A stretch of 64,000 nucleotides of DNA from Sandaracinaceae bacterium (GCA_040218145.1 JAVJQK010000109.1:1-64000), one strand, 5' to 3'. Shown: positions 1-64,000, counted from the stretch's first letter. Numbers and translations are program-made. Notes: a model not told the origin generated them from the sequence alone.

Positions 1-50
1 CTAGTCACCCGGATCAGCAGTGATTGGCAAAACCCCGCGAGCCATCGGCG

Positions 51-130
51 CGCGAATCAAGGAACGACGACGAGGAATACCTCGAGTATTTCGAGGAGGA
101 GTGACGCCGAGTCGCGCGTCGAGGGCCGAG
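51..130 (+). repeat. Interspersed repeat R4, copy 1
   Basis: This roughly 80-bp segment matches 7223-7304. Both copies carry the blocks CGCGAATC, AGGAACGACGACGA and CGAGGAGGAGTGACGC and end in TCGAGGGCCG, with divergent sequence between the blocks. Copy 1 contains a small foldback (CCTCG, 7 nt, CGAGG). It lies upstream of the HU-arm gene. I see no gene in bases 1-202. Confidence 0.6.
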
Positions 131-202
131 GGGTCTTGTCATGAATCGCTGTTCCGGGTGACTGGCCTTCGGGTTCACGCGGGGCCGTGGTAGTGGACCC
201 TC

Positions 203-979
203 ATGGCCGACGATCTCCGCACGGAGCTCCTGAACCAGCTGCGCGACTCCCACGAAGCTCTCCTCGACGGAATCGGTCAGTTCACCGTTCATCGCACGCC
301 GGGGCGCCCGGCCGCTACGATGAGGAACCCCTTCACCGGGGCCCCGATGACGATGTCCGTGCCCGCGCGGACCCGGGTCTCCTTCACGCCGTCGCGCGCG
401 CTGCTCGCCGCCCTCGAAGGAGGGACCGAGGTGGAGGTCGCGGGCGCCGACGCGGTGGCCGAGCTGCTCGCGGCGTACGACGCTCCCTCGTGGACGCTCG
501 AGGCGCTGCTCCAGCGGCTGACGCGCCGAGGCCGCCGCAGGGGCTCGCCTCGGGCCTTCGAGCACGGCCCGACGCTGTTCCGCGCGTTCGCGGCCGAGGT
601 CGACGACGCCGCGCTCGCCTCCACGGTTCATCTGGGCGATGGCCAGCCGAACCCCGACCACGCGTACGTCGCCGGGCTGCAGGGCGTCGACATGAGTCGC
701 TACGGCGTGGTCCTCGAGGATGGCGGAGGCAACGCGTGGGTCGCCGCGCTCGAAGGCGATCCCGCGAGCGCGTTCTTCGTCGACCACGAAGGCACCAGCG
801 GCCTCGACGACGGGATCACACTCGAGAACCTACTCGGCGCGTGGCTCTTCACCGATGAGCTGACCGCGACGCTCGGGGGCCGCGTGCTCGGCGGAGACTC
901 GCTCCGGGCTGTCGAGGCGCGGCTCGCTCGCTGGCTCGGCCCGCTCCGCGCGGCCGCGCTGTACACCCCGCCTTTCTGA
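203..979 (+). CDS. HU/IHF-arm-like protein with a C-terminal domain recalling SMI1/KNR4
   Basis: A 258-residue soluble protein with no signal peptide. Residues about 22-70 follow the second half of HU/IHF-type DNA-binding proteins: a Gly-Phe-Thr-Val strand, then the arm signature RNPFTGAPMTMSVPA, then VSFTPSRAL, which matches the usual RNPxTGExIxIPA...FxPGKAL. The helical first half of HU is shortened to about 20 residues. The remaining 180 residues are not confidently recognised. A stretch near residues 165-220 (GVVLEDGGGNAWVAAL, then a VDHEG motif) recalls SMI1/KNR4 (SUKH)-type domains, but this is only a resemblance. The start ATG lies within ACCCTCATGGCC with no strong ribosome binding site. 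It stands alone between repeats R4 and R1. Confidence 0.7.
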   Translation: MADDLRTELLNQLRDSHEALLDGIGQFTVHRTPGRPAATMRNPFTGAPMTMSVPARTRVSFTPSRALLAALEGGTEVEVAGADAVAELLAAYDAPSWTLEALLQRLTRRGRRRGSPRAFEHGPTLFRAFAAEVDDAALASTVHLGDGQPNPDHAYVAGLQGVDMSRYGVVLEDGGGNAWVAALEGDPASAFFVDHEGTSGLDDGITLENLLGAWLFTDELTATLGGRVLGGDSLRAVEARLARWLGPLRAAALYTPPF

Positions 980-1131
980 GCTGCCGCCTCTCCGTTCGCT
1001 GGCGCCCGGGCGATGCGCCGCGTACGCAAGACAGCAACGTTTGTGGACCCCAGGTTTCGGAGAGCGGAAGCTGGAACGGCCAGTCGTCCTCTGGACTCGA
1101 CAGTTCGGACCGAGCGCGCATGACAATCAGG

Positions 1132-1232
1132 AGGGCTACGCCTCAGGGACGCTCTTCGTCTTATCGTCATTCCGGAAAGATCATTCAATCCAGCCACTTC
1201 GAGCTATGACGATATGACGAAGAGCGTCCCTC
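1132..1232 (+). repeat. Hairpin repeat R1, copy 1
   Basis: A 101-bp element. A conserved box GGCTACGCCTCA leads into a 25-nt left arm (1146-1170, beginning GGGACGCTCTTCGTC). A 35-nt loop follows, then a right arm (1206-1230) that is the reverse complement of the left with one mismatch. Copies 2 (3933-4032) and 3 (7344-7442) have the same arm length, loop length and 5' box. Bases 980-1131, between the HU-arm gene and this element, show no gene. Confidence 0.85.
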
Positions 1233-1272
1233 GTCCCAGCACTGACACCTAGCTCCAGCACCTCCTCAGCTC

Positions 1273-2535
1273 TCAGAGCCCGGACACCGTGACCGGGGTC
1301 GCTCGGTTGCGGGTGCTTCCGTCGCCCGCCGCTCCCCACTGGTTGATGCCCCAGCAGCGGATCTGATCGTCCGTCTGCAACGCGCAGATGTCCCAGTCGC
1401 CGACGCCCACCTCGAGGACGGGCCCGAGCCCCTCGATCCGCACCGGCCGCGGGACCGCGACACTCGGGATCGTGACCATTCCCCAGCACCAGAGCGAGCG
1501 ATCGACGTCGATCGCGCAGGCCATCGGGCGACTCGCCTCGATGTGCGTCGCGGACGGGAACGAGGCGGTCGGGGAGAGCTCGGCCCGATACAGCGACGGG
1601 CCCGTCGAGCCCACGGCGGTGGTCCCGTCGCCGAGCTGCCCCGACTCATTCAAGCCCCAGCACCAGACGTGCCCCTCCGATCGCCGCACACAGGAGAACC
1701 CGTACCCGGTGGTGACCTGCTCCACGTCGTCGAGGCCCGGGACGTCCGCAGGCTCCCGGCGCGGGTCCGTCGTCCCGTCGCCCAGCTGCGCGTACTCGTT
1801 GTCGCCCCAGCACGCGACGGTGCCGTTGCGCCGGCTCGCGCAGCTGTGCCACAGCGACGTCGCGAGGCTGACGACGTCGCGAAGCCCGACCACCTCCACG
1901 GGAAGGTCGCGGTCGAGAGTCGTGCCGTCGCCGAGCTGACCAAACCGGTTGAAGCCCCACGCGAGCACGGTCCCGTCGACCTGGATGGCAAACGTGCTCG
2001 TGTAGCCCGCGGCGATTCGCGTCGCGCGCACGCCCTCGAGGTCGCGAGGCTCAGTTCGCCGTTCACGCGTCCCATCGCCAACCTCTCCCCAGAGGTTTCG
2101 GCCCCAGCACGCGACGGAGCCATCCCGACGACGGGCGCAGCTGTGACTCACCCCGACCGCGACCTCGACCACGTCGTCGAGCCCGATCACATCGACGGGG
2201 CTCGTGCGGTCCGTCGTCGTGCCGTCGCCGAGCTGGCCGTGGTCGTTGTGGCCCCAACAGGCGACGCGGCCGTCGTCGCGCACGAAGCAGACGTGCCCGT
2301 CGCCTCCGACGGCGAGGCGACGGGGAGGCAGCTCCGACGATTCGAGACCCCCACCGTCCGCGGGGCTCGCGTCGGCCGGCCTCGGGCCCGCGTCCCGGTC
2401 ATCTGCGAGACGGTGGGACAGGTAGCAGCCCGGCGACACGATGGTCAGCGCGAGGAGCGGCCAGAGTGAGCTCACGCCCCGCGCCCTTCGGCGAGATGTG
2501 GACGGAGCGATGTTGGCACGACCTGGCATGGGCAT
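1273..2535 (-). CDS. RCC1-repeat lipoprotein
   Basis: A predicted lipoprotein of about 420 residues. The N-terminus has an Arg-rich stretch, a hydrophobic segment (SSLWPLLALTIV) and a lipobox-like SPGC, then a short Asp/Ala/Gly linker. The rest is at least six RCC1 (regulator of chromosome condensation) repeats, recognisable by CWGxNxxGQLGDGTT cores alternating with V..L..G..HSCA cores, so a seven-bladed propeller is likely. Cysteines recur at fixed positions in the blades. Bacterial RCC1 lipoproteins have no known enzymatic activity; a surface or periplasmic binding role is inferred. I chose the ATG at 2535 because GGACGGAGA lies just upstream; the frame stays open to 2613. The stop lies 41 bp beyond repeat R1 copy 1. 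Confidence 0.85.
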   Translation of the reverse strand: MPMPGRANIAPSTSRRRARGVSSLWPLLALTIVSPGCYLSHRLADDRDAGPRPADASPADGGGLESSELPPRRLAVGGDGHVCFVRDDGRVACWGHNDHGQLGDGTTTDRTSPVDVIGLDDVVEVAVGVSHSCARRRDGSVACWGRNLWGEVGDGTRERRTEPRDLEGVRATRIAAGYTSTFAIQVDGTVLAWGFNRFGQLGDGTTLDRDLPVEVVGLRDVVSLATSLWHSCASRRNGTVACWGDNEYAQLGDGTTDPRREPADVPGLDDVEQVTTGYGFSCVRRSEGHVWCWGLNESGQLGDGTTAVGSTGPSLYRAELSPTASFPSATHIEASRPMACAIDVDRSLWCWGMVTIPSVAVPRPVRIEGLGPVLEVGVGDWDICALQTDDQIRCWGINQWGAAGDGSTRNRATPVTVSGL

Positions 2536-2619
2536 TCTCCGTCCAGGGCCCAGAGCAAGCGCCATGCCTGGGGAAGCTGAGTCCCCGCTGGGGTCGGCGC
2601 CTCGGACTCCCACCGGTCA

Positions 2620-2960
2620 GCCCCGGAGACCCGGTTCGGCTCTTGGCAGCGTCCGGTTCGGTCGAGCGAGCACTGCGCTCCCCCTCCATCGACGACATCG
2701 CGGTGGGGGCCGACGGGACGATCGCTTCCCTCTCTCGCGGCGTGATCCGGCGACGGGACCCCAGCGGACATGTGCTCAGGATCCCCGCGGAGGGGACGAT
2801 CCCCGGCACGACTGCGACGATGGACATCGAGGTCGATGGACACGGCGTGATCTGGGTCGCGTCGACGGAGGGCCTCTTCATCGGAACGGACGAGGGCCTC
2901 CACACCCTGACCGCGCCGATGGTGCCGGCCGCCCGCGGCCCGCTCGGCGAGGTCTGCATC
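2620..2960 (+). pseudogene. Two-component-type beta-propeller remnant
   Basis: A plus-strand frame, open from 2466 to the stop at 3023, encodes propeller-like sequence in its middle: SIDDIAVGADGTIASLSRG, then IEVDGHGVIWVASTEGLF followed by IGTDEGLHTLT, the pattern of Reg_prop blades. Upstream of about 2620 the frame merely overlaps the RCC1 gene's 5' end. After about 2950 the coding signal switches to the opposite strand. I read this as an internal fragment of a longer propeller protein that has lost both ends. A short intact gene starting at 2466 is the alternative. Confidence 0.45.
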
Positions 2961-3145
2961 CTCGGCTCGGGCCCGGAGCTCTCCGCGAACGATCTACGTC
3001 GCGTCGAATCAGCCGGGCCGTAGAAGGGATTGCCGCGACTCGGCCCCACGCGCGCGCCCGCGACGATGTACTGCGTCTCGGTGCCAAGCATGGGTTCGGC
3101 CTCGTAGCCTGCGGCTGCGAGATGAGCGCGAGCTGGCGCGCGGTC
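2935..3145 (-). pseudogene. Unidentified minus-strand coding remnant
   Basis: One minus-strand frame reads sensible protein sequence here (HLAAAGYEAEPMLGTETQ, then YIVAGARVGPSRGNPFYG, then SFAESSGPEPRMQTS). It has no start, no stop and no continuation on either side, and it meets the end of the propeller remnant tail-to-tail. I do not recognise the family. Bases 3146-3313 show no gene. Confidence 0.25.
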
Positions 3146-3313
3146 CAGGTGACGCGTCCGGCTGGTCGTAGGCGCGCGGCCGGTGTGGCCAGGCGCGGTG
3201 TGGGTGGTGGGTCCACCGGCGCTCACGGGAGCCGGGATCTCGCTCGTCCCCGGCCTTCCGGTTCTCGGACGCTGTTAGGATCGGTCGACCGCACCTTCAA
3301 CATCGAGGTCTTC

Positions 3314-3796
3314 GTGTTCCACTACGTGTCGTCGGCCCTCTCCATGACACTCCTCGTCGCCGCCTGCGGGGGTGCGACCGCCGAGGATCCAAGCGCGGAG
3401 TCAGCGCCGAACGAGGCCCGACCGGCCGCGGAGCCGACGCCCGCGGCGCCGACCACGCCTGGCTCCGTCGACGCGGCCGCGCTGCACGGCGACTGGGTCC
3501 ACCTGCACGAGTCCGACTCCGACGGAGTCGAGCTGTGGACGCACGAAGCGAGCCCCCCTCTCTCGCGCTTCCGGGGCACGATGTCGCTCCGCGCGGACGG
3601 CACCGCGCGCTACGCCGTTCTTCACCCGGCAGACGCGCACTACACGGCGAACGGCACGTGGGCGCTCGAGGGAAGCACGCTCGTCGTCACATACACTGCG
3701 ACGCATATGCCCGCGGACGACCCCGGGCGCACCGTCACGGTCCGCTACACGGTCGTCTCGGCGAACGCCGACGAGCTCCGCCTCCGAACACTCTGA
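3314..3796 (+). CDS. Small lipoprotein, lipocalin-like
   Basis: A lipoprotein of about 160 residues. A GTG start at 3314 (CGAGG five bases upstream) gives a short hydrophobic segment ending in the lipobox LLVAAC-GG; the ATG at 3344 would leave too short a signal. A Pro/Ala/Glu linker is followed by about 110 residues of predicted beta strands (GDWVHLHESD, SRFRGTMSLRADGTARY, NGTWALEGSTLVVTYT). This 'GxW... xGTxxL' layout resembles lipocalin-like heat-stable lipoprotein domains. No catalytic residues can be named. It is followed by the H2 hairpin 58 bp downstream. Confidence 0.65.
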   Translation: MFHYVSSALSMTLLVAACGGATAEDPSAESAPNEARPAAEPTPAAPTTPGSVDAAALHGDWVHLHESDSDGVELWTHEASPPLSRFRGTMSLRADGTARYAVLHPADAHYTANGTWALEGSTLVVTYTATHMPADDPGRTVTVRYTVVSANADELRLRTL

Positions 3797-3853
3797 CGCC
3801 ACGCGAGCCAGGTCTCATCGGGCCTCAGCTCGAGCTGGAACTCGCGCCCGGCC

Positions 3854-3919
3854 GGGGACGATCCTCGTCATTCGTCGAACTCGCGCGCCAGAGTTTGACG
3901 AATGAATAGGATCGTCCCC
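3854..3919 (+). repeat. Long hairpin element H2
   Basis: A 66-bp near-perfect palindrome. The left arm 3854-3876 (starting GGGGACGATCCTCGTC) pairs with 3897-3919 with two mismatches. The interior continues the stem (AACTC with GAGTT) to leave an 8-nt loop, for about 29 paired positions. There is no T-run after it on either strand, so a simple intrinsic terminator is unlikely. The arm tip resembles the R1 arm (GGGACGCTCTTCGTC), and repeat R1 copy 2 begins only 13 bp downstream. Confidence 0.75.
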
Positions 3920-3932
3920 GTGACAGGAAGAG

Positions 3933-4032
3933 AGGGCTACGCCTCAGGGACGCTCATCGTCTTATCGTCTTTCGGGAAAACTCAATCGATCCAGCTGCTT
4001 TTAGTTGTGACGATATGACGAAGAGCGTCCCT
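3933..4032 (+). repeat. Hairpin repeat R1, copy 2
   Basis: Second R1 element: 5' box GGCTACGCCTCA, left arm 3947-3971, loop of exactly 35 nt, right arm 4007-4031. It has diverged more than the other copies (CATCGTC in the left arm, GTGACG in the right). It lies between the H2 hairpin and repeat R2 copy 1 in the 366-bp gene-free stretch 3797-4162, which these three elements largely fill. Confidence 0.85.
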
Positions 4033-4048
4033 CCGGTCAGTTGGACCA

Positions 4049-4149
4049 ATCGTCCCCCGGCACGAGACACCCGGCGCAAAGGCCGCCTTCGCACTTACCG
4101 CAAGCGGGGCTGTCAGCGCCCCGGTCGAGACCCCGGTTTGGGTCTTGCC
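4049..4149 (-). repeat. Repeat R2, copy 1
   Basis: A 101-bp segment matching 5780-5868. On the plus strand both begin ATCGTCCCCCGGC and carry CGAGACACCCGGCGC, ACCGCAAGC and CTGTCAG, and end GGGTCTTGCC. Copy 1 has an extra unit with a repeated CCCCGGT. It lies 13 bp beyond the stop of the minus-strand lipoprotein gene at 4163. Its outer end, read on the minus strand, carries CCGGGGGACGAT, close to the tip of H2. Confidence 0.65.
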
Positions 4150-4162
4150 ACACGAGCAGGCC

Positions 4163-5122
4163 TCAACCCCCGGCTGCGGCGACCTCGCTCTCGGCAACCA
4201 CCTCACCCATGCGGTCCTGCAGCACGACGGCGGCCGGCGTGAAGTCGCCAGTCTCCACGACGAGGGCGTACGGCCGGATCACGGCCGCACAGCGCGCGAT
4301 GCGCGACGGATGGTGGGGGCGCAGGATCAACCGCTCGCCGTCGCGGTAGGCGCCGAACAGAACCGGCGCGCCGCCCGTGCACGGCAGGCCCGCGCGGAGG
4401 GTCATGCGTGTCACGCCGGGACCCGCCGGGGTGACCTCGCCGAGGCCGACGCCCGTCTCGCCGTCGGTCGCCTCCGCCTCGGCGTGATTGACGGCCAGCG
4501 CCTGCTCGAGGCGAGGCGCGCCCGGCTGGTGCGCCTCGTACGCCGCAACTTCGACCTCGCCGATCTGTGCAGGCTCGCCCTGCCCGGGGCGCCCGACCTG
4601 GACTTCGTACGATCCGCCTTGCAGCGGACCGATGAGCAGCGTCACGTCATATGGACGCACGCAGCGCGATCGCATGTCGGTGGGCGCGGAGTAGAGTCGG
4701 ATCACGCCGCCGTCCAGGTGCGCGAGGAGCGACGGCTCCGGGGCGCAATATGACGTGTAGCCGCTGAGCACGACCCGCACGTAGCCACGGTCCACCGCTT
4801 CGATCTCCGCGGTCATCTCGGCCGGTGCGCCCTGCTCGCGGGCCCGGACTTCGTCGATCCGAACGCTCGCGGGCGTCCCCGGAACCGGCACCGGCTCGGT
4901 GACACTGCCCTCCGGCTGCGGTGGCGCCTCGTCTGCGCCGGGCGGCGCCTCGCGCGACGGCTCCGTGTCTGCCGACGCCTCGGTGTCCTCCGCGCCGGGT
5001 GTCGTCTCCGTCTCTGCGTTGGCAGCGACGTTCGCGGGCTCCGTGACTTGCTCGGTCTCGCCGCCACAGGCGACAGCAGCGAGCGCGAGGGCGAAATACA
5101 GGACATGGGAAGGTGCGTGCAT
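4163..5122 (-). CDS. Lipoprotein with an internally duplicated domain
   Basis: A lipoprotein of about 319 residues. The start at 5122 is supported by AGGA eight bases upstream; it gives a signal MHAPSHVLYFALALAAVACGG with lipobox AVAC. A Glu/Thr/Pro-rich linker of about 60 residues follows. The remainder holds two copies of an unrecognised domain. Each has a conserved Gly-x-Val-x-Val/Leu strand, a Cys-x-x-x-Pro segment, DG-x-x-I/L-x-L, and Arg-Cys followed by PY-x-x-L/V. The paired cysteines in each copy suggest one disulphide per domain (inference). It is a single gene; repeat R2 copy 1 lies immediately 3' of it. Confidence 0.75.
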   Translation of the reverse strand: MHAPSHVLYFALALAAVACGGETEQVTEPANVAANAETETTPGAEDTEASADTEPSREAPPGADEAPPQPEGSVTEPVPVPGTPASVRIDEVRAREQGAPAEMTAEIEAVDRGYVRVVLSGYTSYCAPEPSLLAHLDGGVIRLYSAPTDMRSRCVRPYDVTLLIGPLQGGSYEVQVGRPGQGEPAQIGEVEVAAYEAHQPGAPRLEQALAVNHAEAEATDGETGVGLGEVTPAGPGVTRMTLRAGLPCTGGAPVLFGAYRDGERLILRPHHPSRIARCAAVIRPYALVVETGDFTPAAVVLQDRMGEVVAESEVAAAGG

Positions 5123-5349
5123 CGTTGGGTTCCTCATGGTTGACCGGAGTGACCTCGCCGCCGCGGTCGACCTTGGTTGGCCGTGGAATACCACGCCCGA
5201 CGGTGCAAGTATCTTCGCGAAGGAAGATTGGTCTCGCCCGCGTCGAACGCGCCTCCTCGCCGGTCGCGCGTCCTCGCAGGCCGCGTGTTTGCCTGATCGC
5301 ATGAGTCGTTGACGGTGCCGCGGCCCTCTTCGCCGAGGGTGCTTCGCGG

Positions 5350-5752
5350 GTCAGAGGTCGAGCTAGACGTCCCCGGTGGTGAGCCACTGCGAAGCCCACC
5401 TCGATCCGGTCGGTCCGCCCATCGGGATCCCCCACGAAGGGCGGGCGAGCTCCCCCGGGCCGCTCGCCCCGGATCAGCTTCACCCGCGCGCCCTCGACCA
5501 ACGGCCGCGCTCCTTCGTCGACGCCCTTCGCGAACCCGGCGAGAACGAAAAACGAGCTACCGTCTGCCTCGCAGATCGAGACCCCGCCCCGCAAGCACGG
5601 CGCGGCCTCGGGGGCGCCGACAATCCCCCTTCGCAGCCGCCCCTTTCGAAGGCGCGCTGTGCGCACGCGATCGCCACGCCGCGGGGTTCGCTGCCGTGGC
5701 CGTGGAGCGTCAGGCCTTCGGAACCGAGTCCAGTAGGGGCTTCGATGCACAC
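5350..5752 (-). pseudogene. Frameshifted gene remnant, unknown family
   Basis: Two overlapping minus-strand frames together read one protein. The upstream part (CIEAPTGLGSEGLTLHGHGS, then VAIACAQRAFERGG) is in one frame. The downstream part (ICEADGSSFFVLAGFAKG, then ARVKLIRGERPGGARPPFVG, then DRIEVGFAVAHHRG) is in another, with the switch near 5600-5640. No stop or start is convincing, so I treat it as decayed. The family is not recognised. The rest of the gene-free stretch 5123-5779 shows nothing else that I can support. Confidence 0.4.
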
Positions 5753-5779
5753 GACCGGCTCAGCAACGGCTGCTCATCC

Positions 5780-5868
5780 ATCGTCCCCCGGCCCGAGACA
5801 CCCGGCGCGACGGGCCTCTTCGCACGCACCGCAAGCAGAACTGTCAGAAGCCCCGGTTGGGTCTTGCC
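5780..5868 (-). repeat. Repeat R2, copy 2
   Basis: An 89-bp match to 4049-4149, lacking the extra CCCCGGT unit of copy 1. It overlaps the last 25 bp of the AgmX-type gene, whose final residues are therefore encoded by the repeat. Both R2 copies sit at the 3' end of minus-strand genes in the same orientation. Confidence 0.65.
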
Positions 5869-6269
5869 CGCGACCGCCTCGCCGGGCCTGCGAACTCGAA
5901 GGGGATCCGAACGGTGATCGCCCGCGCCCGGGTTGGGAAGCGCAGCCGCCGGAGCTTGGTGACCAGACAACGGTCGATCTCCGGGCGCCCGAGCGACGAA
6001 CGGAGCGAGCGCGCGCGGCTCACGCGTCCGTCCGCTTCGATGGTCAGGAGGATGATGGTCGTTCCCCGGATTCGGGGCGCCGGGTCCACCATCCGCTCGT
6101 AGCACGCGCTGAGCGAGTGACTCGCGCGCCCGACCACCGCGAGCACCTCGCGTGGAGCACGTACCCCGGGAAGCTCGGCGTGCTCCCGGTCCTGGGCGTA
6201 GACGGCGGGCACCGACATCAGGGCGAGCGCGACCGCGAGCACCCATCGTCCCATGTTCTTCGACGCCAC
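5844..6269 (-). CDS. Periplasmic protein with AgmX/TonB-like C-terminal domain
   Basis: About 141 residues. A signal peptide (MGRWVLAVALALMSVPAVYAQ) precedes a single domain of the AgmX/TonB-C type common in myxobacteria: SLSACYERMVDPAPRIRGT, a central LLTIEADGRVSRARSL strand pair, then CLVTKLRRLRFP. The two cysteines occupy the positions typical of this domain. The listed start is GTG at 6269; ATG at 6254 would equally give the signal peptide, and neither has a clear ribosome binding site. The C-terminus runs into repeat R2 copy 2, so the original tail may have been replaced. A role in envelope or motility machinery is only family-based inference. Confidence 0.7.
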   Translation of the reverse strand: MASKNMGRWVLAVALALMSVPAVYAQDREHAELPGVRAPREVLAVVGRASHSLSACYERMVDPAPRIRGTTIILLTIEADGRVSRARSLRSSLGRPEIDRCLVTKLRRLRFPTRARAITVRIPFEFAGPARRSRARPNRGF

Positions 6270-6399
6270 CCGAACAGAGTGCAGACGCAGCGCGCCAGGT
6301 CAAACGCACAACGGAGTACGCTCGAGCCGGCGTCCAGTGGTGGGGCGCGGCAGCATGCGTCTGATCCGGCCCGGCCTCTTCGTTCCTCCGGTCTTCTCG

Positions 6400-6483
6400 G
6401 GGGATAGGACGCATGAACGCTCTTTCAACCTTGTCAGGATACGCGTTCTGCGAAACCGCCTGGGCTGAGGCGCGCCGAAGGAG
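6400..6483 (+). repeat. Interspersed repeat R3, copy 1
   Basis: An 84-bp element from GGGGATAGGACGCATGAACG to CGCGCCGAAGGAG. It is nearly identical (about four differences) to 9000-9083 and closely related to 11376-11449. Terminal inverted repeats are not evident. An internal GAACGC/GCGTTC pair could form a small stem. Its right end abuts a serpin C-terminal coding remnant. Bases 6270-6399 upstream show no gene. Confidence 0.85.
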
Positions 6484-6558
6484 TTCCTGTACGCGATCCA
6501 CGACGTCGAGACGGGCAGCCTGCTCTTCCTCGGGCGGGTCACGACCCCGGCGGGTTGA
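6484..6558 (+). pseudogene. Serpin C-terminal remnant
   Basis: Immediately after repeat R3 a plus-strand frame reads FLYAIHDVETGSLLFLGRV, then TTPAG and a stop. This matches the last strands of serpins (protease inhibitors), whose conserved ending is PFLYxIxDxxTGxxLFxGRVxxP. Only about 24 residues survive. No upstream serpin sequence is visible on the far side of R3, so the remainder has been deleted or displaced. Confidence 0.65.
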
Positions 6559-6629
6559 GCGCTTCACGCGCGTCTCGGGCCGCCGGCCAGGAACGGGAAG
6601 CTCAGCCTCGCATCGGCGTAGCTTGCGGC

Positions 6630-7196
6630 ATGCTCAGGATCGCACTTCTCTTCGGCTCGGTGCTCTCGCTCGCGGCGTGCGGCGCCTCGGGCGTGCCGGC
6701 CTCGGGGGTGCCGGCCTCGGGCTTGCCGGCCGCCGTCGGCGTCATCGACATGGGGACCGCGGTGCAGCAAACCCTGGCCGGTCAGGCCGCGCGCGTTCGC
6801 GTGATGCGGTCGTTCGCGGCCCGGCAGCGCGAGCTCGACGAGCGGCACCGAGCCCTCGTCGAGATGCGCGCGCGGCTCGACGCGCGCGGCGGGCCGATGG
6901 CCCAGGCGGTCGGCTCGACGCCGACGTACGCCGAGGTGATCGCCTACGCGGAGGAGCTCCAAGCACTGCAGCGCGACCACGCGACCCATCAGCAGCAGCT
7001 CCAGCGCGAGGAGCGAGCGCTCGCGGGCGAGCTGGTGGGTCGCTTGCGTCGCATCGCCGATCGCCTCGCCGCGGAGCGCGGCGTGATCGTGGTCTTCGAC
7101 GTCGACGGGTATGCGGCGCCCGGCGTGCGGCGGCTCGATCTGACGAACGAGCTGATCGAGCGCTACGACGCCGAGTACCCCACGAGTACGCAATGA
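6630..7196 (+). CDS. Skp/OmpH-like lipoprotein
   Basis: A lipoprotein of about 188 residues. The ATG at 6630 gives MLRIALLFGSVLSLAACGAS with lipobox LAAC. Next comes a linker built from near-identical VPASG units (15-bp tandem repeats). The rest follows the Skp/OmpH periplasmic chaperone family: GVIDMGTAVQQT at the first strand, a long charged coiled coil, LQREERAL, then RIADRLAAERGVIVVFDVDG and DLTNELIERYD at the end. Skp proteins bind unfolded outer-membrane proteins as trimers. A lipid-anchored form would be held at a membrane. It is alone, and a perfect 16-bp palindrome follows 11 bp after the stop. Confidence 0.8.
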   Translation: MLRIALLFGSVLSLAACGASGVPASGVPASGLPAAVGVIDMGTAVQQTLAGQAARVRVMRSFAARQRELDERHRALVEMRARLDARGGPMAQAVGSTPTYAEVIAYAEELQALQRDHATHQQQLQREERALAGELVGRLRRIADRLAAERGVIVVFDVDGYAAPGVRRLDLTNELIERYDAEYPTSTQ

Positions 7197-7207
7197 GTCG
7201 AGGAGCC

Positions 7208-7223
7208 GGCCGAGCGCTCGGCC
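7208..7223. other. Perfect 16-bp palindrome
   Basis: GGCCGAGCGCTCGGCC is self-complementary along its whole length and starts 11 bp after the Skp-like gene's stop. No T-run follows, so terminator function is uncertain. Repeat R4 copy 2 begins at its last base. Confidence 0.5.
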
Positions 7224-7304
7224 GCGAATCGAGGAACGACGACGAAGAACCCGTCCGCACTCCGAGGAGGAGTGACGCTGGGTTCCGTCGCGCTTCGAGG
7301 GCCG
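7223..7304 (+). repeat. Interspersed repeat R4, copy 2
   Basis: Matches 51-130 over the blocks CGCGAATC, AGGAACGACGACGA, CGAGGAGGAGTGACGC and TCGAGGGCCG. It is followed 40 bp later by hairpin repeat R1 copy 3. Confidence 0.6.
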
Positions 7305-7343
7305 GCGAGCGATTCGTCGCGTCGCAGTTCGCGCTGAGGACGG

Positions 7344-7442
7344 AAGGCTACGCCTCAGGGACGCTCTTCGTCTTATCGTCATTCGAGAAAGCTCAATCAA
7401 TCCAGCGGCTTCGAGCTATGACGATATGACGAAGAGCGTCCC
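7344..7442 (+). repeat. Hairpin repeat R1, copy 3
   Basis: Third R1 element: box GGCTACGCCTCA, left arm 7358-7382, 35-nt loop, right arm 7418-7442, with one mismatch between the arms. It closely resembles copy 1 and shares with it the extension CCCAGCACTG beyond the right arm. Two tandem 17-bp units (7442-7458 and 7459-7475, CTCCTCCCAGCACTGCG) follow directly and end exactly where truncated istB begins. Confidence 0.85.
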
Positions 7443-7476
7443 TCCTCCCAGCACTGCGCTCCTCCCAGCACTGCGT

Positions 7477-8040
7477 CAGTACCAGTCGACGCTGCGGCTG
7501 ACGACGATGGGCTCGCTGCTGACCCCCGACTTCATCGCCGAGGGCCACTCGGTGATCCTCGTCGGCAAGACCGGCCGCGGCAAGACGCACCTGGCGATCT
7601 CCCTCGCGTATCGGGCGATGCAGAATGGTTTCGACGGGCTCTTCGTGAACTGCACGGAACTCATCGACGACCTCTCGTGCGCGAGTCGTGACGGTCGGCT
7701 TCGCGAAGCGCTCGCGCGCTACCTCAACCGCACGTGCTCGTCATCGACGAGGTCGGCTACCTCACGAACGGCGACGACGCCGCCAACGTGCTGTTCCACG
7801 TCGTCAACGAGCGTCACATCAAGCGGCGCTCGATGGTCTTCGCGACGAACAAGCACCCGAAGCGCTGGGGCAAGGTGCTGCACGACGACGACCTCGCCGA
7901 GGTCATCGTCGATCGTGTGCTCGAGCGAGGACGGCTGCTGCGCTTGGACGGGCCGTCGACCCGCACCAAGCACTTGGCGGACGACATGGACTCGAGCGAC
8001 GATCAGGATGAAGCCGAGCGGCTCAGAATTTCTGGAAAAC
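7477..8040 (+). pseudogene. Truncated, frameshifted IS21-type istB
   Basis: IstB is the AAA+ ATPase helper of IS21-family transposases. Similarity begins at QYQSTLRLTTMGSLLTPDF, includes the Walker A GKTGRGKTHLAI, and runs to ELIDDLSCASRDGRLREAL. The reading frame then shifts near 7727 (loss of one C would restore YLNPHVLVIDEVGYL), and the Walker B LVIDEVGYL, sensor NKHPKRWGKVLHDDDLAEVI and GPSTRTKHL continue in the third frame. The first 80 or so residues of IstB and the whole istA transposase are missing. The 5' break coincides with the 17-bp tandem units after R1 copy 3. Confidence 0.85.
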
Positions 8041-8060
8041 GCGGCTCAGATTTTCCGGAA
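8019..8060 (+). repeat. IS21-type terminal direct repeats
   Basis: Two 19-bp direct repeats, 8019-8037 and 8042-8060 (CGGCTCAGAATTTCTGGAA and CGGCTCAGATTTTCCGGAA), differ at two positions and are spaced 23 bp start to start. IS21-family elements characteristically carry such multiple repeats inside each end. These therefore mark the right end of the istB-bearing element. The interrupted host gene resumes at about 8061. Confidence 0.65.
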
Positions 8061-8062
8061 CC

Positions 8063-8227
8063 TACACCGACGAGTTCCAGATGGTCGACATCGTGGATCC
8101 GGCCATCGGTCCGACCACCATCTCCCTTCGACGGCTCTACCAATGGGTCACCCCCGCACTTCGAGACAAGAACGTTCTCGTCAAGGCTGGGCGTCGGCGG
8201 TCTACTCCGCGTGAGGTCCAACCGTGA
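8063..8227 (+). pseudogene. 3' remnant of a gene interrupted by the IS21-type element
   Basis: From the IS end a plus-strand frame reads 54 residues (YTDEFQMVDIVDPAIGPTT, then SLRRLYQWVTPALRDKN) to a TGA at 8225-8227 that overlaps the next gene's GTG as GTGA. The overlap shows that it was once the upstream partner of a coupled pair. The family is not recognised. No 5' part can be found on the other side of the element in this window. Confidence 0.55.
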
Positions 8228-8970
8228 TCGCACCGCTAGTGCTCGCGTGCGTCATCGGTACGCTGCTCCTGGGGTGCAGCGAGGCGCCAGGCCCCCCGCC
8301 ACCCCCCGCCGTCGGCCTGCCGAGCTGCGCTTCCCCCGACCCCGGGGCGGAGGCCACCGTCCTCATCGACGCAGCTGGACGGGTGCACCTGCGTCGCGGG
8401 CTGTGGAAAGAGGCGCACGAGATGGGGGGAGCGGGGTGGCTGCGAGACCTGGAGACGCTCTTGCGCCGCACTGACGGCCCGGTGATCCTCGCGGTCGACG
8501 CACAGCAGCCGATCGAGGCGCTGACGCTCTTCCTCGTGGCTGGCCATCACGCCCAGGTGGAGATCCGCCTGCTCACCGAGCACGAGGGTGAGCGCCACGC
8601 GATCCCGATCTCCACGACGGTGCCTCCGCGGTCCACCTCTGCGGTCGAGGTCCGTTGGAGCTCCGGAGATTTCACGCTCGAGCATGGACCGCTCCGGCTG
8701 CCGCAGCGGGTCGCCACCGTTCGCGTACCGGACGACGGCGTGTCCGCCATCCTCGACGAGCTCTCGGTGCGCCAAGCGGAGGTGCTGCTGATCCACGTGC
8801 TGCACGCGGCGCGTCAGGACCCCCTCGAGCCGCTGCTGCGCCTGCTGTGTGCGGGGCGCGCCCGCGTCGATCGCGTGGTGGTGATCCCAGAGGTTCTGGA
8901 AGACGAGGCGGTGTTCGAGCAGGACCGGCTGCTGCGCGAGTGGCGCCAACGTCGAGGTCGTCGACGATGA
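8224..8970 (+). CDS. Lipoprotein with ExbD-like repeats
   Basis: A lipoprotein of 248 residues. The GTG start at 8224 overlaps the stop of the disrupted upstream gene (GTGA), and the signal APLVLACVIGTLLLGC ends in a clear lipobox. After a Pro-rich linker two similar regions resemble the periplasmic ExbD/TolR fold: ATVLIDAAGRVHLRRGLW with VILAVDAQQPIEALTLFL in the first half, and a diverged strand order with AEVLLIHVLHAARQ in the second. No ExbB partner is present. The loss of its upstream partner means it may now be poorly translated. The function is unknown. Confidence 0.6.
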   Translation: MIAPLVLACVIGTLLLGCSEAPGPPPPPAVGLPSCASPDPGAEATVLIDAAGRVHLRRGLWKEAHEMGGAGWLRDLETLLRRTDGPVILAVDAQQPIEALTLFLVAGHHAQVEIRLLTEHEGERHAIPISTTVPPRSTSAVEVRWSSGDFTLEHGPLRLPQRVATVRVPDDGVSAILDELSVRQAEVLLIHVLHAARQDPLEPLLRLLCAGRARVDRVVVIPEVLEDEAVFEQDRLLREWRQRRGRRR

Positions 8971-8999
8971 GGCGGGCTACGCCCGCGATCACCCGCGCG

Positions 9000-9083
9000 G
9001 GGGATAGGACGCATGAACGCTCTTTCAACCTTGTCAGAATGCGCGGTCTGCGAGACCGCCTGGGCTGAGGCGCGCCGAAGGAG
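9000..9083 (+). repeat. Interspersed repeat R3, copy 2
   Basis: An 84-bp element with the same ends as 6400-6483 and about four base differences. Its right end abuts a minus-strand coding remnant, which is cut off just after RPEG. It lies 29 bp after the ExbD-like lipoprotein gene. Confidence 0.85.
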
Positions 9084-9420
9084 CCCTCGGGCCGGTGGCG
9101 GATGGCGATGAGGGGACCGCTGGAGCGAAGCATGTTCTCGACCTGGCTGGGGCCGACACGCGTCTGCCAGCCATCGCGCTGACTGCTCGCGATCCCCGGG
9201 TACGTCGCGTCCATGCCCATCAGGTAGCCCGACAGTGCTAGACGGAGAACGTTGACAGGGACTCCGCGGTGGTACCAGTGGTGCGGCTCGATGAAGTAGC
9301 CGCGTACCGAGCTGGCGATCCTCATGACAACTGGACGTCTCATCGCCTGCGATGGTGCCCATGGCCATCTGAGGGGCGGCGCTGCCGCCGCACAGCGGCC
9401 GATTCGAGTGCGGGCAGAAG
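9084..9420 (-). pseudogene. Remnant resembling a papain/C39-like protein
   Basis: A minus-strand frame from about 9343 down to 9084 reads RGYFIEPHHWYHRGVPVNVL, then LSGYLMGMDATYPG, then WQTRVGPSQVENMLRSSGPL and IAIRHRPEG, and stops making sense at the R3 border. A second frame (9345-9420, PHSNRPLCGGSAAPQMAMG) may be the upstream part after a frameshift. The order of a helix, then 'VENMLRSSGPLIAI', then a basic stretch recalls the region just before the catalytic His of papain-like/C39 peptidases. That identification is tentative, since neither the catalytic Cys nor the His can be placed. Confidence 0.35.
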
Positions 9421-9468
9421 CGGGCGCCGCTTCGTAGAGTCGTTCTCAGCCGCGCCGAAAAGGAACGC

Positions 9469-11067
9469 ATGAACCTCCCCCCTCGCTTCACCCACGGCCC
9501 TTGGGTCGCGCTCCCCCTCTCGATCGCCATCGCCCTCTCGGGCTGCGGGGACGCCCTTTCCGACCCGCGCCCCGATCGTTCCGACATGAGCCTCGACGCG
9601 CAGGTCGCCGAGGACGCGACGGTCCTCCCGGACGCAGAGCCCGGCGGAGACGCGGGGCCCTCGCTCGACGCAGGCCCACCCGACCTCGTCAGGCTCGGCG
9701 AGCGTAAGGCCTTCCCGACGGCTCACGGCTACGGGGCTTACACGGTCGGCGGCCGCGGGGGCCGTGTCATCGAGGTCACCAGCCTCGACGAGACGGGACC
9801 CGGCACGCTCGCGGAGGCGATGAGCGAGGCCGGCCCGCGCGTCATCGTCTTCGGCACCTCCGGGTACATCGATTGGTCCGTCCTCGAGCGATCCATCCGA
9901 GAGCCGAACGTCTCGATCCTCGGTCAGACCGCCCCGGCCCCCGGCGTGAGCCTCCGCTACAGCACCCTCCGGGTGAGCGCGTCCGAGGTGGTCCTGCGCC
10001 ACTTCCGCGTCCGGCGGAGCAACCAAGACGGCCGCAGCAACGACGCGCTTCGGATCATCAAGCAGCGAGACGACGAGCCCATGCGAAACGTGATCGCCGA
10101 CCACTGCTCGCTCTCCTGGGGCACCGACGAGAACCTCTCTTTCGGAGGTCGTCCCACGAGCCCCGTCAACGACGTGACCGTCCAGCACTGCCTGCTCGCG
10201 GAGGGCTTGAACTACTACCAAGTGCTCATCGGCCACGACACGGCGCGTATCAGCCTGATCCGAAACCTCTTCGCCCACACCGACAACCGGATCCCGGAGA
10301 ACACCTACGGGCGCGGCGAGGTCTACGAGTTCAGCAACAACATCGTCTACGACTACAGCCGGGCGACGACGATCGCCGCGGTGGCCTCGGTGGACGTCAT
10401 CGGCAACGTGTTCAAGGCGGGGACCCGTCCCCCCGACCGAACCCACAACGTCACCTACGGCGTGAACGGGATCGAGAACCCCGGCGCATCCCTGGAGGAC
10501 GGCGAGGTCTACGGCGCCGACAACATCCAGGTCGGGGCAGACTCGGCCGAGATGTACAGCTCCAACTTCACGACGCACGCCAGCGACAGCCGGGTGCTCG
10601 TGGACTCGCTCTATGGCGCCGGGCCCGCGGGCGGGCTCGAGGGCACCCTCCTCGACGACGTCGGGGCGAGTGGCGCGCGCGACGCGGTGGATGAGCGAGT
10701 GTTGCAGGACTACCGGGACGGCACGGGCGTTCGCGGTCTCGAGGACGTCGACGCGGTCGGCGGGTTTCCGCCGCTGGCCGTCAACCAGCACCCGGCCTCG
10801 CACGACGCCGACGCGAACCACGTGGCCGACGACTTCGAAGCGGCGCACGGCATCGACGACGTCCTCGCCCGCCCGGAGACTTTCACGTTCGACGGGGTGA
10901 CCTTCGACAACCGCGAGTACACGGGCGGGAGCTATCGCTCGGAGACCGGGGTGACGTCCAACGCGTACACCGGCGGCGAGCCGACCGGGGAGCGGCTCTA
11001 CACGTGGCGCGAGATCTACTGGGCCTGGCTCGCGGGCGACTTCGTCCCGGGCAAGTGGGGCCGCTGA
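9469..11067 (+). CDS. Pectate-lyase-like (PL1-type) beta-helix lipoprotein
   Basis: A lipoprotein of 532 residues with AAGGA five bases before its ATG. The signal VALPLSIAIALSGC ends in a lipobox. An Asp/Ala/Pro linker follows to about residue 75. The catalytic region is a right-handed beta-helix of the pectate lyase/PL1 type: FPTAHGYGAYTVGGRGGRVI, GTLAEAMSEAGPRVIVF, then IADHCSLSWGTDENLSF and LIRNLFAHTDNRIPENTYG, motifs seen in annotated pectate lyases. The C-terminal 120 residues (DADANHVADDFEAAHG) look like a type-III dockerin/Ca-binding segment. It would cleave polygalacturonate-like polymers outside the cell. It is the largest intact gene in the repeat-rich region. Confidence 0.8.
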   Translation: MNLPPRFTHGPWVALPLSIAIALSGCGDALSDPRPDRSDMSLDAQVAEDATVLPDAEPGGDAGPSLDAGPPDLVRLGERKAFPTAHGYGAYTVGGRGGRVIEVTSLDETGPGTLAEAMSEAGPRVIVFGTSGYIDWSVLERSIREPNVSILGQTAPAPGVSLRYSTLRVSASEVVLRHFRVRRSNQDGRSNDALRIIKQRDDEPMRNVIADHCSLSWGTDENLSFGGRPTSPVNDVTVQHCLLAEGLNYYQVLIGHDTARISLIRNLFAHTDNRIPENTYGRGEVYEFSNNIVYDYSRATTIAAVASVDVIGNVFKAGTRPPDRTHNVTYGVNGIENPGASLEDGEVYGADNIQVGADSAEMYSSNFTTHASDSRVLVDSLYGAGPAGGLEGTLLDDVGASGARDAVDERVLQDYRDGTGVRGLEDVDAVGGFPPLAVNQHPASHDADANHVADDFEAAHGIDDVLARPETFTFDGVTFDNREYTGGSYRSETGVTSNAYTGGEPTGERLYTWREIYWAWLAGDFVPGKWGR

Positions 11068-11072
11068 CCTCG

Positions 11073-11235
11073 TCAGCGCTTCCGGAGGATCTCGTCCACC
11101 CGCTCGACCGCGTTGCCCACCAGTGCACGACGACGGCCTTCTCGAGTCGCGATCCGGACGAGTGGGGAGCAGGACCCGCCCGACCCGGGTCGCTTGCAAT
11201 GGAAGTAGCGCATGGTGTACCCGCGGCCGTTCGTC
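11073..11235 (-). pseudogene. Unidentified C-terminal coding remnant
   Basis: The minus-strand frame ending at 11073 reads NGRGYTMRYFHCKRPGSGG, then SCSPLVRIATREGRRRAL and VERVDEILRKR before its stop. The Tyr-x-x-Arg-Tyr-x-x-Cys...Gly-Gly-x-Cys spacing recalls the zinc-ribbon region of large serine recombinases, but the match is too short to claim. Upstream of about 11235 the frame no longer looks coding. Together with R3 copy 3 and the IS91 remnant it occupies the gene-poor stretch 11068-11941. Confidence 0.3.
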
Positions 11236-11375
11236 CCGGATTTCTGGGGCCGGGAGGCCGACGAAGGGCCTGCTCCCCCGGCCCGATTCAGCGCCGCGAG
11301 CGCCCGTGGCGCTCCCCTGGACGGAACGCAGCGTGCCGAATTCCGCTGAAGTCGGTGATGAGGTCGCGCGAGGGG

Positions 11376-11449
11376 GGGGATAGGACGCATGAACGCTCTT
11401 TCAACCTTGTCAGAATGCGCGTTCTGCGAAGCCGCCAGGGCCGAAGGAG
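11376..11449 (+). repeat. Interspersed repeat R3, copy 3
   Basis: A 74-bp copy of R3 in the same orientation as the other two, missing about 10 bp before the terminal CCGAAGGAG. The first 60 bases are nearly identical to copy 2. Bases 11450-11585 show no gene. Confidence 0.8.
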
Positions 11450-11585
11450 CTGACGCTGGGCCGAAGGACCAGCAGATGAGTGGCTCGGATGATGAGCGCG
11501 AAGGTGAACCTGTCGGAGGCAGCCCGAAGAGCGGGGCGGGCGGCGGACGGAGCGATGCACCGTCACGGCTGGGAGGGGCCGGGAG

Positions 11586-11845
11586 TCAGGCGCCCAAATC
11601 GAATTGGTCGTCGGTCGCAGGTCCGCGCGCGGGCGCAGGAGCGACGAGCCCGGCGGGCAGTCCGAGGTGTTCGAGGAGCTGACGGGTGACCGATGGCTGG
11701 ATGCACGCGAGGAAGGTGAGTCGCCCCTGGCCGCATCGGCGGGGGACTCGAGGCTGTCGATGTCGAGGCCGCGCCGCATGAGCTCGGCCCACGTGTGATT
11801 CGGACGAACTCGACGTCGGCGTGGAGATCGAAGCCGCGCGACGTG
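11586..11845 (-). pseudogene. IS91-type transposase C-terminal remnant
   Basis: Three minus-strand pieces in different frames match successive parts of IS91-family transposases. These are GFDLHADVE near 11840-11818, then HTWAELMRRGLDIDSLESP near 11805-11745, then CGQGRLTFLACIQPSVTRQL and LEHLGLPAGLVAPAPARGP, ending in DDQFDLGA and a stop at 11586. The usual CPxCGG zinc motif is degraded to P-x-x-CGQG. The piece joins an early conserved box directly to the C-terminal segment, so there is an internal deletion as well as a frameshift. Confidence 0.55.
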
Positions 11846-11941
11846 CGTTATTCCAGGGTACTCCTCGTCATCGAGCTCCCGCGGCTGCCGGTGCCCGAAT
11901 CGATCGCCGGCGAACCGGCGCAGGGACGAGGGGGCGCAGGC

Positions 11942-12700
11942 TCAGGCGACTCCGAGGCCGCCGTCGACGCGCAGCACGCTCCCCGTCACCCACTCCGCGT
12001 CGAGCAGATAGGCGACGGCGGCGGCGACGTCGTCCGGGGTGCCGAGGCGCCCGAGGGGGTGGAGCGAGCGCAGCTGCTCGAGCTGGGCCGCGACGGCCGC
12101 GTCGACGTCGTCGGGCGGGGGCTGTCCGGGCGCGAGCCGGAGCGCGCGCACCATGTCGGTGTCGACGACGCCCGGCGCGACCACGTTCACGCGCACGCCG
12201 CGCGGCGCGAGCTCCAGCGCGAAGACCTGGCTCATCCGGATGAGCGACGCCTTGCTCCCGGCGTAGACCGCGGTGGACGGCGCGCCGCGGAGGCCGAGCG
12301 TGGAGGCGACGTGCACGATCGAGCCCGGCTCTCCGTCCAGGTGCGCCGCGAGGTCCCGCGTCAGCACGAAGGGCGCGCGGACGTGGAGCGCGTGGGCGAG
12401 CGCCAGGTGCTCATCTTCGATGGCCTCGATCGGCGCGTGCTGCGCGACGCCCGCGGCGTGCACCAGGCCGTCCACGCCGCCCAGCGCCGCCGCCGCCGCG
12501 TCGATCACGCCGGTCGGGTCCACGAGGTCGCGCGCGATCACCGCGGCGCGGGAAGGCGCGACGGCGGCTAGCTGCGCGAGGCGGGCCTCGTCTCGCGCGA
12601 CGAGCGCGACCTGGCGCCCCTCGTCGAGCAGCCGCCGCGCGATGGCGCGGCCGATCCCCCGGCTCGCGCCGGTGACGACGATCCGCGCGGGCCGGCTCAT
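11942..12700 (-). CDS. Short-chain dehydrogenase/reductase
   Basis: A 252-residue classical SDR. It has the cofactor motif VTGASRGIGRAIA near residues 8-20, HAAG at the usual NNAG position, the catalytic Ser in HVASTLG, YAGSK for the Tyr-x-x-x-Lys pair, and a GVRVNVVAPGVVDTDM loop after it. The Arg of VARDEARL after strand 2 favours NADPH. The ATG at 12700 overlaps the stop of the upstream FolB-cupin gene (ATGA), so translation is coupled. Neighbouring a FolB domain, a pterin reductase role (as for FolM) is conceivable. The sequence looks more like general 3-oxoacyl-ACP reductases, however, and the substrate is unknown. Confidence 0.85.
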   Translation of the reverse strand: MSRPARIVVTGASRGIGRAIARRLLDEGRQVALVARDEARLAQLAAVAPSRAAVIARDLVDPTGVIDAAAAALGGVDGLVHAAGVAQHAPIEAIEDEHLALAHALHVRAPFVLTRDLAAHLDGEPGSIVHVASTLGLRGAPSTAVYAGSKASLIRMSQVFALELAPRGVRVNVVAPGVVDTDMVRALRLAPGQPPPDDVDAAVAAQLEQLRSLHPLGRLGTPDDVAAAVAYLLDAEWVTGSVLRVDGGLGVA

Positions 12701-13455
12701 CGGGGCGCGGCCGTGGGGATGAAGGGCGGCAAGGGCCGCACGTCGGCGGGCTCGCCCTCGACCTCGACCTCGTCCTCGGGGATGAAGGGCGGAGAGTCGA
12801 CGCAGAGGATGGACTGCCAGGCGTCGGTCGGGTTGTCGTAGCGGTGCGGGGCCTCCTTGGGCCACCGGAAGACGGTGCCGGCCGAGACGGGCTTGCCCTG
12901 GCACAAGAGGCCATCTCCGAGCACGAGCTCCGACTCTTGCATCGTGCGGTGCACGTGGAGCGGGATGACCCCGCCCGGCGCGAGGTTGAGCCGGTAGATG
13001 CCGACGTGCTTGGTCTCGTCGAGGATGTCGACGGTGCCGAAGGGCTTCTTCTCGTGCGTCAGGCTCACGTCCGAGGCGTCGCGCGTGACCTGCAGCGACG
13101 GCACGCCGTGGCCGGCGAGCGCGAAGGGCTTGGTGAGGCGCAGCTCCACTTCCTGGATGCGCGCCCGTCGCTCACCGGGCGCAGGCGGCGCCAGGAGCAG
13201 CCGCGTCAGCGCGCGCGCCGCGGTCTCGAGCATGTAGAAGCGGCAGCTCCGGAGCAGGAACGCGATCTGGTTCGCGGTCGCCGCGTAGTCGACGGTGTGC
13301 GCGAGGCGCTCCCTCTGCCCGGCGCGGCGCGTGTCGAGGGTCATCGCCACGTCGACCTCGAGCGGCTGCACGCGGTGGCGCTCGTGGGGGTAGACCCCGA
13401 CCACGCAGTCGACGCGCAGGCCCTGGATGCGGATGACGTCTCGCGCCTTGCTCAT
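12697..13455 (-). CDS. folB: Dihydroneopterin aldolase (FolB)-cupin fusion protein
   Basis: 252 residues. Residues 1-118 are FolB-like: IRIQGLRVDCVVGVYPHER, VDYAAT with the conserved Tyr, ARALTRLLL, and LRLTKPFAL with the conserved Lys. Family members convert 7,8-dihydroneopterin to 6-hydroxymethyl-dihydropterin in folate synthesis. Residues about 130-252 form a cupin: YRLNLAPGGVIPLHVHRTMQ has the first motif (G-x-x-x-x-H-x-H), then ESELVLGDGLL and a second motif around KEAPHRYDNPT. A separate cupin is not part of normal FolB, which is about 120 residues. The downstream SDR overlaps by 4 nt. The fused cupin might use or modify a pterin, but this is inference. Confidence 0.8.
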   Translation of the reverse strand: MSKARDVIRIQGLRVDCVVGVYPHERHRVQPLEVDVAMTLDTRRAGQRERLAHTVDYAATANQIAFLLRSCRFYMLETAARALTRLLLAPPAPGERRARIQEVELRLTKPFALAGHGVPSLQVTRDASDVSLTHEKKPFGTVDILDETKHVGIYRLNLAPGGVIPLHVHRTMQESELVLGDGLLCQGKPVSAGTVFRWPKEAPHRYDNPTDAWQSILCVDSPPFIPEDEVEVEGEPADVRPLPPFIPTAAPR

Positions 13456-13473
13456 GCCGACAATCTGGTGCCG

Positions 13474-14406
13474 TCAGGGCACCAACGTCCAGCCGGCGAT
13501 GGCCGGGTCGCCGGTCAGGTCGATCTCGTAGTGCGCGCCAGGGCCGTCGCCGGGGTTCCAGGGCTGCGCACCCGCGGGCACGAGGACCTTCCACTCCTCG
13601 GCCACGACCGCGTTGACCACGTGCCCGCTGAGCCGCACGCGCGTGGGACAGCCGAGGGCGGCGAGCGGGACGCGCACGCTCATCGCGCTCATCGATGGCC
13701 AGACGTCGGCGCCGGGCACGAGGGGCGTCGCGCGGTCCGTCCAGCCCATCGCGGGTGTGTAGACGCCGTCGTAGGCGATGCCGCCCGCCTCGTCCTGGCG
13801 ACGGACCGCGATGAGGTGCGTGGGCGTGAAGGGCAGCGTCGGGGTCAGCCCGGAGTACTCCTTGCCCGTGCCCGGAGTGGCGGCGCCGGTCGCGCCCGCC
13901 TCGAGGTAGACGTGCAGCGGCTTGAACGGGTCGGAGAAGCCGCTCGAGACGAGCGTGATGTAGAGGTAGTCGGCGTCCCAGGTGATCCCGAGCTGATCCC
14001 CCGCGGAGAACGGCGCCATCGGGCTGAGCACCTGCTCGCTGGGATACATGGCGAGGTCGCCCATCCCGTCGAGCGTCAGCGTGTCGCCGGGGTGGACGCC
14101 GGGGCATCCGCCGGTCCCCGAGTCGGACGCGCCCGCGTCGGCTGATCCAGCGTCCCTCGGTCCTGCGTCGACCGCTCCGCCGTCACGCCCGCCCGCGTCG
14201 AGCGCCACTCCGCCGTCGGGCTCGACGCTCGCGTCGTCGCCCATCATGACGCCCGAGTCGCGGCGCACGCCGGAGTCACGCAGCGGCACGAACGCGTCGA
14301 CGTCGCCCGCGTCTCGACCCGCGTCGCGGCCCTCGCCGCCGTTCGCCGCGCAGCCGAACGCGAAGCCGAGGACCAGGAGGAGGAGCGGGAGGAGAGAGAC
14401 GCGCAT
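13474..14406 (-). CDS. Lipoprotein with CBM9/DOMON-like domain
   Basis: A lipoprotein of about 310 residues. From the ATG at 14406 the signal MRVSLLPLLLLVLGFAFGC ends in a lipobox; the GTG at 14415 is an alternative start. Residues 20-105 are an Asp/Ala/Gly/Arg-rich linker (DAGRDAGDVDAF and similar). The C-terminal 200 residues start with LTLDGMGDLAMYPSEQ, and LGITWDADYLYITLVSSGF is the pattern of CBM9-like/DOMON beta sandwiches, which bind sugars or haem. Its ligand is not evident. It lies 18 bp downstream of the FolB gene on the same strand but looks functionally unrelated. Confidence 0.65.
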   Translation of the reverse strand: MRVSLLPLLLLVLGFAFGCAANGGEGRDAGRDAGDVDAFVPLRDSGVRRDSGVMMGDDASVEPDGGVALDAGGRDGGAVDAGPRDAGSADAGASDSGTGGCPGVHPGDTLTLDGMGDLAMYPSEQVLSPMAPFSAGDQLGITWDADYLYITLVSSGFSDPFKPLHVYLEAGATGAATPGTGKEYSGLTPTLPFTPTHLIAVRRQDEAGGIAYDGVYTPAMGWTDRATPLVPGADVWPSMSAMSVRVPLAALGCPTRVRLSGHVVNAVVAEEWKVLVPAGAQPWNPGDGPGAHYEIDLTGDPAIAGWTLVP

Positions 14407-14516
14407 GGCACGCACCTGCGGGTGAAGGGTGATTGGTGACTCATGCCGGAGTGTCGAGCGGCGGGGATCACTGTATCAGCGCGAGCCACCGGGGGCGAGG
14501 GGCCCTCGACGGAGCT

Positions 14517-15782
14517 ATGGTCCGCGCCGCGATGAGCCAGAAGAGCCGCATCTCCGCCTTCCGTCCCGTGCCCCGCACCGGCGTGATCTTCGTGACCGCG
14601 GAGGCGCAGGCGCGCGGCTTCGATCCCACTGATCCCGACTGGTGCAACCTCGGTCAGGGACAGCCGGAGACGGGCCCGATCGAGGGCGCGCCGCCCCGCA
14701 TCGAGAGCCTCGAGATCCGCCCCGAGGATCAGGAGTACTCGCCGGTCGCCGGGCTCTGGGAGCTGCGCGAGGCCGTCGCGTCGTTCTACAACCAGCGCTA
14801 CCGGCGCGGCATGAAGAGCCAGTACACCGCCGAGAACGTCGCCATCGGCGGCGGCGGCCGGGTGAGCGTCATGCGCGCCTGCGCGGCCATCGGCTCGGTC
14901 CACATGGGGCACTTCCTCCCGGACTACACGGCGTACGAGGAGCTGCTCGACGTCTTCCGGCGCTTCACCCCGATCCCCATCCTCCTCGACCCGGAGCGCG
15001 GCTACGACTTCTCGCTGCGCGAGCTCCGACGCGAGATCATGGGCCGCGGGCTCGGCGGGCTGTTGATGAGCAACCCGTGCAATCCCACCGGCAAGGTGGT
15101 GCGGGACGGCGAGCTGGCCGGCTGGGTCTCGCTCGCGCGCGAGCTGGACTGCGCGATGCTCTTCGACGAGTTCTACTCGCACTACATCTGGAAGGGCGAC
15201 GGCAGCGTCAGCGCGGCCGCGCACGTCGAGGACGTCGACCAGGATCCGGTGATCCTCTTCGACGGGCTGACCAAGAACTGGCGCTACCCCGGCTGGCGCG
15301 TCTGCTGGACGCTGGGGCCCAAGCGAGTGATCAGCGCAGTGTCGAGCGCGGGCTCGTTCCTCGACGGCGGCCCCTCGCGCCCGATGCAGCGCGCGTCCAT
15401 CCCCCTGCTCGAGCCCGCCCTCGCGGGCCAGGAGGCGGCGGCGATTCGCCTGGTCTTCCGGGAGAAGCGAGACCTGATGGTGCGCGGGCTGCGCGACATC
15501 GGCGTGCGCTTCGACCTCGAGCCGGAGGGCACGTTCTACGCGTGGGGCGACGTCAGCGGGCTGCCCGAGGGGCTCCGCACGGGGGAAGACCTCTTCCGCG
15601 CCGCGCTCGACGAGAAGGTCATCGTCGTGCCGGGCAACTTCTTCGACGTCGACCCGGGCCAGCGCCGCGGCGGACGCTCGAGCCGCTTCCGCTCCCACGT
15701 GCGGTTCAGCTTCGGGCCGAGCAAGGACACGCTCGAGACCGCCATCGGTCGCCTCGGCGAGCTCGTCGCGCGCCGCCGCTGA
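14517..15782 (+). CDS. Class I/II PLP aminotransferase
   Basis: About 421 residues, fold-type I. Visible motifs are EYSPVAGLWELREAVASFY, GGGGRVSVMRA (phosphate cup), LPDYTAYEELL, SNPCNPTGKVV (cofactor-binding Asn), LFDEFYSHY (Asp to the pyridine nitrogen), LFDGLTKNWRYPGWRVCW with the Schiff-base Lys, and a C-terminal SHVRFSFGP carrying the substrate-carboxylate Arg. Substrate specificity cannot be read. Two starts are possible: ATG at 14517 and ATG at 14532 (MSQKSRISAF). GGAG at 14511 is too near the first and far from the second. It is divergent from the CBM9-like lipoprotein gene. Confidence 0.85.
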   Translation: MVRAAMSQKSRISAFRPVPRTGVIFVTAEAQARGFDPTDPDWCNLGQGQPETGPIEGAPPRIESLEIRPEDQEYSPVAGLWELREAVASFYNQRYRRGMKSQYTAENVAIGGGGRVSVMRACAAIGSVHMGHFLPDYTAYEELLDVFRRFTPIPILLDPERGYDFSLRELRREIMGRGLGGLLMSNPCNPTGKVVRDGELAGWVSLARELDCAMLFDEFYSHYIWKGDGSVSAAAHVEDVDQDPVILFDGLTKNWRYPGWRVCWTLGPKRVISAVSSAGSFLDGGPSRPMQRASIPLLEPALAGQEAAAIRLVFREKRDLMVRGLRDIGVRFDLEPEGTFYAWGDVSGLPEGLRTGEDLFRAALDEKVIVVPGNFFDVDPGQRRGGRSSRFRSHVRFSFGPSKDTLETAIGRLGELVARRR

Positions 15783-15791
15783 AGCCGGGCG

Positions 15792-16367
15792 TCAGTCGTC
15801 GAGCGGCAGACCGTCGGTCTTCGCGTAGATCTCCGCGAACGGGATCGTGACATCGAGGCTCGCCAGCGCGATCTCCCCGCCCACGAAGTCGCGCAGCAGC
15901 CACTCGTCCGACTCGAGGCGGCGGTAGAGCATCGCGTGCGGTGACTGGCTGTCGACGAGCAGCACCTCGCGTACGGTCGGGAGGCGGCGGTAGTGCGAGA
16001 GCTTCGCGCCGTGGTCGTGGCTCCGCGTGCTCTTCGACATGACCTCGAGCACGAAGCGCGGATTCGTCAACGAGCGCGGACGGTCGTTCGTGAAGGTCGG
16101 GGAGTCACACGTGACCACGCCGTCCGGGTAGAGATAGCTTCGCGTCTCCGAGATCTGAACGCGCTGACCCGAGTCGAACACGATACACGGTCCATCGCCT
16201 AGCGCTGCCTTCAGGATGGAGACCAGGTTTGGCACGATGACGTTGTGCCTCGGCGACGCGCCCGCCATCGCGACGACGACGCCGTTCAGGTACTCGTGAC
16301 GGAGCTCGCTGCCTCCGTCGAGCGCTAGGTAGTCCTCGACGCTCATCTCCTGCGCGCTCTCGGTCAT
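15792..16367 (-). CDS. Uma2-family (DUF820) putative endonuclease
   Basis: 191 residues, the full length of the Uma2 family, a PD-(D/E)XK-like nuclease fold. It shows MSVEDYLALDGGSELRHEYLNG at the N-terminus, HNVIVPNLV, SYLYPDGVVT with the conserved Asp, NPRFVLEVMSKSTRSHD with the catalytic Glu/Lys region, and KLSHYRRLPTVREVLLVD. Uma2 proteins are frequent in cyanobacteria and myxobacteria and their role is unsettled. It lies 18 bp downstream of the kinase gene and may be cotranscribed with it. Confidence 0.85.
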   Translation of the reverse strand: MTESAQEMSVEDYLALDGGSELRHEYLNGVVVAMAGASPRHNVIVPNLVSILKAALGDGPCIVFDSGQRVQISETRSYLYPDGVVTCDSPTFTNDRPRSLTNPRFVLEVMSKSTRSHDHGAKLSHYRRLPTVREVLLVDSQSPHAMLYRRLESDEWLLRDFVGGEIALASLDVTIPFAEIYAKTDGLPLDD

Positions 16368-16385
16368 GGAGCCAGTATCGCCCCG

Positions 16386-17648
16386 CTATGGCGGCGCGTC
16401 GACCTCGCCCGCGGCGCCGTCGTCCGCCGCGGCGGCGCCGGTCTCCGCGGGCGCGGCGCGGCGCGTGACCACCCAGCCGATCACGCCGAGCGAGATCAGG
16501 ATGATGAGCAGGCTGACCACCGCGACCAGGCGCCCGGAGCGCCTCTTGGCGCCGATCAGCTCGTCGAGCTCGTCGTCGGCCTCCGCGGCGAGCAAGAGAG
16601 ACTGCATCTCGTCGACCGGCGCCGCCGCCTGATGCGTGGGCGTGTCGACCTTGGGCCAGCCCCCGGTGGACGCGGGCTCGCGCCGGTCCAGCTCCGGCGG
16701 CGCGTCGGCCAGGTCGGGCACGATCTCCCGCAGCCGGCCGGCGATGTCCGTGTGGCGGACGTGATGCCCCTCGCGCGCGGCGAAGGTCAGCAAGGCGGCC
16801 TGCATCTCGTCGGCGCTCTGGTAGCGCTCGTCGCGGTTCTTGGAGAGCGCCATCTGGGCGATCACGTCGAGCTCGGGCGGGACGCTGCCGTTGACGGTGC
16901 GGATGGAGGGCACGTCCGGGTCGAGCACGATGGCGGCCACCGTCTCGTATTCGCTCGCGCGGTCGTAGAGGCTCTGCCCGGTGAGCGCCTCGTAGAGGCT
17001 GACGCCGAGCGAGAACACGTCGCTCCGCCCGTCGAGGGCCTGCCCCTGATACTGCTCGGGCGAGATGTAGGCGAACTTGCCCTTGAGGTTGCCGGCCTCG
17101 GTCTTGTGCTTGCGCTCGGTCGCCGCCGCCGCGACGCCGAAGTCGAGCAGCTTCGCGACCCCGTCGAAGCCGATCATGATGTTCTCGGGGTTGACGTCGC
17201 GGTGCACGATCGAGAGCGCGCGCCCCGTCTGGTCGGTGCAGGTGTGCGCGTGGTGCAGCGCGCCGGCGATGTCGGCGAAGATCTTCGTGACCATCGGCAC
17301 GGGCAGCGCGCCGCCGACCCGGTCGATCAGGTCGCGCAGGCTGATCCCGCGCACCCACTCCATCGCGAGGTAGAAGCTGCCGCCCTCCTCCCCGAACTCG
17401 TAGATGGGGCAGATGTTCGGGTGGCGCAGGTGCATGCAGAGCTTCGCCTCGTGCACGAACATCTCCACCATGCGCTCGTCGGTCGCGACGTGCGGCAGGA
17501 TGCGCTTGAGCACCAGGTGCCGACCCACGGTGTGCGGGCCGCGCTCGCGCGCGAGGAAGATCTCGGCCATCCCGCCGGAGGCGAGGCGCCCGATGACGTC
17601 GTACCGACCGATCTGGGCGACGGGCTCGAGAGAGGCGAGCGAAGACAC
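16386..17648 (-). CDS. Membrane-anchored Ser/Thr protein kinase
   Basis: 420 residues. The Hanks-type kinase domain covers about 14-285: IGRLASGGMAEIFLA (Gly loop), Lys49 in VLKRI, HRDVNPENIMI (catalytic Asp151, Asn156), LLDFGVAAAA, and the activation segment ending GKFAYISPEQYQG. The HRDVNPEN loop (V-N rather than L-K) is typical of myxobacterial kinases. Residues near 380-400 (LVAVVSLLIILISLGVIGWV) form one membrane span with a short Ala/Glu tail outside. No extracytoplasmic sensor domain follows. The start is GTG at 17648. It is divergent from the methylase gene across 84 bp. Confidence 0.9.
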   Translation of the reverse strand: MSSLASLEPVAQIGRYDVIGRLASGGMAEIFLARERGPHTVGRHLVLKRILPHVATDERMVEMFVHEAKLCMHLRHPNICPIYEFGEEGGSFYLAMEWVRGISLRDLIDRVGGALPVPMVTKIFADIAGALHHAHTCTDQTGRALSIVHRDVNPENIMIGFDGVAKLLDFGVAAAATERKHKTEAGNLKGKFAYISPEQYQGQALDGRSDVFSLGVSLYEALTGQSLYDRASEYETVAAIVLDPDVPSIRTVNGSVPPELDVIAQMALSKNRDERYQSADEMQAALLTFAAREGHHVRHTDIAGRLREIVPDLADAPPELDRREPASTGGWPKVDTPTHQAAAPVDEMQSLLLAAEADDELDELIGAKRRSGRLVAVVSLLIILISLGVIGWVVTRRAAPAETGAAAADDGAAGEVDAPP

Positions 17649-17732
17649 TGCGTCGGTACTCTAACAGCCCGCCGGGGATGCGGATCTGCTGCTTTTTTCG
17701 GGGGTACTGAGATGTAGGATAGCGTCGCACGC

Positions 17733-18602
17733 ATGGCTACATCAGCTGCGGCTCGCGTCGATCTCCGATCCCTCCCGCTTCGCGCCCCGTCACCCTTCAT
17801 CAAGTGGGTGGGCGGCAAAGGCCGACTGCTGGCCCAGCTCCTGCCGCTGCTCCCCCCCGGGGTCGAGCGGATGCGCCACGTCGAGCCCTTCTCCGGGGGG
17901 GCGGCGATGTTCTTCGCCCGGCGTCCGGAGCGCGCGCTCCTCTGCGACGTGAACGCGGCGCTGGTGGAGACCTATCGCATGGTGCGCGACGAGGTCGACG
18001 CGGTGATCGACGCGCTCGAGCCCCTGGCCGAAGACCACGGCAAGGAGGCCTACTACCGCGTGCGCACCCGCTACAACGAGACGCGGCACGGCGCGCACGG
18101 CCCGCAGCGCGCGGCGATGTTCATCTACCTGAACAAGACCTGCTTCAACGGGCTGCACCGCGTGAACAAGAAGGGCGAGTTCAACGTCCCGGCCGGTCGC
18201 TACAAGAACCCCCGCATCATCGACGGCGAGGGCCTCTACGCCGCGAGCGCGGAGCTGCAGAAGGCGGAGCTGAAGAACGTGCCCTTCGAGGCCTTGCTCG
18301 AGCAGGCCCGCCCCGGCGACTTCGTCTACCTCGACCCGCCCTACGAGCCGGTCAGCACCACCGCGAGCTTCACCAGCTACGCGCGCGACGGCTTCACCCA
18401 GGAGGACCAGACCCGCCTCCGCGACGTCTTCGACGCGCTGACCCGCCGCGGCTGCAAGTGCATGCTCTCCAACAGCGACGTGCCCTTCATCCGCGAGCTC
18501 TACCGCAAGCACCGCATCGACACCGTGGCCGCGCCCCGCGCCGTCAACTGCGACGCGAGCAAGCGCGGCAACGTCACCGAGGTCGTCGTCCGCAACTACT
18601 GA
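17733..18602 (+). CDS. DNA adenine methylase (D12 class)
   Basis: 289 residues. A Dam-type N6-adenine methyltransferase, which transfers methyl from S-adenosylmethionine. FIKWVGGKGRLLAQLLPLLP (22-41) is the AdoMet motif I region of the D12 class, HVEPFSGGAAMFFA follows, LLCDVNAALVETYRMV binds AdoMet, and the catalytic motif DPPY is at residues 201-204. FIYLNKTCFNGLHRVNKKGE is the conserved D12 loop contacting GATC-type sites in Dam. No restriction partner is adjacent, so it is probably a solitary regulatory or housekeeping methylase. It overlaps the convergent tatD gene by 7 bp. Confidence 0.9.
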   Translation: MATSAAARVDLRSLPLRAPSPFIKWVGGKGRLLAQLLPLLPPGVERMRHVEPFSGGAAMFFARRPERALLCDVNAALVETYRMVRDEVDAVIDALEPLAEDHGKEAYYRVRTRYNETRHGAHGPQRAAMFIYLNKTCFNGLHRVNKKGEFNVPAGRYKNPRIIDGEGLYAASAELQKAELKNVPFEALLEQARPGDFVYLDPPYEPVSTTASFTSYARDGFTQEDQTRLRDVFDALTRRGCKCMLSNSDVPFIRELYRKHRIDTVAAPRAVNCDASKRGNVTEVVVRNY

Positions 18603-19369
18603 GCCCAGCCGAAGAAGCGCTCGGCGACGGCGGTGGTCTGCGCCGCGACCTCGGCCTCGCTGCGACCCGAGGCCTCGGCCACCGCCCGGCGCACGTAGGG
18701 CAGGAACGCGGGCTCGTTCCGGCGCGCGGGCGCCTCCCGCGGCGTGAGGAACGGCGCGTCCGTCTCGATCATCAGGCGGTCCTCGGGGATGCGCGCCACG
18801 AGCGGGATCAAATGCGCCCCGCGGCGCGCGTCGCAGATCCAGCCCGTGATCCCGATGTGCAGGTCCAGCTCGAGGTAGGCGTCGAGCGCGCGCGCCTCTC
18901 CCGTGAAGCAGTGCACGACCCCGCCCACGAGCCGGGGCCGCCAGCGCGAGAGGATGGCCACGAAGTCCGCGTGCGCCTCCCGCTCGTGCAGGAACACGGG
19001 CAGCTGGACCTCGGCCGCGAGCTCGAGCTGGAGCTCGAAGACGCGCCGCTGCACGTCGCGCGGGGAGAAGTCACGGTCATAGTCGAGCCCGCACTCTCCG
19101 ACCGCTCGGACGACGGGCCGCGCGGCGAGGCGCCCGAGCACGTCGGCCGCCTCTCGGCTCGCGGTCCGCGCGTTGTGCGGGTGGATGCCCGCCGTGCAGC
19201 GCAGGGTCTCGGGCCGGCTCGCGGCGAGCGCCTCCGCCCGGCGGCTCACGTCCTCGCTCAACCCGGTCACGACCATGCGATCGACCGAGGCCTCCTGCGC
19301 GCGGTGGATCACCTCCGCGAGATCGGCGCGGAAGCGCCGGTGGGTGAGGTTGCAGCCGATGTCGATCAC
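18596..19369 (-). CDS. tatD: TatD-family metal-dependent DNase
   Basis: 257 residues, normal TatD length. It has the N-terminal IDIGCNLTHRRF (His metal ligand; the usual D-x-H is altered to N-L-T-H), AGIHPHNA, VRAVGECGLDYDRD with the bridging Glu, LPVFLHEREA, GVVHCFTGEA with metal His, and LMIETDAPFLTP. TatD proteins are 3'-5' DNA exonucleases and also act as D-aminoacyl-tRNA-deacylase-like hydrolases. The start ATG overlaps the stop of the preceding small gene by 4 nt (ATGA). The 3' end overlaps the methylase gene. Confidence 0.9.
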   Translation of the reverse strand: MIDIGCNLTHRRFRADLAEVIHRAQEASVDRMVVTGLSEDVSRRAEALAASRPETLRCTAGIHPHNARTASREAADVLGRLAARPVVRAVGECGLDYDRDFSPRDVQRRVFELQLELAAEVQLPVFLHEREAHADFVAILSRWRPRLVGGVVHCFTGEARALDAYLELDLHIGITGWICDARRGAHLIPLVARIPEDRLMIETDAPFLTPREAPARRNEPAFLPYVRRAVAEASGRSEAEVAAQTTAVAERFFGWAQ

Positions 19370-19680
19370 GACGCCACCTCGAGCACGAAGTCACGCGCCG
19401 CCGTCTCGGCCACGAGCCGGTGATGCCGCTCGCGGTCCCAGGTCATGTTGGGGCTCCACCCGTCGCGCGGAGGCCGCTGCAGGTGGAAGCGACCGCGCAG
19501 CCACGCGCGCAGGATCAACAGCCGCGTGGTCTCTCGCCGACACCTCACCCAGGCCCGCTGCACCTCGTGCATGGGCTCGGTCCACGTCTGGCGGAGGCGC
19601 GCCTTCAGGCGTCGGCTCTCGGCCGCCAGCTCGGCGAGGGCGGCGACCAGGGCCGCGGTGTTCACGTCGTCGTTCGTCAT
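19366..19680 (-). CDS. Small basic protein, unknown function
   Basis: 104 residues. The ATG at 19680 has AGGA seven bases upstream (CAGGAACGACG). It has an N-terminal helix (ALVAALAELAAESRRLKARL), then an Arg-rich body (VQRAWVRCRRETTRLLILRA, WLRGRFHLQRPPRDGW). No family is recognised and no signal or membrane segment is seen. It is coupled to tatD by an ATGA overlap. Confidence 0.6.
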   Translation of the reverse strand: MTNDDVNTAALVAALAELAAESRRLKARLRQTWTEPMHEVQRAWVRCRRETTRLLILRAWLRGRFHLQRPPRDGWSPNMTWDRERHHRLVAETAARDFVLEVAS

Positions 19681-19787
19681 CGTCGTTCCTGTCCTGGGCG
19701 GCCCGGCCTTCGCCGCCCGATGGGGGCTAGCGAAGGGGTGGGCGCACGCAGGCCAGGCGCGTGCACGTCGTGTGACTACAAACAGAA

Positions 19788-19860
19788 TTGCGGGAGCCCG
19801 AATCGAACGAGCCTCTCCGGGTGGCTGACCCGGCGTAGGTACCGCTCCTACCATCCCGCG
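19788..19860 (-). tRNA. tRNA-like gene: initiator-type stems, abnormal anticodon loop
   Basis: The minus strand folds into a complete 73-nt cloverleaf. The acceptor is CGCGGGA/TCCCGCA with discriminator A and a C1-A72 mismatch. The D arm is GTAG-GAGCGGTAC-CTAC. The anticodon stem is CCGGG/CCCGG, giving three stacked G-C pairs at 29-31/39-41. The variable loop is AGAG, and the T arm is GCTCG-TTCGATT-CGGGC. C1-A72 and the three G-C pairs are hallmarks of bacterial initiator tRNA. The anticodon loop is TCAGCCA, however: it has no CAT, position 33 is C instead of the universal U, and 37 is C. CCA is not encoded. By position the anticodon would be AGC. It lies in the 327-bp gap between mlaF and the small basic gene; the rest of that gap shows nothing. 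Confidence 0.7.
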
Positions 19861-20007
19861 GAACGCGGACTCTGATCCGGCGAAGACACAGTCTTCCAGC
19901 GGCCGTGAGCGGCTGGGACCGGGGTGCCTTCGCATGTGTTCGACTGGATCTTAGAGCCCGTCACCTCTTGGGTGTCGGGGGGAGCGTGAGCATCCTGGCG
20001 GGGGCTG

Positions 20008-20835
20008 TCAAGCGCCGGCCTGCTCCTCGCTGCCCGCGGTGCTCACGCCGGACGCGCGCAGGAAGTCGACGACGATCTCGTTGTCCGTGCGGAGGATCTC
20101 GTCGGGCGTGCTGCTCTCCTCGATGCGGCCCGCGTAGAGCATGCTGACGCGGTCGCCGATCTCGAAGACGCTGGCCATGTCGTGCGTGATGATCAGAGAG
20201 GTGACGCCGAACTTGTCCGCGGTCTCGCGGATCAGCTCGTCCACGCGTCGCGAGCTGATCGGGTCGAGGCCGCTCGTCGGCTCGTCGTAGACCAGGATCT
20301 CTGGCTCGAGCACGAGGGCGCGGGCCAGGGCGCTGCGCTTCTGCATCCCGCCCGAGATCTCCCCGGGGAGCTTGTGCGCCGCGTCCGCCACGCGGAAGTC
20401 GGTGAGCCGCGACATCACGCGCTCCTTGATCTCCTTGCGGCTCATCTTGGTGTGCTCGCGGAGCGGGAACGCGCAGTTGTCGAAGACGCTCATCGAGTCG
20501 AAGAGCGCCCCGAACTGGAAGACCATGCCGAACTTGCGGCGCGTCGGGACGAGCTCCCAGTCGTTGAGCGGCAAGATGTCGAGCCCGTCGACCAGGATCT
20601 CGCCGCTGTCGGGCGTCTCGAGCCGGAGCAGCTGGCGCGTGAACACGCTCTTCCCGGCCCCGGAGCCGCCGATGATGATGTTGATCTCGCCCCGCCAGAT
20701 GTCCAGATCGATGCCCTGCAACACCTCGTGCTCACCGTAGCTCTTCCGGAGGCCGCGCACGCGGATCTGGACCGGATCCTCGCGCCCCTCCTTCGTCCCC
20801 TCCAGGACCTTCTTCTCTTTGGCGAACCACGCCAT
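20008..20835 (-). CDS. mlaF: Mla-type ABC transporter ATPase
   Basis: 275 residues, the ATPase of a phospholipid transport (MlaFE / Mce-type) ABC system at the inner membrane. It has Walker A IIGGSGAGKSVFTRQLLRL, Q-loop VFQFGALFDSMSVFDNCAFP (the GALFDSMSVFDN segment is typical of MlaF), signature GEISGGMQKRSALARAL, Walker B ILVYDEPTSGLDP and H-loop IITHDM. The first 20 residues (AWFAKEKKVLEGTKEGRED) are an extra charged extension. The ATG at 20835 overlaps the stop of the MopE-type lipoprotein gene (ATGA), which supports this start over GTG at 20850. No mlaD/mce substrate-binding gene follows in this window. Confidence 0.9.
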   Translation of the reverse strand: MAWFAKEKKVLEGTKEGREDPVQIRVRGLRKSYGEHEVLQGIDLDIWRGEINIIIGGSGAGKSVFTRQLLRLETPDSGEILVDGLDILPLNDWELVPTRRKFGMVFQFGALFDSMSVFDNCAFPLREHTKMSRKEIKERVMSRLTDFRVADAAHKLPGEISGGMQKRSALARALVLEPEILVYDEPTSGLDPISSRRVDELIRETADKFGVTSLIITHDMASVFEIGDRVSMLYAGRIEESSTPDEILRTDNEIVVDFLRASGVSTAGSEEQAGA

Positions 20836-21287
20836 CACGGAGCCAGACACCCGTCGTCGATCTCGCCGTCGCAGTCGTCGTCGACGCCGTCACCCGTGCC
20901 CTCGGGCCCGCAGTTCTCGGGCTCCGGCGGGATCTCGGGGATGCACTGCGACCAGCTGCCGTCGTATCGCATCTGGATTCCCTGGCAGCGCCCCAGCCCG
21001 CACGGGCGCGGCGGCTCACTGCAGTCGCCTCCACAGCACTCGTCGACGATGCCGTCGCAGTCCTCGTCCTCCGGTGTGGCGCAACGCTCGTCCGCGTACG
21101 GGCTGACCCGCTCGGACTCATCGTCACAGTCCGGGTAAGGCCCCGTGCAGCCCGGGCCCGCAGGCACTCCGTCTCCGTCCTCGTCGACGCACTCGAGGCC
21201 GCTGTCCGGCGACGGCGAGTGGACCTCGGCGCACCCCGTCGTAAGGAGCACGGTCATCAGGAGCACGAGCAAGTGCGCGCGGCTCAC
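20835..21287 (-). CDS. MopE-type metal-binding-motif lipoprotein
   Basis: 150 residues. A GTG start overlaps the mlaE stop (GTGA), and the stop overlaps the mlaF start (ATGA). The signal SRAHLLVLLMTVLLTTGC ends in a lipobox. The mature part is Cys/Asp-rich: VDEDGDGVP, then YPDCDDESERVSPYADERC followed by DEDCDGIVDECC, and a second partial copy (GDGVDDDCDGEIDDGC). This is the MopE/'putative metal-binding motif' pattern of Methylococcus MopE and of many deltaproteobacterial surface proteins, with Ca-binding-like Asp clusters. It is wedged between permease and ATPase genes of the Mla system, where such a protein is not part of the known complex. Confidence 0.8.
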   Translation of the reverse strand: MSRAHLLVLLMTVLLTTGCAEVHSPSPDSGLECVDEDGDGVPAGPGCTGPYPDCDDESERVSPYADERCATPEDEDCDGIVDECCGGDCSEPPRPCGLGRCQGIQMRYDGSWSQCIPEIPPEPENCGPEGTGDGVDDDCDGEIDDGCLAP

Positions 21288-22141
21288 ACCCCGACTCCCT
21301 GGCCGAGGATCACGGCGGTGAGCACGTAGTCGAGGACGAGGACGGCGACCGAGGCCTGCACCACCGCGCGGTTGGTGGCCTGGCCGACGCCGGCCGCGCC
21401 GCCCGAGGCGTAGAAGCCCTGGCGACACGCGACGAAGGTGAGCGCGGCGCCGAAGACGGCGGACTTGGTCAGCCCCTGCCGGACGTCGGCCGCGTCGACG
21501 AACCACTTGACGCGCTCGACGAAGATCCCGCCGTCGATGCCCATCAGGTAGACGCCCACCACGTAGGCGCCGACGAGGCCGACCATGAAGGCGAGCAGCG
21601 CCATGATCGGCGTCGCGATGGTCGCGGCGATGACGCGGGGCACGATGAGGTACTGGATCGGGTTGACGCTCATCGTCGTCAGGGCGTCGATCTGGTTGGT
21701 CACCCGCATCGAGGCGATCTCGGTCGCCATCGCGCTGCCGGCGCGGCTGGTGATCATGAGGGCGCTGAACACCGGCGCGAGCTCACGGCTGAGCGCCAGG
21801 CCGATGACCGCGCCGACCTGGTTCTCGGCCCCGAACTGCCGGAAGCCGTCGATCAGCTGCAGGCTGAAGACGCCGCCGACGAAGATGCCGCTGAGGCCGA
21901 CGATGAAGATCGACTGCACGCCGAGGAACTCGAGGTGCTCGATGATGAGCCGGAAGCGGTAGGGGGGCCGGATGCCCCACATGAAGGTCTCGTACATCAG
22001 CCGGGCCATGAACCCGACCTCCGCGATGAACGCGAGCGGCCACGCGAAGATCCACGCGAGCGCCTGGAGGCCGGCCTGCCCCCAGCTGGGCTGCGCCTCC
22101 GGTCCCTCGCCTTCGGGGGTCTCCTCCGCCGCCTCCGCCAT
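21284..22141 (-). CDS. mlaE: Mla-type ABC transporter permease
   Basis: 285 residues, the MlaE/YrbE permease family. After a Glu/Pro-rich cytoplasmic start the protein has an amphipathic interface helix and about five membrane segments. It carries the family hallmarks GLSGIFVGGVFSLQLIDGFR, GLALSRELAPVFSALMITSR, GSAMATEIASMRVTNQIDAL (the EIASM.VTEQIDAL motif) and a VPRVIAATIATPIMALLA span. MlaE homologues exchange phospholipids with the outer-membrane pathway. It is the first gene of the coupled permease-lipoprotein-ATPase operon and diverges from alr across 115 bp. No riboswitch or clear promoter is seen there. Confidence 0.9.
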   Translation of the reverse strand: MAEAAEETPEGEGPEAQPSWGQAGLQALAWIFAWPLAFIAEVGFMARLMYETFMWGIRPPYRFRLIIEHLEFLGVQSIFIVGLSGIFVGGVFSLQLIDGFRQFGAENQVGAVIGLALSRELAPVFSALMITSRAGSAMATEIASMRVTNQIDALTTMSVNPIQYLIVPRVIAATIATPIMALLAFMVGLVGAYVVGVYLMGIDGGIFVERVKWFVDAADVRQGLTKSAVFGAALTFVACRQGFYASGGAAGVGQATNRAVVQASVAVLVLDYVLTAVILGQGVGV

Positions 22142-22256
22142 CCCGGGGTGATACCACGCGTGCGGAATGCGCGCCCCGTGCCCCGGCGTCTTGGATCCCG
22201 TGGAAGAACCTCCGAGATCCTCCGGGCTCGGTACTTCAGCGGGCTCCTTGACCGCG

Positions 22257-23420
22257 ATGCACGCGAGAAGTAGCCGTCTGGGCGTGGCGCCCGTTCCGCA
22301 CTGGCAGGTCCGCCCTACCCGGGCCGAGATCGATCTCGACGCCCTCGCCCACAACCTCCGCGTCGTGAGGGAGCGCGCCCCCGCCTCCAAGGTGCTCGCG
22401 GTCGTGAAGGCCGACGCGTACGGCCACGGGCTCGAGGCGGTGGCGCGCCGGCTCGCGGACGAGGGCATCGACGGCTTCGGCGTGGCGCTCGTGGAGGAGG
22501 GGCTGATGCTCCGCCAGCGCGGGGTGACGGTGCCGATCCTGGTCCTCAACGGGATCTACGACGGCGCCCACGCCGAGACCCTTCGCGCCGGGCTCACGCC
22601 CGTGATCTACGATCTCGACGACGTCGCGCGCTTCTCGAAGGCGGCCGGCATCGGCACCGCGGACGTGCATCTCAAGGTCGACACCGGCATGACGCGGCTC
22701 GGCGTGCCGGATCACGAGCTCGACGCGTTCCTCGAGGGCCTCGAGGCCTTCCCCAACGTGCGACTCAGCGGGCTGATGACGCACCTCAGCTCGGCCGAGG
22801 ACGACCCCGAGGCGACGCGCGAGCAGCTCGTCCGCTTCGAGGCGGCGAAGGCCCGTGTGCTCGCGCGAGGCCACCGCCCGCGCCTCATCCACGCCGCGAA
22901 CAGCGCGGCCACGCTCTTCCGCGGGGAAGCCCGCTTCGACATGGTCCGCGCCGGCGTCGTGCTCTACGGCGTCATGCCGGGCCCCACGCCCGACCCGGAG
23001 CTCCGCCCGGTGATGCGGGTCCTGACCTCGGTCGCGCGGGTGAAGACCTTCCCCGCGGGCACCGCGGTCGGCTACGGCCGGAGCTGGACCGCCGCGCGTG
23101 AGAGCCGCATCGCGACCCTGGCCATCGGCTACGGCGACGGGTTCCCCCGCAGCCTCTCCAACCGCGCCGACGTGCTCATCCGCGGCCGACGCTGCCCCAT
23201 CGTGGGCCGCGTCTCGATGGACCTGACCGGGGTCGACGTGACGGATCTCCCCGAGTGCGTGCGGGGCGACGAGGCGGTCGTGCTGGGCCATCAGGGCGAG
23301 GCCCGCATCACGGCCGAAGAGCTCGGCGAGCGCGCCGGCTCCATCAGCTGGGAGATCCTCACCCAGATCTCCCCGCGCGTCCCCCGGGTCTGCGTGGCGG
23401 GGCCCTCCGCGGCGTTCTAG
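22257..23420 (+). CDS. alr: Alanine racemase
   Basis: 387 residues. A PLP enzyme making D-alanine for peptidoglycan. RAEIDLDALAHNL opens the barrel, VVKADAYGHG carries the Schiff-base Lys51, VHLKVDTGMTRLGV and SNSAATL-like HAANSAATLF follow, and AVGYGRSW holds the catalytic Tyr. GYGDGFPRSLSNRADVLIRG and CPIVGRVSMDLTGVDVTD form the C-terminal beta domain. The ATG at 22257 was chosen; the frame opens further upstream without coding character. Only 12 bp separate it from thiS, so it may head an alr-thiSGE transcript. Confidence 0.93.
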   Translation: MHARSSRLGVAPVPHWQVRPTRAEIDLDALAHNLRVVRERAPASKVLAVVKADAYGHGLEAVARRLADEGIDGFGVALVEEGLMLRQRGVTVPILVLNGIYDGAHAETLRAGLTPVIYDLDDVARFSKAAGIGTADVHLKVDTGMTRLGVPDHELDAFLEGLEAFPNVRLSGLMTHLSSAEDDPEATREQLVRFEAAKARVLARGHRPRLIHAANSAATLFRGEARFDMVRAGVVLYGVMPGPTPDPELRPVMRVLTSVARVKTFPAGTAVGYGRSWTAARESRIATLAIGYGDGFPRSLSNRADVLIRGRRCPIVGRVSMDLTGVDVTDLPECVRGDEAVVLGHQGEARITAEELGERAGSISWEILTQISPRVPRVCVAGPSAAF

Positions 23421-23432
23421 TCTCCGCGCAGC

Positions 23433-23633
23433 ATGCAGATCGAGGTCAACGGAGAGGCCCGCAGCGTCGACGCGGGCACCACCGTGCGCGGCTTGCTCGA
23501 GGCGCTCGGGCTGGGCGAGACGCTGGTCGCGGTGGAGCGCAACCAGGAGATCGTGCCCCGCGCGGAGCACGCCGAGGCGACGCTCGCGGACGGCGACCGC
23601 CTCGAGATCGTCCACTTCGTCGGCGGCGGTTGA
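23433..23633 (+). CDS. thiS: Sulfur carrier protein ThiS
   Basis: 66 residues, a ubiquitin-fold sulfur carrier for the thiazole of thiamine. It starts [12 protein letters not shown], has [20 protein letters not shown] and ends in GGG after HFV. The C-terminal Gly-Gly is adenylated by ThiF and then thiocarboxylated. No thiF is adjacent. I looked for a TPP riboswitch upstream; the 12-bp spacing from alr leaves no room. Confidence 0.93.
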
Positions 23634-23651
23634 GCTGCCCGGGAGAGCACC

Positions 23652-24440
23652 ATGAGCGAAGACGTCTTGAAGATCGGAGAGCACTCGTTCTCCTCACGCC
23701 TCTTCGTCGGGACCGGGAAGTACCGGGACATGGACGAGACCCGCGCCGCGCTCTCGGCCTCGGGGTCGGAGGTCGTGACGGTGGCGGTGCGCCGGGTGGA
23801 TCTCGGCGCCAAGGGCGGGGAGAGCCTGATCGGGCACCTGCTCGAGAAGAAGTACGTCATCTTGCCGAACACGGCCGGGTGCTACACGGCGGAGGAGGCC
23901 GTGCGCACCGCGAAGCTCGCGCGCGAGATGCTCCAGACGGATCTCGTGAAGCTCGAGGTGCTGGGCGACGAGCGCACGCTCTTCCCCGACGTGCCGGCCA
24001 CGCTCGACGCCGCGAAGCAGCTCGTCGACGCCGGCTTCACGGTGCTGCCGTATACGAGCGACGACCCGATCACGGCCAAGCGGCTCGAAGAGCTCGGATG
24101 CGCCGCGGTGATGCCGCTGGCCGCGCCGATCGGGAGCGGGCTCGGGATCCGGAACCCCTACAACATCGAGATCATCCTCCAGCACGCGAGCGTGCCGGTC
24201 ATCGTCGACGCGGGCGTGGGGACGGCGAGCGACGCCGCGGTCGCGATGGAGCTCGGCTGCCACGGCGTGCTCATGAACACGGCGATCGCGGGCGCGAAGG
24301 ACCCCGTCCGCATGGCGCGCGCGATGCGGAAGGCCGTCGAGGCGGGGCGTGACGCCTACCTCGCGGGGCGCATCCCGAAGCGCCTCTACGCGACGGCCTC
24401 CTCGCCGCTCGAGGGCGTGATCGGGTCCACGCAGGGGTGA
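23652..24440 (+). CDS. thiG: Thiazole synthase ThiG
   Basis: 262 residues. It condenses 1-deoxy-xylulose 5-phosphate, dehydroglycine and ThiS thiocarboxylate to the thiazole phosphate. It shows [33 protein letters not shown] with the Schiff-base Lys, [40 protein letters not shown] and [14 protein letters not shown], all family hallmarks. GGGAGAG lies just before the ATG. The stop overlaps the thiE GTG (GTGA). Confidence 0.95.
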
Positions 24441-25063
24441 GCCCCCCGCGGTTCGTCCTGACGCTGATCACGCCACAGCCGCTCGACCTCGGGCGGCTGC
24501 GGGAGGCGCTCGAGGGCGCGCCCGAGGGCGCCGTCTCGGTGCAGCTCCGTCAGGCCGAGGCGGCGGAGCGCCATCGGCTGGCGGAGCCCGTGCTGGAGCT
24601 GTGCCGGGCGCGCGGCGCCGCCCTGATCGTCAACGCCGACCTCGCGCTCGCGGCCGCGCTCGGCGCGGACGGCGTGCAGCTGCCCGAGCGCGGGCCGTCG
24701 CTCGAGGAGGCGCGCGCGGCCCTGGGCGACGACGTGTGGCTGGGCGTGTCGCGGCACGACGCGGAGGGGCTCGCGCGCGCCTCCGAGGCGAGCTTCGCGC
24801 TGGTGTCGCCGGTGTTCGCGGTGCCGGGCAAGGGCGCGCCGCTCGGCGTCGACGGCTTCGCCCGGACCGTCGCGGCCGCGCGCACGCCCGTCCACGCGCT
24901 CGGAGGTGTCGACGCGAGGCACGGGGCGGCGCTCCGTGCTGCGGGCGCGGCGGGGCTCGCGGTGATCCGCGCCGTGTTCGACGCCGACGCCCCGGCGGAG
25001 GCCGCGCGAGCCCTCGTCGCGCCCTTCCTCGAGCCGCCGCCGGACGGAGGGGCGACCCGGTAG
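24437..25063 (+). CDS. thiE: Thiamine phosphate synthase ThiE
   Basis: 208 residues. It joins hydroxymethylpyrimidine diphosphate and thiazole phosphate. Motifs: LTLITPQPL at the N-terminus, [71 protein letters not shown] and a C-terminal [20 protein letters not shown] followed by AVIRAVF. The usual VGxSxH phosphate loop reads [11 protein letters not shown] start overlaps thiG by 4 nt. Some TenI-type paralogues share this fold, but the order thiS-thiG-thiE supports ThiE. Confidence 0.88.
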
Positions 25064-25091
25064 TCCTTGCTCGCGCCGCACGCCGCGCGGC

Positions 25092-25748
25092 ATGATCGAG
25101 CCGGACTGGAGCGACGTGCGCGACTTCACCAAGGGCCTCCTCAAGTTTCTCGGCGTGGTGCTGCTGCTCGCGGGCGTCGCTGCCGCGGTGCTCTATTTCT
25201 TCTTCGTGCGCGTGGTGGAGGTCGGCCACAACGCGATGGCGCCGACCATCATGGTCGGCGACCGGGTGCTGGTCTGGCGCGGCCACGACTTCGAGCTCGG
25301 CGAGGCGGTGCTCTGCGCGCACCCCAGCCAGCCGGGCCGGTTCGTGCTCGGGCGCGTCGTGGCCCGCACGGGGCAGACGGTGGAGATCTCCCGGGGCGGT
25401 CTGCGCATCAACGGAGAGTCGCCGGACCGCGACGCGCGGCCGCCGTTCGAGTTCTACGACGCCGAGCGCGGCGAGTCCTACCAGGTCGAGTGGGGGATCG
25501 AGACCGTGGTCGACCAGACGTACACCTACATGGCGCGGGCCCGGCGTCGACCGATGGAGATGCGCCCGCGGCAGGTCACGGGCGCGGCGGTGTTCCTCCT
25601 GAGCGACAACCGCTCCTACGCGGGCGAGGACAGCCGCACGTTCGGGCAGGTCAACCTGGCCACGTGCGAAGGTCACGTCTTCATGCGCCTGACCGCGGCC
25701 GACTCCCCGGACGTGGTCGGCAACAGCCACCTCGACCTCATCGACTGA
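25092..25748 (+). CDS. Signal peptidase I homologue lacking catalytic Ser and Lys
   Basis: 218 residues with the S26 signal peptidase I layout: one membrane span (LLKFLGVVLLLAGVAAAVLY), then the box VVEVGHNAMAPTIMVGDRV, the box LGRVVARTGQTVEI, and the terminal box FLLSDNRSYAGEDSRTFGQV. In active enzymes the first box is SM-x-PT with nucleophile Ser; here residue 48 is Ala (N-A-M-A-P-T). The general-base Lys normally preceding RVVG is Gly87. The structural SDNR...DSR-x-FG box is intact. It is therefore predicted to be folded, membrane-anchored and inactive as a protease. The DNA reads cleanly, so a sequencing error at both sites is unlikely. Confidence 0.8.
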   Translation: MIEPDWSDVRDFTKGLLKFLGVVLLLAGVAAAVLYFFFVRVVEVGHNAMAPTIMVGDRVLVWRGHDFELGEAVLCAHPSQPGRFVLGRVVARTGQTVEISRGGLRINGESPDRDARPPFEFYDAERGESYQVEWGIETVVDQTYTYMARARRRPMEMRPRQVTGAAVFLLSDNRSYAGEDSRTFGQVNLATCEGHVFMRLTAADSPDVVGNSHLDLID

Positions 25749-25805
25749 CGCCGCCCCCCTCGCACGCGGGTGGACATCGCGGCCCTTTGCGGGGAGAGTC
25801 CGCGC

Positions 25806-26378
25806 ATGCGCTCGCTGCTGCTGTTGACCCTGTCCCTCTGGCTCGCCGCGCCCACGCTCGGCCTCGCCCAGGAGGCGCCCTCCGACGACGCCCCCTCCGA
25901 AGACAGGCCCACGCGAACGACCGAGGAGGCGGCCCCGGGCCAGCCTCGCTACCTGGCCGCGATGCGCGCGGAGCTCGAGGCGATGCGCGCCGACGGGGCG
26001 CGCTGCGAAGCCCTCGACCCGCAGCGAGGCCAGTGCCGCTTCACCGCCCGCGGGACGACGACGGGCCGCGCGTTCGAGGTGCAGCTCGTCTACAGCGACC
26101 GCACGGACACCATCTACTTCTACGTCGAGGACTACCTGAGCGCGCCGCCCGACGCCGGGTCCACCCCGACCGTCCTGCGTCGCCTGATGGAGCTCAACTG
26201 GAGCCTGCTGATCGGCAAGTTCGAGTGGGACTCGACCGACGGCGAGGTCCGGCTCGCGATCATCCTCAACACGGACTCCAACTTCGACCGGCGCGCCTTC
26301 CGCTCGTCCGTCCGCGCCATCGGGCAGCTCGCGGACCGCTACCACAGCGAGCTGTCCCGCATCGCGCGCGGCGACTGA
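25806..26378 (+). CDS. Secreted YbjN-domain protein
   Basis: 190 residues. The ATG at 25806 follows GGGGAGAG at good spacing and starts a signal peptide (MRSLLLLTLSLWLAAPTLGL, cleavage near AQ). After an acidic linker the domain RYLAAMRAELEAMRADG ... CRFTARGTTTGRAFEVQLVY ... VLRRLMELNWSLLIGKFEWD ... VRLAIILNTDSNFDR resembles the YbjN/type-III-chaperone fold. The 'LMELNWxLxxGxFxxD' and 'LxxxxxxxDFDRxAFxxxV' segments are its signature. Its function is unknown. It is 57 bp after the inactive signal peptidase gene, on the same strand. Confidence 0.7.
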   Translation: MRSLLLLTLSLWLAAPTLGLAQEAPSDDAPSEDRPTRTTEEAAPGQPRYLAAMRAELEAMRADGARCEALDPQRGQCRFTARGTTTGRAFEVQLVYSDRTDTIYFYVEDYLSAPPDAGSTPTVLRRLMELNWSLLIGKFEWDSTDGEVRLAIILNTDSNFDRRAFRSSVRAIGQLADRYHSELSRIARGD

Positions 26379-26425
26379 CCGACCGAGCGCCCGGGCTGGC
26401 ACGCCGCGTGTAGACTCGCCCGAGC

Positions 26426-27670
26426 ATGGGTGAGATCGGGACGCTTCCTCCAGTTCGCGGCGGTCAACGGCACAGTCCGGCCCACCCTCACCGCGCGCTC
26501 TGGCCCATCGCCGCCGCTCTTCTCCTCTGCCTGGCCTCCCCGATCCTCGCCAGCGCGCAGCGCCCGCGCGTCGCCCCCGACGAGGCAACCGATGCCGACG
26601 CGGAGTCGGACGCCGGAGCGGGAGCGGATACAGGTGCCGATGCGGACGCGGCGGCCGATGCGGATGCGGCGGCCGATACGGATGCGGGCGCGGATGCGGC
26701 AGCGGATGCGGATGCGGACGCGGATGCGGACGCGGCGGCCGATGCGGATGCGGGCGCGGATGCGGCAGCGGATGCGGCAGCGGATGCGGCAGCGGATGCG
26801 GATGCGGGCGCGGACGCGGTGGCGGATGCGGACGCGGCAGCGGATGCGGACGCGGCGGCGGATGCAGATGCGAATGCGGCAGCGGGATCGGCATCGAACC
26901 CAGGGACGGGTTCAGCCACCACCTCGGGCGCCCACTCCAGCCTCGGCTCGCCCACCTCGTCCGGCTTCGCCCACCCCACCCCACCCCGCGAAACGCCGCC
27001 GCCCCAGCTCGAGCGCCCGCGCTGGTGGCGCATGCCCCGAGAGACGGTGCGTCGCCCCCTCACCCTCCCGCAAGGCGTGTTGCGGTTCGATCAGATCCTC
27101 GCGGTGAGCGTCTTCGGGCTCGCCCGTGGCACGGGGTACTTCCGTTTCGGGGCGGGCCTGCACGACGACTTCGAGATCGGCACGACCCCGGTCGCGGTGA
27201 ACATCCCGTGGCCCACCGCCGATCACCCGAGCGTGTACGTGCGCGGCCGGGCGCTCTCGGGCGACGTGCAGCTGGCGGTGCGCTCGGAGCTGTGGCTCCC
27301 GCTCTGGGGTCAGCTGCCGTGGCAGTGGGAGCTGGGCGTGGAGCTGGCGGTGACCTCGGGCTGGTTCCGGTTCGACGCCGGCCTCGACTACGCGCTCCTG
27401 TTCGCCGATCCGCTGCAGCAGCGCATCGGCCTTCCGCTCACCGCGACCTTCCAGGCCGGCCCGAACGGCTTCGGCGTGACCACCGGCGTCTACGTGTTCA
27501 ACGACTTCGACGACGTCGACGTGCCGCTGCTGCTGAGCTGGACGTTCGCCTTCCGCGGCTACCAGGGGCCGCTGGCCGACGCGCGGCTCGAGGGTGGCAT
27601 CACCGATCTCGAGCGGGCAGACCAGGCGTGGCTGATCCGCGGCGTGCTGACCTTCTTCGCCTACCTCTGA
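26426..27670 (+). CDS. Outer-membrane protein with long Asp/Ala repeat tract
   Basis: 414 residues. A signal peptide (LWPIAAALLLCLASPILASA) is followed by a tract of about 105 residues made almost only of Asp and Ala, with a few Gly, Thr and Glu (residues about 52-157). A Ser/Thr/Pro linker follows, then about 210 residues of alternating hydrophobic/aromatic strands (GTGYFRFGAGLHDDFEIG, LWGQLPWQWELGVELAV, WFRFDAGLDYALLF) ending in Leu after FFAY. The C-terminal part fits an outer-membrane beta barrel with a terminal aromatic-rich strand. The acidic tract could bind divalent cations or act as a stiff spacer (inference). It is convergent with the next gene, the stops being 1 bp apart. Confidence 0.65.
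   Translation: MGEIGTLPPVRGGQRHSPAHPHRALWPIAAALLLCLASPILASAQRPRVAPDEATDADAESDAGAGADTGADADAAADADAAADTDAGADAAADADADADADAAADADAGADAAADAAADAAADADAGADAVADADAAADADAAADADANAAAGSASNPGTGSATTSGAHSSLGSPTSSGFAHPTPPRETPPPQLERPRWWRMPRETVRRPLTLPQGVLRFDQILAVSVFGLARGTGYFRFGAGLHDDFEIGTTPVAVNIPWPTADHPSVYVRGRALSGDVQLAVRSELWLPLWGQLPWQWELGVELAVTSGWFRFDAGLDYALLFADPLQQRIGLPLTATFQAGPNGFGVTTGVYVFNDFDDVDVPLLLSWTFAFRGYQGPLADARLEGGITDLERADQAWLIRGVLTFFAYL
26587..26886 (+). repeat. In-frame hexanucleotide tandem repeat (Asp/Ala codons)
   Basis: About 300 bp built of imperfect GCGGAT, GCGGAC and GATGCG hexamers within the coding sequence of the outer-membrane protein. All units keep the frame, so slippage would change only the length of the Asp/Ala tract. 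The other frames read poly-Arg/Met or poly-Ser and are artefacts. Confidence 0.9.
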
Positions 27671-27671
27671 G

Positions 27672-28556
27672 TCAGTCGACGACGAGGCGCACCGGCACCG
27701 CGAGATCGACGAACTGCGCCTGCCAATTGGATGGACCGGCGCCGAGGGCGACGCCCGACCCGAGCGCGCGCGCGATGCACTCCGCCTCCGCGCCGTCGCC
27801 GACCGAAGAGAGCGCCACGTCCGCGCGGCGCACGTCGCCGGTCCGCGCCTCCACGTTCAATCGCACGACGACCTGTCCCTCCGGCGTCGCGCCTCGGGCG
27901 ACCCCCTCCGCGTGACAGCGCGCGATCCCCGGCCGGGCCGCCGCGAGCGCTCGCTGCCAGGCCTCGGGGGCGGCGGTGCCGTTGGGGAAGCGGGCCTCTC
28001 CGACCGCGCCGCGCGGGCCCTCGCCGGGGATGGCCAGCGCCTCGCGATCGTCCAGCCAGGCGCGCAGTCGATCGGTCTCGGCCCGCGCGACCCGCTCGTC
28101 GGCCGAAGAGACGAGCTCCGCGAACGCCAGGTCGACCCGCACGATGGTGACCGCGTGCTGACCCCGCACGAGGCAGGGCTGGCGGCCGGGGTCGTCGAAG
28201 CCGAGGAAGAAGCCGAGCTTCAGGCGCGCTCCCGCCGCGGCGGCGTCCCGGAGCGCTCGCCCCACGGCCTCGTCCGCCTCGAACGCGACGGGCTCGAGCC
28301 CCGAGATCAGGAGCGAGACGCGCCCATCCAGCGCCATGAGGTTGCGGCGCGTGCTGACGGGGACGCGGTCCCCGCGTCGCGCGGCGAGCTCCCAGCCCGG
28401 ATCGACCTCGATGACGTAGAGCCGCGAGCTCGTGCGCTCGCGCGCCGCTTCGCATGCGCCGTGCACGGCCGCGAGGTTCTCGAGCGCGTTCGCGTCGGCG
28501 AGCGCAGAGCCCGGCAAGGCCACCAGCAGGATGAGGAGCGACAGGCCGCGACGCAT
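27672..28556 (-). CDS. Periplasmic protein with AgmX/TonB-like C-terminal domain
   Basis: 294 residues. A signal peptide (LSLLILLVALPGSALADA) precedes an unrecognised 170-residue region containing LKLGFFLGFDDPGRQPCL. The C-terminal 100 residues follow the AgmX/TonB-C pattern: RCHAEGVARGATPEGQVVVR, LNVEARTGDVRRADV, then ECIARALGSGVALGAG with paired cysteines. It is one of three such domains in the window (also 5844-6269 and 39497-40915). The proteins usually act in myxobacterial envelope or gliding complexes, but no partner genes lie nearby. Confidence 0.65.
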   Translation of the reverse strand: MRRGLSLLILLVALPGSALADANALENLAAVHGACEAARERTSSRLYVIEVDPGWELAARRGDRVPVSTRRNLMALDGRVSLLISGLEPVAFEADEAVGRALRDAAAAGARLKLGFFLGFDDPGRQPCLVRGQHAVTIVRVDLAFAELVSSADERVARAETDRLRAWLDDREALAIPGEGPRGAVGEARFPNGTAAPEAWQRALAAARPGIARCHAEGVARGATPEGQVVVRLNVEARTGDVRRADVALSSVGDGAEAECIARALGSGVALGAGPSNWQAQFVDLAVPVRLVVD

Positions 28557-28607
28557 GCCCGGAAGCTGACGCTCCGCGCCGCGGGCGTCAACAAAGCGAA
28601 GAACGGC

Positions 28608-29681
28608 TCACGGCGAGAGCGCGCGCCACGCGGCGCCGACGCTGGCCTGGATCACCTGCGTCGCGAAGACGGGGTCGAGCCCCTCGACGTCATCGGGGCC
28701 CCCGCGGCAGTGGTACTCGTCGTACCGGAACTCGGAGGTGTCGGTGAGCATCATGCCGGGCGCGTCCTGCAGCCAGAACGGCGAGTGATCCGAGCGGCGC
28801 AGATCGCCCGTCGCGGGCGAGGTGAGGAGGCCGTCGTTCAGGAGGAGCGAGATGACGGGCAGGCCAACCCGCGCCCCCAGCTCGACGAGATCCGCGGCCA
28901 CCGTCTCGCTGTATCGCTCGTCGCCGATGGCGGCGAGGAAGTCGCCCCGGCTCTCCCGCGCTTCGATCTGGCGGACCTCGCGCGGGAAGAGCAGGTCGAA
29001 GCCCTCGGGCAGCTCCTGGCTCCCCGGCGTGTCGTCGCGGTAGCCGATCATCTCGAACACGAGGTTCGCGCGGAGGTCGTCGCCGTCCGCGCCGGCCCGC
29101 TCGGCGTAGGCGCGCGAGCCGATCAGCCCGCGCTCCTCTTCGTCCCAGCACGCGACGACCAGGGTGCGCGCGTGCTCGGTGGAGGCCAGGACGCGAGCCG
29201 CCTCGAGCACGCCGGCCACCCCCGTCGCGTTGTCGTCGGCGCCCGCGCAGTCCGGCACCGAGTCGTAGTGGGCCGAGAGCAGCACCCGCTCGCTCGCCGC
29301 GGTGGTCCCCGCGAGCGTGCCCACGATGTTCACGCCGGTGCCGTAGTCGTGGCGCTCGACGTCCATGCCGAGCGCGGCGAAGCGCGTCGCGCACAGCTCG
29401 CGCACCGCCTCGTGGTGCGGGGTCCCCGGTGAGCGGGGCTGCGCGATCTCGGTCAGGTCGGCCTCGTAGCGGCTCTGCTCGACGCAGGCCATCGCGGCCT
29501 CTTCGGAGTCCGTACCGCAGGGCGGCAGCGGCGGAGGGCCCGCGTCGGGCTCGGTGGCGTCCGCGTCGGCGCTCGCGTCGAGACCGTCGACGGAGCCGTC
29601 GACCGGGTCGGCCTCGCCGTCACAGCCGAACGAGAGCGTGAGCAGAGAGAGGCCGAGCACCCATGAGAACGCACGTCGCAT
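28608..29681 (-). CDS. M28-family metallopeptidase lipoprotein
   Basis: About 357 residues. The lipoprotein signal RRAFSWVLGLSLLTLSFGC is followed by an Asp/Ala/Pro linker to residue 50. The M28 aminopeptidase-like core keeps its zinc ligands and catalytic acids: LLSAHYDSVPDCAGADDNAT gives His and the bridging Asp, ACWDEEERGLIGS gives the Glu-Glu pair, LRRSDHSPFW is substrate-proximal, and DEYHCRGG supplies the last His. The family removes N-terminal residues using two zinc ions. Lipid anchoring places it in the envelope. The ATG at 29681 is preferred; GTG at 29690 is in frame. Confidence 0.85.
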   Translation of the reverse strand: MRRAFSWVLGLSLLTLSFGCDGEADPVDGSVDGLDASADADATEPDAGPPPLPPCGTDSEEAAMACVEQSRYEADLTEIAQPRSPGTPHHEAVRELCATRFAALGMDVERHDYGTGVNIVGTLAGTTAASERVLLSAHYDSVPDCAGADDNATGVAGVLEAARVLASTEHARTLVVACWDEEERGLIGSRAYAERAGADGDDLRANLVFEMIGYRDDTPGSQELPEGFDLLFPREVRQIEARESRGDFLAAIGDERYSETVAADLVELGARVGLPVISLLLNDGLLTSPATGDLRRSDHSPFWLQDAPGMMLTDTSEFRYDEYHCRGGPDDVEGLDPVFATQVIQASVGAAWRALSP

Positions 29682-29738
29682 GAGAGACACATTGCCCGTT
29701 TCGGGGCGCCGTTCAAACCGGTTTCGGGCGACGATCTC

Positions 29739-32036
29739 TCAGGAGACGATGGCGTCGAGCGCGGCGAGGTGGCGCGCCGCGAGGTCGGCCACGGAGACCC
29801 GCAGCGCGTCCTCGATGTCGACGTGATCGCCAGCGACCTCGCCGATCGGGGCGAGCGGCACGCCGTGCTCGGCGCACACCGCGGCCACCGCGTCGCGGTC
29901 CGCCTCGGCGAAGCTGACGACGACGCGCGTGGGCTCCTCGGAGAACAGGCGCGCGGCCGGGGGGACGTCGCCGGCGCCGGGGAGCGACACGCGGCAGCCG
30001 AGCCCGTTCGCGATGCACGCCTCCGCCACGCAGACGCCGAAGCCTCCGTCGCTGACGTCGTGCGCGCTGGAGAGGAGGCGCGCCTTCGCGAGGGCGAGGA
30101 GCGCGCGCTGGAGCCGCACCTCGGCGTCGAGGTCGATGCCCACCGGGGCGCCGCCGACGCGCCCGGTCCGGGACACCCAGTACTCCGAGCCGCCGAGCGC
30201 GCCGCGCGAGGGGACGCCGAGGTGCGCGATGACGTCGCCGGGCACCCGGAAGCCGCTCGGCACGCGGTGCGACGGGTCTTCGAGCTGACCGACCACCGCG
30301 ACGGTGGGCGTGGGCAGGATGGGCTTGCCGTCGGTCTCGTTGTAGAGGCTGACGTTGCCGCTGACGATCGGCACGTCGAGCGCCGTGCAGGCCTCCGCCA
30401 GTCCGTCGATGGCGCGGGCGAAGCGCCACATCGTGGTGGGCGTCTCCGGGCTCCCGAAGTTGAGGCAGTCGGTCGTGCCCAGCGGCTTGCCGCCGCTGCA
30501 CGCGATGTTGCGCGCGCACTCCGCGACGGCCATCGCCGCGCCCTGGCGCGGGTCGAGCAAGACGTGCCGACCGTTGCAGTCGACGCTGACGGCGAGGAAC
30601 TTCTCGATCGTCTCGCCCTCCTTCTCGCAGAACACGCGGACCACGGCCGCGTCCGCCTCGCCGGGCCGGAACACGGTGCCGTCGCGCACGACGTGATCGT
30701 ACTGACGCCAGATCCACTGGCGGCTCCCCAGGTTGGGCGAGCCCACCATCTCGCGCAGCGCGTCGGCGCAGTCGACGTCGGTGGGCGGCGCCGGCTCGAG
30801 CGGCTCGGGCGCGGGCTCGGCCTGGGGCCGGTCGTACTTGGGCGCCTCGTCCGCGAGGGCGCCGATCGGGATGTCGACGACGAGCTGCGCGGCGCGCTCG
30901 GACGGGTCCGAGACGAGCGGGTCGTACCCGGGCGTGGCCTTGCAGACGAAGCGGCCGCTGCCCGTGACGCGGCCGATCACCGCCGCCTCGAGGTCCCACT
31001 TCTCGCAGAGCTCGAGGACCTCGTGCTCACGGCCCGCCTTGGCGACCATCAGCATGCGCTCCTGCGACTCGCTCAGGAGCATCTCGTAGGGAGAGAGGCC
31101 CCGGGCCCGGCGCGGGATCATGTCGAGGTCGAGCTCGATGCCGCTGCCGGAGCGGGCCGCCATCTCGACCGACGAGCTGGTCAGCCCGGCCGCCCCCATG
31201 TCCTGCACGCCGACGAGGCAGTCGGCCGCGAAGATCTCGAGGCACGCCTCGAGGAGCAGCTTCTCCATGAAGGGGTCGCCGACCTGTACGGTGGGCAACT
31301 TCTTGTCGGAGTCGTCGTCGAACTCGGCCGAGGCCATCGTCGCGCCGTGAATGCCGTCGCGGCCCGTGCGCGCGCCGACGTAGAGGACCGGGTTGCCCTC
31401 CCCCTCCGCCGTGCCGAAGAAGAGGCCGTCGGTCGCGGCGATGCCGACGGTGAAGGCGTTGACGAGGATGTTGCCGTCGTAGCTGGCGTCGAACTGCACC
31501 TCGCCGCCCACGGTGGGCACGCCGATGCAATTTCCGTAGCCGCCGATCCCCGCCACGACCCCCGCGAGCAGCCGCGGCGTCTTGGGGTGATCGGGCCGGC
31601 CGAAGCGCAGGCTGTTGAGCGACGCGACCGGCCGCGCGCCCATGGTGAACACGTCGCGCAGGATGCCGCCGACGCCCGTCGCCGCGCCCTGGTAGGGCTC
31701 GATGTAGGACGGGTGGTTGTGGCTCTCCATCTTGAACACGGCGCAGAAGCCGTCGCCGATGTCGACCGCGCCCGCGTTCTCGCCCGGGCCCTGCACGACC
31801 TGCGCGCCCTCGGTGGGGAGGCGCGCGAGGTGCAGGCGCGAGCTCTTGTAGGAGCAGTGCTCGGACCACATCACGCTGAACACGCCCAGCTCGGCGTAGG
31901 TCGGGTCGCGCCCGAGGAAGAAGACCACGCGCTCCCACTCGGCGTCGGTGAGGCCGAACTCGCGCGCGATCTCGCGGGACACGCTCGGCTCACCGGGGAA
32001 CGGGACGGGCGCGCCGGGGAGAGTGTCGTGGGTCAT
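29739..32036 (-). CDS. purL: Phosphoribosylformylglycinamidine synthase, large subunit
   Basis: 765 residues, the small PurL type that works with PurQ and PurS. It converts FGAR to FGAM with ATP and ammonia. Motifs: [100 protein letters not shown], and in the second half [20 protein letters not shown] lies seven bases before the ATG, which overlaps the purQ stop (ATGA). purS is not in this cluster. Confidence 0.96.
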
Positions 32037-32728
32037 CAGGCGGCCTCCAGGTGGGCGCGCAGGCCTTCGAGGAGCCTCAGCCCGTCGTCGTTGCCGAGGA
32101 TGCTCTCCGCCGCGCGCTCCGGGTGGGGCATCAAGCCCAGCACGTTTCCTTGCTCGTTGTAGATGCCCGCGATGTGCTCGAGCGAGCCGTTGGGGTTCGC
32201 GGCGTCGTCGAGCTCGCCGCTCGGCGTGCAGTAGCGGAGCGCGACGCGCCCCTCGCCGTTGAGCCGCGCGAGCGTCTCGGCGTCGCACTGGTAGCGCCCC
32301 TCGGCGTGCGCGATGGGCAGGCGCAGCACCTGCCCCGCCTCGAGCCCGCGCGTGAACACGCCCTCGGACTCGACGCGGACCCACGCGTCCCGGCACTCGA
32401 AGCGGAGGTGCGCGTTGCGGGTCAGCGCGCCCGGCAGGAGGCCCATCTCGGTGAGGATCTGGAAGCCGTTGCAGATCCCGAGCACGGGCGCGCCGCTCTC
32501 GGCGAGCTGCACGATGGCCGGGGTGATGGGCGAGAAGCGCGGGATGGCTCCGGCGCGCAGGTAGTCGCCGTAGGCGAAGCCGCCGGGGATCACCACGGCG
32601 TCCGGGCTCGGCAGCTCCGTCTCCTTGTGGAACACGTACTCGGCGTCCAGACCGAGCACGTCGCGCACCGCGTGGAGCGCGTCCCAATCGGCGTTGGATC
32701 CGGGATAGACGACGACGGCGACTTTCAC
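32036..32728 (-). CDS. purQ: Phosphoribosylformylglycinamidine synthase, glutaminase subunit
   Basis: 230 residues, a class I glutamine amidotransferase. It has [32 protein letters not shown], the nucleophile Cys in [11 protein letters not shown], and the His/Glu pair in GLMPHPERA. Two GTG codons could start it. The one at 32728 has GGAG six bases upstream, whereas the one at 32734 would touch the same GGAG, so 32728 is chosen. It supplies ammonia to PurL, whose gene overlaps by 4 nt. Confidence 0.95.
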
Positions 32729-32796
32729 CTGCACCTCCGGGCTGCGGACGCGCGGACCCTACCTTTCGCCGCCGAGCCACGCCAGGCGCAGGAGGC

Positions 32797-34149
32797 TCAG
32801 GCGTCCTGGTCTTCGAAGACGACGGTCCCGTCGACCCGCAGGCCCCGCACCTTGCCGTCGTTCGTGATGGCCACGAAGTGCTGGTCGTCCCACCACATCG
32901 TGTCCTCGACGTAGTCGACCACGGCCCGATCGAAGCTCCGGTGCGGGCGACCCGACGGGGTGTCGACGAGCCAGAGCAGGCCCGTCCCGTCGTTGATGAG
33001 CGTGTTCGTCCGCCCCGGCGCGATGCGCGGGTGGCTCTTCCAGTGGGTGTAGCTGTGCGGCTCCTGACCGACGTAGCGCACGCCCTCCTTGCCGGGGATC
33101 TTCCACTGCGCCTTGGGCTGGAGCTGCCCGTCGAGCACGTGCACCGCGCTCGAGGTGTCCACCGCGATGAGGCTGCGATCGTGGTTGGGGTGCAGCGCGC
33201 CGGGGCTCCGGATCTCGGCGCTGCCCACCACCCCGCGGTCGAGGTCGACGGCCACGACCTTGTTCGCGTTCGCGTCCGAGACGAAGACCACGCGGCCCGG
33301 CCCCGCGATCATGCTCGAGAAGAAGCGCGCGCCGTAGCCGAGGTCCTCGAGGGTGTTCTGGAGCTGCCCATGAGCGTCGAGCACGAAGAGGGCGTCGCTG
33401 CCGGCCGCGACGATCGTCCCGTCCTCGAGGAAGGCGATGTCGTCGACCCAGCTCGGCATGTCGATCGGCTGGCCCGGCTCACCGGTCGCGGCGTCGACGA
33501 AGCAGAGGCGCTTGTTGCGATCGCTGGTGGCGACGCGCGACCCGTCCGGGCTCGCGCTCGCGGTGCGGCCCCAGCCGTCGAGCGTCCAGCGGAGGCCGCC
33601 GTCGGCGTTGCGGCAGGTGAGACGCGTCTTCCAGATGCCGAGGAAGCCGTCGGGCATGAGCGAGAGCCGAAAGTCTCCCCGCACCGAGCTGTGCCGGAAG
33701 CTCCGCTGCTCCGGGAGCACGTGGTAGCGGGTGGTGTCCTCACGGCTCATCGGGTCGACCTCGTCGGTCACCGTGAGCGGCGCGCTCCCCTTCGGGTCCA
33801 TGCCCGGCACGTCGGCGGAGACGACGACCTCGTAGCTGGTCAGGCCCCCCGTGGGCGCGCTGCCGAGCGGGAGCTGCAGCTCGAAGGGCGCGGTCACGCT
33901 CTGCCCCGGCTGGACCTGGACGCCGCCCATCGACACGCGCCCCTTCGCCACCGCGTTCTTGCCGACGTTCTGCGTGACCTGCACGACCTGGATGTCGAAC
34001 GCCGTCAGCGGCACCGCGCGCTCCGTGCCGACGACCTCGGCGGTCCCCTTCACGAGGCCGCCGCGCGGCAGCTCGAGCGTCTCCAGGTGCACGCGCACCG
34101 TCGGCTGTCCCTGGCCCATCGCGCCCCGGATCGAATCGAAGAGTCCCAT
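32797..34149 (-). CDS. Spo0M-like arrestin-fold domain fused to a beta-propeller
   Basis: 450 residues with AAGGAGG at ideal spacing before the ATG. Residues 1-135 resemble the sporulation-control protein Spo0M (arrestin-like fold): [20 protein letters not shown], then [20 protein letters not shown] and [20 protein letters not shown]. From about residue 150 the sequence is a WD40/PQQ-like propeller: [58 protein letters not shown] and a closing [19 protein letters not shown]. No signal peptide is seen, so it is cytoplasmic. Typical Spo0M proteins lack a propeller. It lies 68 bp upstream of purQ on the same strand. Confidence 0.75.
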
Positions 34150-34268
34150 GTCGCTGCCTCCTTCTCGGCCCGGACAACTCACGTCCCGTGCCAGAGCGAA
34201 CGAGGCTACGCGTGGCCGCCCTGTCCCTTCCCTCGGCGCGGATGTCTCGCGCGGGAGGGTCGGTCGTC

Positions 34269-34943
34269 TCAGCCGCCGAGCAGCACCGGGCCGCCCTTGT
34301 CGACGGCGCGGGCGTAGGCGGGGCGCGCGCGGAGGCGGTCGACGTAGGCGCGCAGGTGGCCGACGTCGCCGTGCTCGCCCCGCGAGAGCGCGGCCTCGAT
34401 CGGGTAGCTCATCTGGATGTCGGCCGCGCTGAAGTCGTCGCCCGTGATCCACGCGCGATCGGCGAGCTCCGCGTCGAGGAAGGCGAGCTGGCGCGCGGTC
34501 TCGGGGCCGGAGTAGCCGCCGTGGATCTTGGCGGCGATGCCCTTCACCACGGGCTTCAGGAAGAACGGCACCGGCGCCGAGCGCACGCGGCTCGCGACGA
34601 GCTGCACCATGAGCGGCGCCATCATGGAGCCCTCGGCGAAGTGCATGAAGAACCGGAAGCGCTGGAACGCCTCGGTCCCGCGCGCGGGCACGAGCGCGCC
34701 GTCGCCGAGCTCCTCGCTCAGCGTCTCCAGGATCGCGCCCGACTCGGCGAGCACCCGCCCGTCGAGCTCCACGAGCGGCGCCCGGCCGAGCGGGTGGATG
34801 GCGCGCAGGCTGTCCGGCGCGCGGCTCGTCTTCGGGTGACGGCGATAGGTGACGATCTCGTAGTCCACCCCCAGCTCCTCGAGGAGCCAGAGCGCGCGGT
34901 GCGACCGCGAGCGCTCGAGGTGGTGGACGACGAGAGAGGGCAC
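34269..34943 (-). CDS. Glutathione S-transferase family protein
   Basis: 224 residues. The N-terminal thioredoxin-fold half has HHLERSRSHRALWLLEELGV (Ser at the active position), LGRAPLVELDGRVLAESGAI with the cis-Pro and Glu-Ser glutathione loop; the rest is the all-helical domain with ITGDDFSAADIQMSYPIE. The GTG start at 34943 is one base after the smc stop at 34945, so it is probably cotranscribed with smc. Myxobacteria often lack glutathione, so the thiol used is uncertain. Confidence 0.88.
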   Translation of the reverse strand: MPSLVVHHLERSRSHRALWLLEELGVDYEIVTYRRHPKTSRAPDSLRAIHPLGRAPLVELDGRVLAESGAILETLSEELGDGALVPARGTEAFQRFRFFMHFAEGSMMAPLMVQLVASRVRSAPVPFFLKPVVKGIAAKIHGGYSGPETARQLAFLDAELADRAWITGDDFSAADIQMSYPIEAALSRGEHGDVGHLRAYVDRLRARPAYARAVDKGGPVLLGG

Positions 34944-34944
34944 G

Positions 34945-37900
34945 TCAGGCGACCGCGACCGTCTGGCCGCCGTCGACCGTCTTGGCCTGGTTGCCGCGGA
35001 TCTCGACCGCGACGAGCTTGGAGATGCCGGGCGTCTCCATCGTCACGCCGTAGAGCACGTCGGCCATCTGCATGGTCGTCTTGCTGTGCGTGATGACGAT
35101 GAACTGCGAGTGCTTCGTCATCGAGCGGATGGCCTCCGCGAAGCGGCCGATGTTGGCCTCGTCGAGCGGCGCGTCGACCTCGTCGAGGAGACAGAAGGGG
35201 CTCGGCTTGTACTGGAAGATCGAGAAGATGAGGCTGACCGCGGTCAGCGCCTTCTCCCCGCCGCTCATCAGCTCGATGGAGCCGAGGCGCTTGCCGGGCG
35301 GCTGCGCGAGGATCTCCACGCCCGTCTCGAGCATGTCGGTCGGGTCGGTGAGCTTGAGCGAGGCCTTGCCGCCACCGAAGAGCTTCGGGAAGACGAGCTG
35401 GAAGCGCGAGTTCACCTCGTCGAAGGTCTCGCGGAACATGCGCTTGCTCTCCCGGTTCATCTGCCGGATGGCCTTGTCGAGCTGGCCGAGCGCGGTCTCG
35501 AGATCGAGGCGCTGGCTCGTCAGGTACTCGTAGCGCTTCGACTTCTCGTCGTACTCCTCGATCGCGGTGAGGTTGATCTCCCCCATGCGCTCGACGAGGC
35601 GGATGAGCTCGCCGATCCGCTCCTTGACCTGCGCGTCGGGCAGCTCCCGGAAGTGGTAGTCGCCGATGACCTTGGGCAGGTCGACGCGGTGACGCTCTTC
35701 GATCGACTCGAGGAGGTGCTCGAGCCCCATGGCCAGCTCGCGCTCCTGCAGCGTCAGCTGGGTGAGCTGCTTGGCCCCCACCTCGATGCGACGGCGGATC
35801 TCGACCAGCGCGGACTCGCGCTCGCCCAGCTCGTGCTTGGCCTCGTCGTAGCGCGCGCGCGCCTCGCCGAGGTGCTCGTGGGCCTTCATGGCCGTGTCGA
35901 TCGAGACGTTCAGCTCCTCGCGCGCGAGGAAGGCCAGCGCCGCGGTCTCGCCCTGCTGGCGCGCCGACGACTCCATGTCGCCGCGCAGCCGCGTCTCCCG
36001 CTCGGACAGCTCCTCGATGGACCGCTCGAGCCGCTCGAGGGCGCCGCGATCGCTCTCGGCCCGCTGCTTGGCCTCGGCCGCGCGGACCTTCACGCCCGTG
36101 ACGACCTGGCTCTGCTCGTCGACCGCCGCGCGCTTGCCCTCGTAGATCTCGAGGCCCGCCGACAAGGACTGATGCGCCTCTCGCTCCGAGCCGCGCGCCG
36201 CGTCGATCTCTTCCTTGGCCGCGCGCTCCTCGTCGCTCGCCGCCTCGAGCTGCGCGTGCAGCTCGTCCGCCTCGCGCCCGAGCCGCTCGGCGCGCTCGTT
36301 GGCGCTCGCCAGCGACTCCTCGGCCCGGCGGAGATCCTTGTCCGCCTTCACGATCGCGATCTCCGCGTCGTGGGCCTGGGTGCGCGCGCTGTCGAGCTGG
36401 GCGCGTCGCTCCGCGATGCCGTTGCGAAGCACGCCGTGCTCCGCCACCGCCGTGTGCAGACGGCCGTCGAGCTCCGAGACCACCCCGTGCAGCTCACGGA
36501 TCTCGCGCTTGACCGCGATCATGTGGCTGCCGACGCCCTCGCCGCGGCCCCCGGTGAGGCTTCCGTCCATGGCGACGACCTGGCCGCCCGCCGAGACGAT
36601 CGCCGCCGCTACACCGCGATCGTGCAGGCGACGCGCGCCCTCGGCGTCCCGCACCACCAGCACGTCGCCGAGGAGGTGGCGCACCAGCGGCCGGTCGGCG
36701 GCGTCGCAGCCGACGAGGTCACCGAGCCAGCCGATCACGCTCGCGTCGTCGGGCAACGCGGCCGCGGGGCGCACCATCCGGCGCGGGTTCTGCGTGACGA
36801 GCGTGGCGCGGCCCCGCTCCCCTGCCTCCAGGAACGCGAGCGCCTGCTCGGCCGCCGCGCGATCCTTCACGACCACGTGCTGAAGCCGCTCGCCGAGCGC
36901 GGCGGCCAGCGCCTCGGTCAGCTCGGCCGGGCACTCGATGCGGTCGGCGACCAGACCGAGCACGCCCTTGTCGGCCCGAGACTGGAAGTCCGGCGCGTAC
37001 TCGCGCATCAGCGCGCGCACGCCCTTGCCGACGCCCTCGAAGCGCTGCTGGATCTCCTCGAGCGAGCGCAGGCGCGAGCGCTTCTCGGCGAGCTGACCGC
37101 GCAGGGTCTCGAGCAGCTGGTCGCTGACGCGGATCTGCTCCCGGAGCGCGTCGAGCTCTTGCTGGAGCTCCTCGCGCCGCTCCGCCGTCTGCTCCTTGCC
37201 GGTGCGAAGGCCGTGCAGGCGCGCCGCGAGGGCCTCGCCCTCCTGCTTCAGCTCGACCGCCTTCGCCTCGTGCTCCTCGCGCTCCGCGCGCATGCGCTCG
37301 AGCCGGATGCGGCCCTCGCCCTGTCGGCGCTCGTAGCTCTGGAGCACCGCCTCGGCGCGCGCGATGCGCTGCTGCGCCTCGGCCACGCGGGCGCGCGCCT
37401 GCTCGACCGCCTTGCTCGCCTCCTCCGCCGCTCCGCGGCGACGATCGAGCTCGGCGTTCTCCTTCTGGAGCACCTCGGACTCGCGCTGCTCGGCCTCCTC
37501 GAGGTCCACGAGCGCGGCCGCGAGCATCTCGTGCTCCGCCGCGAGCGACGTCCGCTGACCGACGAGCGCGCCGAGCTCCCGCTCCGCCATGCGCTCCGAC
37601 TCGCGCAGCCCTTCGAGGCGCGAGAGGTGCTGCTCGATCTTGCCCTCGAGCACGCGGACCGAGTTGTCCTGCTCGTAGGCGTGGCGCTGGGCGCGCTCGA
37701 CGATGTCCTCGTGCTGCTGCACGCCGAGACGATCGGCGCCGAGCTCCGCCTCGCGCAGGCGCAGGGCGAAGCGGCTGCCCTCGACCTGGGCGTCGACGCG
37801 GTCCATCTCGTTCTCGAGCACGCGGCGCGTGACGGTCAGCTCCATCCACCGGTGCGACGCCACGAGGAGCTCGAGGTCGCGGATCTCGGTGCGGTAGCGC

Positions 37901-38556
37901 TTGTAGCGCTCGGCCTTCTGCGCCTGTCGCTTCAGGGTGCTGAGGTTCTTCTCGATCTCGCCGATGATGTCGCTGACGCGCAGCAGGTTCTGCCGCGTCT
38001 GGTCCATCTTGCGCTCGGCGGCCTTCTTCTTGGCCTTGAACTTCGTGATGCCGGCCGCCTCCTCGATGAGGTGGCGACGATCGGTCGGCTTGGCCGAGAC
38101 GATCCAGCCGATGCGTCCCTGCTCGATGATCGAGTAGGCCTTGGTGCCGACGCCCGTGCCCAGGAAGAGCTGGGTGACGTCCTTGAGGCGCACCACGGTC
38201 TTGTTGATCAGGTACTCGCTGTGCCCGGAGCGATCGAGGCGGCGGGTGACCGCGATCTCGGCGTAGTCGCGGTACTCGGGCGGGCCGAGGCCGGCCGTGT
38301 TGTCGAACACGAGGGTGACCTCGGCGAACGAGTGGGGACCGCGCGTCTCCGACCCGTTGAAGATCACGTCCTCCATCGCCTTGCCGCGGAGGTGGCGCGC
38401 CGACTGCTCGCCCATCGCCCAGCGGATGGCGTCGACGATGTTCGACTTGCCGCAGCCGTTCGGCCCGACGATCGCGCTGACATCGTGGTCGATGTGGACG
38501 ACCGTGCGGTCCACGAACGACTTGAAGCCGCAGACCTCGACCTTCTTGATCTTCAT
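34945..38556 (-). CDS. smc: Chromosome segregation protein SMC
   Basis: 1203 residues, full length. The head begins MKIKKVEVCGFKSF with Walker A GPNGCGKSN at 31-39. Two long coiled coils flank the hinge (region VGKGVRALMREYAPDFQSRA through TLVTQNPRRMVRPAAALPDD). The C-terminal head has the ABC signature ELMSGGEKALTAVSLIFSIF, Walker B FCLLDEVDAPLDEANI and HSQFIVITHSKTTMQMAD. SMC dimers with ScpA/ScpB condense and segregate DNA. scpA/B are not in the window. The start at 38556 has only a weak ribosome binding site. The gene is rich in Glu/Arg codons as expected of the coils. Confidence 0.96.
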   Translation of the reverse strand: MKIKKVEVCGFKSFVDRTVVHIDHDVSAIVGPNGCGKSNIVDAIRWAMGEQSARHLRGKAMEDVIFNGSETRGPHSFAEVTLVFDNTAGLGPPEYRDYAEIAVTRRLDRSGHSEYLINKTVVRLKDVTQLFLGTGVGTKAYSIIEQGRIGWIVSAKPTDRRHLIEEAAGITKFKAKKKAAERKMDQTRQNLLRVSDIIGEIEKNLSTLKRQAQKAERYKRYRTEIRDLELLVASHRWMELTVTRRVLENEMDRVDAQVEGSRFALRLREAELGADRLGVQQHEDIVERAQRHAYEQDNSVRVLEGKIEQHLSRLEGLRESERMAERELGALVGQRTSLAAEHEMLAAALVDLEEAEQRESEVLQKENAELDRRRGAAEEASKAVEQARARVAEAQQRIARAEAVLQSYERRQGEGRIRLERMRAEREEHEAKAVELKQEGEALAARLHGLRTGKEQTAERREELQQELDALREQIRVSDQLLETLRGQLAEKRSRLRSLEEIQQRFEGVGKGVRALMREYAPDFQSRADKGVLGLVADRIECPAELTEALAAALGERLQHVVVKDRAAAEQALAFLEAGERGRATLVTQNPRRMVRPAAALPDDASVIGWLGDLVGCDAADRPLVRHLLGDVLVVRDAEGARRLHDRGVAAAIVSAGGQVVAMDGSLTGGRGEGVGSHMIAVKREIRELHGVVSELDGRLHTAVAEHGVLRNGIAERRAQLDSARTQAHDAEIAIVKADKDLRRAEESLASANERAERLGREADELHAQLEAASDEERAAKEEIDAARGSEREAHQSLSAGLEIYEGKRAAVDEQSQVVTGVKVRAAEAKQRAESDRGALERLERSIEELSERETRLRGDMESSARQQGETAALAFLAREELNVSIDTAMKAHEHLGEARARYDEAKHELGERESALVEIRRRIEVGAKQLTQLTLQERELAMGLEHLLESIEERHRVDLPKVIGDYHFRELPDAQVKERIGELIRLVERMGEINLTAIEEYDEKSKRYEYLTSQRLDLETALGQLDKAIRQMNRESKRMFRETFDEVNSRFQLVFPKLFGGGKASLKLTDPTDMLETGVEILAQPPGKRLGSIELMSGGEKALTAVSLIFSIFQYKPSPFCLLDEVDAPLDEANIGRFAEAIRSMTKHSQFIVITHSKTTMQMADVLYGVTMETPGISKLVAVEIRGNQAKTVDGGQTVAVA

Positions 38557-38781
38557 CGAAAGGGCTCCGTGGAGCTGGCCGGCCCAACGCCGGCGCACAG
38601 AGGACGGAGCTATCACCGGGGATCCGCGGCTGCAACGCTCATCACGAGCCTTTGTGGGTGCCACGGAGTGACCACCACCACATATAGTGGGTAGCTCCGA
38701 ATCGATCCACCTCCGGTGGGCCGACGGACGGATCTCGGAGGCGATCGCCTCGTGCAGAAGCAGATCGCCCTCTGGCGTTGG

Positions 38782-39405
38782 CTAACGCGCGTGACCGGGG
38801 AGGTCGTCGCGGATGGAGAGGTCGCAGGGCGCGATCTCCAGATCGCTGTGCTCCCACCGGGGCCGCTCCACGCGCTCGAGGTCGAGCGCCCAGAAGCCGA
38901 CGTCGGTGTAGAGCCAGACGCCCTCGATCCAGGCCGCGATCCGGCGCCCCGTGGGCCGGCGTCCGATCACGAGCAGGCGATCGAAGACCCACCCGGGCGA
39001 TCGCAGCCCGAGCGCGCCCCCCGTCTCGACCTCGCGCGCCCCCTGGAGGCAAACCCCCGCGTATTCGGCGCCTTCCAGGAGGCGCGCGAAGTCCGCGGTG
39101 TCGCCCAGACGGCTGGCGAGCCCGAGTCGCTGGGCGCTGATCCGGGTCGCGACGCTCGCGTCGAGCAGGGTGCGCAGATCGAGGTCGTCATAGAGGAGTC
39201 GGGCCGGATCCCCCACCTGCAGCGCCTCGAACGCGCGCCGCCCGAGTGCGTCTATGGCCGCGTGCTGGGCGTCGACGCCCGCCGGCGAGGGGCTGGGGGT
39301 GGTCGCCCGCGGCGGCCCCGCCTGCGCCCCGCCGCTGCACCCCGCGAGGAGCGCGGCGATGCATGTGGCGAGGATCGCGGAGGGGACGACGGGAGCGCGG
39401 CGCAC
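38782..39405 (-). CDS. Lipoprotein, unknown function
   Basis: About 207 residues. A GTG at 39405 starts a signal (APVVPSAILATCIAALLAGC) with a clear lipobox; the frame is open to 39474. After a Ser/Pro linker there is a 150-residue domain: IDALGRRAFEALQVGDPARL, LYDDLDLRTLLDASVATRI, SPGWVFDRLLVIGRRPTGRR, ending in IAPCDLSIRDDLPGHAR. It may be distantly SnoaL/NTF2-like, but I cannot assign it. It is read toward smc with a 225-bp gap, which holds no gene. Confidence 0.65.
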   Translation of the reverse strand: MRRAPVVPSAILATCIAALLAGCSGGAQAGPPRATTPSPSPAGVDAQHAAIDALGRRAFEALQVGDPARLLYDDLDLRTLLDASVATRISAQRLGLASRLGDTADFARLLEGAEYAGVCLQGAREVETGGALGLRSPGWVFDRLLVIGRRPTGRRIAAWIEGVWLYTDVGFWALDLERVERPRWEHSDLEIAPCDLSIRDDLPGHAR

Positions 39406-39496
39406 GCCCCGAAGGCTATCAGGCCGTCGGCGCGGAGCGCGATTTCGGAGCGACACTCCCGGCCCTCGCCTCACGCCGACGGCGCGCCTCGCGAGG

Positions 39497-40915
39497 CTAC
39501 CGAATGTTGAACGGGTAGCTCACGCGGAAGGTGGTCTGGCTGAACGGCGGGAAGCGCGCGCCGCCGAGGACACCCTCCATGCACGCGCCCTGCGGCGAGC
39601 CGCCGAAGGGGCTGCCGCCGACGTTGACGCTCGCCACCGAGCCGTCCGAGCGGACGAGGATCGTCGCGACCGCCATGCCGACCTGGTCGCCCGCGCACTG
39701 GCGGATCCGCGACATCAGCGGCCCGAGGGTGCGGGCCACGTCGGTGCGGCTCGGCGAGGCCGGGAGGTTGGCGCTGCTGCCGGCCGACGGAGAGGCGGCG
39801 ACCGCGCGCTCCTGGCGGCTCGGCTGCGCCGTGGCGGTGCCTTCGCGGTTGGGGCGCCCACCGAGCGCCTGATCGAGCACGTTGTCGAGGGCGTCGTTGC
39901 CGCCTGCGCTGGCCGAGCCGCCGCCGCCGGTCCGCGCGCTGGCGGACGCGGACCCGCCGCTGCCGCCCCTGGCGGAGGAGGGCGTCTCGCTCGCGCCCGA
40001 GGAGCCCGCCGCGGCGCCGCTGGCCGAGCCACCGCCCGAAGCGCTGCCCGAACCACTGGCCGAACCACTGGCCGAACCACTGCCCGAACCGCTGGCCGCC
40101 GGGGCCGCGCCGCGCGATCGACCGCTTCGGCGCCCCTGCGCTCCGGGGCTGGGCTCGGTCTCGCCCGCGGCCTGCTCCGCGGCGGCCTCGGCCTCACTGT
40201 CCTCCACCGCGTCGGCGGCGGCCAGATCGGCCTCGGCGCCGAGCTCGGCACCCGCCTCGGTCTCCGCCTCGGAGCCAGCCTCGGGGTCGACCGCCTCCAC
40301 CGCCGCCTCGCCGGCGACGTCGACTCCGTCTCCGGTGGCCCCCGCCGACGCGCTGCTGGGCGCCGACGCGATGGTCTCGGAGCCCGCCTCTCCAGGCTGG
40401 TTGTTCATCAGGAAGAAGGCGACGCCGGCCGCGATGGCCGCGCCGACCCCGATGCCGATCCACATGTTCCCGCCCGACTTGGCGGGCTCGGCGACCTGCG
40501 CGGGCGCGGGCGCGGCGGCCACCGCGGCGGCCTTCTTCTTCTCGCCCGGCTTCTTCGCGCTGCTCGCGCCAGCCGCGGCCTTCTTCTTCTTCTTGGCCTT
40601 GGCCTTCTTCTTCGGCGCCGCCGCGGCGGGCGCCTCGTCTTCGGGCGCCTCGTCGACCGCGGCGGAGCTCGCAGCGCCGGCCGCGAGATCGACGTGGCCC
40701 GCGTCTTCTTCTTCTTCGTCGTCGCCGACGTGCTTCTCTTCGCTCGGCGGCGGCGGAGCCACGGAGGCGGCGAGCGCGGAGAGATCGAGCTTCCCGTCGT
40801 CCTCGTCCTCGTCAGCGCCCGGCGCGGGCGCCTGAGAGGGGCGCACCAGCGCGGAGAGGGCGGCGAGGCCGTCGTCTTCCATGTCGTCGTTCTGAGATTT
40901 GCTCTTCTCGCTCAC
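39497..40915 (-). CDS. AgmX/GltJ-like single-pass membrane protein with TonB-like C-terminus
   Basis: 472 residues, GTG start with GAGG six bases upstream. The cytoplasmic N-terminus holds short repeated motifs (DGLAALSALV, KLDLSALAAS, HVDLAAGAAS) and a Lys-rich stretch. A membrane span follows near 150-172 (MWIGIGVGAAIAAGVAFFLM). A long Glu/Ala then Ser/Gly low-complexity periplasmic region leads to the C-terminal AgmX/TonB-C domain (GPLMSRIRQCAGDQVGMAVA, TILVRSDGSVASVNVGG, CMEGVLGGARFPPFSQTTFR). This layout matches myxobacterial AgmX/GltJ-type motility or polarity proteins. The Ser/Gly part contains 12-bp tandem DNA units near 40030-40095. Confidence 0.7.
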   Translation of the reverse strand: MSEKSKSQNDDMEDDGLAALSALVRPSQAPAPGADEDEDDGKLDLSALAASVAPPPPSEEKHVGDDEEEEDAGHVDLAAGAASSAAVDEAPEDEAPAAAAPKKKAKAKKKKKAAAGASSAKKPGEKKKAAAVAAAPAPAQVAEPAKSGGNMWIGIGVGAAIAAGVAFFLMNNQPGEAGSETIASAPSSASAGATGDGVDVAGEAAVEAVDPEAGSEAETEAGAELGAEADLAAADAVEDSEAEAAAEQAAGETEPSPGAQGRRSGRSRGAAPAASGSGSGSASGSASGSGSASGGGSASGAAAGSSGASETPSSARGGSGGSASASARTGGGGSASAGGNDALDNVLDQALGGRPNREGTATAQPSRQERAVAASPSAGSSANLPASPSRTDVARTLGPLMSRIRQCAGDQVGMAVATILVRSDGSVASVNVGGSPFGGSPQGACMEGVLGGARFPPFSQTTFRVSYPFNIR

Positions 40916-41164
40916 ATCGACCTCGCGGCTCTCTGCTTGGAGCCCCCCGCGGCAACCCGCCGGGGCTCGGCTGGCTGGTCGGGGTTAGCACAGCCCCCCG
41001 CGGGTCGCGGGGAGCTTTTTCGCAGCGGCGCACATGGATCCTGCCGCGTGCGCGCGCCTTCGTCACGTTCGTGGGTCGCCCATCAGACGACCTCGCCCGG
41101 AAAACCTTGGCTCTCGAGTCGGGAGTGAAGCGCCGAGAGGGGCGATCCGCAAGGCGCCTCGCGC

Positions 41165-41200
41165 CAACGAAAACGGCGCCGCTCGGACGAGCGACGCCGT
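41165..41200 (-). terminator. Intrinsic terminator of the peroxiredoxin gene
   Basis: On the minus strand, 20 bp after the peroxiredoxin stop, ACGGCGTCGCTC and GAGCGGCGCCGT form a 12-bp stem with one mismatch and a small loop, followed by TTTTCGTT. The rest of the 305-bp gap 40916-41220 shows no gene. Confidence 0.8.
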
Positions 41201-41220
41201 GTCTCGCAGCGTGAGCGGGC

Positions 41221-41817
41221 TCACCCGTGCTTGGAGAAGTACTCCTTCGAAGCCTCGACGTCGGGCTTGATGGTGTCGCCGCCCTCGTGCCAGTTGGCCG
41301 GGCAGACCTCGCCGTGCTTCTCGGTGTACTGCAGCGCGTCGACGAGGCGGAGCACCTCGTCCGTGCTGCGGCCGAGCGGCAGGTCGTTGATCGTCACGTG
41401 GCGGACGAGGCCCTCCTTGTCGATGAGGAAGAGGCCGCGGAGGGCCACGCCGGCGTCGTCGCCGTCGTGCAGGAGGACGCCATAGTCCTCGCTGATCTGC
41501 TTGGTGATGTCCGCGACGAGCGGGTAACGCACGTCGCCGAGACCGCCCTTGTCACGCGCGGTCTTCTGCCACGCGAGGTGGGAGAAGGCGCTGTCCACCG
41601 ACACGGCGATGACCTCGGTGTTCCGCTTCTGGAACTCCTCGAGCTTCTCGTCGAAGGCGATGATCTCCGTGGGGCAGACGAACGTGAAATCGAGCGGGTA
41701 GAAGAACAGCACCACGTACTTGCCGCGGAACTGGCTCAGCTCGATGTCGACGAACTCGCGGCCCTTGACGGCGGTGGCCTTGAAGTTGGGGGCTTCCTTC
41801 TGAACGGCGACGGCCAT
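41221..41817 (-). CDS. Typical 2-Cys peroxiredoxin (AhpC/TSA family)
   Basis: 198 residues. It reduces hydrogen peroxide and alkyl hydroperoxides. The peroxidatic Cys48 is in [12 protein letters not shown] and the resolving Cys172 in GEVCPANW. Conserved [14 protein letters not shown] and EYFSKHG (the C-terminal YF helix linked to over-oxidation sensitivity) are present. AGGAGGAG lies eight bases before the ATG at 41817, the strongest start signal in the window, consistent with high expression. It is followed by its own terminator. No ahpF or peroxide regulator is adjacent. Confidence 0.95.
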
Positions 41818-41988
41818 GGATCTCTCCTCCTGTGGTTCTCGGTCCGGGTTGGTGGTGCGATCTGGCCGCATCTCCGACATTTCGCAAGTGGCGAAGTCTG
41901 GACCGAGTCCAATGCTGAGACGAAGCGCACGTCGCCGCGCGCGCGGCCAAGTTGCCGAGGACCGGGTGACATCGCACGCTCCGCCACG

Positions 41989-42288
41989 GTGACCGACGAG
42001 ACCGAGCCCTCCGCTGCGAGATCCCGGCAGCGCTACGCGACCGCCTTCGGGTGGGTGGCGGGCGGTACGCTGGGCCTCCTGATCAACTGGGGCATCAGCG
42101 CGGCCTACGGGGAGGGCTATCCGCTCACCTGGACCACGTTCGCGCTGTTTCTCGCGGGGGCCTTCGGCGGCATGACGCTGGCCGATCGCCTGGGGTCGCG
42201 CGCGTTCAAGCCCCTCGGCATCGCGGCCGGGGTCCTGATCGCCGTCCTGGTCGCGCTGGTGCTCGCGCTGGCGCTCACCTCCTCATGA
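41989..42288 (+). CDS. Small membrane protein with three spans
   Basis: 99 residues from a GTG at 41989 (weak ribosome binding site). After a charged N-terminus ([15 protein letters not shown]) come three hydrophobic segments: [40 protein letters not shown] and [20 protein letters not shown]. It is not recognised. It diverges from the peroxiredoxin gene and overlaps the convergent acetyltransferase gene by 6 bp. Confidence 0.55.
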
Positions 42289-42690
42289 CGACGCGCGCAT
42301 GAGCACGGCGTCCGCCCCGCTCGGGTAGTAGCGGCGACGACGGCCCACCTCCGTGAACCCCGCGGCGCGGTAGAGCGCGAGGGCGGCGGCGTTGTCCTCG
42401 GCGACCTCGAGGTGCACGTGCTCGGCGCCGCGCGCGCGGGCCGCCTCGAGGAACGCGGCGAGCATCGCGCGCCCCACCCCGGATCGGCGACGGCCTGGCT
42501 CGACCGCGATCTCGTGCAGCTCCGCCTCGCCCGCGATCACGGTGCCATGGGCGTAGGCGCCTCGGTCGGGATCGAAGAGCGCGAGGGTGTAGGCGCCCTC
42601 CGGGTCGGGCGGCGGGCGCGGCGCTCCGAAGGCGCGCGCGGCGATCGCCGACACGCGCGGGAGATCGTCCGGGCGCATCGGCCGGATCAC
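42283..42690 (-). CDS. GNAT acetyltransferase, RimI-like
   Basis: 135 residues. The GTG at 42690 overlaps the stop of the upstream gene (GTGA). It has IRPMRPDDLPRVSAIAARAF, LHEIAVEPGRRRSGVGRAML with the acetyl-CoA R/Q-x-x-G-x-G/A loop, HLEVAEDNAAALALYRAAGF and RRRRYYPSGADAVLM, the last two being typical of RimI-type N-terminal alanine acetyltransferases. The usual tsaB/tsaD neighbours are absent, so another protein or small-molecule target remains possible. Confidence 0.82.
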   Translation of the reverse strand: MIRPMRPDDLPRVSAIAARAFGAPRPPPDPEGAYTLALFDPDRGAYAHGTVIAGEAELHEIAVEPGRRRSGVGRAMLAAFLEAARARGAEHVHLEVAEDNAAALALYRAAGFTEVGRRRRYYPSGADAVLMRASS

Positions 42691-43409
42691 GCGCGCCACT
42701 CGGCGATCACACGCACGGTGCTGCGGCTGCGCAGCACCTCGATCCAGCGGCGCACGTCGCGCTGGAGGACCTGCGCCGCGATCCACGCGCGCAGCACGTC
42801 TCGCACGTCCTCGAGGGGCCGCCGCGCGAACGGGTGCTCGCCCGTCTCGTAGACGCGCTCCACCTGGCCATCGCTGATCACGGTGCTGCCCTCGAGGTTC
42901 GCGCGGAGGAACGCGTCGACGTACGCGCGACGCCGCGCGATCGCCTCCACCTCCTCCGGGGTCGCGCCGACGCCGCGCAGGATCGCCGCGAGCCGCTCCG
43001 GGCCGCCGACGCGCGCTTCGATCCGCGCGCGCTCCTCTTCGATCCGCGCGTCGGTCGGGCGCGCCGCCCGCAGCCGATCCGCCTCGCGCGCGATCAGGAC
43101 CTCACCGATGATCTCGTCGAGCGCGGCGGCGAGCAGCGGCGCGGGCAGCGGCCCGGTGGGCAAGCGCGCCGTCTCCTGCGCCAGCGCGAGGCGCGCGTGC
43201 AAAGTGACGTCGCTCCGGAGGATGGCGACGGTGTCGTTGCCGGGCGCGGTGCCGCCGACGAACGCCGCGATCCCCTCGACCCGCCTCGCGCGCTGCGCCG
43301 CGACCGGGGCCGCGAGCAAGAGCGCCGCAACGGCCGAGAGCGCGACCAAGCCTTGGACGCGACGGCGCCCGAGCTCAGCTCTCTTCAGCTGCGCTCTCAC
43401 TCGGGGCAT
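42687..43409 (-). CDS. Secreted SurA-N-like protein without PPIase domain
   Basis: 240 residues. A signal peptide (VQGLVALSAVAALLLAAPVA, cleavage near AQ) is followed by the SurA/trigger-type helical chaperone pattern: GIAAFVGGTAPGNDTVAILR (the usual 'AVVNxxxIxxSD' start), LLAAALDEIIGEVLIAREAD, EAIARRRAYVDAFLRANLEG, QVERVYETGEHPF and a final helix DVLRAWIAAQVLQRDVRRWI. No parvulin domain follows, so it would be a chaperone only. The ATG at 43409 lies inside the preceding gene (35-bp overlap with UPF0158). Confidence 0.75.
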   Translation of the reverse strand: MPRVRAQLKRAELGRRRVQGLVALSAVAALLLAAPVAAQRARRVEGIAAFVGGTAPGNDTVAILRSDVTLHARLALAQETARLPTGPLPAPLLAAALDEIIGEVLIAREADRLRAARPTDARIEEERARIEARVGGPERLAAILRGVGATPEEVEAIARRRAYVDAFLRANLEGSTVISDGQVERVYETGEHPFARRPLEDVRDVLRAWIAAQVLQRDVRRWIEVLRSRSTVRVIAEWRA

Positions 43410-44145
43410 CGGCGCTCTCGGGCGCGCCGTCGTCCGCGCCGCCCTCGGAGGACTCGCTCGCCTCGGGCGGCTCCGGGGTCTTGGCCCGCGGACGCGGGAT
43501 GTGCTTCCGCTCGCGGAGGAACTCGAGGAAGGCCACCGCCGCGTCGAGCTCGCGCGCCGGCAGGTCGTCCGCCAGCTCGCGCAGCCGCCCACGCTGGGCG
43601 TCGGCGATCACGGCGCGCGACTTCCGGCCCTTGCGGCGCTCTTGCTCCCGCTCGACCTGCGGGGCCACGTCCTCCGCGGTCGGCACCTCCCACTTGCGGC
43701 GCTCCACGGCCTCGATGCCGTGCGCGGTCAACCAGGCCTCCATGCAGCTGCGCAGCCGATCGGAGCGGAACGCGAACCAGCGCTCGCGGTCCACCGGGTA
43801 GCTCATCAGCACGTCCTTGAAGCGCCGGAACGCGCCCTTGCCATCGATGGCGCGAACGAGCTTGTCACGAAACTCGGGCTCGTCGACGGTCGCGATGAAG
43901 CGCTCCATCCACCGGTACTGCTCGCGCGAGCTGACCGGGTCGACGCGCAGGTAGCTCGAGTCGCGCATGACCCGCTGATGCATCTGCGGGTCCGCCACGC
44001 CATCCACGATCCGGATCACCTCCCCCGTGTCGAGGTGCAGGTAGCTGTGGACCTCGGGCGCGTTGTTCTCGAAGGCGTCCTCGAGCGCCTCCCACGCGAT
44101 GGGCACCTGGCGAGGGAGAGTCTCCGCGTCGTTCTTCTTGCTCAT
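43375..44145 (-). CDS. UPF0158 family protein
   Basis: 256 residues. The UPF0158 core covers residues 15-150: IAWEALEDAFENNAPEVHSY, LHLDTGEVIRIVDG, RYRWMERF-like YRWMERFIATVDEPEFRDKL, AIDGKGAFRRFKDVLMSYP, ERWFAFRSDRLRSCMEAWL. An Arg-rich segment and an acidic Pro/Ser/Glu tail follow. The family has no established function. Genes downstream overlap (SurA-N-like by 35 bp, then GNAT by 4), suggesting one transcript. Confidence 0.85.
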   Translation of the reverse strand: MSKKNDAETLPRQVPIAWEALEDAFENNAPEVHSYLHLDTGEVIRIVDGVADPQMHQRVMRDSSYLRVDPVSSREQYRWMERFIATVDEPEFRDKLVRAIDGKGAFRRFKDVLMSYPVDRERWFAFRSDRLRSCMEAWLTAHGIEAVERRKWEVPTAEDVAPQVEREQERRKGRKSRAVIADAQRGRLRELADDLPARELDAAVAFLEFLRERKHIPRPRAKTPEPPEASESSEGGADDGAPESADAPSESAAEES

Positions 44146-44153
44146 GAGTCGAT

Positions 44154-45662
44154 TCAGCTCGGGGTCGTGAGGGTGTCTTCGCTCCGCGCGCGTGCCACCG
44201 CGCGGGTCCAGCGATCCAGATGCGCGCGCCGGACGCTCGCGTCCATCGCGGGGGAGAAGTTTCGCTCGATCCGGTGCGCCTCGCGGATCGCGGTCAGGTC
44301 CGGGAACACGCCGACCGCGAGCCCCGCGAGGTACGCCGCGCCGAGCGCGGTGGTCTCGACGAAGCTGGGACGATCGACCTCGGCGTCGAGCAGGTCGGCC
44401 TGGAATTGCATCAAGAGCGCGTTCTGAGACGCGCCGCCGTCCACCCGGAGGCGGCCCATGGAGCGTCCGCTGTCGGCCTCCATCGCGCGCACCAGGTCGG
44501 CGATCTGGAAGGCGATGCCCTCGAGCGTGGCGCGCGCGAGGTGCGCCGCCGTGGTGTCGCGCCCGAGGCCCCAGATCAGGCCGCGCGCGTCGGGATCCCA
44601 GTGCGGCGCGCCGAGCCCGACCAGCGCCGGGACGAAGACCACGCCGCCGGAGTCCTCGGCCTTCTCGGCCAGCGCCTCGACGTCTGCGGAGCGACCGATG
44701 AGCCCGAGCCCGTCCCGGAGCCACTGCACGGCGGCGCCGGCGATGAAGGCGCTGCCCTCGAGGGCGTAGACGGTCTCGTCGCCGATCTTCCAGGCGACGG
44801 TCGTCAACAGACCGTTCTTGGACGCGACCGCCTCGGTGCCCGTGTTCATCAGGATGAACGCGCCGGTCCCGTAGGTGCTCTTGACGTCACCCACCTCGAA
44901 GCACGTCTGGCCGAAGAGCGCCGCCTGCTGGTCGCCCGCGATGCCGGCGATGGGCGTGCCGTCGGGGAGCCCCGGGACGCCCTTCGTCGAGGCGTAGATC
45001 TCGGAGCACGACCGCACCTCGGGGAGGAGCGCGGTCGGCACGTGCAAGAGGCCGCACAGCTCCTCGTCCCAGACGCCGCGGTGGATGTCGTAGAGGAGGG
45101 TGCGGGACGCGTTGGTCACGTCGGTCACGTGGGCGGCGCCCTGGCTCAGGCGCCAGACGAGCCAGCTGTCGATGGTGCCGAAGGCGAGCTCCCCCGCCTC
45201 GGCCCGCGCGGCCGCGCCGTCGACGTGCTCGAGGATCCACTCGACCTTGGTCCCGCTGAAGTAGGGGTCGAGCACGAGCCCCGTCCGCGACCGGAAGAGA
45301 TCCTCGTGGCCTTCCTTCTTGAGCGCCTGGCAGCGCCCCGCGGTGCGGCGGTCCTGCCACACGATCGCGCGGTGCACGGCCTCCCCCGTGCTGCGGTCCC
45401 AGACCAGCGTGGTCTCGCGCTGGTTGGTGATCCCGATGCCCGCGCAGTCTTCCCCTCGCACGCCGGCCGCCTTCTGCGCGTCGGCGAGGCTCGCCAGGAT
45501 CGAGGCCCAGATCTCTTCGGGATCGTGCTCGACCCAGCCCGAGCGCGGGAAGTGCTGGGGGAACTCGCGGTTCGCCTTGCCGAGGACCTTTCCGTCCTCA
45601 CCCAGGATCACCACCGTGCTGCCGGTGGTGCCCTGATCGATCGCCATGAGATGCCGGGCCAT
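44154..45662 (-). CDS. glpK: Glycerol kinase
   Basis: 502 residues, FGGY family. It phosphorylates glycerol to sn-glycerol 3-phosphate. [14 protein letters not shown] binds [14 protein letters not shown] and [13 protein letters not shown] precede the substrate site, [14 protein letters not shown] carries the glycerol-binding Asp-Arg, and [38 protein letters not shown] and [16 protein letters not shown] close the fold. The order toward UPF0158 is minus-strand with an 8-bp gap. No glpF or glpD is nearby. Confidence 0.95.
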
Positions 45663-45737
45663 TGGGGGAGGTACGGTACGCGGTTCCTTTTCACGCTGTA
45701 AAGCGGCAACGCCGCGACCGCCATCCCCCACCGGCCG

Positions 45738-48700
45738 TCACACGGGCGCGCCGCTCGAAGGGCGCTCCGCCCGCCCCGCCAGCCAGGGGAAGAGCGCCGG
45801 CAGGATGACGAGGGTCAGGAAGGTGGAGGTGAGCAGGCCGCCCACCACCACGGTGGCGAGGGGTCGCTGCACCTCGGCGCCGACGCCCTCGGCCAGTGTC
45901 ATCGGCACGAAGCCGAGGGCCGCCACCATGGCCGTCATCACGACCGGCCTGAGGCGCGAACGAGCCGCCAGCCGAGCCGACTCCAGCGCCGTGCATCCCT
46001 TCGCCCGTTCGTCCAGAAGCGCGTTCATCAGCACGACCCCGTTCATCACCGCGATGCCGCTCAGCGCGATGAAACCGACCGCGGCCGACACGGAGATCGG
46101 CAGACCGCGCGCGGTCAACGCCACGACTCCGCCCACGGCCGCGAACGGCACGTTGAGGAGGATGATCAGCGCGGGCCGGAGGCGCCGGAAGAGGCGGATC
46201 AGGAGGCCCACGATCAGGGCGAGCACGCCGGGGATCACGATCGTCAGGCGCGCCCGCGCGCTCTGGAGGCCCTCGTACTGACCTCCCCACACCACCCGCC
46301 CTCCCTCGGGCACGGTGACGTCGCGGGCGACCGCCGCCTCGGCGTCGGTGATGACGGAGCCGAGATCACGCCCTCGCACGTTGAGGCCCACGACGATCCG
46401 CCGCTGCGCCATGTCGTGATCGATGAGGGCTGGACCGCGCCCCCGCTCGACGTCGGCCACGGACGACAGAGGCACGAGGGAGCCGGCGACCGGCACGGGC
46501 GCCTGTTCCAGAGTCATTCCGTCGATGGAGCTCCCGAGCCGGACACGGATCGGGATGCGCAGCGGCCCGTCGTAGGTGTCGCCGCGCTCGATCCCCTGCC
46601 GGAGCGCCTGCACGTGCGCGAGGACGTCGGCCCCGCTCATGCCCTGGCGCGCCGCGTCGAGGGCGCGCGGGCGCACCTCCAGCAGACGCACCTGGGGCGG
46701 CGCCATCACGCGCACGTCTTCCGCCCCGTCGACGGCCTCGATGACCTGCGCCGCCCGCTCCGCCGCGGCGCGCAAGGCCTGGAGATCGCGCCCGTAGAAG
46801 CTCACGGAGACATCCGTCACGCTGCCCCCGACGAGCTCGTTGAAGCGCATCTGGATGGGCTGCGTGAACCCGACCTCCTCCGCGGGCGCCGACGCCTCGA
46901 TGGCGGCGCCGATCTCGCCGATGAGGGCCTCGCGATCGAGACCTTCGCGCCACTGGTCCCGCGGGAGCAGGTCCACGAACACGTCTGCTTGCTCCAGGCC
47001 CATCAGATCCGTGGCGACGGCCGGGCTGCCGATTCGCGTTGCGATGTGGGCGACCTCCGGGACCGCCTCCAGGATCGCGGCCTCCATCGCCGTCGCCTCC
47101 GAGACGGCCACGTCGACCCGGATGTCGGCCGCGCGCGTCGTCTGCAGAACGAGGTCCCCCTCGTCGAGCTGGGGGACGAAGGCGCTGCCGGCGCGCCCGA
47201 AGAGCACCCCGCCGAACACCAGGAGGACGACGGCCGCCGCGGCCACGAGGCGCGGGCGCGCCAGCGCGGCCTCCAGAACGGGGCCGTAGGCACGGCTGAT
47301 CCAGCGGACCAGCGCGGGCTCACGCTGGGGCACGTCGCGCTCGCGCAGCAGCAGGCGCGCGGCCGCGGGCACGAAGGTCAACGACAGGACGAGGGCGCTC
47401 GTCAGCGCGAGCACGACGGTCAGGGCCATGGGGCGGAACATCTTCCCCTCGACCCCGTCGAGCGCGAGGATGGGCACGTAGACGAGCAGGATGATCGACA
47501 CCGCGAAGAACACCGGGCGCGCCATCGCCCGGGTGGACTCGCGCACGCGATCCGCCATGGGCCCCCCGCGCTGCTGGGCCGCGTGGAAGACCGCCTCGAC
47601 CATCACCACGCCGCCGTCCACGAGGAGGCCGAAGTCGAGCGCGCCGAGGCTCATCAGGTTCCCCGGGATGTCGAGCAAGACCATGCCGACCACGGCGCCG
47701 AGCATGGAGAGAGGGATGATGGAGGCGACCAGCGCGCCGGCCCGAAAGCTCCCGAGCATCAGGAACAGGACGATGATGACGAGCGTCCCGCCCTCGAGCA
47801 GATTCTTCGCGACGGTCTCCAGGGTCGCGCCGACGAGCTGGCCCCGATCGTAGACGACACGGATCTCGACGTCGGGAGGCAGGACGCGCTCGACCTCTCC
47901 CATCCTGGCGTGGACGCCGTCGAGGACCTCGAGCGCGTTGGCGTCGAGGAGCATCTGCACCATCACGTAGACCGTCTCGCCGCGTCCGTCGGCGGTCGCG
48001 GCGCCGATCCGAGGCTCCGCCCCCTCTTGGACCTCGGCGACGTCGCCGACCCGCACCACCGAGTCCTCTTCGTCGACCCGGACGACGGCCGCCGCGAGCT
48101 CTCCCTCCTCGCGTGGGGAGGCGACGCCGCGCAAGAGCACCCCAGCCTCTCCAGCCTCGAGGGTGGCCCCCGGGACGCGCCCCGTCGCCTCGGAGACGGC
48201 GCGCGAGAGCTCTCCGAGGGAGACGCGGCGCTGCGCCATGCGAATGGGATCGGCCACCACGTCCAGCGTGCGGCGCTCACCTCCCCAGGAGTTGACCTCC
48301 ACCACGCCGGGCACGCTCGCGAGCAGCGGCGCCACCCGCTGCTCGGCGAGCTCCAACAGCTCCGCCGGCGGGCGCTCGGGAGAGGTCAAGGTCAGCTGAT
48401 AGATCTCGCCGAGCCCTCCCGTCAGCGGTCCGAGCTCGGGGGTGCCCACCCCCTCCGGCATCTCGGCCACGACCGACTGCAACCTCTCCTGCACGAGCTG
48501 CCGAGCGCGCAGGAGATCCACCGCGTCCTCGAACAGGACGGTGACCGAGGAGATCCCGTAGCGGCTCGTGCTCCGCTGTCGCGCCAGCCCGGGCACGCCG
48601 CTCAGCGCGATCTCGATGGGGCGCGTGACCCGCGTCTCCACCTCTTCCGGGGTCAGCCCGGGAGCGCGCGTGATCACGACGACCTGCTTCCCGGTGACGT

Positions 48701-48821
48701 CGGGGAGCGCGTCGAAGCGGAGCCAGGCGCCCGCGACGCCCCCTCCGATGGCGGCCGCCACCACGAGCGCGGTGACCATCTTCGGGTGACGCCCAGCCCA
48801 GCCGACGACGGCCCCGATCAC
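45738..48821 (-). CDS. Heavy-metal-type RND efflux pump (CzcA/CusA-like)
   Basis: 1027 residues, twelve predicted membrane spans and two large periplasmic loops, the inner-membrane pump of a tripartite system. It follows the HME-RND family: DVTGKQVVVITRAPGLTPEE, VTRPIEIALSGVPGL, RYGISSVTVLFEDAVDLLRA, VNSWGGERRTLDVVADP, and the span-4 motif DFGLLVDGGVVMVEAVFHAA (usual DFGxxVDGxVVMVEN). The second half has VWGGQYEGLQSARARL and VGFIALSGIAVMNGVVL. The GTG start overlaps the adaptor stop (GTGA). The substrate is probably a divalent or monovalent metal, but this cannot be read from the sequence. Confidence 0.9.
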   Translation of the reverse strand: MIGAVVGWAGRHPKMVTALVVAAAIGGGVAGAWLRFDALPDVTGKQVVVITRAPGLTPEEVETRVTRPIEIALSGVPGLARQRSTSRYGISSVTVLFEDAVDLLRARQLVQERLQSVVAEMPEGVGTPELGPLTGGLGEIYQLTLTSPERPPAELLELAEQRVAPLLASVPGVVEVNSWGGERRTLDVVADPIRMAQRRVSLGELSRAVSEATGRVPGATLEAGEAGVLLRGVASPREEGELAAAVVRVDEEDSVVRVGDVAEVQEGAEPRIGAATADGRGETVYVMVQMLLDANALEVLDGVHARMGEVERVLPPDVEIRVVYDRGQLVGATLETVAKNLLEGGTLVIIVLFLMLGSFRAGALVASIIPLSMLGAVVGMVLLDIPGNLMSLGALDFGLLVDGGVVMVEAVFHAAQQRGGPMADRVRESTRAMARPVFFAVSIILLVYVPILALDGVEGKMFRPMALTVVLALTSALVLSLTFVPAAARLLLRERDVPQREPALVRWISRAYGPVLEAALARPRLVAAAAVVLLVFGGVLFGRAGSAFVPQLDEGDLVLQTTRAADIRVDVAVSEATAMEAAILEAVPEVAHIATRIGSPAVATDLMGLEQADVFVDLLPRDQWREGLDREALIGEIGAAIEASAPAEEVGFTQPIQMRFNELVGGSVTDVSVSFYGRDLQALRAAAERAAQVIEAVDGAEDVRVMAPPQVRLLEVRPRALDAARQGMSGADVLAHVQALRQGIERGDTYDGPLRIPIRVRLGSSIDGMTLEQAPVPVAGSLVPLSSVADVERGRGPALIDHDMAQRRIVVGLNVRGRDLGSVITDAEAAVARDVTVPEGGRVVWGGQYEGLQSARARLTIVIPGVLALIVGLLIRLFRRLRPALIILLNVPFAAVGGVVALTARGLPISVSAAVGFIALSGIAVMNGVVLMNALLDERAKGCTALESARLAARSRLRPVVMTAMVAALGFVPMTLAEGVGAEVQRPLATVVVGGLLTSTFLTLVILPALFPWLAGRAERPSSGAPV

Positions 48822-49879
48822 GCGTCAACTCCGGCCTCGCTCGCGTCCGATCGCGCCACGTCGGCCGCGACCGAGTCGCCCTCGCGCAGCTCCCCCTCTA
48901 CGAAGGCGTGAGCCCCCGACGTGGTCACGACCCTCACGCTCACTCGCTCGACCGCGCCGTCACGTCTGCGCAGCACCTCGCTGAGCCCCGTGCGTTGCGC
49001 GACCGCCCGCACCGGGACCTGCCAGAGGGCCTCGCTCGCCGTGAGGCGGACCACCCCACGGAGGCCATCCGGGAAGCGAGCGCCCGCCTCGAGCGGCGCG
49101 TACCAGCTCCGTCGCGTCCCGTCGTTCGGCTCGACGAGCGTGGCCATGGGCTCGGGTGACAGCGGCACCGAGCGACCGTCGACGGTCGAGAACACCAGCG
49201 ACGTCGCCGCCGGCCAGGAGGTGCTGGTGCGGACCTCTATCCGAGCCGCCCCGTCCCCCACGATCTCGGCGAAGGGCGCGCCGCCCGGCTCCCTGATCTC
49301 GCCGGGGCGGGCGTCGAGGGTCGCGACGACCCCGGAGACGGGAGCGCGGAGCGTCAGCCGCCCCCGCCGCACGAGCGCGGCGGCGCGACCCGGGTCGACG
49401 CCCGCCCCGGAGAGCGTCGCGGCAGCGCGGTCTCGCTCCGACCGGAGCTCGGCCGCGAGCGCACGCTGCGCGAACACCTCCGCGCGGCCGACCATCCCCT
49501 CCACCCGCAACGACTCCAGCTCGGCGGCGCGCTGCTGGTGCACCGTCAGGCGGCGCCGGGCCCCCAGGTATGCGGCGGCCGCCTCGGCCAAGGTGGGGGC
49601 GGTCACCTCGAGCACGGGGTCTCCCGCCGCGACCACGGAGCCGGGCCGGACATGAACCCGCTCGACGCGGACCCGGGCCGTGGAGGCGACCACGGCGTTC
49701 GCGTCCGCGGTCACCCGGGCCACCGCGGGGGCCTCGAGGAGCGAGGTGTCGCTCGGGGCGCGGACGCCCACCCAGCGGGTCGACGCGCTGGTCGGTCCGA
49801 CCTCGGACGACTCCGGCGTCACGGCGTCGGGGCCGCTGCAGCCGAGGACCAACGCGATCCAGAACGCACGCGCTCTCAT
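48818..49879 (-). CDS. RND adaptor (membrane fusion) lipoprotein
   Basis: 353 residues. MRARAFWIALVLGCSG is a lipoprotein signal. The adaptor fold is visible as VRVERVHVRPGSVVAAGDPV (lipoyl half), a helical hairpin (AEAAAAYLGARRRLTVHQQR to RALAAELRSERDRA), the returning strand LTLRAPVSGVVATLDARPGE and a beta-barrel/MP domain (VPVRAVAQRTGLSEVLRRRD). There is no His/Met-rich N-terminal metal domain as in some CusB proteins. Its start overlaps the outer-membrane factor stop by 4 nt (ATGA), so the three genes are translationally coupled. Confidence 0.88.
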   Translation of the reverse strand: MRARAFWIALVLGCSGPDAVTPESSEVGPTSASTRWVGVRAPSDTSLLEAPAVARVTADANAVVASTARVRVERVHVRPGSVVAAGDPVLEVTAPTLAEAAAAYLGARRRLTVHQQRAAELESLRVEGMVGRAEVFAQRALAAELRSERDRAAATLSGAGVDPGRAAALVRRGRLTLRAPVSGVVATLDARPGEIREPGGAPFAEIVGDGAARIEVRTSTSWPAATSLVFSTVDGRSVPLSPEPMATLVEPNDGTRRSWYAPLEAGARFPDGLRGVVRLTASEALWQVPVRAVAQRTGLSEVLRRRDGAVERVSVRVVTTSGAHAFVEGELREGDSVAADVARSDASEAGVDA

Positions 49880-51168
49880 CGGGCGTCTCCCGCGCCGTCC
49901 AGCGCCGAGAGCAGCGTCCACATCCGGACCTCGGCCCAGGTGCGCGCCCCCTCCGCGCGCACCGCGAGCTCACGGGCCGAGAGGAGCCGCCGACGCCCCT
50001 CGATTACGGCGAAGATCGTCCCCTCGCCGAGCACGAGCGAGCGCTCTCGTCGCGCGACGACCGCGGCCAGGGTGGGCAGGAGGCGCTCCCGCAAGACCTC
50101 GAGCTGGCGGCGGGTGTGCTCGACTTCGTGGAGGGCGGTGGTGAAGTCGGCGGCCGCGCGACGGCGCTCCACCTCCGCGTCCACCTCCGCGCCCTCGACG
50201 TCCGCGCTCGCCGACGAGCTCGCGCGGCGCTCCTGTCCGAACGCCTCGAACGAGATCCCGGCCACGCCGAAGAGCACCCAGGAGTCGGCGGCCGACCGCT
50301 CGAGCTGGGTCCCGAGCTGAAAGACCGGGGCGTGCTCGGCCGCGGCCTCCACGACGCGGGCGCGCGCCGCGGCCGCCGCGAGCCGCGGGGCGACGACCCT
50401 GGGGTCGCGATCGATGGCCGCCAGCCGGGCGCGCATCACCTCCTCGTCGGGCAGGAGCGGGGCGGGACTGCGACCGGCAGTGGTCAACGTGAGCGCGGCT
50501 TCGTCCGGGGCCGCGCCCATCGCGGAGGCCAGACGCGCCGACACCTCGACACGCTCCCCCTCCAGCTGGAGCCGACGCTGCCGGAGCTCCGCGAGCACGA
50601 CCTCGACCTCGGCCACGTCGCTCGACGTCAGGACGCCGACCTCGGCCGCTCGGGTCGTCGCCTCCAACCACCCCTGCGCCACCGAGGCGTGCTCCACGAG
50701 CAGCCTCTCGAGCTCCTCGACCGTCCTCAGCTCGATCCAGCGGCGCGCCGCCTCGAGACGCGCAATCAGCGCCTCGGCGCGGGCCCGAGCGGCCAAGGCG
50801 CGCCGCTCCTCTCCCGCCGCGCGACGCCGCGCGCCGCCGAGGTCGGCGAGGTTCCAGCCCTGCGTGACGCTGAGCTGCAGCTCCAGCCCCCGCTGCGCAT
50901 CGGGAGTCAGCAACGCACCGGGCATCAGCGTCACCGTGGTCGCCTGCGCGGTGCCCCCCATGTCGACGTCCCCCGCGCGCCGGACGTCGAGCACGCGGCG
51001 CGCCCGTTGCGCGGCGGGAGAGCGGGCCGACAGCCCGACGGCCTCGTCGAAGGTCACCTGCGCGACGGCCGCACCTGGCGTCCAGAGCGCCACGAGCGCC
51101 GCGAGGCGGAGAATGGATGATGGAGTGCTCACGACTGCAACCTGGCGACGCGGAGTCTTCGAGGGCAT
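49876..51168 (-). CDS. TolC-family outer-membrane efflux factor
   Basis: 430 residues, the outer-membrane channel of the efflux system. The signal peptide SILRLAALVALWTPGAAVAQ is followed by the two TolC/OEP repeats: VTFDEAVGLSARSPAAQRAR, LSVTQGWNLADLGGARRRAA, long helices, then a second set (LAAAAARARVVEAAAEHAPV, FEAFGQERRASSSASADVEG). The ATG at 51168 is listed; GTG at 51132, with AGG ten bases upstream, is equally possible. It is first in the coupled three-gene operon and diverges from the LuxR-type regulator. Confidence 0.88.
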   Translation of the reverse strand: MPSKTPRRQVAVVSTPSSILRLAALVALWTPGAAVAQVTFDEAVGLSARSPAAQRARRVLDVRRAGDVDMGGTAQATTVTLMPGALLTPDAQRGLELQLSVTQGWNLADLGGARRRAAGEERRALAARARAEALIARLEAARRWIELRTVEELERLLVEHASVAQGWLEATTRAAEVGVLTSSDVAEVEVVLAELRQRRLQLEGERVEVSARLASAMGAAPDEAALTLTTAGRSPAPLLPDEEVMRARLAAIDRDPRVVAPRLAAAAARARVVEAAAEHAPVFQLGTQLERSAADSWVLFGVAGISFEAFGQERRASSSASADVEGAEVDAEVERRRAAADFTTALHEVEHTRRQLEVLRERLLPTLAAVVARRERSLVLGEGTIFAVIEGRRRLLSARELAVRAEGARTWAEVRMWTLLSALDGAGDAR

Positions 51169-51263
51169 CCGTCGCTTGACGTATCCCGAGGACTTTCGTG
51201 GGTTTCGACCCCCAGATGTCGGTCGGATGACGGATGGCCATCGGGGCCGTATATGACTCGCGC

Positions 51264-51800
51264 ATGAGTCAGGCCGAGCAGTCCGATCCTCCCGAGCGCT
51301 GGTGGCTGGGCGCGTTGGGTGCGGTGGCGCTCCTCATCGCCGTCGACGTCGTCGTCGACTACAGCGAGGGGCACTCCATCCACATCGTGTTGGAGCTCGT
51401 CGCGATGAGCGTCGTGCTGTCGGTCGTGGGCGCGATGATGCATCGCCGTGAGCTGCGAATCGGGACCCTGGCGAGCCATCTCACGAGGAGCCGCCGCGAG
51501 GCCGAGCGGTGGCGCGCCGAGGCCGAGCACGCTCTGGAGGGGCTCGCCGTCGCGATCGACGCCCAGTTCGAGCGCTGGGCGCTGACCCCCGCGGAGCGAG
51601 AGGTCGGGCTGCTGCTCCTGAAGGGACTGAGCCTCAAGGAGGTGGCCGGAGCGCGGGGCACCAGCGAGCGCACCGCCCGCGATCAAGCTCGGGCCATCTA
51701 CCGGAAGGCGGGGCTGTCCGGCCGCACGGAGCTCGCCGCATTCTTCCTCGAGGATCTGCTCTTGCCCTCCAACACGGCCGCGCACGATCACCCGGTCTGA
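51264..51800 (+). CDS. Membrane-anchored LuxR-type regulator
   Basis: 178 residues from the ATG at 51264. Two membrane spans at the N-terminus (WWLGALGAVALLIAVDVVVD; IHIVLELVAMSVVLSVVGAM) lead into a short coiled coil and a C-terminal LuxR/GerE helix-turn-helix: WALTPAEREVGLLLLKGLSL, KEVAGARGTSERTARDQARA, IYRKAGLSGRTELAAFFLED. No receiver or ligand domain is present. The gene is divergent from the RND efflux operon across 95 bp, which makes it the obvious candidate regulator of that operon. The signal would have to be sensed in or at the membrane (inference). Confidence 0.82.
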   Translation: MSQAEQSDPPERWWLGALGAVALLIAVDVVVDYSEGHSIHIVLELVAMSVVLSVVGAMMHRRELRIGTLASHLTRSRREAERWRAEAEHALEGLAVAIDAQFERWALTPAEREVGLLLLKGLSLKEVAGARGTSERTARDQARAIYRKAGLSGRTELAAFFLEDLLLPSNTAAHDHPV

Positions 51801-51806
51801 GAGACC

Positions 51807-54119
51807 TCAGGTCCGCCAGCGATCGCGCATCGCCTCGAGCGCGGCGCGCGCCGGGCCGTCCCCGACCACATCGAGCGCGAGCGCGACGATGCGGCGCGCC
51901 GCGTCGAGATCCCCGGCCCGCTCCGCCGCGGTGAGCGCCGCGCGGAGCATCGCGGTGTCGCGCTTGGACGCGCCCACCTCGGCCAGGGCGAGCGCGGCGG
52001 GCCCCGGGCGCCCCTCTTCGCGGAGCCGGCGGGAGGCGGCGCGCAGGTAGGTCGCGCGGGCCTCCTCGTCGGGCGCGTGCGCCGCGAGCTTCAGCAGGGC
52101 GTCGCCCTCGAGGCGATCGACGTCGCGCACGAGCACGTCGGCGAGCGCGCCCGCCACCTCGTCCCCCGCCTCGGCGGCGGCGGAGGCCAGCGTCCGCGCC
52201 GCCGCGTCCTCGTCGCTGGCCTGCGCGCGTGCCTCGCGGGCCAGGGCGCCGGCGTCGTCAGCCTTCTCGAGCGCGCGCACGATCTTGTCGGCCGTGAGCC
52301 CGAGCAGGCGCTCCGGCTGGTCGTCGAAGCGGCTCAGCTCGAGCTCCTCCAGGCGCGCCTCCAGGGCGGGGCCCCCGAGCTCCGAGGGCGGATCCTCGGG
52401 GGCGACGCGGCGGAGCGCGGCGACCCACGCGCGCGCGCGTCTCAGATCCGCCGCGTCGAGCGCGTCAGCGGCGCCGCGCGCCAGCGCCCGAGCGACCCGG
52501 TCGGAGGCGCCCGCGCGCGGCACGTGCTCCACCGCGGCCAGGAGGCGGTCCTCGGCGCGCCGCGTCGCGCTGCCCGCCCCGAGCGCGCGTCGCACGTGCA
52601 CCAGCGCCGCCATCACCGAGGCGTCGCGGGGCGCGAGGGCGGCCGCGCGCGCGAGCCGATCTTCGGCGTCGTCGAGGCGCTCGGCTCGCTCCGCCACGCG
52701 CGCGCCGCCCACCAGCGCGGAGACCTCGCCCTCGCCGTCCCCGTCGCGCCGGAGCGCGCTCGCCCCCCGGTCGAAGTAGGAGAGCGCCTCCTCGAAGGCC
52801 CGCTCCGATTCGCGCACGCGGGCGAGCCCGAGCAGGACGTCCGGATCGTGCGGGAGGTGGCCCGCCGCCACGGCCCACGCGCGCGCGGCCTCCTCGCCGC
52901 GTCCGGCGAGCTCCAGCAGGCGCGCGGCCTCCCGCGCCAGGGCCCCGCGTTCGGCGCCTGGCTCTCGGGCCGCGAGCGCGTCTTCGAGCGCCGCTCCGAG
53001 CGCTTCGGCGTCCCCGAGCCGCGCGAGCGCGCCGATCAATCGGAGGGCGAGCTCCGCGTCCGACGGGCGACGCGCCGCCGCCCGCTCGAGCAGCGACGCG
53101 GCCAGGTGCGGCCGCTCCTCGAGCGCGCGATCCGCCACCGCGCAGAGGGCCTCCACCGCGACGGCGTCGCAGGGCTCCTCGTCCGCGAGCGCGCGGGCGT
53201 GCTGGGTGGCGCGCTCGAGCGCGTCGTCGCGCAGCGCGGCCCGCAGCGCCAGGGCCTGGCCGACGAGATCGCGCGGCGCCTCCGGCGCGGGCTCGAGCCC
53301 CAGCGCGGCGCCGGCGAGCCGGAGCGTCTCGAGATCCTGCCGCTCGCGGAGGTCGGCCCACATCCGCTCCGCGCGCTCGCGATCTCCGATGGCGAGCGCC
53401 GCGACGACGGGGGCGAGCCGCCGCGCCCGCTCCCAGGCGTCGTCCGGAGCGGCGTCCGGAGCATCCTCGGCGAGAGTGAAGAGGGACACTCGCCGCGCGC
53501 CGAGCACCTCGAGGCCGAGCCGCACGCCGCGATCGTCGGGCACACGCCAGCCGTGCGGCACGAGCGCCTCCATCAAGAGCGCGCTCAGCGCGCGCGGCGC
53601 GGCGAGGGCACCTCGATCCACCTCGAGCTCGAGCCCCAGGGTGCGCGCGGCCACCAGCACGCGCGCGGCGGGCGGGGCGGGACCTTCGCTGGCGGCGCGC
53701 GCGTCGATCGGCAGCACGCGCAGGGTGCTGCCCTCGAAGGCGGCCCGCGCGTCGAAGGCGACGGTACCGAAGGCGTCCCGCAAGGCGAACGCGAGGCCCG
53801 GCCCCGCGGGAGAGAGGGCGCGGAGGGTGTACGGATCGCGGACCAGCCCCTCGAGCACGCTCGGGAGGTCGAGGCGCAGGCGCGCGGAGATCACGCGGGT
53901 CCGGCGGGTCCGGAAGCGGCTCGGCCCGGCGCTCAGATCGAGCGGGAACGCGAGCCGGCCGAGGTCCAGCACGAGCTGCTCGACGCGCCCTAGCGCGAAG
54001 CGGAACGGGCGCGCCAGGTGGAGGCGGCCCCGCCCCTCCTCGAAGCGCAGCGCGAACCGAGGCCCCCCCTCGGGGGGACGCCGGGCGCCGCCGCCTTCCG
54101 CGCGTGCCTCCGCCTCCAT
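51807..54119 (-). CDS. Large TPR-type helical-repeat protein
   Basis: 770 residues with no signal peptide. Residues 20-200 form an N-terminal beta-rich region (ALRFEEGRGRLHLARPFRFA, VISARLRLDLPSVLEGLV). From about residue 225 to the end the protein is a TPR/alpha-solenoid array rich in Ala, Arg, Glu and Leu (AGHLPHDPDVLLGLARVRES, AFEEALSYFDRGASALRR, LAPRDASVMAALVHVRRALG). It is a likely scaffold; no enzyme motif is seen. It is convergent with the LuxR-type gene, the stops being 6 bp apart. Confidence 0.75.
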   Translation of the reverse strand: MEAEARAEGGGARRPPEGGPRFALRFEEGRGRLHLARPFRFALGRVEQLVLDLGRLAFPLDLSAGPSRFRTRRTRVISARLRLDLPSVLEGLVRDPYTLRALSPAGPGLAFALRDAFGTVAFDARAAFEGSTLRVLPIDARAASEGPAPPAARVLVAARTLGLELEVDRGALAAPRALSALLMEALVPHGWRVPDDRGVRLGLEVLGARRVSLFTLAEDAPDAAPDDAWERARRLAPVVAALAIGDRERAERMWADLRERQDLETLRLAGAALGLEPAPEAPRDLVGQALALRAALRDDALERATQHARALADEEPCDAVAVEALCAVADRALEERPHLAASLLERAAARRPSDAELALRLIGALARLGDAEALGAALEDALAAREPGAERGALAREAARLLELAGRGEEAARAWAVAAGHLPHDPDVLLGLARVRESERAFEEALSYFDRGASALRRDGDGEGEVSALVGGARVAERAERLDDAEDRLARAAALAPRDASVMAALVHVRRALGAGSATRRAEDRLLAAVEHVPRAGASDRVARALARGAADALDAADLRRARAWVAALRRVAPEDPPSELGGPALEARLEELELSRFDDQPERLLGLTADKIVRALEKADDAGALAREARAQASDEDAAARTLASAAAEAGDEVAGALADVLVRDVDRLEGDALLKLAAHAPDEEARATYLRAASRRLREEGRPGPAALALAEVGASKRDTAMLRAALTAAERAGDLDAARRIVALALDVVGDGPARAALEAMRDRWRT

Positions 54120-54202
54120 GGCGCCCGAGGGTAATGCCCCCGCGCGGGGAACGAAACGGTCTCGCTGCGTTCGGGCGGCGTGAGAGCGGATATCCTGGAC
54201 GT

Positions 54203-54658
54203 GTGGAGACTCCCCGCCTGCGCGACGCGCTGCCTTCGGACGCCGAGGCGATCGAGGCGCTGCTGGCCCTGCTCGACCACGCCCCGGGCCCCGAGCGACG
54301 GGCGCAGATCCGGGCCCGGCTCGAGGCGCCGGCGGAGGGCGACGTCGTGCTCGTGGCGGAGCGCGACGGATCCATCGCCGGGTTCGCGGCCGCGACCCGC
54401 GTGCACCCGTTCGAATACGCGAAGCCGCAGCTGCGGGTGAGCGCGATCGCGGTGGCGTCCGACGCGCGCCGGAGCGGGATCGGGGCCGCGCTCGCGCGAG
54501 CGCTCGAGGCGAGGGCCGAGGCGATGGGCTGCTTCCGGGTGGAGCTGACCAGCGCGCACGCCCTCGTCGGAGCGCACGCCTTTTGGCGCTCCGTCGGCTA
54601 CCGCGACGCCGGCCGCCGCTTCGTCCGAGCGCTCGAAGACGAGGCGCTCACGCCGTGA
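54203..54658 (+). CDS. GNAT acetyltransferase
   Basis: 151 residues from a GTG at 54203. GNAT fold: PRLRDALPSDAEAIEALLAL, VVLVAERDGSIAGFAAATRV, LRVSAIAVASDARRSGIGAA (acetyl-CoA loop RRSGIG) and VELTSAHALVGAHAFWRSVG followed by YRDAGRRFVRAL. This resembles single-domain GNATs of the YitI/AAC-like group; the substrate is unknown. It is divergent from the TPR gene and overlaps the convergent oxidase gene by 11 bp. Confidence 0.82.
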   Translation: METPRLRDALPSDAEAIEALLALLDHAPGPERRAQIRARLEAPAEGDVVLVAERDGSIAGFAAATRVHPFEYAKPQLRVSAIAVASDARRSGIGAALARALEARAEAMGCFRVELTSAHALVGAHAFWRSVGYRDAGRRFVRALEDEALTP

Positions 54659-56174
54659 GGCCGACCGCGTCCGTGTAGGCGTTGCGGAACAGCGCCGCGC
54701 TCGCGCCGAGGACCGAGGCCCGCTTGGCCTTCCACGTGGTCAGCTTCGCCCCGTAGTCGGAGGCCACGCGCCCAGGATTCAGGAAGTTGATCTGCCCCCA
54801 GTGGCGACGGTAGTCGACGTTGGCCTGGTCGAGCCGGAGGAAGAGGCGGCGGAAGAAGTCTCCCGTCCCGCTCACGCCCGCCATGCACGGAAACTCGATG
54901 GTGACCGTGGGCCCGAACTGCGCCATGCCGATCAGGGCGCGCGTCGCCTGGCTGTAGCGGAAGGAGACCAGGCCGGGATAGGCGAACTGGTGTTGCGCGC
55001 GCGACGCGTCGATCTCGGCGAGGATCACCTGCAGGGCGGCGTCGGCCTGGGCCACGGGCAAGGACAGCTCGGCCGCGAGCGGCTTGAAGCCGACCGGCAC
55101 GTTGCGCGGGAACACGATCGCGAAGGGCGCGTCGACGGTCTTGGGCGGGTACTGCTGATTCAGGAGCAGCTGGAGCGTGGTGGGCACCGCGCCGGGCGCG
55201 AGCCCCGCGAGGGCGGCGAGGAGATCCCCCACCTCGGCGCCCGGCTGGAGCGATCCGCCCCCGGGCGGCGGCGGGGGGACGGCGAACGGCTTCTTCCAGC
55301 ACACCGTGAGCGAGACCCCATCGGGCGCGGCGGTCGCGTACGGGTTGATGACGACCTCGAAGTGATACGGCCGGCCAGTCCCCCCGGGGAGCGCGTACCC
55401 GGCGCCGAAGTCCAGGGTGCGCATCAGCGCGCGGAGCTCGTCCGAGAGCGGCCGGCGCACTCGATGGAAGTCGAGGTTGAAGCCGTCCACCGTCTCGAGG
55501 GCGACGGCGTGCACGAGCCCGAAGCAGCCCACGCTCACCACCGCCGCGTCCAGGAGATCATCGTCGCGGACGAGCTTCATCCCCTCCTTCTGCGCCCAGC
55601 CGTCGGTGACCAGCGGGCGGCTCGCGGCCTCGATCCAGAGCGACTCGCCCCCGCGGCCGATGAGGTGCACGCCGCGGATCTGATCCGGGATCGGCCGCTG
55701 ATCGATCTGCGAGCCGTGGCTCCCCGTCAGCGCGGCGCCGCCGATCGTCTGACCGCCGCGCCCCCCCATCGTGCGCAGCGAGCGCTGCTTCTGCATGAGG
55801 TAGTCGTTGACCGCGCCGACCCGCGCGCCCGCCTGGACGAGCACGACCGAGCCGAGCTCGCTCGGGTCCTCGAGGTCCTGGGGGCTCCACACGTCGAGCA
55901 CGCGCGAGAGCGCGAGCACGTTGACGAGGAAGCCGTCCGTCACCGCGCAGGGCGAGAACGACCAGGCGGTGCCCATCCCTCGGAGGGTCTCGCCCGCCTG
56001 CTCCGCGTCGGTCACGACCCGCTGGAGGTTCTTCACGCCCTGCCGCCAGTCGTTCTGCTGGGCGCCGTTTCGCACGTCATAGACGCGCTTGGCGGTGACG
56101 CTCGGCACGTTGCCGGAGAAGTTCGTGATGGGGACGTCCCGCTCCATCAGCAGGCCCGGCTGCACGATCGTCAT
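54648..56174 (-). CDS. FAD-linked oxidase, VAO/aldonolactone-oxidase type
   Basis: 508 residues with GGAGG four bases before the ATG at 56174. The FAD-binding PCMH/VAO domain covers about 45-230: ETLRGMGTAWSFSPCAVTDG, VVLVQAGARVGAVNDYLMQK, SLRTMGGRGGQTIGGAALTG followed by SHGSQ, and VVSVGCFGLVHAVALETVDG. The C-terminal half, with FPCMAGVSGTGDFFRRLFLR and HWGQINFLNPG, resembles D-arabinono-1,4-lactone/L-gulonolactone and alditol oxidases. It would oxidise a sugar lactone, alditol or related alcohol with O2. No secretion signal is seen. The ATG overlaps the Bor-like lipoprotein stop (ATGA). Confidence 0.8.
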   Translation of the reverse strand: MTIVQPGLLMERDVPITNFSGNVPSVTAKRVYDVRNGAQQNDWRQGVKNLQRVVTDAEQAGETLRGMGTAWSFSPCAVTDGFLVNVLALSRVLDVWSPQDLEDPSELGSVVLVQAGARVGAVNDYLMQKQRSLRTMGGRGGQTIGGAALTGSHGSQIDQRPIPDQIRGVHLIGRGGESLWIEAASRPLVTDGWAQKEGMKLVRDDDLLDAAVVSVGCFGLVHAVALETVDGFNLDFHRVRRPLSDELRALMRTLDFGAGYALPGGTGRPYHFEVVINPYATAAPDGVSLTVCWKKPFAVPPPPPGGGSLQPGAEVGDLLAALAGLAPGAVPTTLQLLLNQQYPPKTVDAPFAIVFPRNVPVGFKPLAAELSLPVAQADAALQVILAEIDASRAQHQFAYPGLVSFRYSQATRALIGMAQFGPTVTIEFPCMAGVSGTGDFFRRLFLRLDQANVDYRRHWGQINFLNPGRVASDYGAKLTTWKAKRASVLGASAALFRNAYTDAVGLTA

Positions 56175-56506
56175 GGCGCCTCCAGGCGCGAGAGCGGCCC
56201 GTTCGGCACCGCGCAGGTGAACCACACGTCGATGGGCTGCCAGAACCCGAGCGTCAAGACGTTCACCACGGTGTAGCCGAAGTTGTCCTGCACCCGGATC
56301 GTCGCGAAGCCGCCGTTGGCGCAGTACTGCTCGGCCGTCGCGTCGAAGTCGTCACCCGCCGCCCCCCACGCGATGCTGTGCATGGTGACGTGCCTCGCGC
56401 GGTCGGGCGTCACCGCCGCGTCCCCCGCGCGCAGCCTGTAGGTCATGCAGCCGCTCGTGATGAGCGCCACCGCAGCGATCGTTCCCCAGCGCGTTCCCCA
56501 CCTCAT
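56171..56506 (-). CDS. Bor-like lipoprotein
   Basis: 111 residues. The lipoprotein signal WGTIAAVALITSGCMTYRL leads into a domain like lambda Bor/Iss-related lipoproteins: HVTMHSIAWGAAGDDFDATA, YCANGGFATIRVQDNFGYTV and NVLTLGFWQPIDVWFTCA. The 'LTLGxWxPxDVxxxC' ending is diagnostic of the family. Bor proteins confer serum resistance in phage lysogens; chromosomal homologues are of unknown role. It is translationally coupled to the oxidase gene downstream. Confidence 0.78.
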   Translation of the reverse strand: MRWGTRWGTIAAVALITSGCMTYRLRAGDAAVTPDRARHVTMHSIAWGAAGDDFDATAEQYCANGGFATIRVQDNFGYTVVNVLTLGFWQPIDVWFTCAVPNGPLSRLEAP

Positions 56507-56522
56507 GGGCGAGGAGGATAGA

Positions 56523-57608
56523 TCAGGCGGGGACGCGCGTGCGGAAACGTTCCCAGGGCGTGCCGAGGACTTCCTTGGCCTTGGTGCGCACGTCGCGCAC
56601 CGCGTCCTGGCTGGCGCCCGCCGCGAGCGCGTCCTCGGCGCAGAGGATGGCCGCGATGTGACGGTCCCGCGCGAGGAAGCTCCTGGCCAGCGCCGGGAGC
56701 ACCTCGGAGCGAGGCGCGCCGAGCGCGAGGGCCCGCCGGAAGAGCCCGATGGCCTCGCCGTGTCGCTCCTCCGCGACGTACGCGCCGCCGAGCCGCCGGA
56801 AGAGATCGGCGCTGACCTCGAGCTGGTCCTGCCCCCACTGGATGCCGAGGCGAAGCACCTCCTGCGCCCACTCCGTGCGGCCGAGGTCGACGAAGGCGCT
56901 GCCGAGCATGCCGAGCGCTTCGGCCAGCGTGGCGCGCACCTCCGGCGCGAGGCCCTGCCCTTCGGCCGTGCGCAGGAGCAGCGAGAGCGGCCCCGGCCAG
57001 CTGCCGAGCAGCTCCACGACGCCGTCGCTGTCCTCCGCCTTCGCCGCGGCGCGCGCGCGCGGCACGAGGTTGAGATCGATCGAGAACGGCGACGGCGCGC
57101 GCTGCTGCTGGACGTCCTCGCGCACGCGGTCCCGGACGAGGTCGCGGAAGTCGTCGAGGGGCAGGTCCGTCTTCTGGCCGCCGATGGCCACCTCGATCGT
57201 GGCCAGGTCGCCGTCGACCTTCAGGCACTCGAGGCCGATGTCGTAGAGCGGCGCGAGCAGCACGTAGCGGAAGCCGATGTAGGACTGCAGCGACTCGGCG
57301 TCGGCGCCCTTCGGCGCCCCGGTCTCGTTCTCGTCCTCGCTCAGCATCGCCTGGGCGAGCCGCTCGCGGAAGTCGGAGAGGCTCAGGCGCTGGGAGCCCG
57401 GCAGCTCGCCGATCTCGAACTCCACCACCGACTGATCGGGGTTTCGGGGGTCCACCGTCAGCGCGGTGATGCGGATCCCGGCGATGACGCTGAAGGCGAC
57501 GAAGCGCTCCCCCACGACCTCGCACAGCTGTGTGAACCCCTGAGAGCCATCGCCCAGCTGCTCGAGCCAGCCATCGGCGCGGGCCTTGTCCAGCGCGTAC
57601 GTCTTCAT
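56523..57608 (-). CDS. TPR-containing cytoplasmic protein
   Basis: 361 residues. The first 170 residues are alpha/beta (FVAFSVIAGIRITALTVDPR, DQSVVEFEIGELPGSQRLSL, YVLLAPLYDIGLECLKVDGD) and not recognised. From about residue 225 there are TPR-like helices (LAEALGMLGSAFVDLGRTEW, LFRRLGGAYVAEERHGEAIG, ALARSFLARDRHIAAILCAE). The ATG at 57608 (MKTYALDKARADGW) is chosen; 42 further in-frame bases upstream do not look coding. It shares strand with the epimerase gene 38 bp upstream and the Bor-like gene 16 bp downstream. Confidence 0.65.
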   Translation of the reverse strand: MKTYALDKARADGWLEQLGDGSQGFTQLCEVVGERFVAFSVIAGIRITALTVDPRNPDQSVVEFEIGELPGSQRLSLSDFRERLAQAMLSEDENETGAPKGADAESLQSYIGFRYVLLAPLYDIGLECLKVDGDLATIEVAIGGQKTDLPLDDFRDLVRDRVREDVQQQRAPSPFSIDLNLVPRARAAAKAEDSDGVVELLGSWPGPLSLLLRTAEGQGLAPEVRATLAEALGMLGSAFVDLGRTEWAQEVLRLGIQWGQDQLEVSADLFRRLGGAYVAEERHGEAIGLFRRALALGAPRSEVLPALARSFLARDRHIAAILCAEDALAAGASQDAVRDVRTKAKEVLGTPWERFRTRVPA

Positions 57609-57646
57609 CCGGTGCGTCTCATCGTCGCGGTCCAGCCTGGGTCCGG

Positions 57647-58606
57647 TCAAGCGTCACGGCGAGCCCGGTACCAGTCGATGGTGCGCGCGATCCCGTCTTC
57701 GAGGTCGATGTGCGCGCGGAAACCGAGCAGCTTCTCCGCCTTCTTCACGTCGGGGATGCGGAGCTCGACGTCCGGGAAGTCCCACCTCACGAAGCGGATG
57801 GGGCTGTCGCTGTTGGCGAGCCGCGCCACGAGCCGCGCGAGCTGGTAGATGGTGACGGTGCTGCGTGGGTTGCCGATGTTGAAGCTCTGCCCGATCGCCT
57901 CGACCTTGGTCAGGCAGAGCAGGATCCCTTCGACGATGTCGTCGATGTAGCACCACGAGCGGATCTGATCGCCCTCGTTGTGGATGGTGATCTCGTCGCC
58001 GCCGAGGGCGCGCACGACGAAGGCGTGGATGGCGCCCTCGCCGATCTGCCCCGGGCCGTAGATGTTGAACGGCCGGATGGCGCACGTCGGCAGCTGGTAC
58101 TGCTTCCAGTAGTTGTGCGCGAGGTGCTCGGTCGCGAGCTTGCTGACCGCGTAGGTCCAGCGCGCCTCGCCCACCGCGCCGAGGCTGGTCACGTCCGCCT
58201 CGCGCACCCGGAAGGCGTACGAGCCGAAGACCTCGCTCGTCGAGAAGTCGATGACGCGCTTGACGCCGCTGACCGCGCGGGCCGCCTCGAGCACGTTCAT
58301 CGTACCCTGGAGCGAGACCTCCATCGTGGTGACGGGGTTCTTCATCACCGTGTCGACGCCCGCGATCGACGCCATGTGCACGACGTAGTCGACGCCCTCG
58401 GTCGCCTCCCGCACCACGTCGGCGTCGCGCACGTCGCCCACGACCAGCTCGAGGTTCTCGTGGCCGATCAGCCCCGCCTCCTCGAGCCCGTTGCGCCGCA
58501 GGTTGTCGAGGACCCGGATGCGGTTGTGCGGCAGCAGGCGCCGGCAGAGCGCGGTGCCGATGAAGCCGGCGCCGCCGGTGAGGAGGAGGTGCGCGTCACG
58601 GAGCAT
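57647..58606 (-). CDS. NAD-dependent epimerase/dehydratase (extended SDR)
   Basis: 319 residues. A Rossmann-fold sugar-nucleotide enzyme: LLLTGGAGFIGTALCRRLL (G-x-x-G-x-x-G), Asp in RVLDNLRR selecting NAD, VVGDVRDADVV, VVHMASIAGVDTVMKNP, DFSTSEVFGSYAF with catalytic Ser/Thr, and YAVSKLATEHLA for Tyr-x-x-x-Lys. The segment PFNIYGPGQIGEGAIHAFVV and RSWCYIDDIVEGILLCL are typical of UDP-glucose 4-epimerase or GDP-mannose 4,6-dehydratase relatives. The exact substrate is unknown. It is divergent from pspA across 154 bp. Confidence 0.88.
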   Translation of the reverse strand: MLRDAHLLLTGGAGFIGTALCRRLLPHNRIRVLDNLRRNGLEEAGLIGHENLELVVGDVRDADVVREATEGVDYVVHMASIAGVDTVMKNPVTTMEVSLQGTMNVLEAARAVSGVKRVIDFSTSEVFGSYAFRVREADVTSLGAVGEARWTYAVSKLATEHLAHNYWKQYQLPTCAIRPFNIYGPGQIGEGAIHAFVVRALGGDEITIHNEGDQIRSWCYIDDIVEGILLCLTKVEAIGQSFNIGNPRSTVTIYQLARLVARLANSDSPIRFVRWDFPDVELRIPDVKKAEKLLGFRAHIDLEDGIARTIDWYRARRDA

Positions 58607-58760
58607 GTGCCGTCGATAGCTCGACCCGGGGGAGATGGCGAGAAAGCGGAAGCGAAGGCGGGGCTCGGGCGTTGCCCCGTCCGAGGCATCATCTTTACAA
58701 GGTCGCGGGGCCGTGGAACCCTCGGCCCTGGCTCGTTTTTCACCTCTGGGGGACCCCCGA

Positions 58761-59429
58761 ATGGGCATCTTCAGCCGCTTCAACCGTGTCCTGAAGTCCA
58801 ACCTCAACTCGATGCTGGACAAGGCCGAGGACCCGGCAAAGCTCATCGATCAGACCATCGTCGAGATGGAGAAGGAGCTGAAGGAGGCTCGGAAGGAGCT
58901 CGTCCAGACGCTCGGGTCGTCGAAGCGCCTCGACAAGAAGAAGGCGGAGCTCGAGGACGAGGTCGCGCGCTGGGAGGACAAGGCCGTCCTGGCCCTCAAG
59001 GCCGGCGACGAGGAGCTCGCGCGCGAGGCCCTGAAGATGAAGCAGAAGGTCGCGCGCGACGCCGAGCAGGCGGCGGAGCAGGCCGCGACCCAGGAGCGCG
59101 CCGCCTTCCAGATGAAGGACACGCTCGAGGAGATCGAGCAGAAGATCGATGACCTGAAGGCGCGCAAGTCCACCCTCGCCGCGAAGGTCCGGCGCGCTCG
59201 CTCCGGGCCCGACGACGACGTCACCAGCGGGCGCGGCGGCGCGTTCGCGGACCTCGAGCGGCTCAGCAGCCGCATCGACGGACTCGAGGCGGAGGTCGAG
59301 GTGCATGACGTGCTCGACGATCCGGGCCGCCGCGACGTCGACGCGCGCTTCCGGGAGCTCGAGCGCAGCGCGGGGACGTCCAAGGTGGACGACGAGCTCG
59401 AGGCGCTGAAGCGGCGCCTCGACGACTGA
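58761..59429 (+). CDS. pspA: Phage shock protein A (PspA/IM30 family)
   Basis: 222 residues, nearly all coiled coil. The amphipathic start MGIFSRFNRVLKSNLNSMLD and the EDPAKLIDQTIVEMEKELKE motif are the PspA/Vipp1 hallmarks. The coil continues through DEELAREALKMKQKVARDAE and ends with the helix DDELEALKRRLDD. PspA forms ESCRT-III-like assemblies that protect the inner membrane. No pspB, pspC or PspF is adjacent; the next gene starts 22 bp downstream on the same strand. Confidence 0.92.
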   Translation: MGIFSRFNRVLKSNLNSMLDKAEDPAKLIDQTIVEMEKELKEARKELVQTLGSSKRLDKKKAELEDEVARWEDKAVLALKAGDEELAREALKMKQKVARDAEQAAEQAATQERAAFQMKDTLEEIEQKIDDLKARKSTLAAKVRRARSGPDDDVTSGRGGAFADLERLSSRIDGLEAEVEVHDVLDDPGRRDVDARFRELERSAGTSKVDDELEALKRRLDD

Positions 59430-59451
59430 ACGCGCGAACGAACCGCGAAAC

Positions 59452-62166
59452 GTGCGAGAGCAGCTGATCGTCTGGCATCGCTGGCTGCCTCCGCGCGAAG
59501 AGGGCGGGGCGCAGCTCGAGCGCGTCTCCGCCTGGCGCCGCGAGGTCGAGGCGCGCTTCGAGGTGGTGGGCGGACGGCTGCTCGGGAGCCTCGGCGCGAG
59601 CCTGGCCGCGCGCTTCGATCCGGAGGAGACCGTCGACGTGCTCGGGCAGTGCCTCGAGCTGCTCGCGGCCGCGGACGCGCGCGAGATCGACGTGTGCTTC
59701 GGGGTCGCGGTGGGCCCGGTGCGCGAGCTGGACCACGGCGTGGTGAGCCCCGCCATCGAGCTGGCGCAGCTGCTCGCCAACCGCGCGCGGCCCGGCGAGC
59801 TGGTGCTCGACCCATCGGCGCGCGACCTCGCGTCGGAGGATCTGCTGATGGGCCGGCAGGTCGCGGCGGGCGCGGGCGCGCCCCGCGGCACGACGGTGGA
59901 CCGCGCGCACCCGCGGCGCAGCGACAACGCGGACGCCATCGCGGAGCTGCGCCCGCCCAGCATGCCCCCCATCGCGCGATCGCTGAAGCACGAGATCGAG
60001 CGCGCCCTGACCGCGGGGGAGTGCCGCACGTTCATCCTCCGCGGCCCGGTCGGGGGCGGCGCGACCGAGCTGCTCGCCGATCTCGAGCCGCCCCAGGAGC
60101 GCGGGCGCATGTTGCGGATCGGCGCCGCGCCCGGCGGCATGGCGCCGCTCGCGAGCCTGCGGCTCGGGCTCCTGCGCCGCTTCGGGACGCCGCTCCAGGT
60201 GAAGCAGGCGCTCTCCGGGGCGGGCGCGACACCCGGCGGCGCGCGCGTCCTGGCCCGCGTGGCGGCGGGCGAGCTGGTCCCGCTCTCGACCCTCTCGGAC
60301 GGCCTCGTCGAGCTGCTCGAGGCGGAGCGCGCGCAGGGCCGGCGCTCGTGGCTCGTGCTCAGCCCGCTGAGCCTTGTCGACGGCGCCACCCTCGGCGCGC
60401 TGCTCGAGGCCCGGCGCCGCGGCGGCGACTTCGTCCTCTTCGGCCGCTACCCCATGGACCTCCCGCTGCCTCGTCCGCTCGCGGAGCTCGACGAGCCGCT
60501 GAGCGAGCTGACCCTGCCGCCGCTCAAGACCTCCGACGCCCGGGTGGTGGCCGAGGCCGTGCTCGGGGATCGCACCGACGGCGACGTCGCGCGGCGCGTG
60601 GCGGTGCTCGGCGGCGACACGGTGCTCGGGGTCGTCGAGGCGGCCCGCACGCTCATCGCCACCGGAGAGCTGGTCCGCGAGGGCGAGGGGTTCGTCTGGC
60701 GCGCGGGACCGCGCAAGGGCGCCGACGCCGCCAGCACCCAAGAGCTGCTGACCAAGCGCCTCGAGCTGCTGGACGCGAGCGCGCGGCGGGTCCTCGAGGC
60801 GCTCTGTGTGGTGCCCGACGGCTCGCTCCGCGGCCTGCTGCAGGAGGTGGCGAGCCTGGACGGAATCGCCGAAGCGCAGTTCGACGAGAGCCTCCGGCTG
60901 CTCGAGAAGGAGGCGCTCGCGCGCGGCGACGAGCGCCCTCGGCCCGCGTCGAGCCTGCTCCGCTGGAGCGTGTTGAGCCTGGTCCCCCCCGCGCGGGCGA
61001 TGGAGCTGCACCGGTTCGTCGGAGAGGCGCTCCGCAGCCGCGCCGAGGCGGAGCCGCCGCTGCGGGCGGAGCTCGGCTTCTACCTGGTGGAGGGCGGCCT
61101 CGACGAGGAGGGACGCCAGGCGATCACCGAGGTGATCGAGTCGACGCTCGCGGCCGGCTACGAGCGCGCGGCCCGTCAGCTGTCGGGGTGGCTCGCGGCC
61201 GTGAAGACCCGCCGGGAGGAGGCCGCGCGAGGTCAGCGCGCGACGCCCGTGCCGCCGCCCCCCGAGGCGCTCGAGGAGGGGCCTCCGTCGAGCGAGATCT
61301 CGCTGGACGAGCTCCTGGAGGAGGCCGCAGCCGCGGCGCCCCGGCCGCCACCGCCTCCGCCTCCCGCGCCTCCGCCGCCCGCGTCGCGCGCCGCCGTCGC
61401 GCTGATGAGCGCCCCCGCGGATCCGCCCGAGGACACGCTCGTGCTGGACGACCTCGGCGGGCTGGAGGGGCAGCTTCGGGCGCCGCCCGTCCCTGCCGAC
61501 TCCGTCGGCCTCGAGCCGGTGGGTCCCGCCGCGAGCGAGCTCGAGTTCATGGACGACGTGGACGCGTTGCTCGAGGAGGCCGTCGACGCGGAGCTCTTCG
61601 ACGACGGCGTGGGCACGACGCCCGGGCTCCTGCACGCCGCTGTTCCCTCGGAGACGGGGCCTTCGGAGCCGGCCCTCTCGCAGACGATGGAGGACATGCC
61701 GAGCGAGCGGACCAGCGTCACCCCGGCCCCCGTCCGTTCGTTCGTGGAGGAGGCGGTCCGCGCCTTCCGGGAGCGCGACTTCGAGGCGCTCGAGGCCACC
61801 ATCGGCCGCGCCATCGCCGACGGCGGCGATCTCGGCGCGGTCGGGCGGGTGCGGGCGGTTGCGGAGCTGGCCCGCGGAGACCTCGAGGCGGCCCGCGGCG
61901 CGCTCCGAGAGGCGCGGGAGCGAGGACGCGACGCTCCGTCGTCGCGGGCTCGCTCCTTGCTCGCGGAGGCGCTGCTCGATCTCCGGGCCGGCGAGCCGAT
62001 GCGTGGCGTCCGGGGCGGCCTCGCGGCCCTGGCCGTCTCCCGCACCCTCTCGGATCCCCGCGGCGAGAGCGCCGCGCTTCACACCCTCGCCGCCTGTTTC
62101 CGGGCGCTCGGCCGCGACGAGGAGGCCGCGGGCCTCGACGCAGCGCGGCCACAGCCAGCCGAATAG
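59452..62166 (+). CDS. Large regulatory protein: cyclase-like, degenerate NTPase and TPR regions
   Basis: 904 residues, GTG start. The N-terminal 140 residues resemble a degenerate class III nucleotide cyclase domain (VGGRLLGSLGASLAARFDPE, EIDVCFGVAVGPVRELDHGV, ELAQLLANRARPGELVLDPS). Catalytic aspartates are not conserved. The next 300 residues resemble a STAND/AAA ATPase (ILRGPVGGGATELLADLEPP, LVLSPLSLVDGATLGALLEA), but the P-loop reads GPVGGGAT, without the essential Lys. After a Pro/Glu-rich linker (about 585-740) the C-terminal 160 residues are TPR-like. It is probably a non-catalytic scaffold or sensor in one transcript with pspA. Confidence 0.65.
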   Translation: MREQLIVWHRWLPPREEGGAQLERVSAWRREVEARFEVVGGRLLGSLGASLAARFDPEETVDVLGQCLELLAAADAREIDVCFGVAVGPVRELDHGVVSPAIELAQLLANRARPGELVLDPSARDLASEDLLMGRQVAAGAGAPRGTTVDRAHPRRSDNADAIAELRPPSMPPIARSLKHEIERALTAGECRTFILRGPVGGGATELLADLEPPQERGRMLRIGAAPGGMAPLASLRLGLLRRFGTPLQVKQALSGAGATPGGARVLARVAAGELVPLSTLSDGLVELLEAERAQGRRSWLVLSPLSLVDGATLGALLEARRRGGDFVLFGRYPMDLPLPRPLAELDEPLSELTLPPLKTSDARVVAEAVLGDRTDGDVARRVAVLGGDTVLGVVEAARTLIATGELVREGEGFVWRAGPRKGADAASTQELLTKRLELLDASARRVLEALCVVPDGSLRGLLQEVASLDGIAEAQFDESLRLLEKEALARGDERPRPASSLLRWSVLSLVPPARAMELHRFVGEALRSRAEAEPPLRAELGFYLVEGGLDEEGRQAITEVIESTLAAGYERAARQLSGWLAAVKTRREEAARGQRATPVPPPPEALEEGPPSSEISLDELLEEAAAAAPRPPPPPPPAPPPPASRAAVALMSAPADPPEDTLVLDDLGGLEGQLRAPPVPADSVGLEPVGPAASELEFMDDVDALLEEAVDAELFDDGVGTTPGLLHAAVPSETGPSEPALSQTMEDMPSERTSVTPAPVRSFVEEAVRAFRERDFEALEATIGRAIADGGDLGAVGRVRAVAELARGDLEAARGALREARERGRDAPSSRARSLLAEALLDLRAGEPMRGVRGGLAALAVSRTLSDPRGESAALHTLAACFRALGRDEEAAGLDAARPQPAE

Positions 62167-62196
62167 CCGATAGATTTCATGGCGTTCAGCGTCGGT

Positions 62197-62211
62197 GTAC
62201 CAACCTGGTAC
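62197..62211. promoter_or_regulatory. Short palindrome, possible operator
   Basis: GTACCAACCTGGTAC has 6-bp perfect arms around a 3-bp centre. It lies about 205 bp upstream of the KamA-family gene and 30 bp after the large scaffold gene. No -35/-10 pair is convincing around it. The 249-bp gap 62167-62415 shows no gene. Confidence 0.3.
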
Positions 62212-62415
62212 GGCGCTTGATCGGGCGGCCTCGTCCACTTATGGTTACCCTCCGGGCCAGCCCTCGGGCTGCCCAAGGCCCCCTCCGACCCCGCAGCGAT
62301 CGCCACCCCCCTTTCGGCATCCTCGGGTCTCGACCGGGTCGCTCCTCACCTTCCCCTCGGGTCGCCCCCTCGGTGCGATCTCGCAGGCACACGTGCAACC
62401 CCTCCCGGAGAGTCG

Positions 62416-63801
62416 ATGAACGGTTCGTTCCCTGCTCGGAAGCTCGAGATCTACAACTTCAATCGCATGGACGCGATCCCGCAGCTCGCGAAGCTGCCCG
62501 CGGCGCAGCGCGACGCGATGAAGGCGGTCGCCGCGGTCCTCCCGTTCAAGGTCAACCAGTACGTGCTCGAGGAGCTGATCGACTGGGACCGCGTCCCGGA
62601 CGACCCGATGTTCCGGCTGACCTTCCCCCAGCGCGGCATGCTGGCCGACGACGACTTCGCGGCGATGCTGAAGCTCGTGAAGGGCGGCGCCTCGAAGAAG
62701 GAGCTCGTCGCGGCCGCGCGTCCGATCCAGATGCGCCTCAACCCGCACCCCGCGGGGCAGCTGGCGCACAACGTCCCGGACGCGGAGGGAGAGCCGCTCT
62801 CGGGGATGCAGCACAAGTATCGCGAGACGGTGCTCTTCTTCCCGACGCAGGGTCAGACCTGTCACAGCTACTGCACCTACTGCTTCCGCTGGGCGCAGTT
62901 CGTGGGGCTCGAGGACCTGAAGTTCGCGAGCAAGGAGCCCGAGCGGCTCGCCGAATACGTGCGCGCCCACCCCGAGGTGACGAGCGTGCTGTTCACCGGG
63001 GGCGACCCGATGGTGATGAAGACCAAGATCTTTCGCCGCTACGTCGAGCCGCTCCTCGAGATCGAGCACGTCCAGAGCATCCGCATCGGCACCAAGGCGC
63101 TCGCCTACTGGCCGCAGCGCTTCGTCGCGGGTGAGGACGCCGACGCGCTCATGCGGCTCTTCGAGGAGATCACCCAGGCGGGCAAGCACGTGGCGGTGAT
63201 GGGGCACTACAGCCACTGGAAGGAGCTCTCCACGCCGATCGCGGAGGAGGCGGTGCGCCGCTGCCGGAGCGCCGGCGCGACCGTGCGAACGCAAGCCCCG
63301 CTGATCCGCCACGTCAACGACGACCCGCAGATCTGGAACCGGATGTGGCGGACGCAGCTGCGGCTCGGCGCGGTCCCGTACTACTTCTTCGTCGAGCGCG
63401 ACACCGGGCCCAAGCAGTACTTCGAGGTCCCGCTCGCGCGCGCGCTCGAGATCTACGAAGGCGCCTACCGGAACATCTCCGGTCTCGGCCGGACGGCGCG
63501 CGGACCGAGCATGAGCTGCACGCCGGGCAAGGTGCTCGTCGACGGCGTGGCCGAGGTGGCGGGTGAGAAGGTCTTCGTCCTCAAGATGCTCCAGGCGCGG
63601 GATCCGAGCTGGGTCAACCGGCCGTTCTTCGCGCGCTTCGACCCGAACGCGACGTGGATGAACGACCTCAAGCCCGCCTTCGGGCAGAGCGAGTTCTTCT
63701 GGGAGGCGCCGCTCCGGGAGCTGCTGGCGTCCAAGAGCTGGCGCAAGAACGACTCGGGCGAGGTCCACCTCACGAGCTTCGGGCCCGTCGACGCGGAGTA
63801 G
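62416..63801 (+). CDS. KamA-family radical SAM enzyme (lysine 2,3-aminomutase-like)
   Basis: 461 residues with GGAGAG five bases before the ATG. The radical-SAM cluster motif is C149-x3-C153-x2-C156 in TCHSYCTYCFRWAQF. LLFTGGDPM-like SVLFTGGDPMVMKTKIF, IRIGTKALAYWPQRF, VRTQAPLIRHVNDDP and LGAVPYYFFVERDTG are KamA features. KamA enzymes use SAM and PLP to move an amino group on lysine or related amino acids. In this protein the PLP-lysine region of true KamA (near the C-terminus) is not clearly recognisable, and the C-terminus is longer. Another substrate, as in EpmB or glutamate 2,3-aminomutase, is therefore possible. Confidence 0.82.
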   Translation: MNGSFPARKLEIYNFNRMDAIPQLAKLPAAQRDAMKAVAAVLPFKVNQYVLEELIDWDRVPDDPMFRLTFPQRGMLADDDFAAMLKLVKGGASKKELVAAARPIQMRLNPHPAGQLAHNVPDAEGEPLSGMQHKYRETVLFFPTQGQTCHSYCTYCFRWAQFVGLEDLKFASKEPERLAEYVRAHPEVTSVLFTGGDPMVMKTKIFRRYVEPLLEIEHVQSIRIGTKALAYWPQRFVAGEDADALMRLFEEITQAGKHVAVMGHYSHWKELSTPIAEEAVRRCRSAGATVRTQAPLIRHVNDDPQIWNRMWRTQLRLGAVPYYFFVERDTGPKQYFEVPLARALEIYEGAYRNISGLGRTARGPSMSCTPGKVLVDGVAEVAGEKVFVLKMLQARDPSWVNRPFFARFDPNATWMNDLKPAFGQSEFFWEAPLRELLASKSWRKNDSGEVHLTSFGPVDAE

Positions 63802-63844
63802 CCGTCCGTTCGACGGCGCGCCCCGCTCGTCGTACGACCCACGG

Positions 63845-64000
63845 GTGCGCCTCGTCGTTCTCCTGAGCGGGCTCGCGGTGGCCCTCCCCGGCTGCGCCGA
63901 TCGGTGCGCGGACCTCCCGGACACGCCGTCGCTGTCGATCGGCGGCGCGCCGGTCGACGGCGACCGCTTCGAGCCCTTCGCCGACGGCGCCGACCGCGCG
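63845..64000 (+). CDS. Lipoprotein, 5' part only
   Basis: A GTG at 63845 opens a frame that runs off the window end (52 codons seen). It gives a short basic N-terminus, a hydrophobic run (LVVLLSGLAVAL) and a lipobox LPGC, then ADRCADLPDTPSLSIGG. This is the lipoprotein pattern seen throughout the window. The mature domain is outside the window. Confidence 0.6.
   Translation, partial: MRLVVLLSGLAVALPGCADRCADLPDTPSLSIGGAPVDGDRFEPFADGADRA

Follow-up and report, generated by a model that had tools for sequence, protein, structure and literature searches.

R1, a family of hairpin-forming DNA repeats in a marine myxobacterium, and its probable partner transposase

R1 is a family of approximately 50 mobile DNA hairpins of nearly uniform length, whose transposition we infer, in the 11.06-Mb assembly of Sandaracinaceae bacterium, a marine myxobacterium. 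It is very probable that these hairpins represent a REPIN-like, non-autonomous mobile element, copied in trans by a RAYT of subclass 2.1 (TIRYT). The arms of the hairpins are conserved in sequence, their spacer is fixed in length, and a RAYT gene flanked by R1 copies is found in the same genome (the C122 locus), while the relatives of this RAYT, at other loci of the order, are enclosed by arms of their own.

Structure and conservation of the R1 hairpins

The window, that is, the whole 64,000-nt stretch analyzed (G000:C109:1-64000), contains three R1 hairpins (Table 1) of the common architecture described in the original prediction, with 25-nt arms, mismatched at one to three positions, and a loop of 35 nt in each copy, and this architecture extends genome-wide. 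The 15-mer given there for the start of the arms does not hold for copy 2, which has GGGACGCTCATCGTC. Folded as single-stranded DNA and compared with dinucleotide shuffles, copies 1, 2, and 3 have z-scores of -8.8, -5.6, and -8.7, respectively, and the native fold is not equalled by any of 200 shuffles. When up to three mismatches are allowed, the window contains 22 matches to the arm 15-mer, where 8.0 +/- 2.6 are expected.

Table 1. Position of the hairpins and of their flanking boxes in the 64,000-nt window.
Feature	Position (nt)	Strand	Remarks
5' flank box GGCTACGCCTCA of R1 copy 1	1134-1145	+	subfamily-specific; absent from other R1 subfamilies
R1 hairpin, copy 1	1146-1230	+	85 nt; arms 1146-1170 and 1206-1230, spacer 1171-1205
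R2 hairpin (second, related family)	3855-3918		64 nt; GGGACGATCCTCGTCATTCGTC arms; just upstream of R1 copy 2
5' flank box of R1 copy 2	3935-3946	+	
R1 hairpin, copy 2	3947-4031	+	85 nt; arms 3947-3971 and 4007-4031
5' flank box of R1 copy 3	7346-7357	+	
R1 hairpin, copy 3	7358-7442	+	85 nt; arms 7358-7382 and 7418-7442

The box GGCTACGCCTCA, which had been taken as part of the element, does lie directly 5' of all three hairpins, but it is confined, together with the right-hand TCCTCCCAGCACTG, to the R1 subfamily of the window. The other R1 clusters have different flanks, of 10-16 nt, which are also common to the members within each subfamily, so that the mobile unit may exceed 85 nt. The tip of the R2 hairpin is GGGACG, as in R1, and its arms are nearest to those of the G004 and C87 RAYTs described below.

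A covariance-model search of the genome, of the kind suggested in the original prediction, confirmed that the repeat is present elsewhere, with 95 matches when both strands are counted, corresponding to approximately 50 R1 loci. The arm 23-mer, with up to three mismatches, is found 47 times in the forward and 52 times in the reverse orientation, and the same pattern read backwards, used as a control, has no match in this genome. In the stretches that were read, 45 of the 49 two-armed elements measure exactly 85 nt (25-nt arms and a 35-nt spacer), and the remaining four are 70, 77, 124, and 133 nt long, the last two being compound. At the inspected sites, R1 is intergenic. The family is also carried by another, conspecific genome (G232). 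In a search for exact matches across GTDB, in which each species is represented by one genome and the source genome itself may be left out, R1 was recovered solely in the MAG MED-G138 (Sandaracinaceae), apparently G232; phage and plasmid collections provided nothing useful.

Among the 61 distinct R1 85-mers, the arms are nearly invariant, and positions 9, 10, and 16 hold almost all of their variation, which means that the divergence claimed in the original prediction for both arm and loop applies to the loop and, in the arms, almost wholly to these three positions. Each arm contains a small palindrome, GACG-CTCTT-CGTC, with positions 9 and 10 in its loop. Most of the arm variation breaks pairs, with 16/70 being T-T in 54 of the 61 copies and 10/76 unpaired in 39, and no two-sided compensatory change was found in the arm pairs of these copies, so that covariation of the arms provides no evidence for the fold. 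The spacer, by contrast, is variable in sequence (mean identity of 55% between clusters), yet its length is kept. The earlier reading of a constant geometry with a drifting sequence as the product of selection on the fold is not upheld, given that the arms are conserved in sequence and the spacer alone drifts. As the arms are nearly invariant and their variation is mostly pair-breaking, the evidence favors the recognition of the arm sequence, combined with a fixed spacer length, rather than a drift held in check by the fold.

Clusters of R1 copies and changes in gene content

Of 29 pairs of neighboring R1 copies within 10 kb of each other, 27 have a common orientation, and the other two pairs include the copy upstream of the RAYT gene. 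The identity of the loops is 86% within clusters, compared with 55% between them. At C141 and C80, for example, the copies are mostly 0.7-3 kb apart and co-oriented, with unrelated DNA between them. The tandem duplication of units of one gene plus R1 was rejected as the source of the clusters, as the intervening segments have nothing but short repeats in common. The clusters and their shared orientation could be due to local hopping on one strand, or to local gene conversion; the GC skew of stretches of 33-64 kb is too weak to assign the replication strand. The local clusters, shared orientation, and cluster-specific loops are atypical of REPINs, which are scattered over the extragenic space, and count against a REPIN-like reading.

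These arrays might also be read as gene cassettes, with R1 acting as an attC-like recombination site and each cassette, formed by one gene and one R1, being gained, lost, or exchanged at R1. The co-oriented copies of C141 and C80 speak for such a system, as does the difference between C71 and C277, from two genomes of the species, where the same two R1 copies enclose one gene within 1.8 kb in one genome, and another gene within 1.3 kb in the second. When the two conspecific genomes are compared, nine of the 12 breakpoints in gene content are no more than 60 nt from R1 in one or both genomes, against a baseline of 6-7% of positions in either genome, although the loci were chosen for holding R1 and the breakpoints of a single event are not independent (six events, five of which touch R1). 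This excess is ambiguous because homologous recombination between repeats of 85-115 bp would produce the same pattern. The event at C122 has no end at R1, and those at C138 and C23 have one end at R1 in only one of the genomes. The genes between R1 copies face both directions, R1 ends in GGGACGC...GCGTCCC and lacks the attC core box (R'/R'' GTTRRRY), and the search of the genome for the integron integrase (TIGR02249) found none over the family cut-off. Given this, a cassette array of the integron type is considered unlikely. It is also doubtful that the arrays are a cassette system run by the RAYT rather than by an integrase, in which the HuH/Tyr enzyme would cut single-stranded R1, leading to the gain, loss, or swapping of genes between co-oriented copies.

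No clean case of an empty site or an excision product was found between the two conspecific genomes, because the content of the neighboring genes turns over so much; in the search with flanking sequences, R1 was either present in both genomes, as at C33, C7, and most of the C80 sites, or its neighbors had been replaced. For R1 as a REPIN-like element, transposition is therefore what we infer.

RAYT genes and their arms across the order

The original prediction correctly stated that the window itself has no transposase gene, and proposed that a Y1/RAYT transposase acts in trans, which could be traced through a gene flanked by the same hairpin. A RAYT gene of this type is found at G000:C122:61401-62291, where it is intact, encodes 297 aa, and is located between two R1 copies, one of which (C122:61270-61354) ends 46 nt upstream of the start codon, while the other (C122:62358-62442) begins 63 nt past the stop codon. 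This gene was found through a profile built from related RAYTs, the 35 genomic matches of which include C122:61395. It was missed by the PF01797 search of the genome (E 1e-3), which returned two genes only, and the protein has no match to PF01797 at E 0.1. Its best family match is NF047646, the REP-associated tyrosine transposase of NCBIfam, at E 4e-8 and 33 bits, below the cut-off of 80. The HuH motif is SSHVHYG and the Y---NP motif is YLHRNP (AYLHRNP), and both are conserved across the clade to which this RAYT belongs, except for the replacement of NP by NV in C87 and G232:C137. An IS200-type tnpA on C113 and the C3 RAYT were set aside as partners of R1, as their ends differ.

Judged by the similarity of the loops, the upstream copy at C122 is on the minus strand and the downstream copy on the plus strand, which makes them apparently inverted, although the minus call is weak (24 vs. 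22 matched loop positions). The loop of this upstream copy shares GGCAACCGCTCGAAA with the C141 group, and the copy is among the most diverged of the family, so that the active source may be a gene other than that at C122. The R1-flanked RAYT probably copies the R1 hairpins in trans. The predicted protein fits subclass 2.1 (TIRYT) in its core motifs and, apart from one base of the repeat motif, in its flanking inverted repeats, while the C-terminal HTH is only weakly detected for this member: HTH_23 is found in two of the six members of the clade (best E 1e-4) and nothing significant in C122 itself, while a more distant RAYT has a DnaA-like C-terminal match (E 0.002), and the profile of the clade matches DnaA in the PDB at E 0.2.

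The pairing of RAYTs with arms of their own is observed across the order. Six distinct RAYTs form a single clade, C122, C87 (with its G232 orthologue), G024:C55, G052:C22, G004:C150, and G217:C15, the members of which are 52-60% identical to C122, its five closest distinct relatives being found elsewhere in the order. Inverted repeats with a GGGACG tip enclose each of the six. Such a repeat was present at 17 of the 20 RAYT loci examined in total, and of the three loci without it, one extends past the end of its contig. By way of a yardstick, rather than an exact test, given that the control covers loci of the source genome only, with slightly different flank windows, the tip is found at 0.85% of random positions, and inverted repeats of this quality at 1.3%.

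The tip is common to the RAYT loci, and the sequence that follows it differs from one RAYT to another, as expected if each transposase recognizes its own arm. The G004 RAYT has GGGGACGATCCTCGTCATTTCGTCATTCTC on either side of a 987-bp element, the G024 RAYT has GGGGACGCTCTGCGTCATTGCGTCATTCGG on either side, and the arms of the C87 RAYT are GGGGACGATCCTACCCATCTACCCAAACTC. In both G004 and G024, further copies of the arm of the RAYT stand alone in the genome. The G004 genome has 101 matches to a degenerate arm pattern, a variant of which forms the terminal repeats of the 987-bp element. In G024, which belongs to another family, the RAYT arm GGGACGCTCTGCGTCATTGCGTC is found 23 times in the genome, and most of these matches are paired in outward-tipped inverted doublets, which measure 61-91 nt and contain no RAYT.

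The same kind of arm thus borders HuH/Tyr RAYT genes in several genomes, which makes it highly improbable that R1 is a MITE with 25-bp terminal inverted repeats, mobilized by a double-strand (DDE) transposase. The inverted ends of constant length and the high copy number would be appropriate for a MITE, but no target duplication is obvious at the three copies in the window, no DDE transposase gene bounded by R1 arms was encountered at the loci inspected, and REPINs usually have a core of 35 nt flanked by arms of 25 nt. There is very little likelihood that selection at the RNA level maintains R1 as a functional RNA or as a structure resembling a terminator, in spite of its strong predicted fold and intergenic location, given the pair-breaking variation of the arms with no compensatory changes, the lack of any Rfam match of weight, and the presence of the same type of arm at the two ends of RAYT-containing elements, as terminal repeats separated by 1 kb.

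Under the preferred reading of R1 as a substrate of a RAYT, the element consists of a 35-nt spacer enclosed by two inverted, conserved arms of approximately 25 nt, with the tip GGGACG/CGTCCC. Binding by the RAYT would take place when the arm is single-stranded, on the lagging strand of the replication fork, for example; its HuH/Tyr active site would then cut the DNA at the GGGACG tip or next to it, and the hairpin would be rejoined at another place. The arm-RAYT-arm arrangement would be the autonomous form, and R1 and the G024 doublets the form without the gene. The single-strand cleavage, the cut site, the strand, and transposition itself are proposed here by analogy with the biology of RAYTs and IS200/IS605 (PMC6006769; PMC3116915).

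In each genome, a RAYT of one clade of subclass 2.1 is matched to GGGACG-tipped arms of its own, and in two families of the order there are also stand-alone arm or hairpin populations. These matches provide ready candidate pairs of substrate and enzyme. They also link a little-studied class of transposases to a family of hairpins and to places of gene-content change. If upheld in more strains, the excess of breakpoints at the hairpins would tie R1 to the turnover of the accessory genome in bacteria with very large genomes.

Comparison with known repeat systems

REPINs are doublets of REP sequences that form hairpins, with invariant arms and a variable spacer (Bertels & Rainey 2011, PMC3116915). 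R1 is similar in its two inverted, conserved arms, in its spacer of variable sequence and kept length, in its single-stranded DNA hairpin and non-autonomous nature, and in being multi-copy and mostly intergenic, with a cognate RAYT in the genome that is flanked by the same repeat (C122). It differs in the tip of the arms, which is GGGACG, without a tetranucleotide of the GTAG type; CTAC (GTAG on the opposite strand) is regular solely in the flank of the R1 subfamily of the window. The co-oriented groups with group-specific spacers, the distinct subclass of RAYT, and the lack of compensatory changes in the arms also separate R1 from the REPINs.

The integron attC sites resemble R1 as co-oriented hairpins between mostly single, unrelated genes, with gene turnover at the hairpins, and differ from it in their attC boxes, in their integrase, of which none was found over the cut-off here, and in the orientation of the genes, which in R1 arrays lie in both directions. 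The CGTC-tagged REPs (PMC3733652) have in common with R1 a terminal CGTC/GACG motif and a predominance of inverted dimers. Their families 1-4 have a stem of 8-9 bp, a loop of 4-5, and a CCA tail after CGTC, which are absent in R1, where each arm has a 4-bp mini-palindrome, GACG-N5-CGTC, with no CCA tail. These REPs were also reported without a dedicated transposase (PMC3733652), whereas R1 appears to have one.

In the TIRtrons, a RAYT-like gene (TIRYT) with a C-terminal HTH is located between inverted repeats starting with GGGG, and in some species the TIRYT repeats form moderately abundant families, as dimers or clusters (Di Nocera 2013, PMC3733652). The TIRYTs are probably the same as TnpA_REP subclass 2.1 (Quentin 2018, PMC6006769), in which the C-terminal HTH is of the Bac_DnaA_C, HTH_23, or HTH_28 type. 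The RAYTs of the C122 clade lie between inverted repeats, which carry GGGGACG in most cases, the seventh base being G rather than the A of GGGG[AT][CG]A[CG], that is, one base off the published consensus GGGGWSAS, with GGGACG being followed here by a RAYT-specific sequence. The C122 RAYT also differs in that a complete 85-nt hairpin takes the place of the single repeat on each side. The 2018 survey of Y1 transposases ranked subclass 2.1 second in size and found no REP-like sequences near its genes (PMC6006769). Dimer-organized repeat families of this type are already known (Di Nocera 2013, PMC3733652); what is new for subclass 2.1, as far as is known from the open-license literature, is a population of fixed 85-nt hairpins together with a RAYT in a myxobacterium.

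Repeats and a truncated gene in the window

The left end of the window is occupied by a MITE-like repeat of approximately 165 bp, in which the inverted ends are imperfect (76% over 37 nt), and which has matches at more than 10 places in the conspecific genome, G232. A stretch similar to the middle part of this repeat, recognized by eye only, adjoins the third copy of the R1 hairpin on its upstream side. A truncated IstB-like gene, whose match is confined to the central part of the family profile, lies directly to the right of the same copy. A further repeat was found by eye at two sites in the window, with one additional copy in contig C277 of G232.

Coordinates of the features
Feature	Position	Sequence or type
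MITE-like repeat	window 1-166	AGTCACCCGGATCAGC...GCTGTTCCGGGTGACT
Similar stretch	window 7197-7330	GAACGACGACGA...GAGGAGGAGTGACGC
Further repeat, two copies	window 4052-4150, 5777-5870	starts ATCGTCCCCCGGCACGAGACACCCGGCGC
IstB-like gene	window 7426-8211	IS21 helper ATPase
Inverted copies and enclosed gene (L181)	G232:C223, ~6702-7650, reverse-strand coordinates	GGGGACGCTAGGTTGACTTGTTCACAC
IS200-type tnpA (L012)	G000:C113:225027	...CAACCTAGCGTCCCC

Other repeat and palindrome families

At locus L181, inverted copies of another GGGACG-tipped repeat family enclose a non-transposase gene, which is lipoprotein-like. This gene is missing from the orthologous site of G000, the genome of the window, where one half of the repeat is retained, adjoining an R1 copy. 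A third family of small palindromes, D2/D5 (TCTCCGCGGAGACGCTTCAG), is present in several copies within 14 kb at locus L075 (G000:C141), intermingled with R1 and the related R2 hairpin.

Transposase loci and their repeats

The IS200-type tnpA at L012 and that at L152 (G232:C217) are preceded upstream by two copies of the repeat ...CAACCTAGCGTCCCC. A single chromosomal site carries different RAYT elements in the two conspecific genomes (L013, G000:C3; L157, G232:C4), with proteins that are 60% identical and terminal repeats that differ (GGGACGGTGTTTACTTG and GGGACGGTGTTCGGTTGTTAAGTTCCGG), and one RAYT element appears to have been replaced by another.
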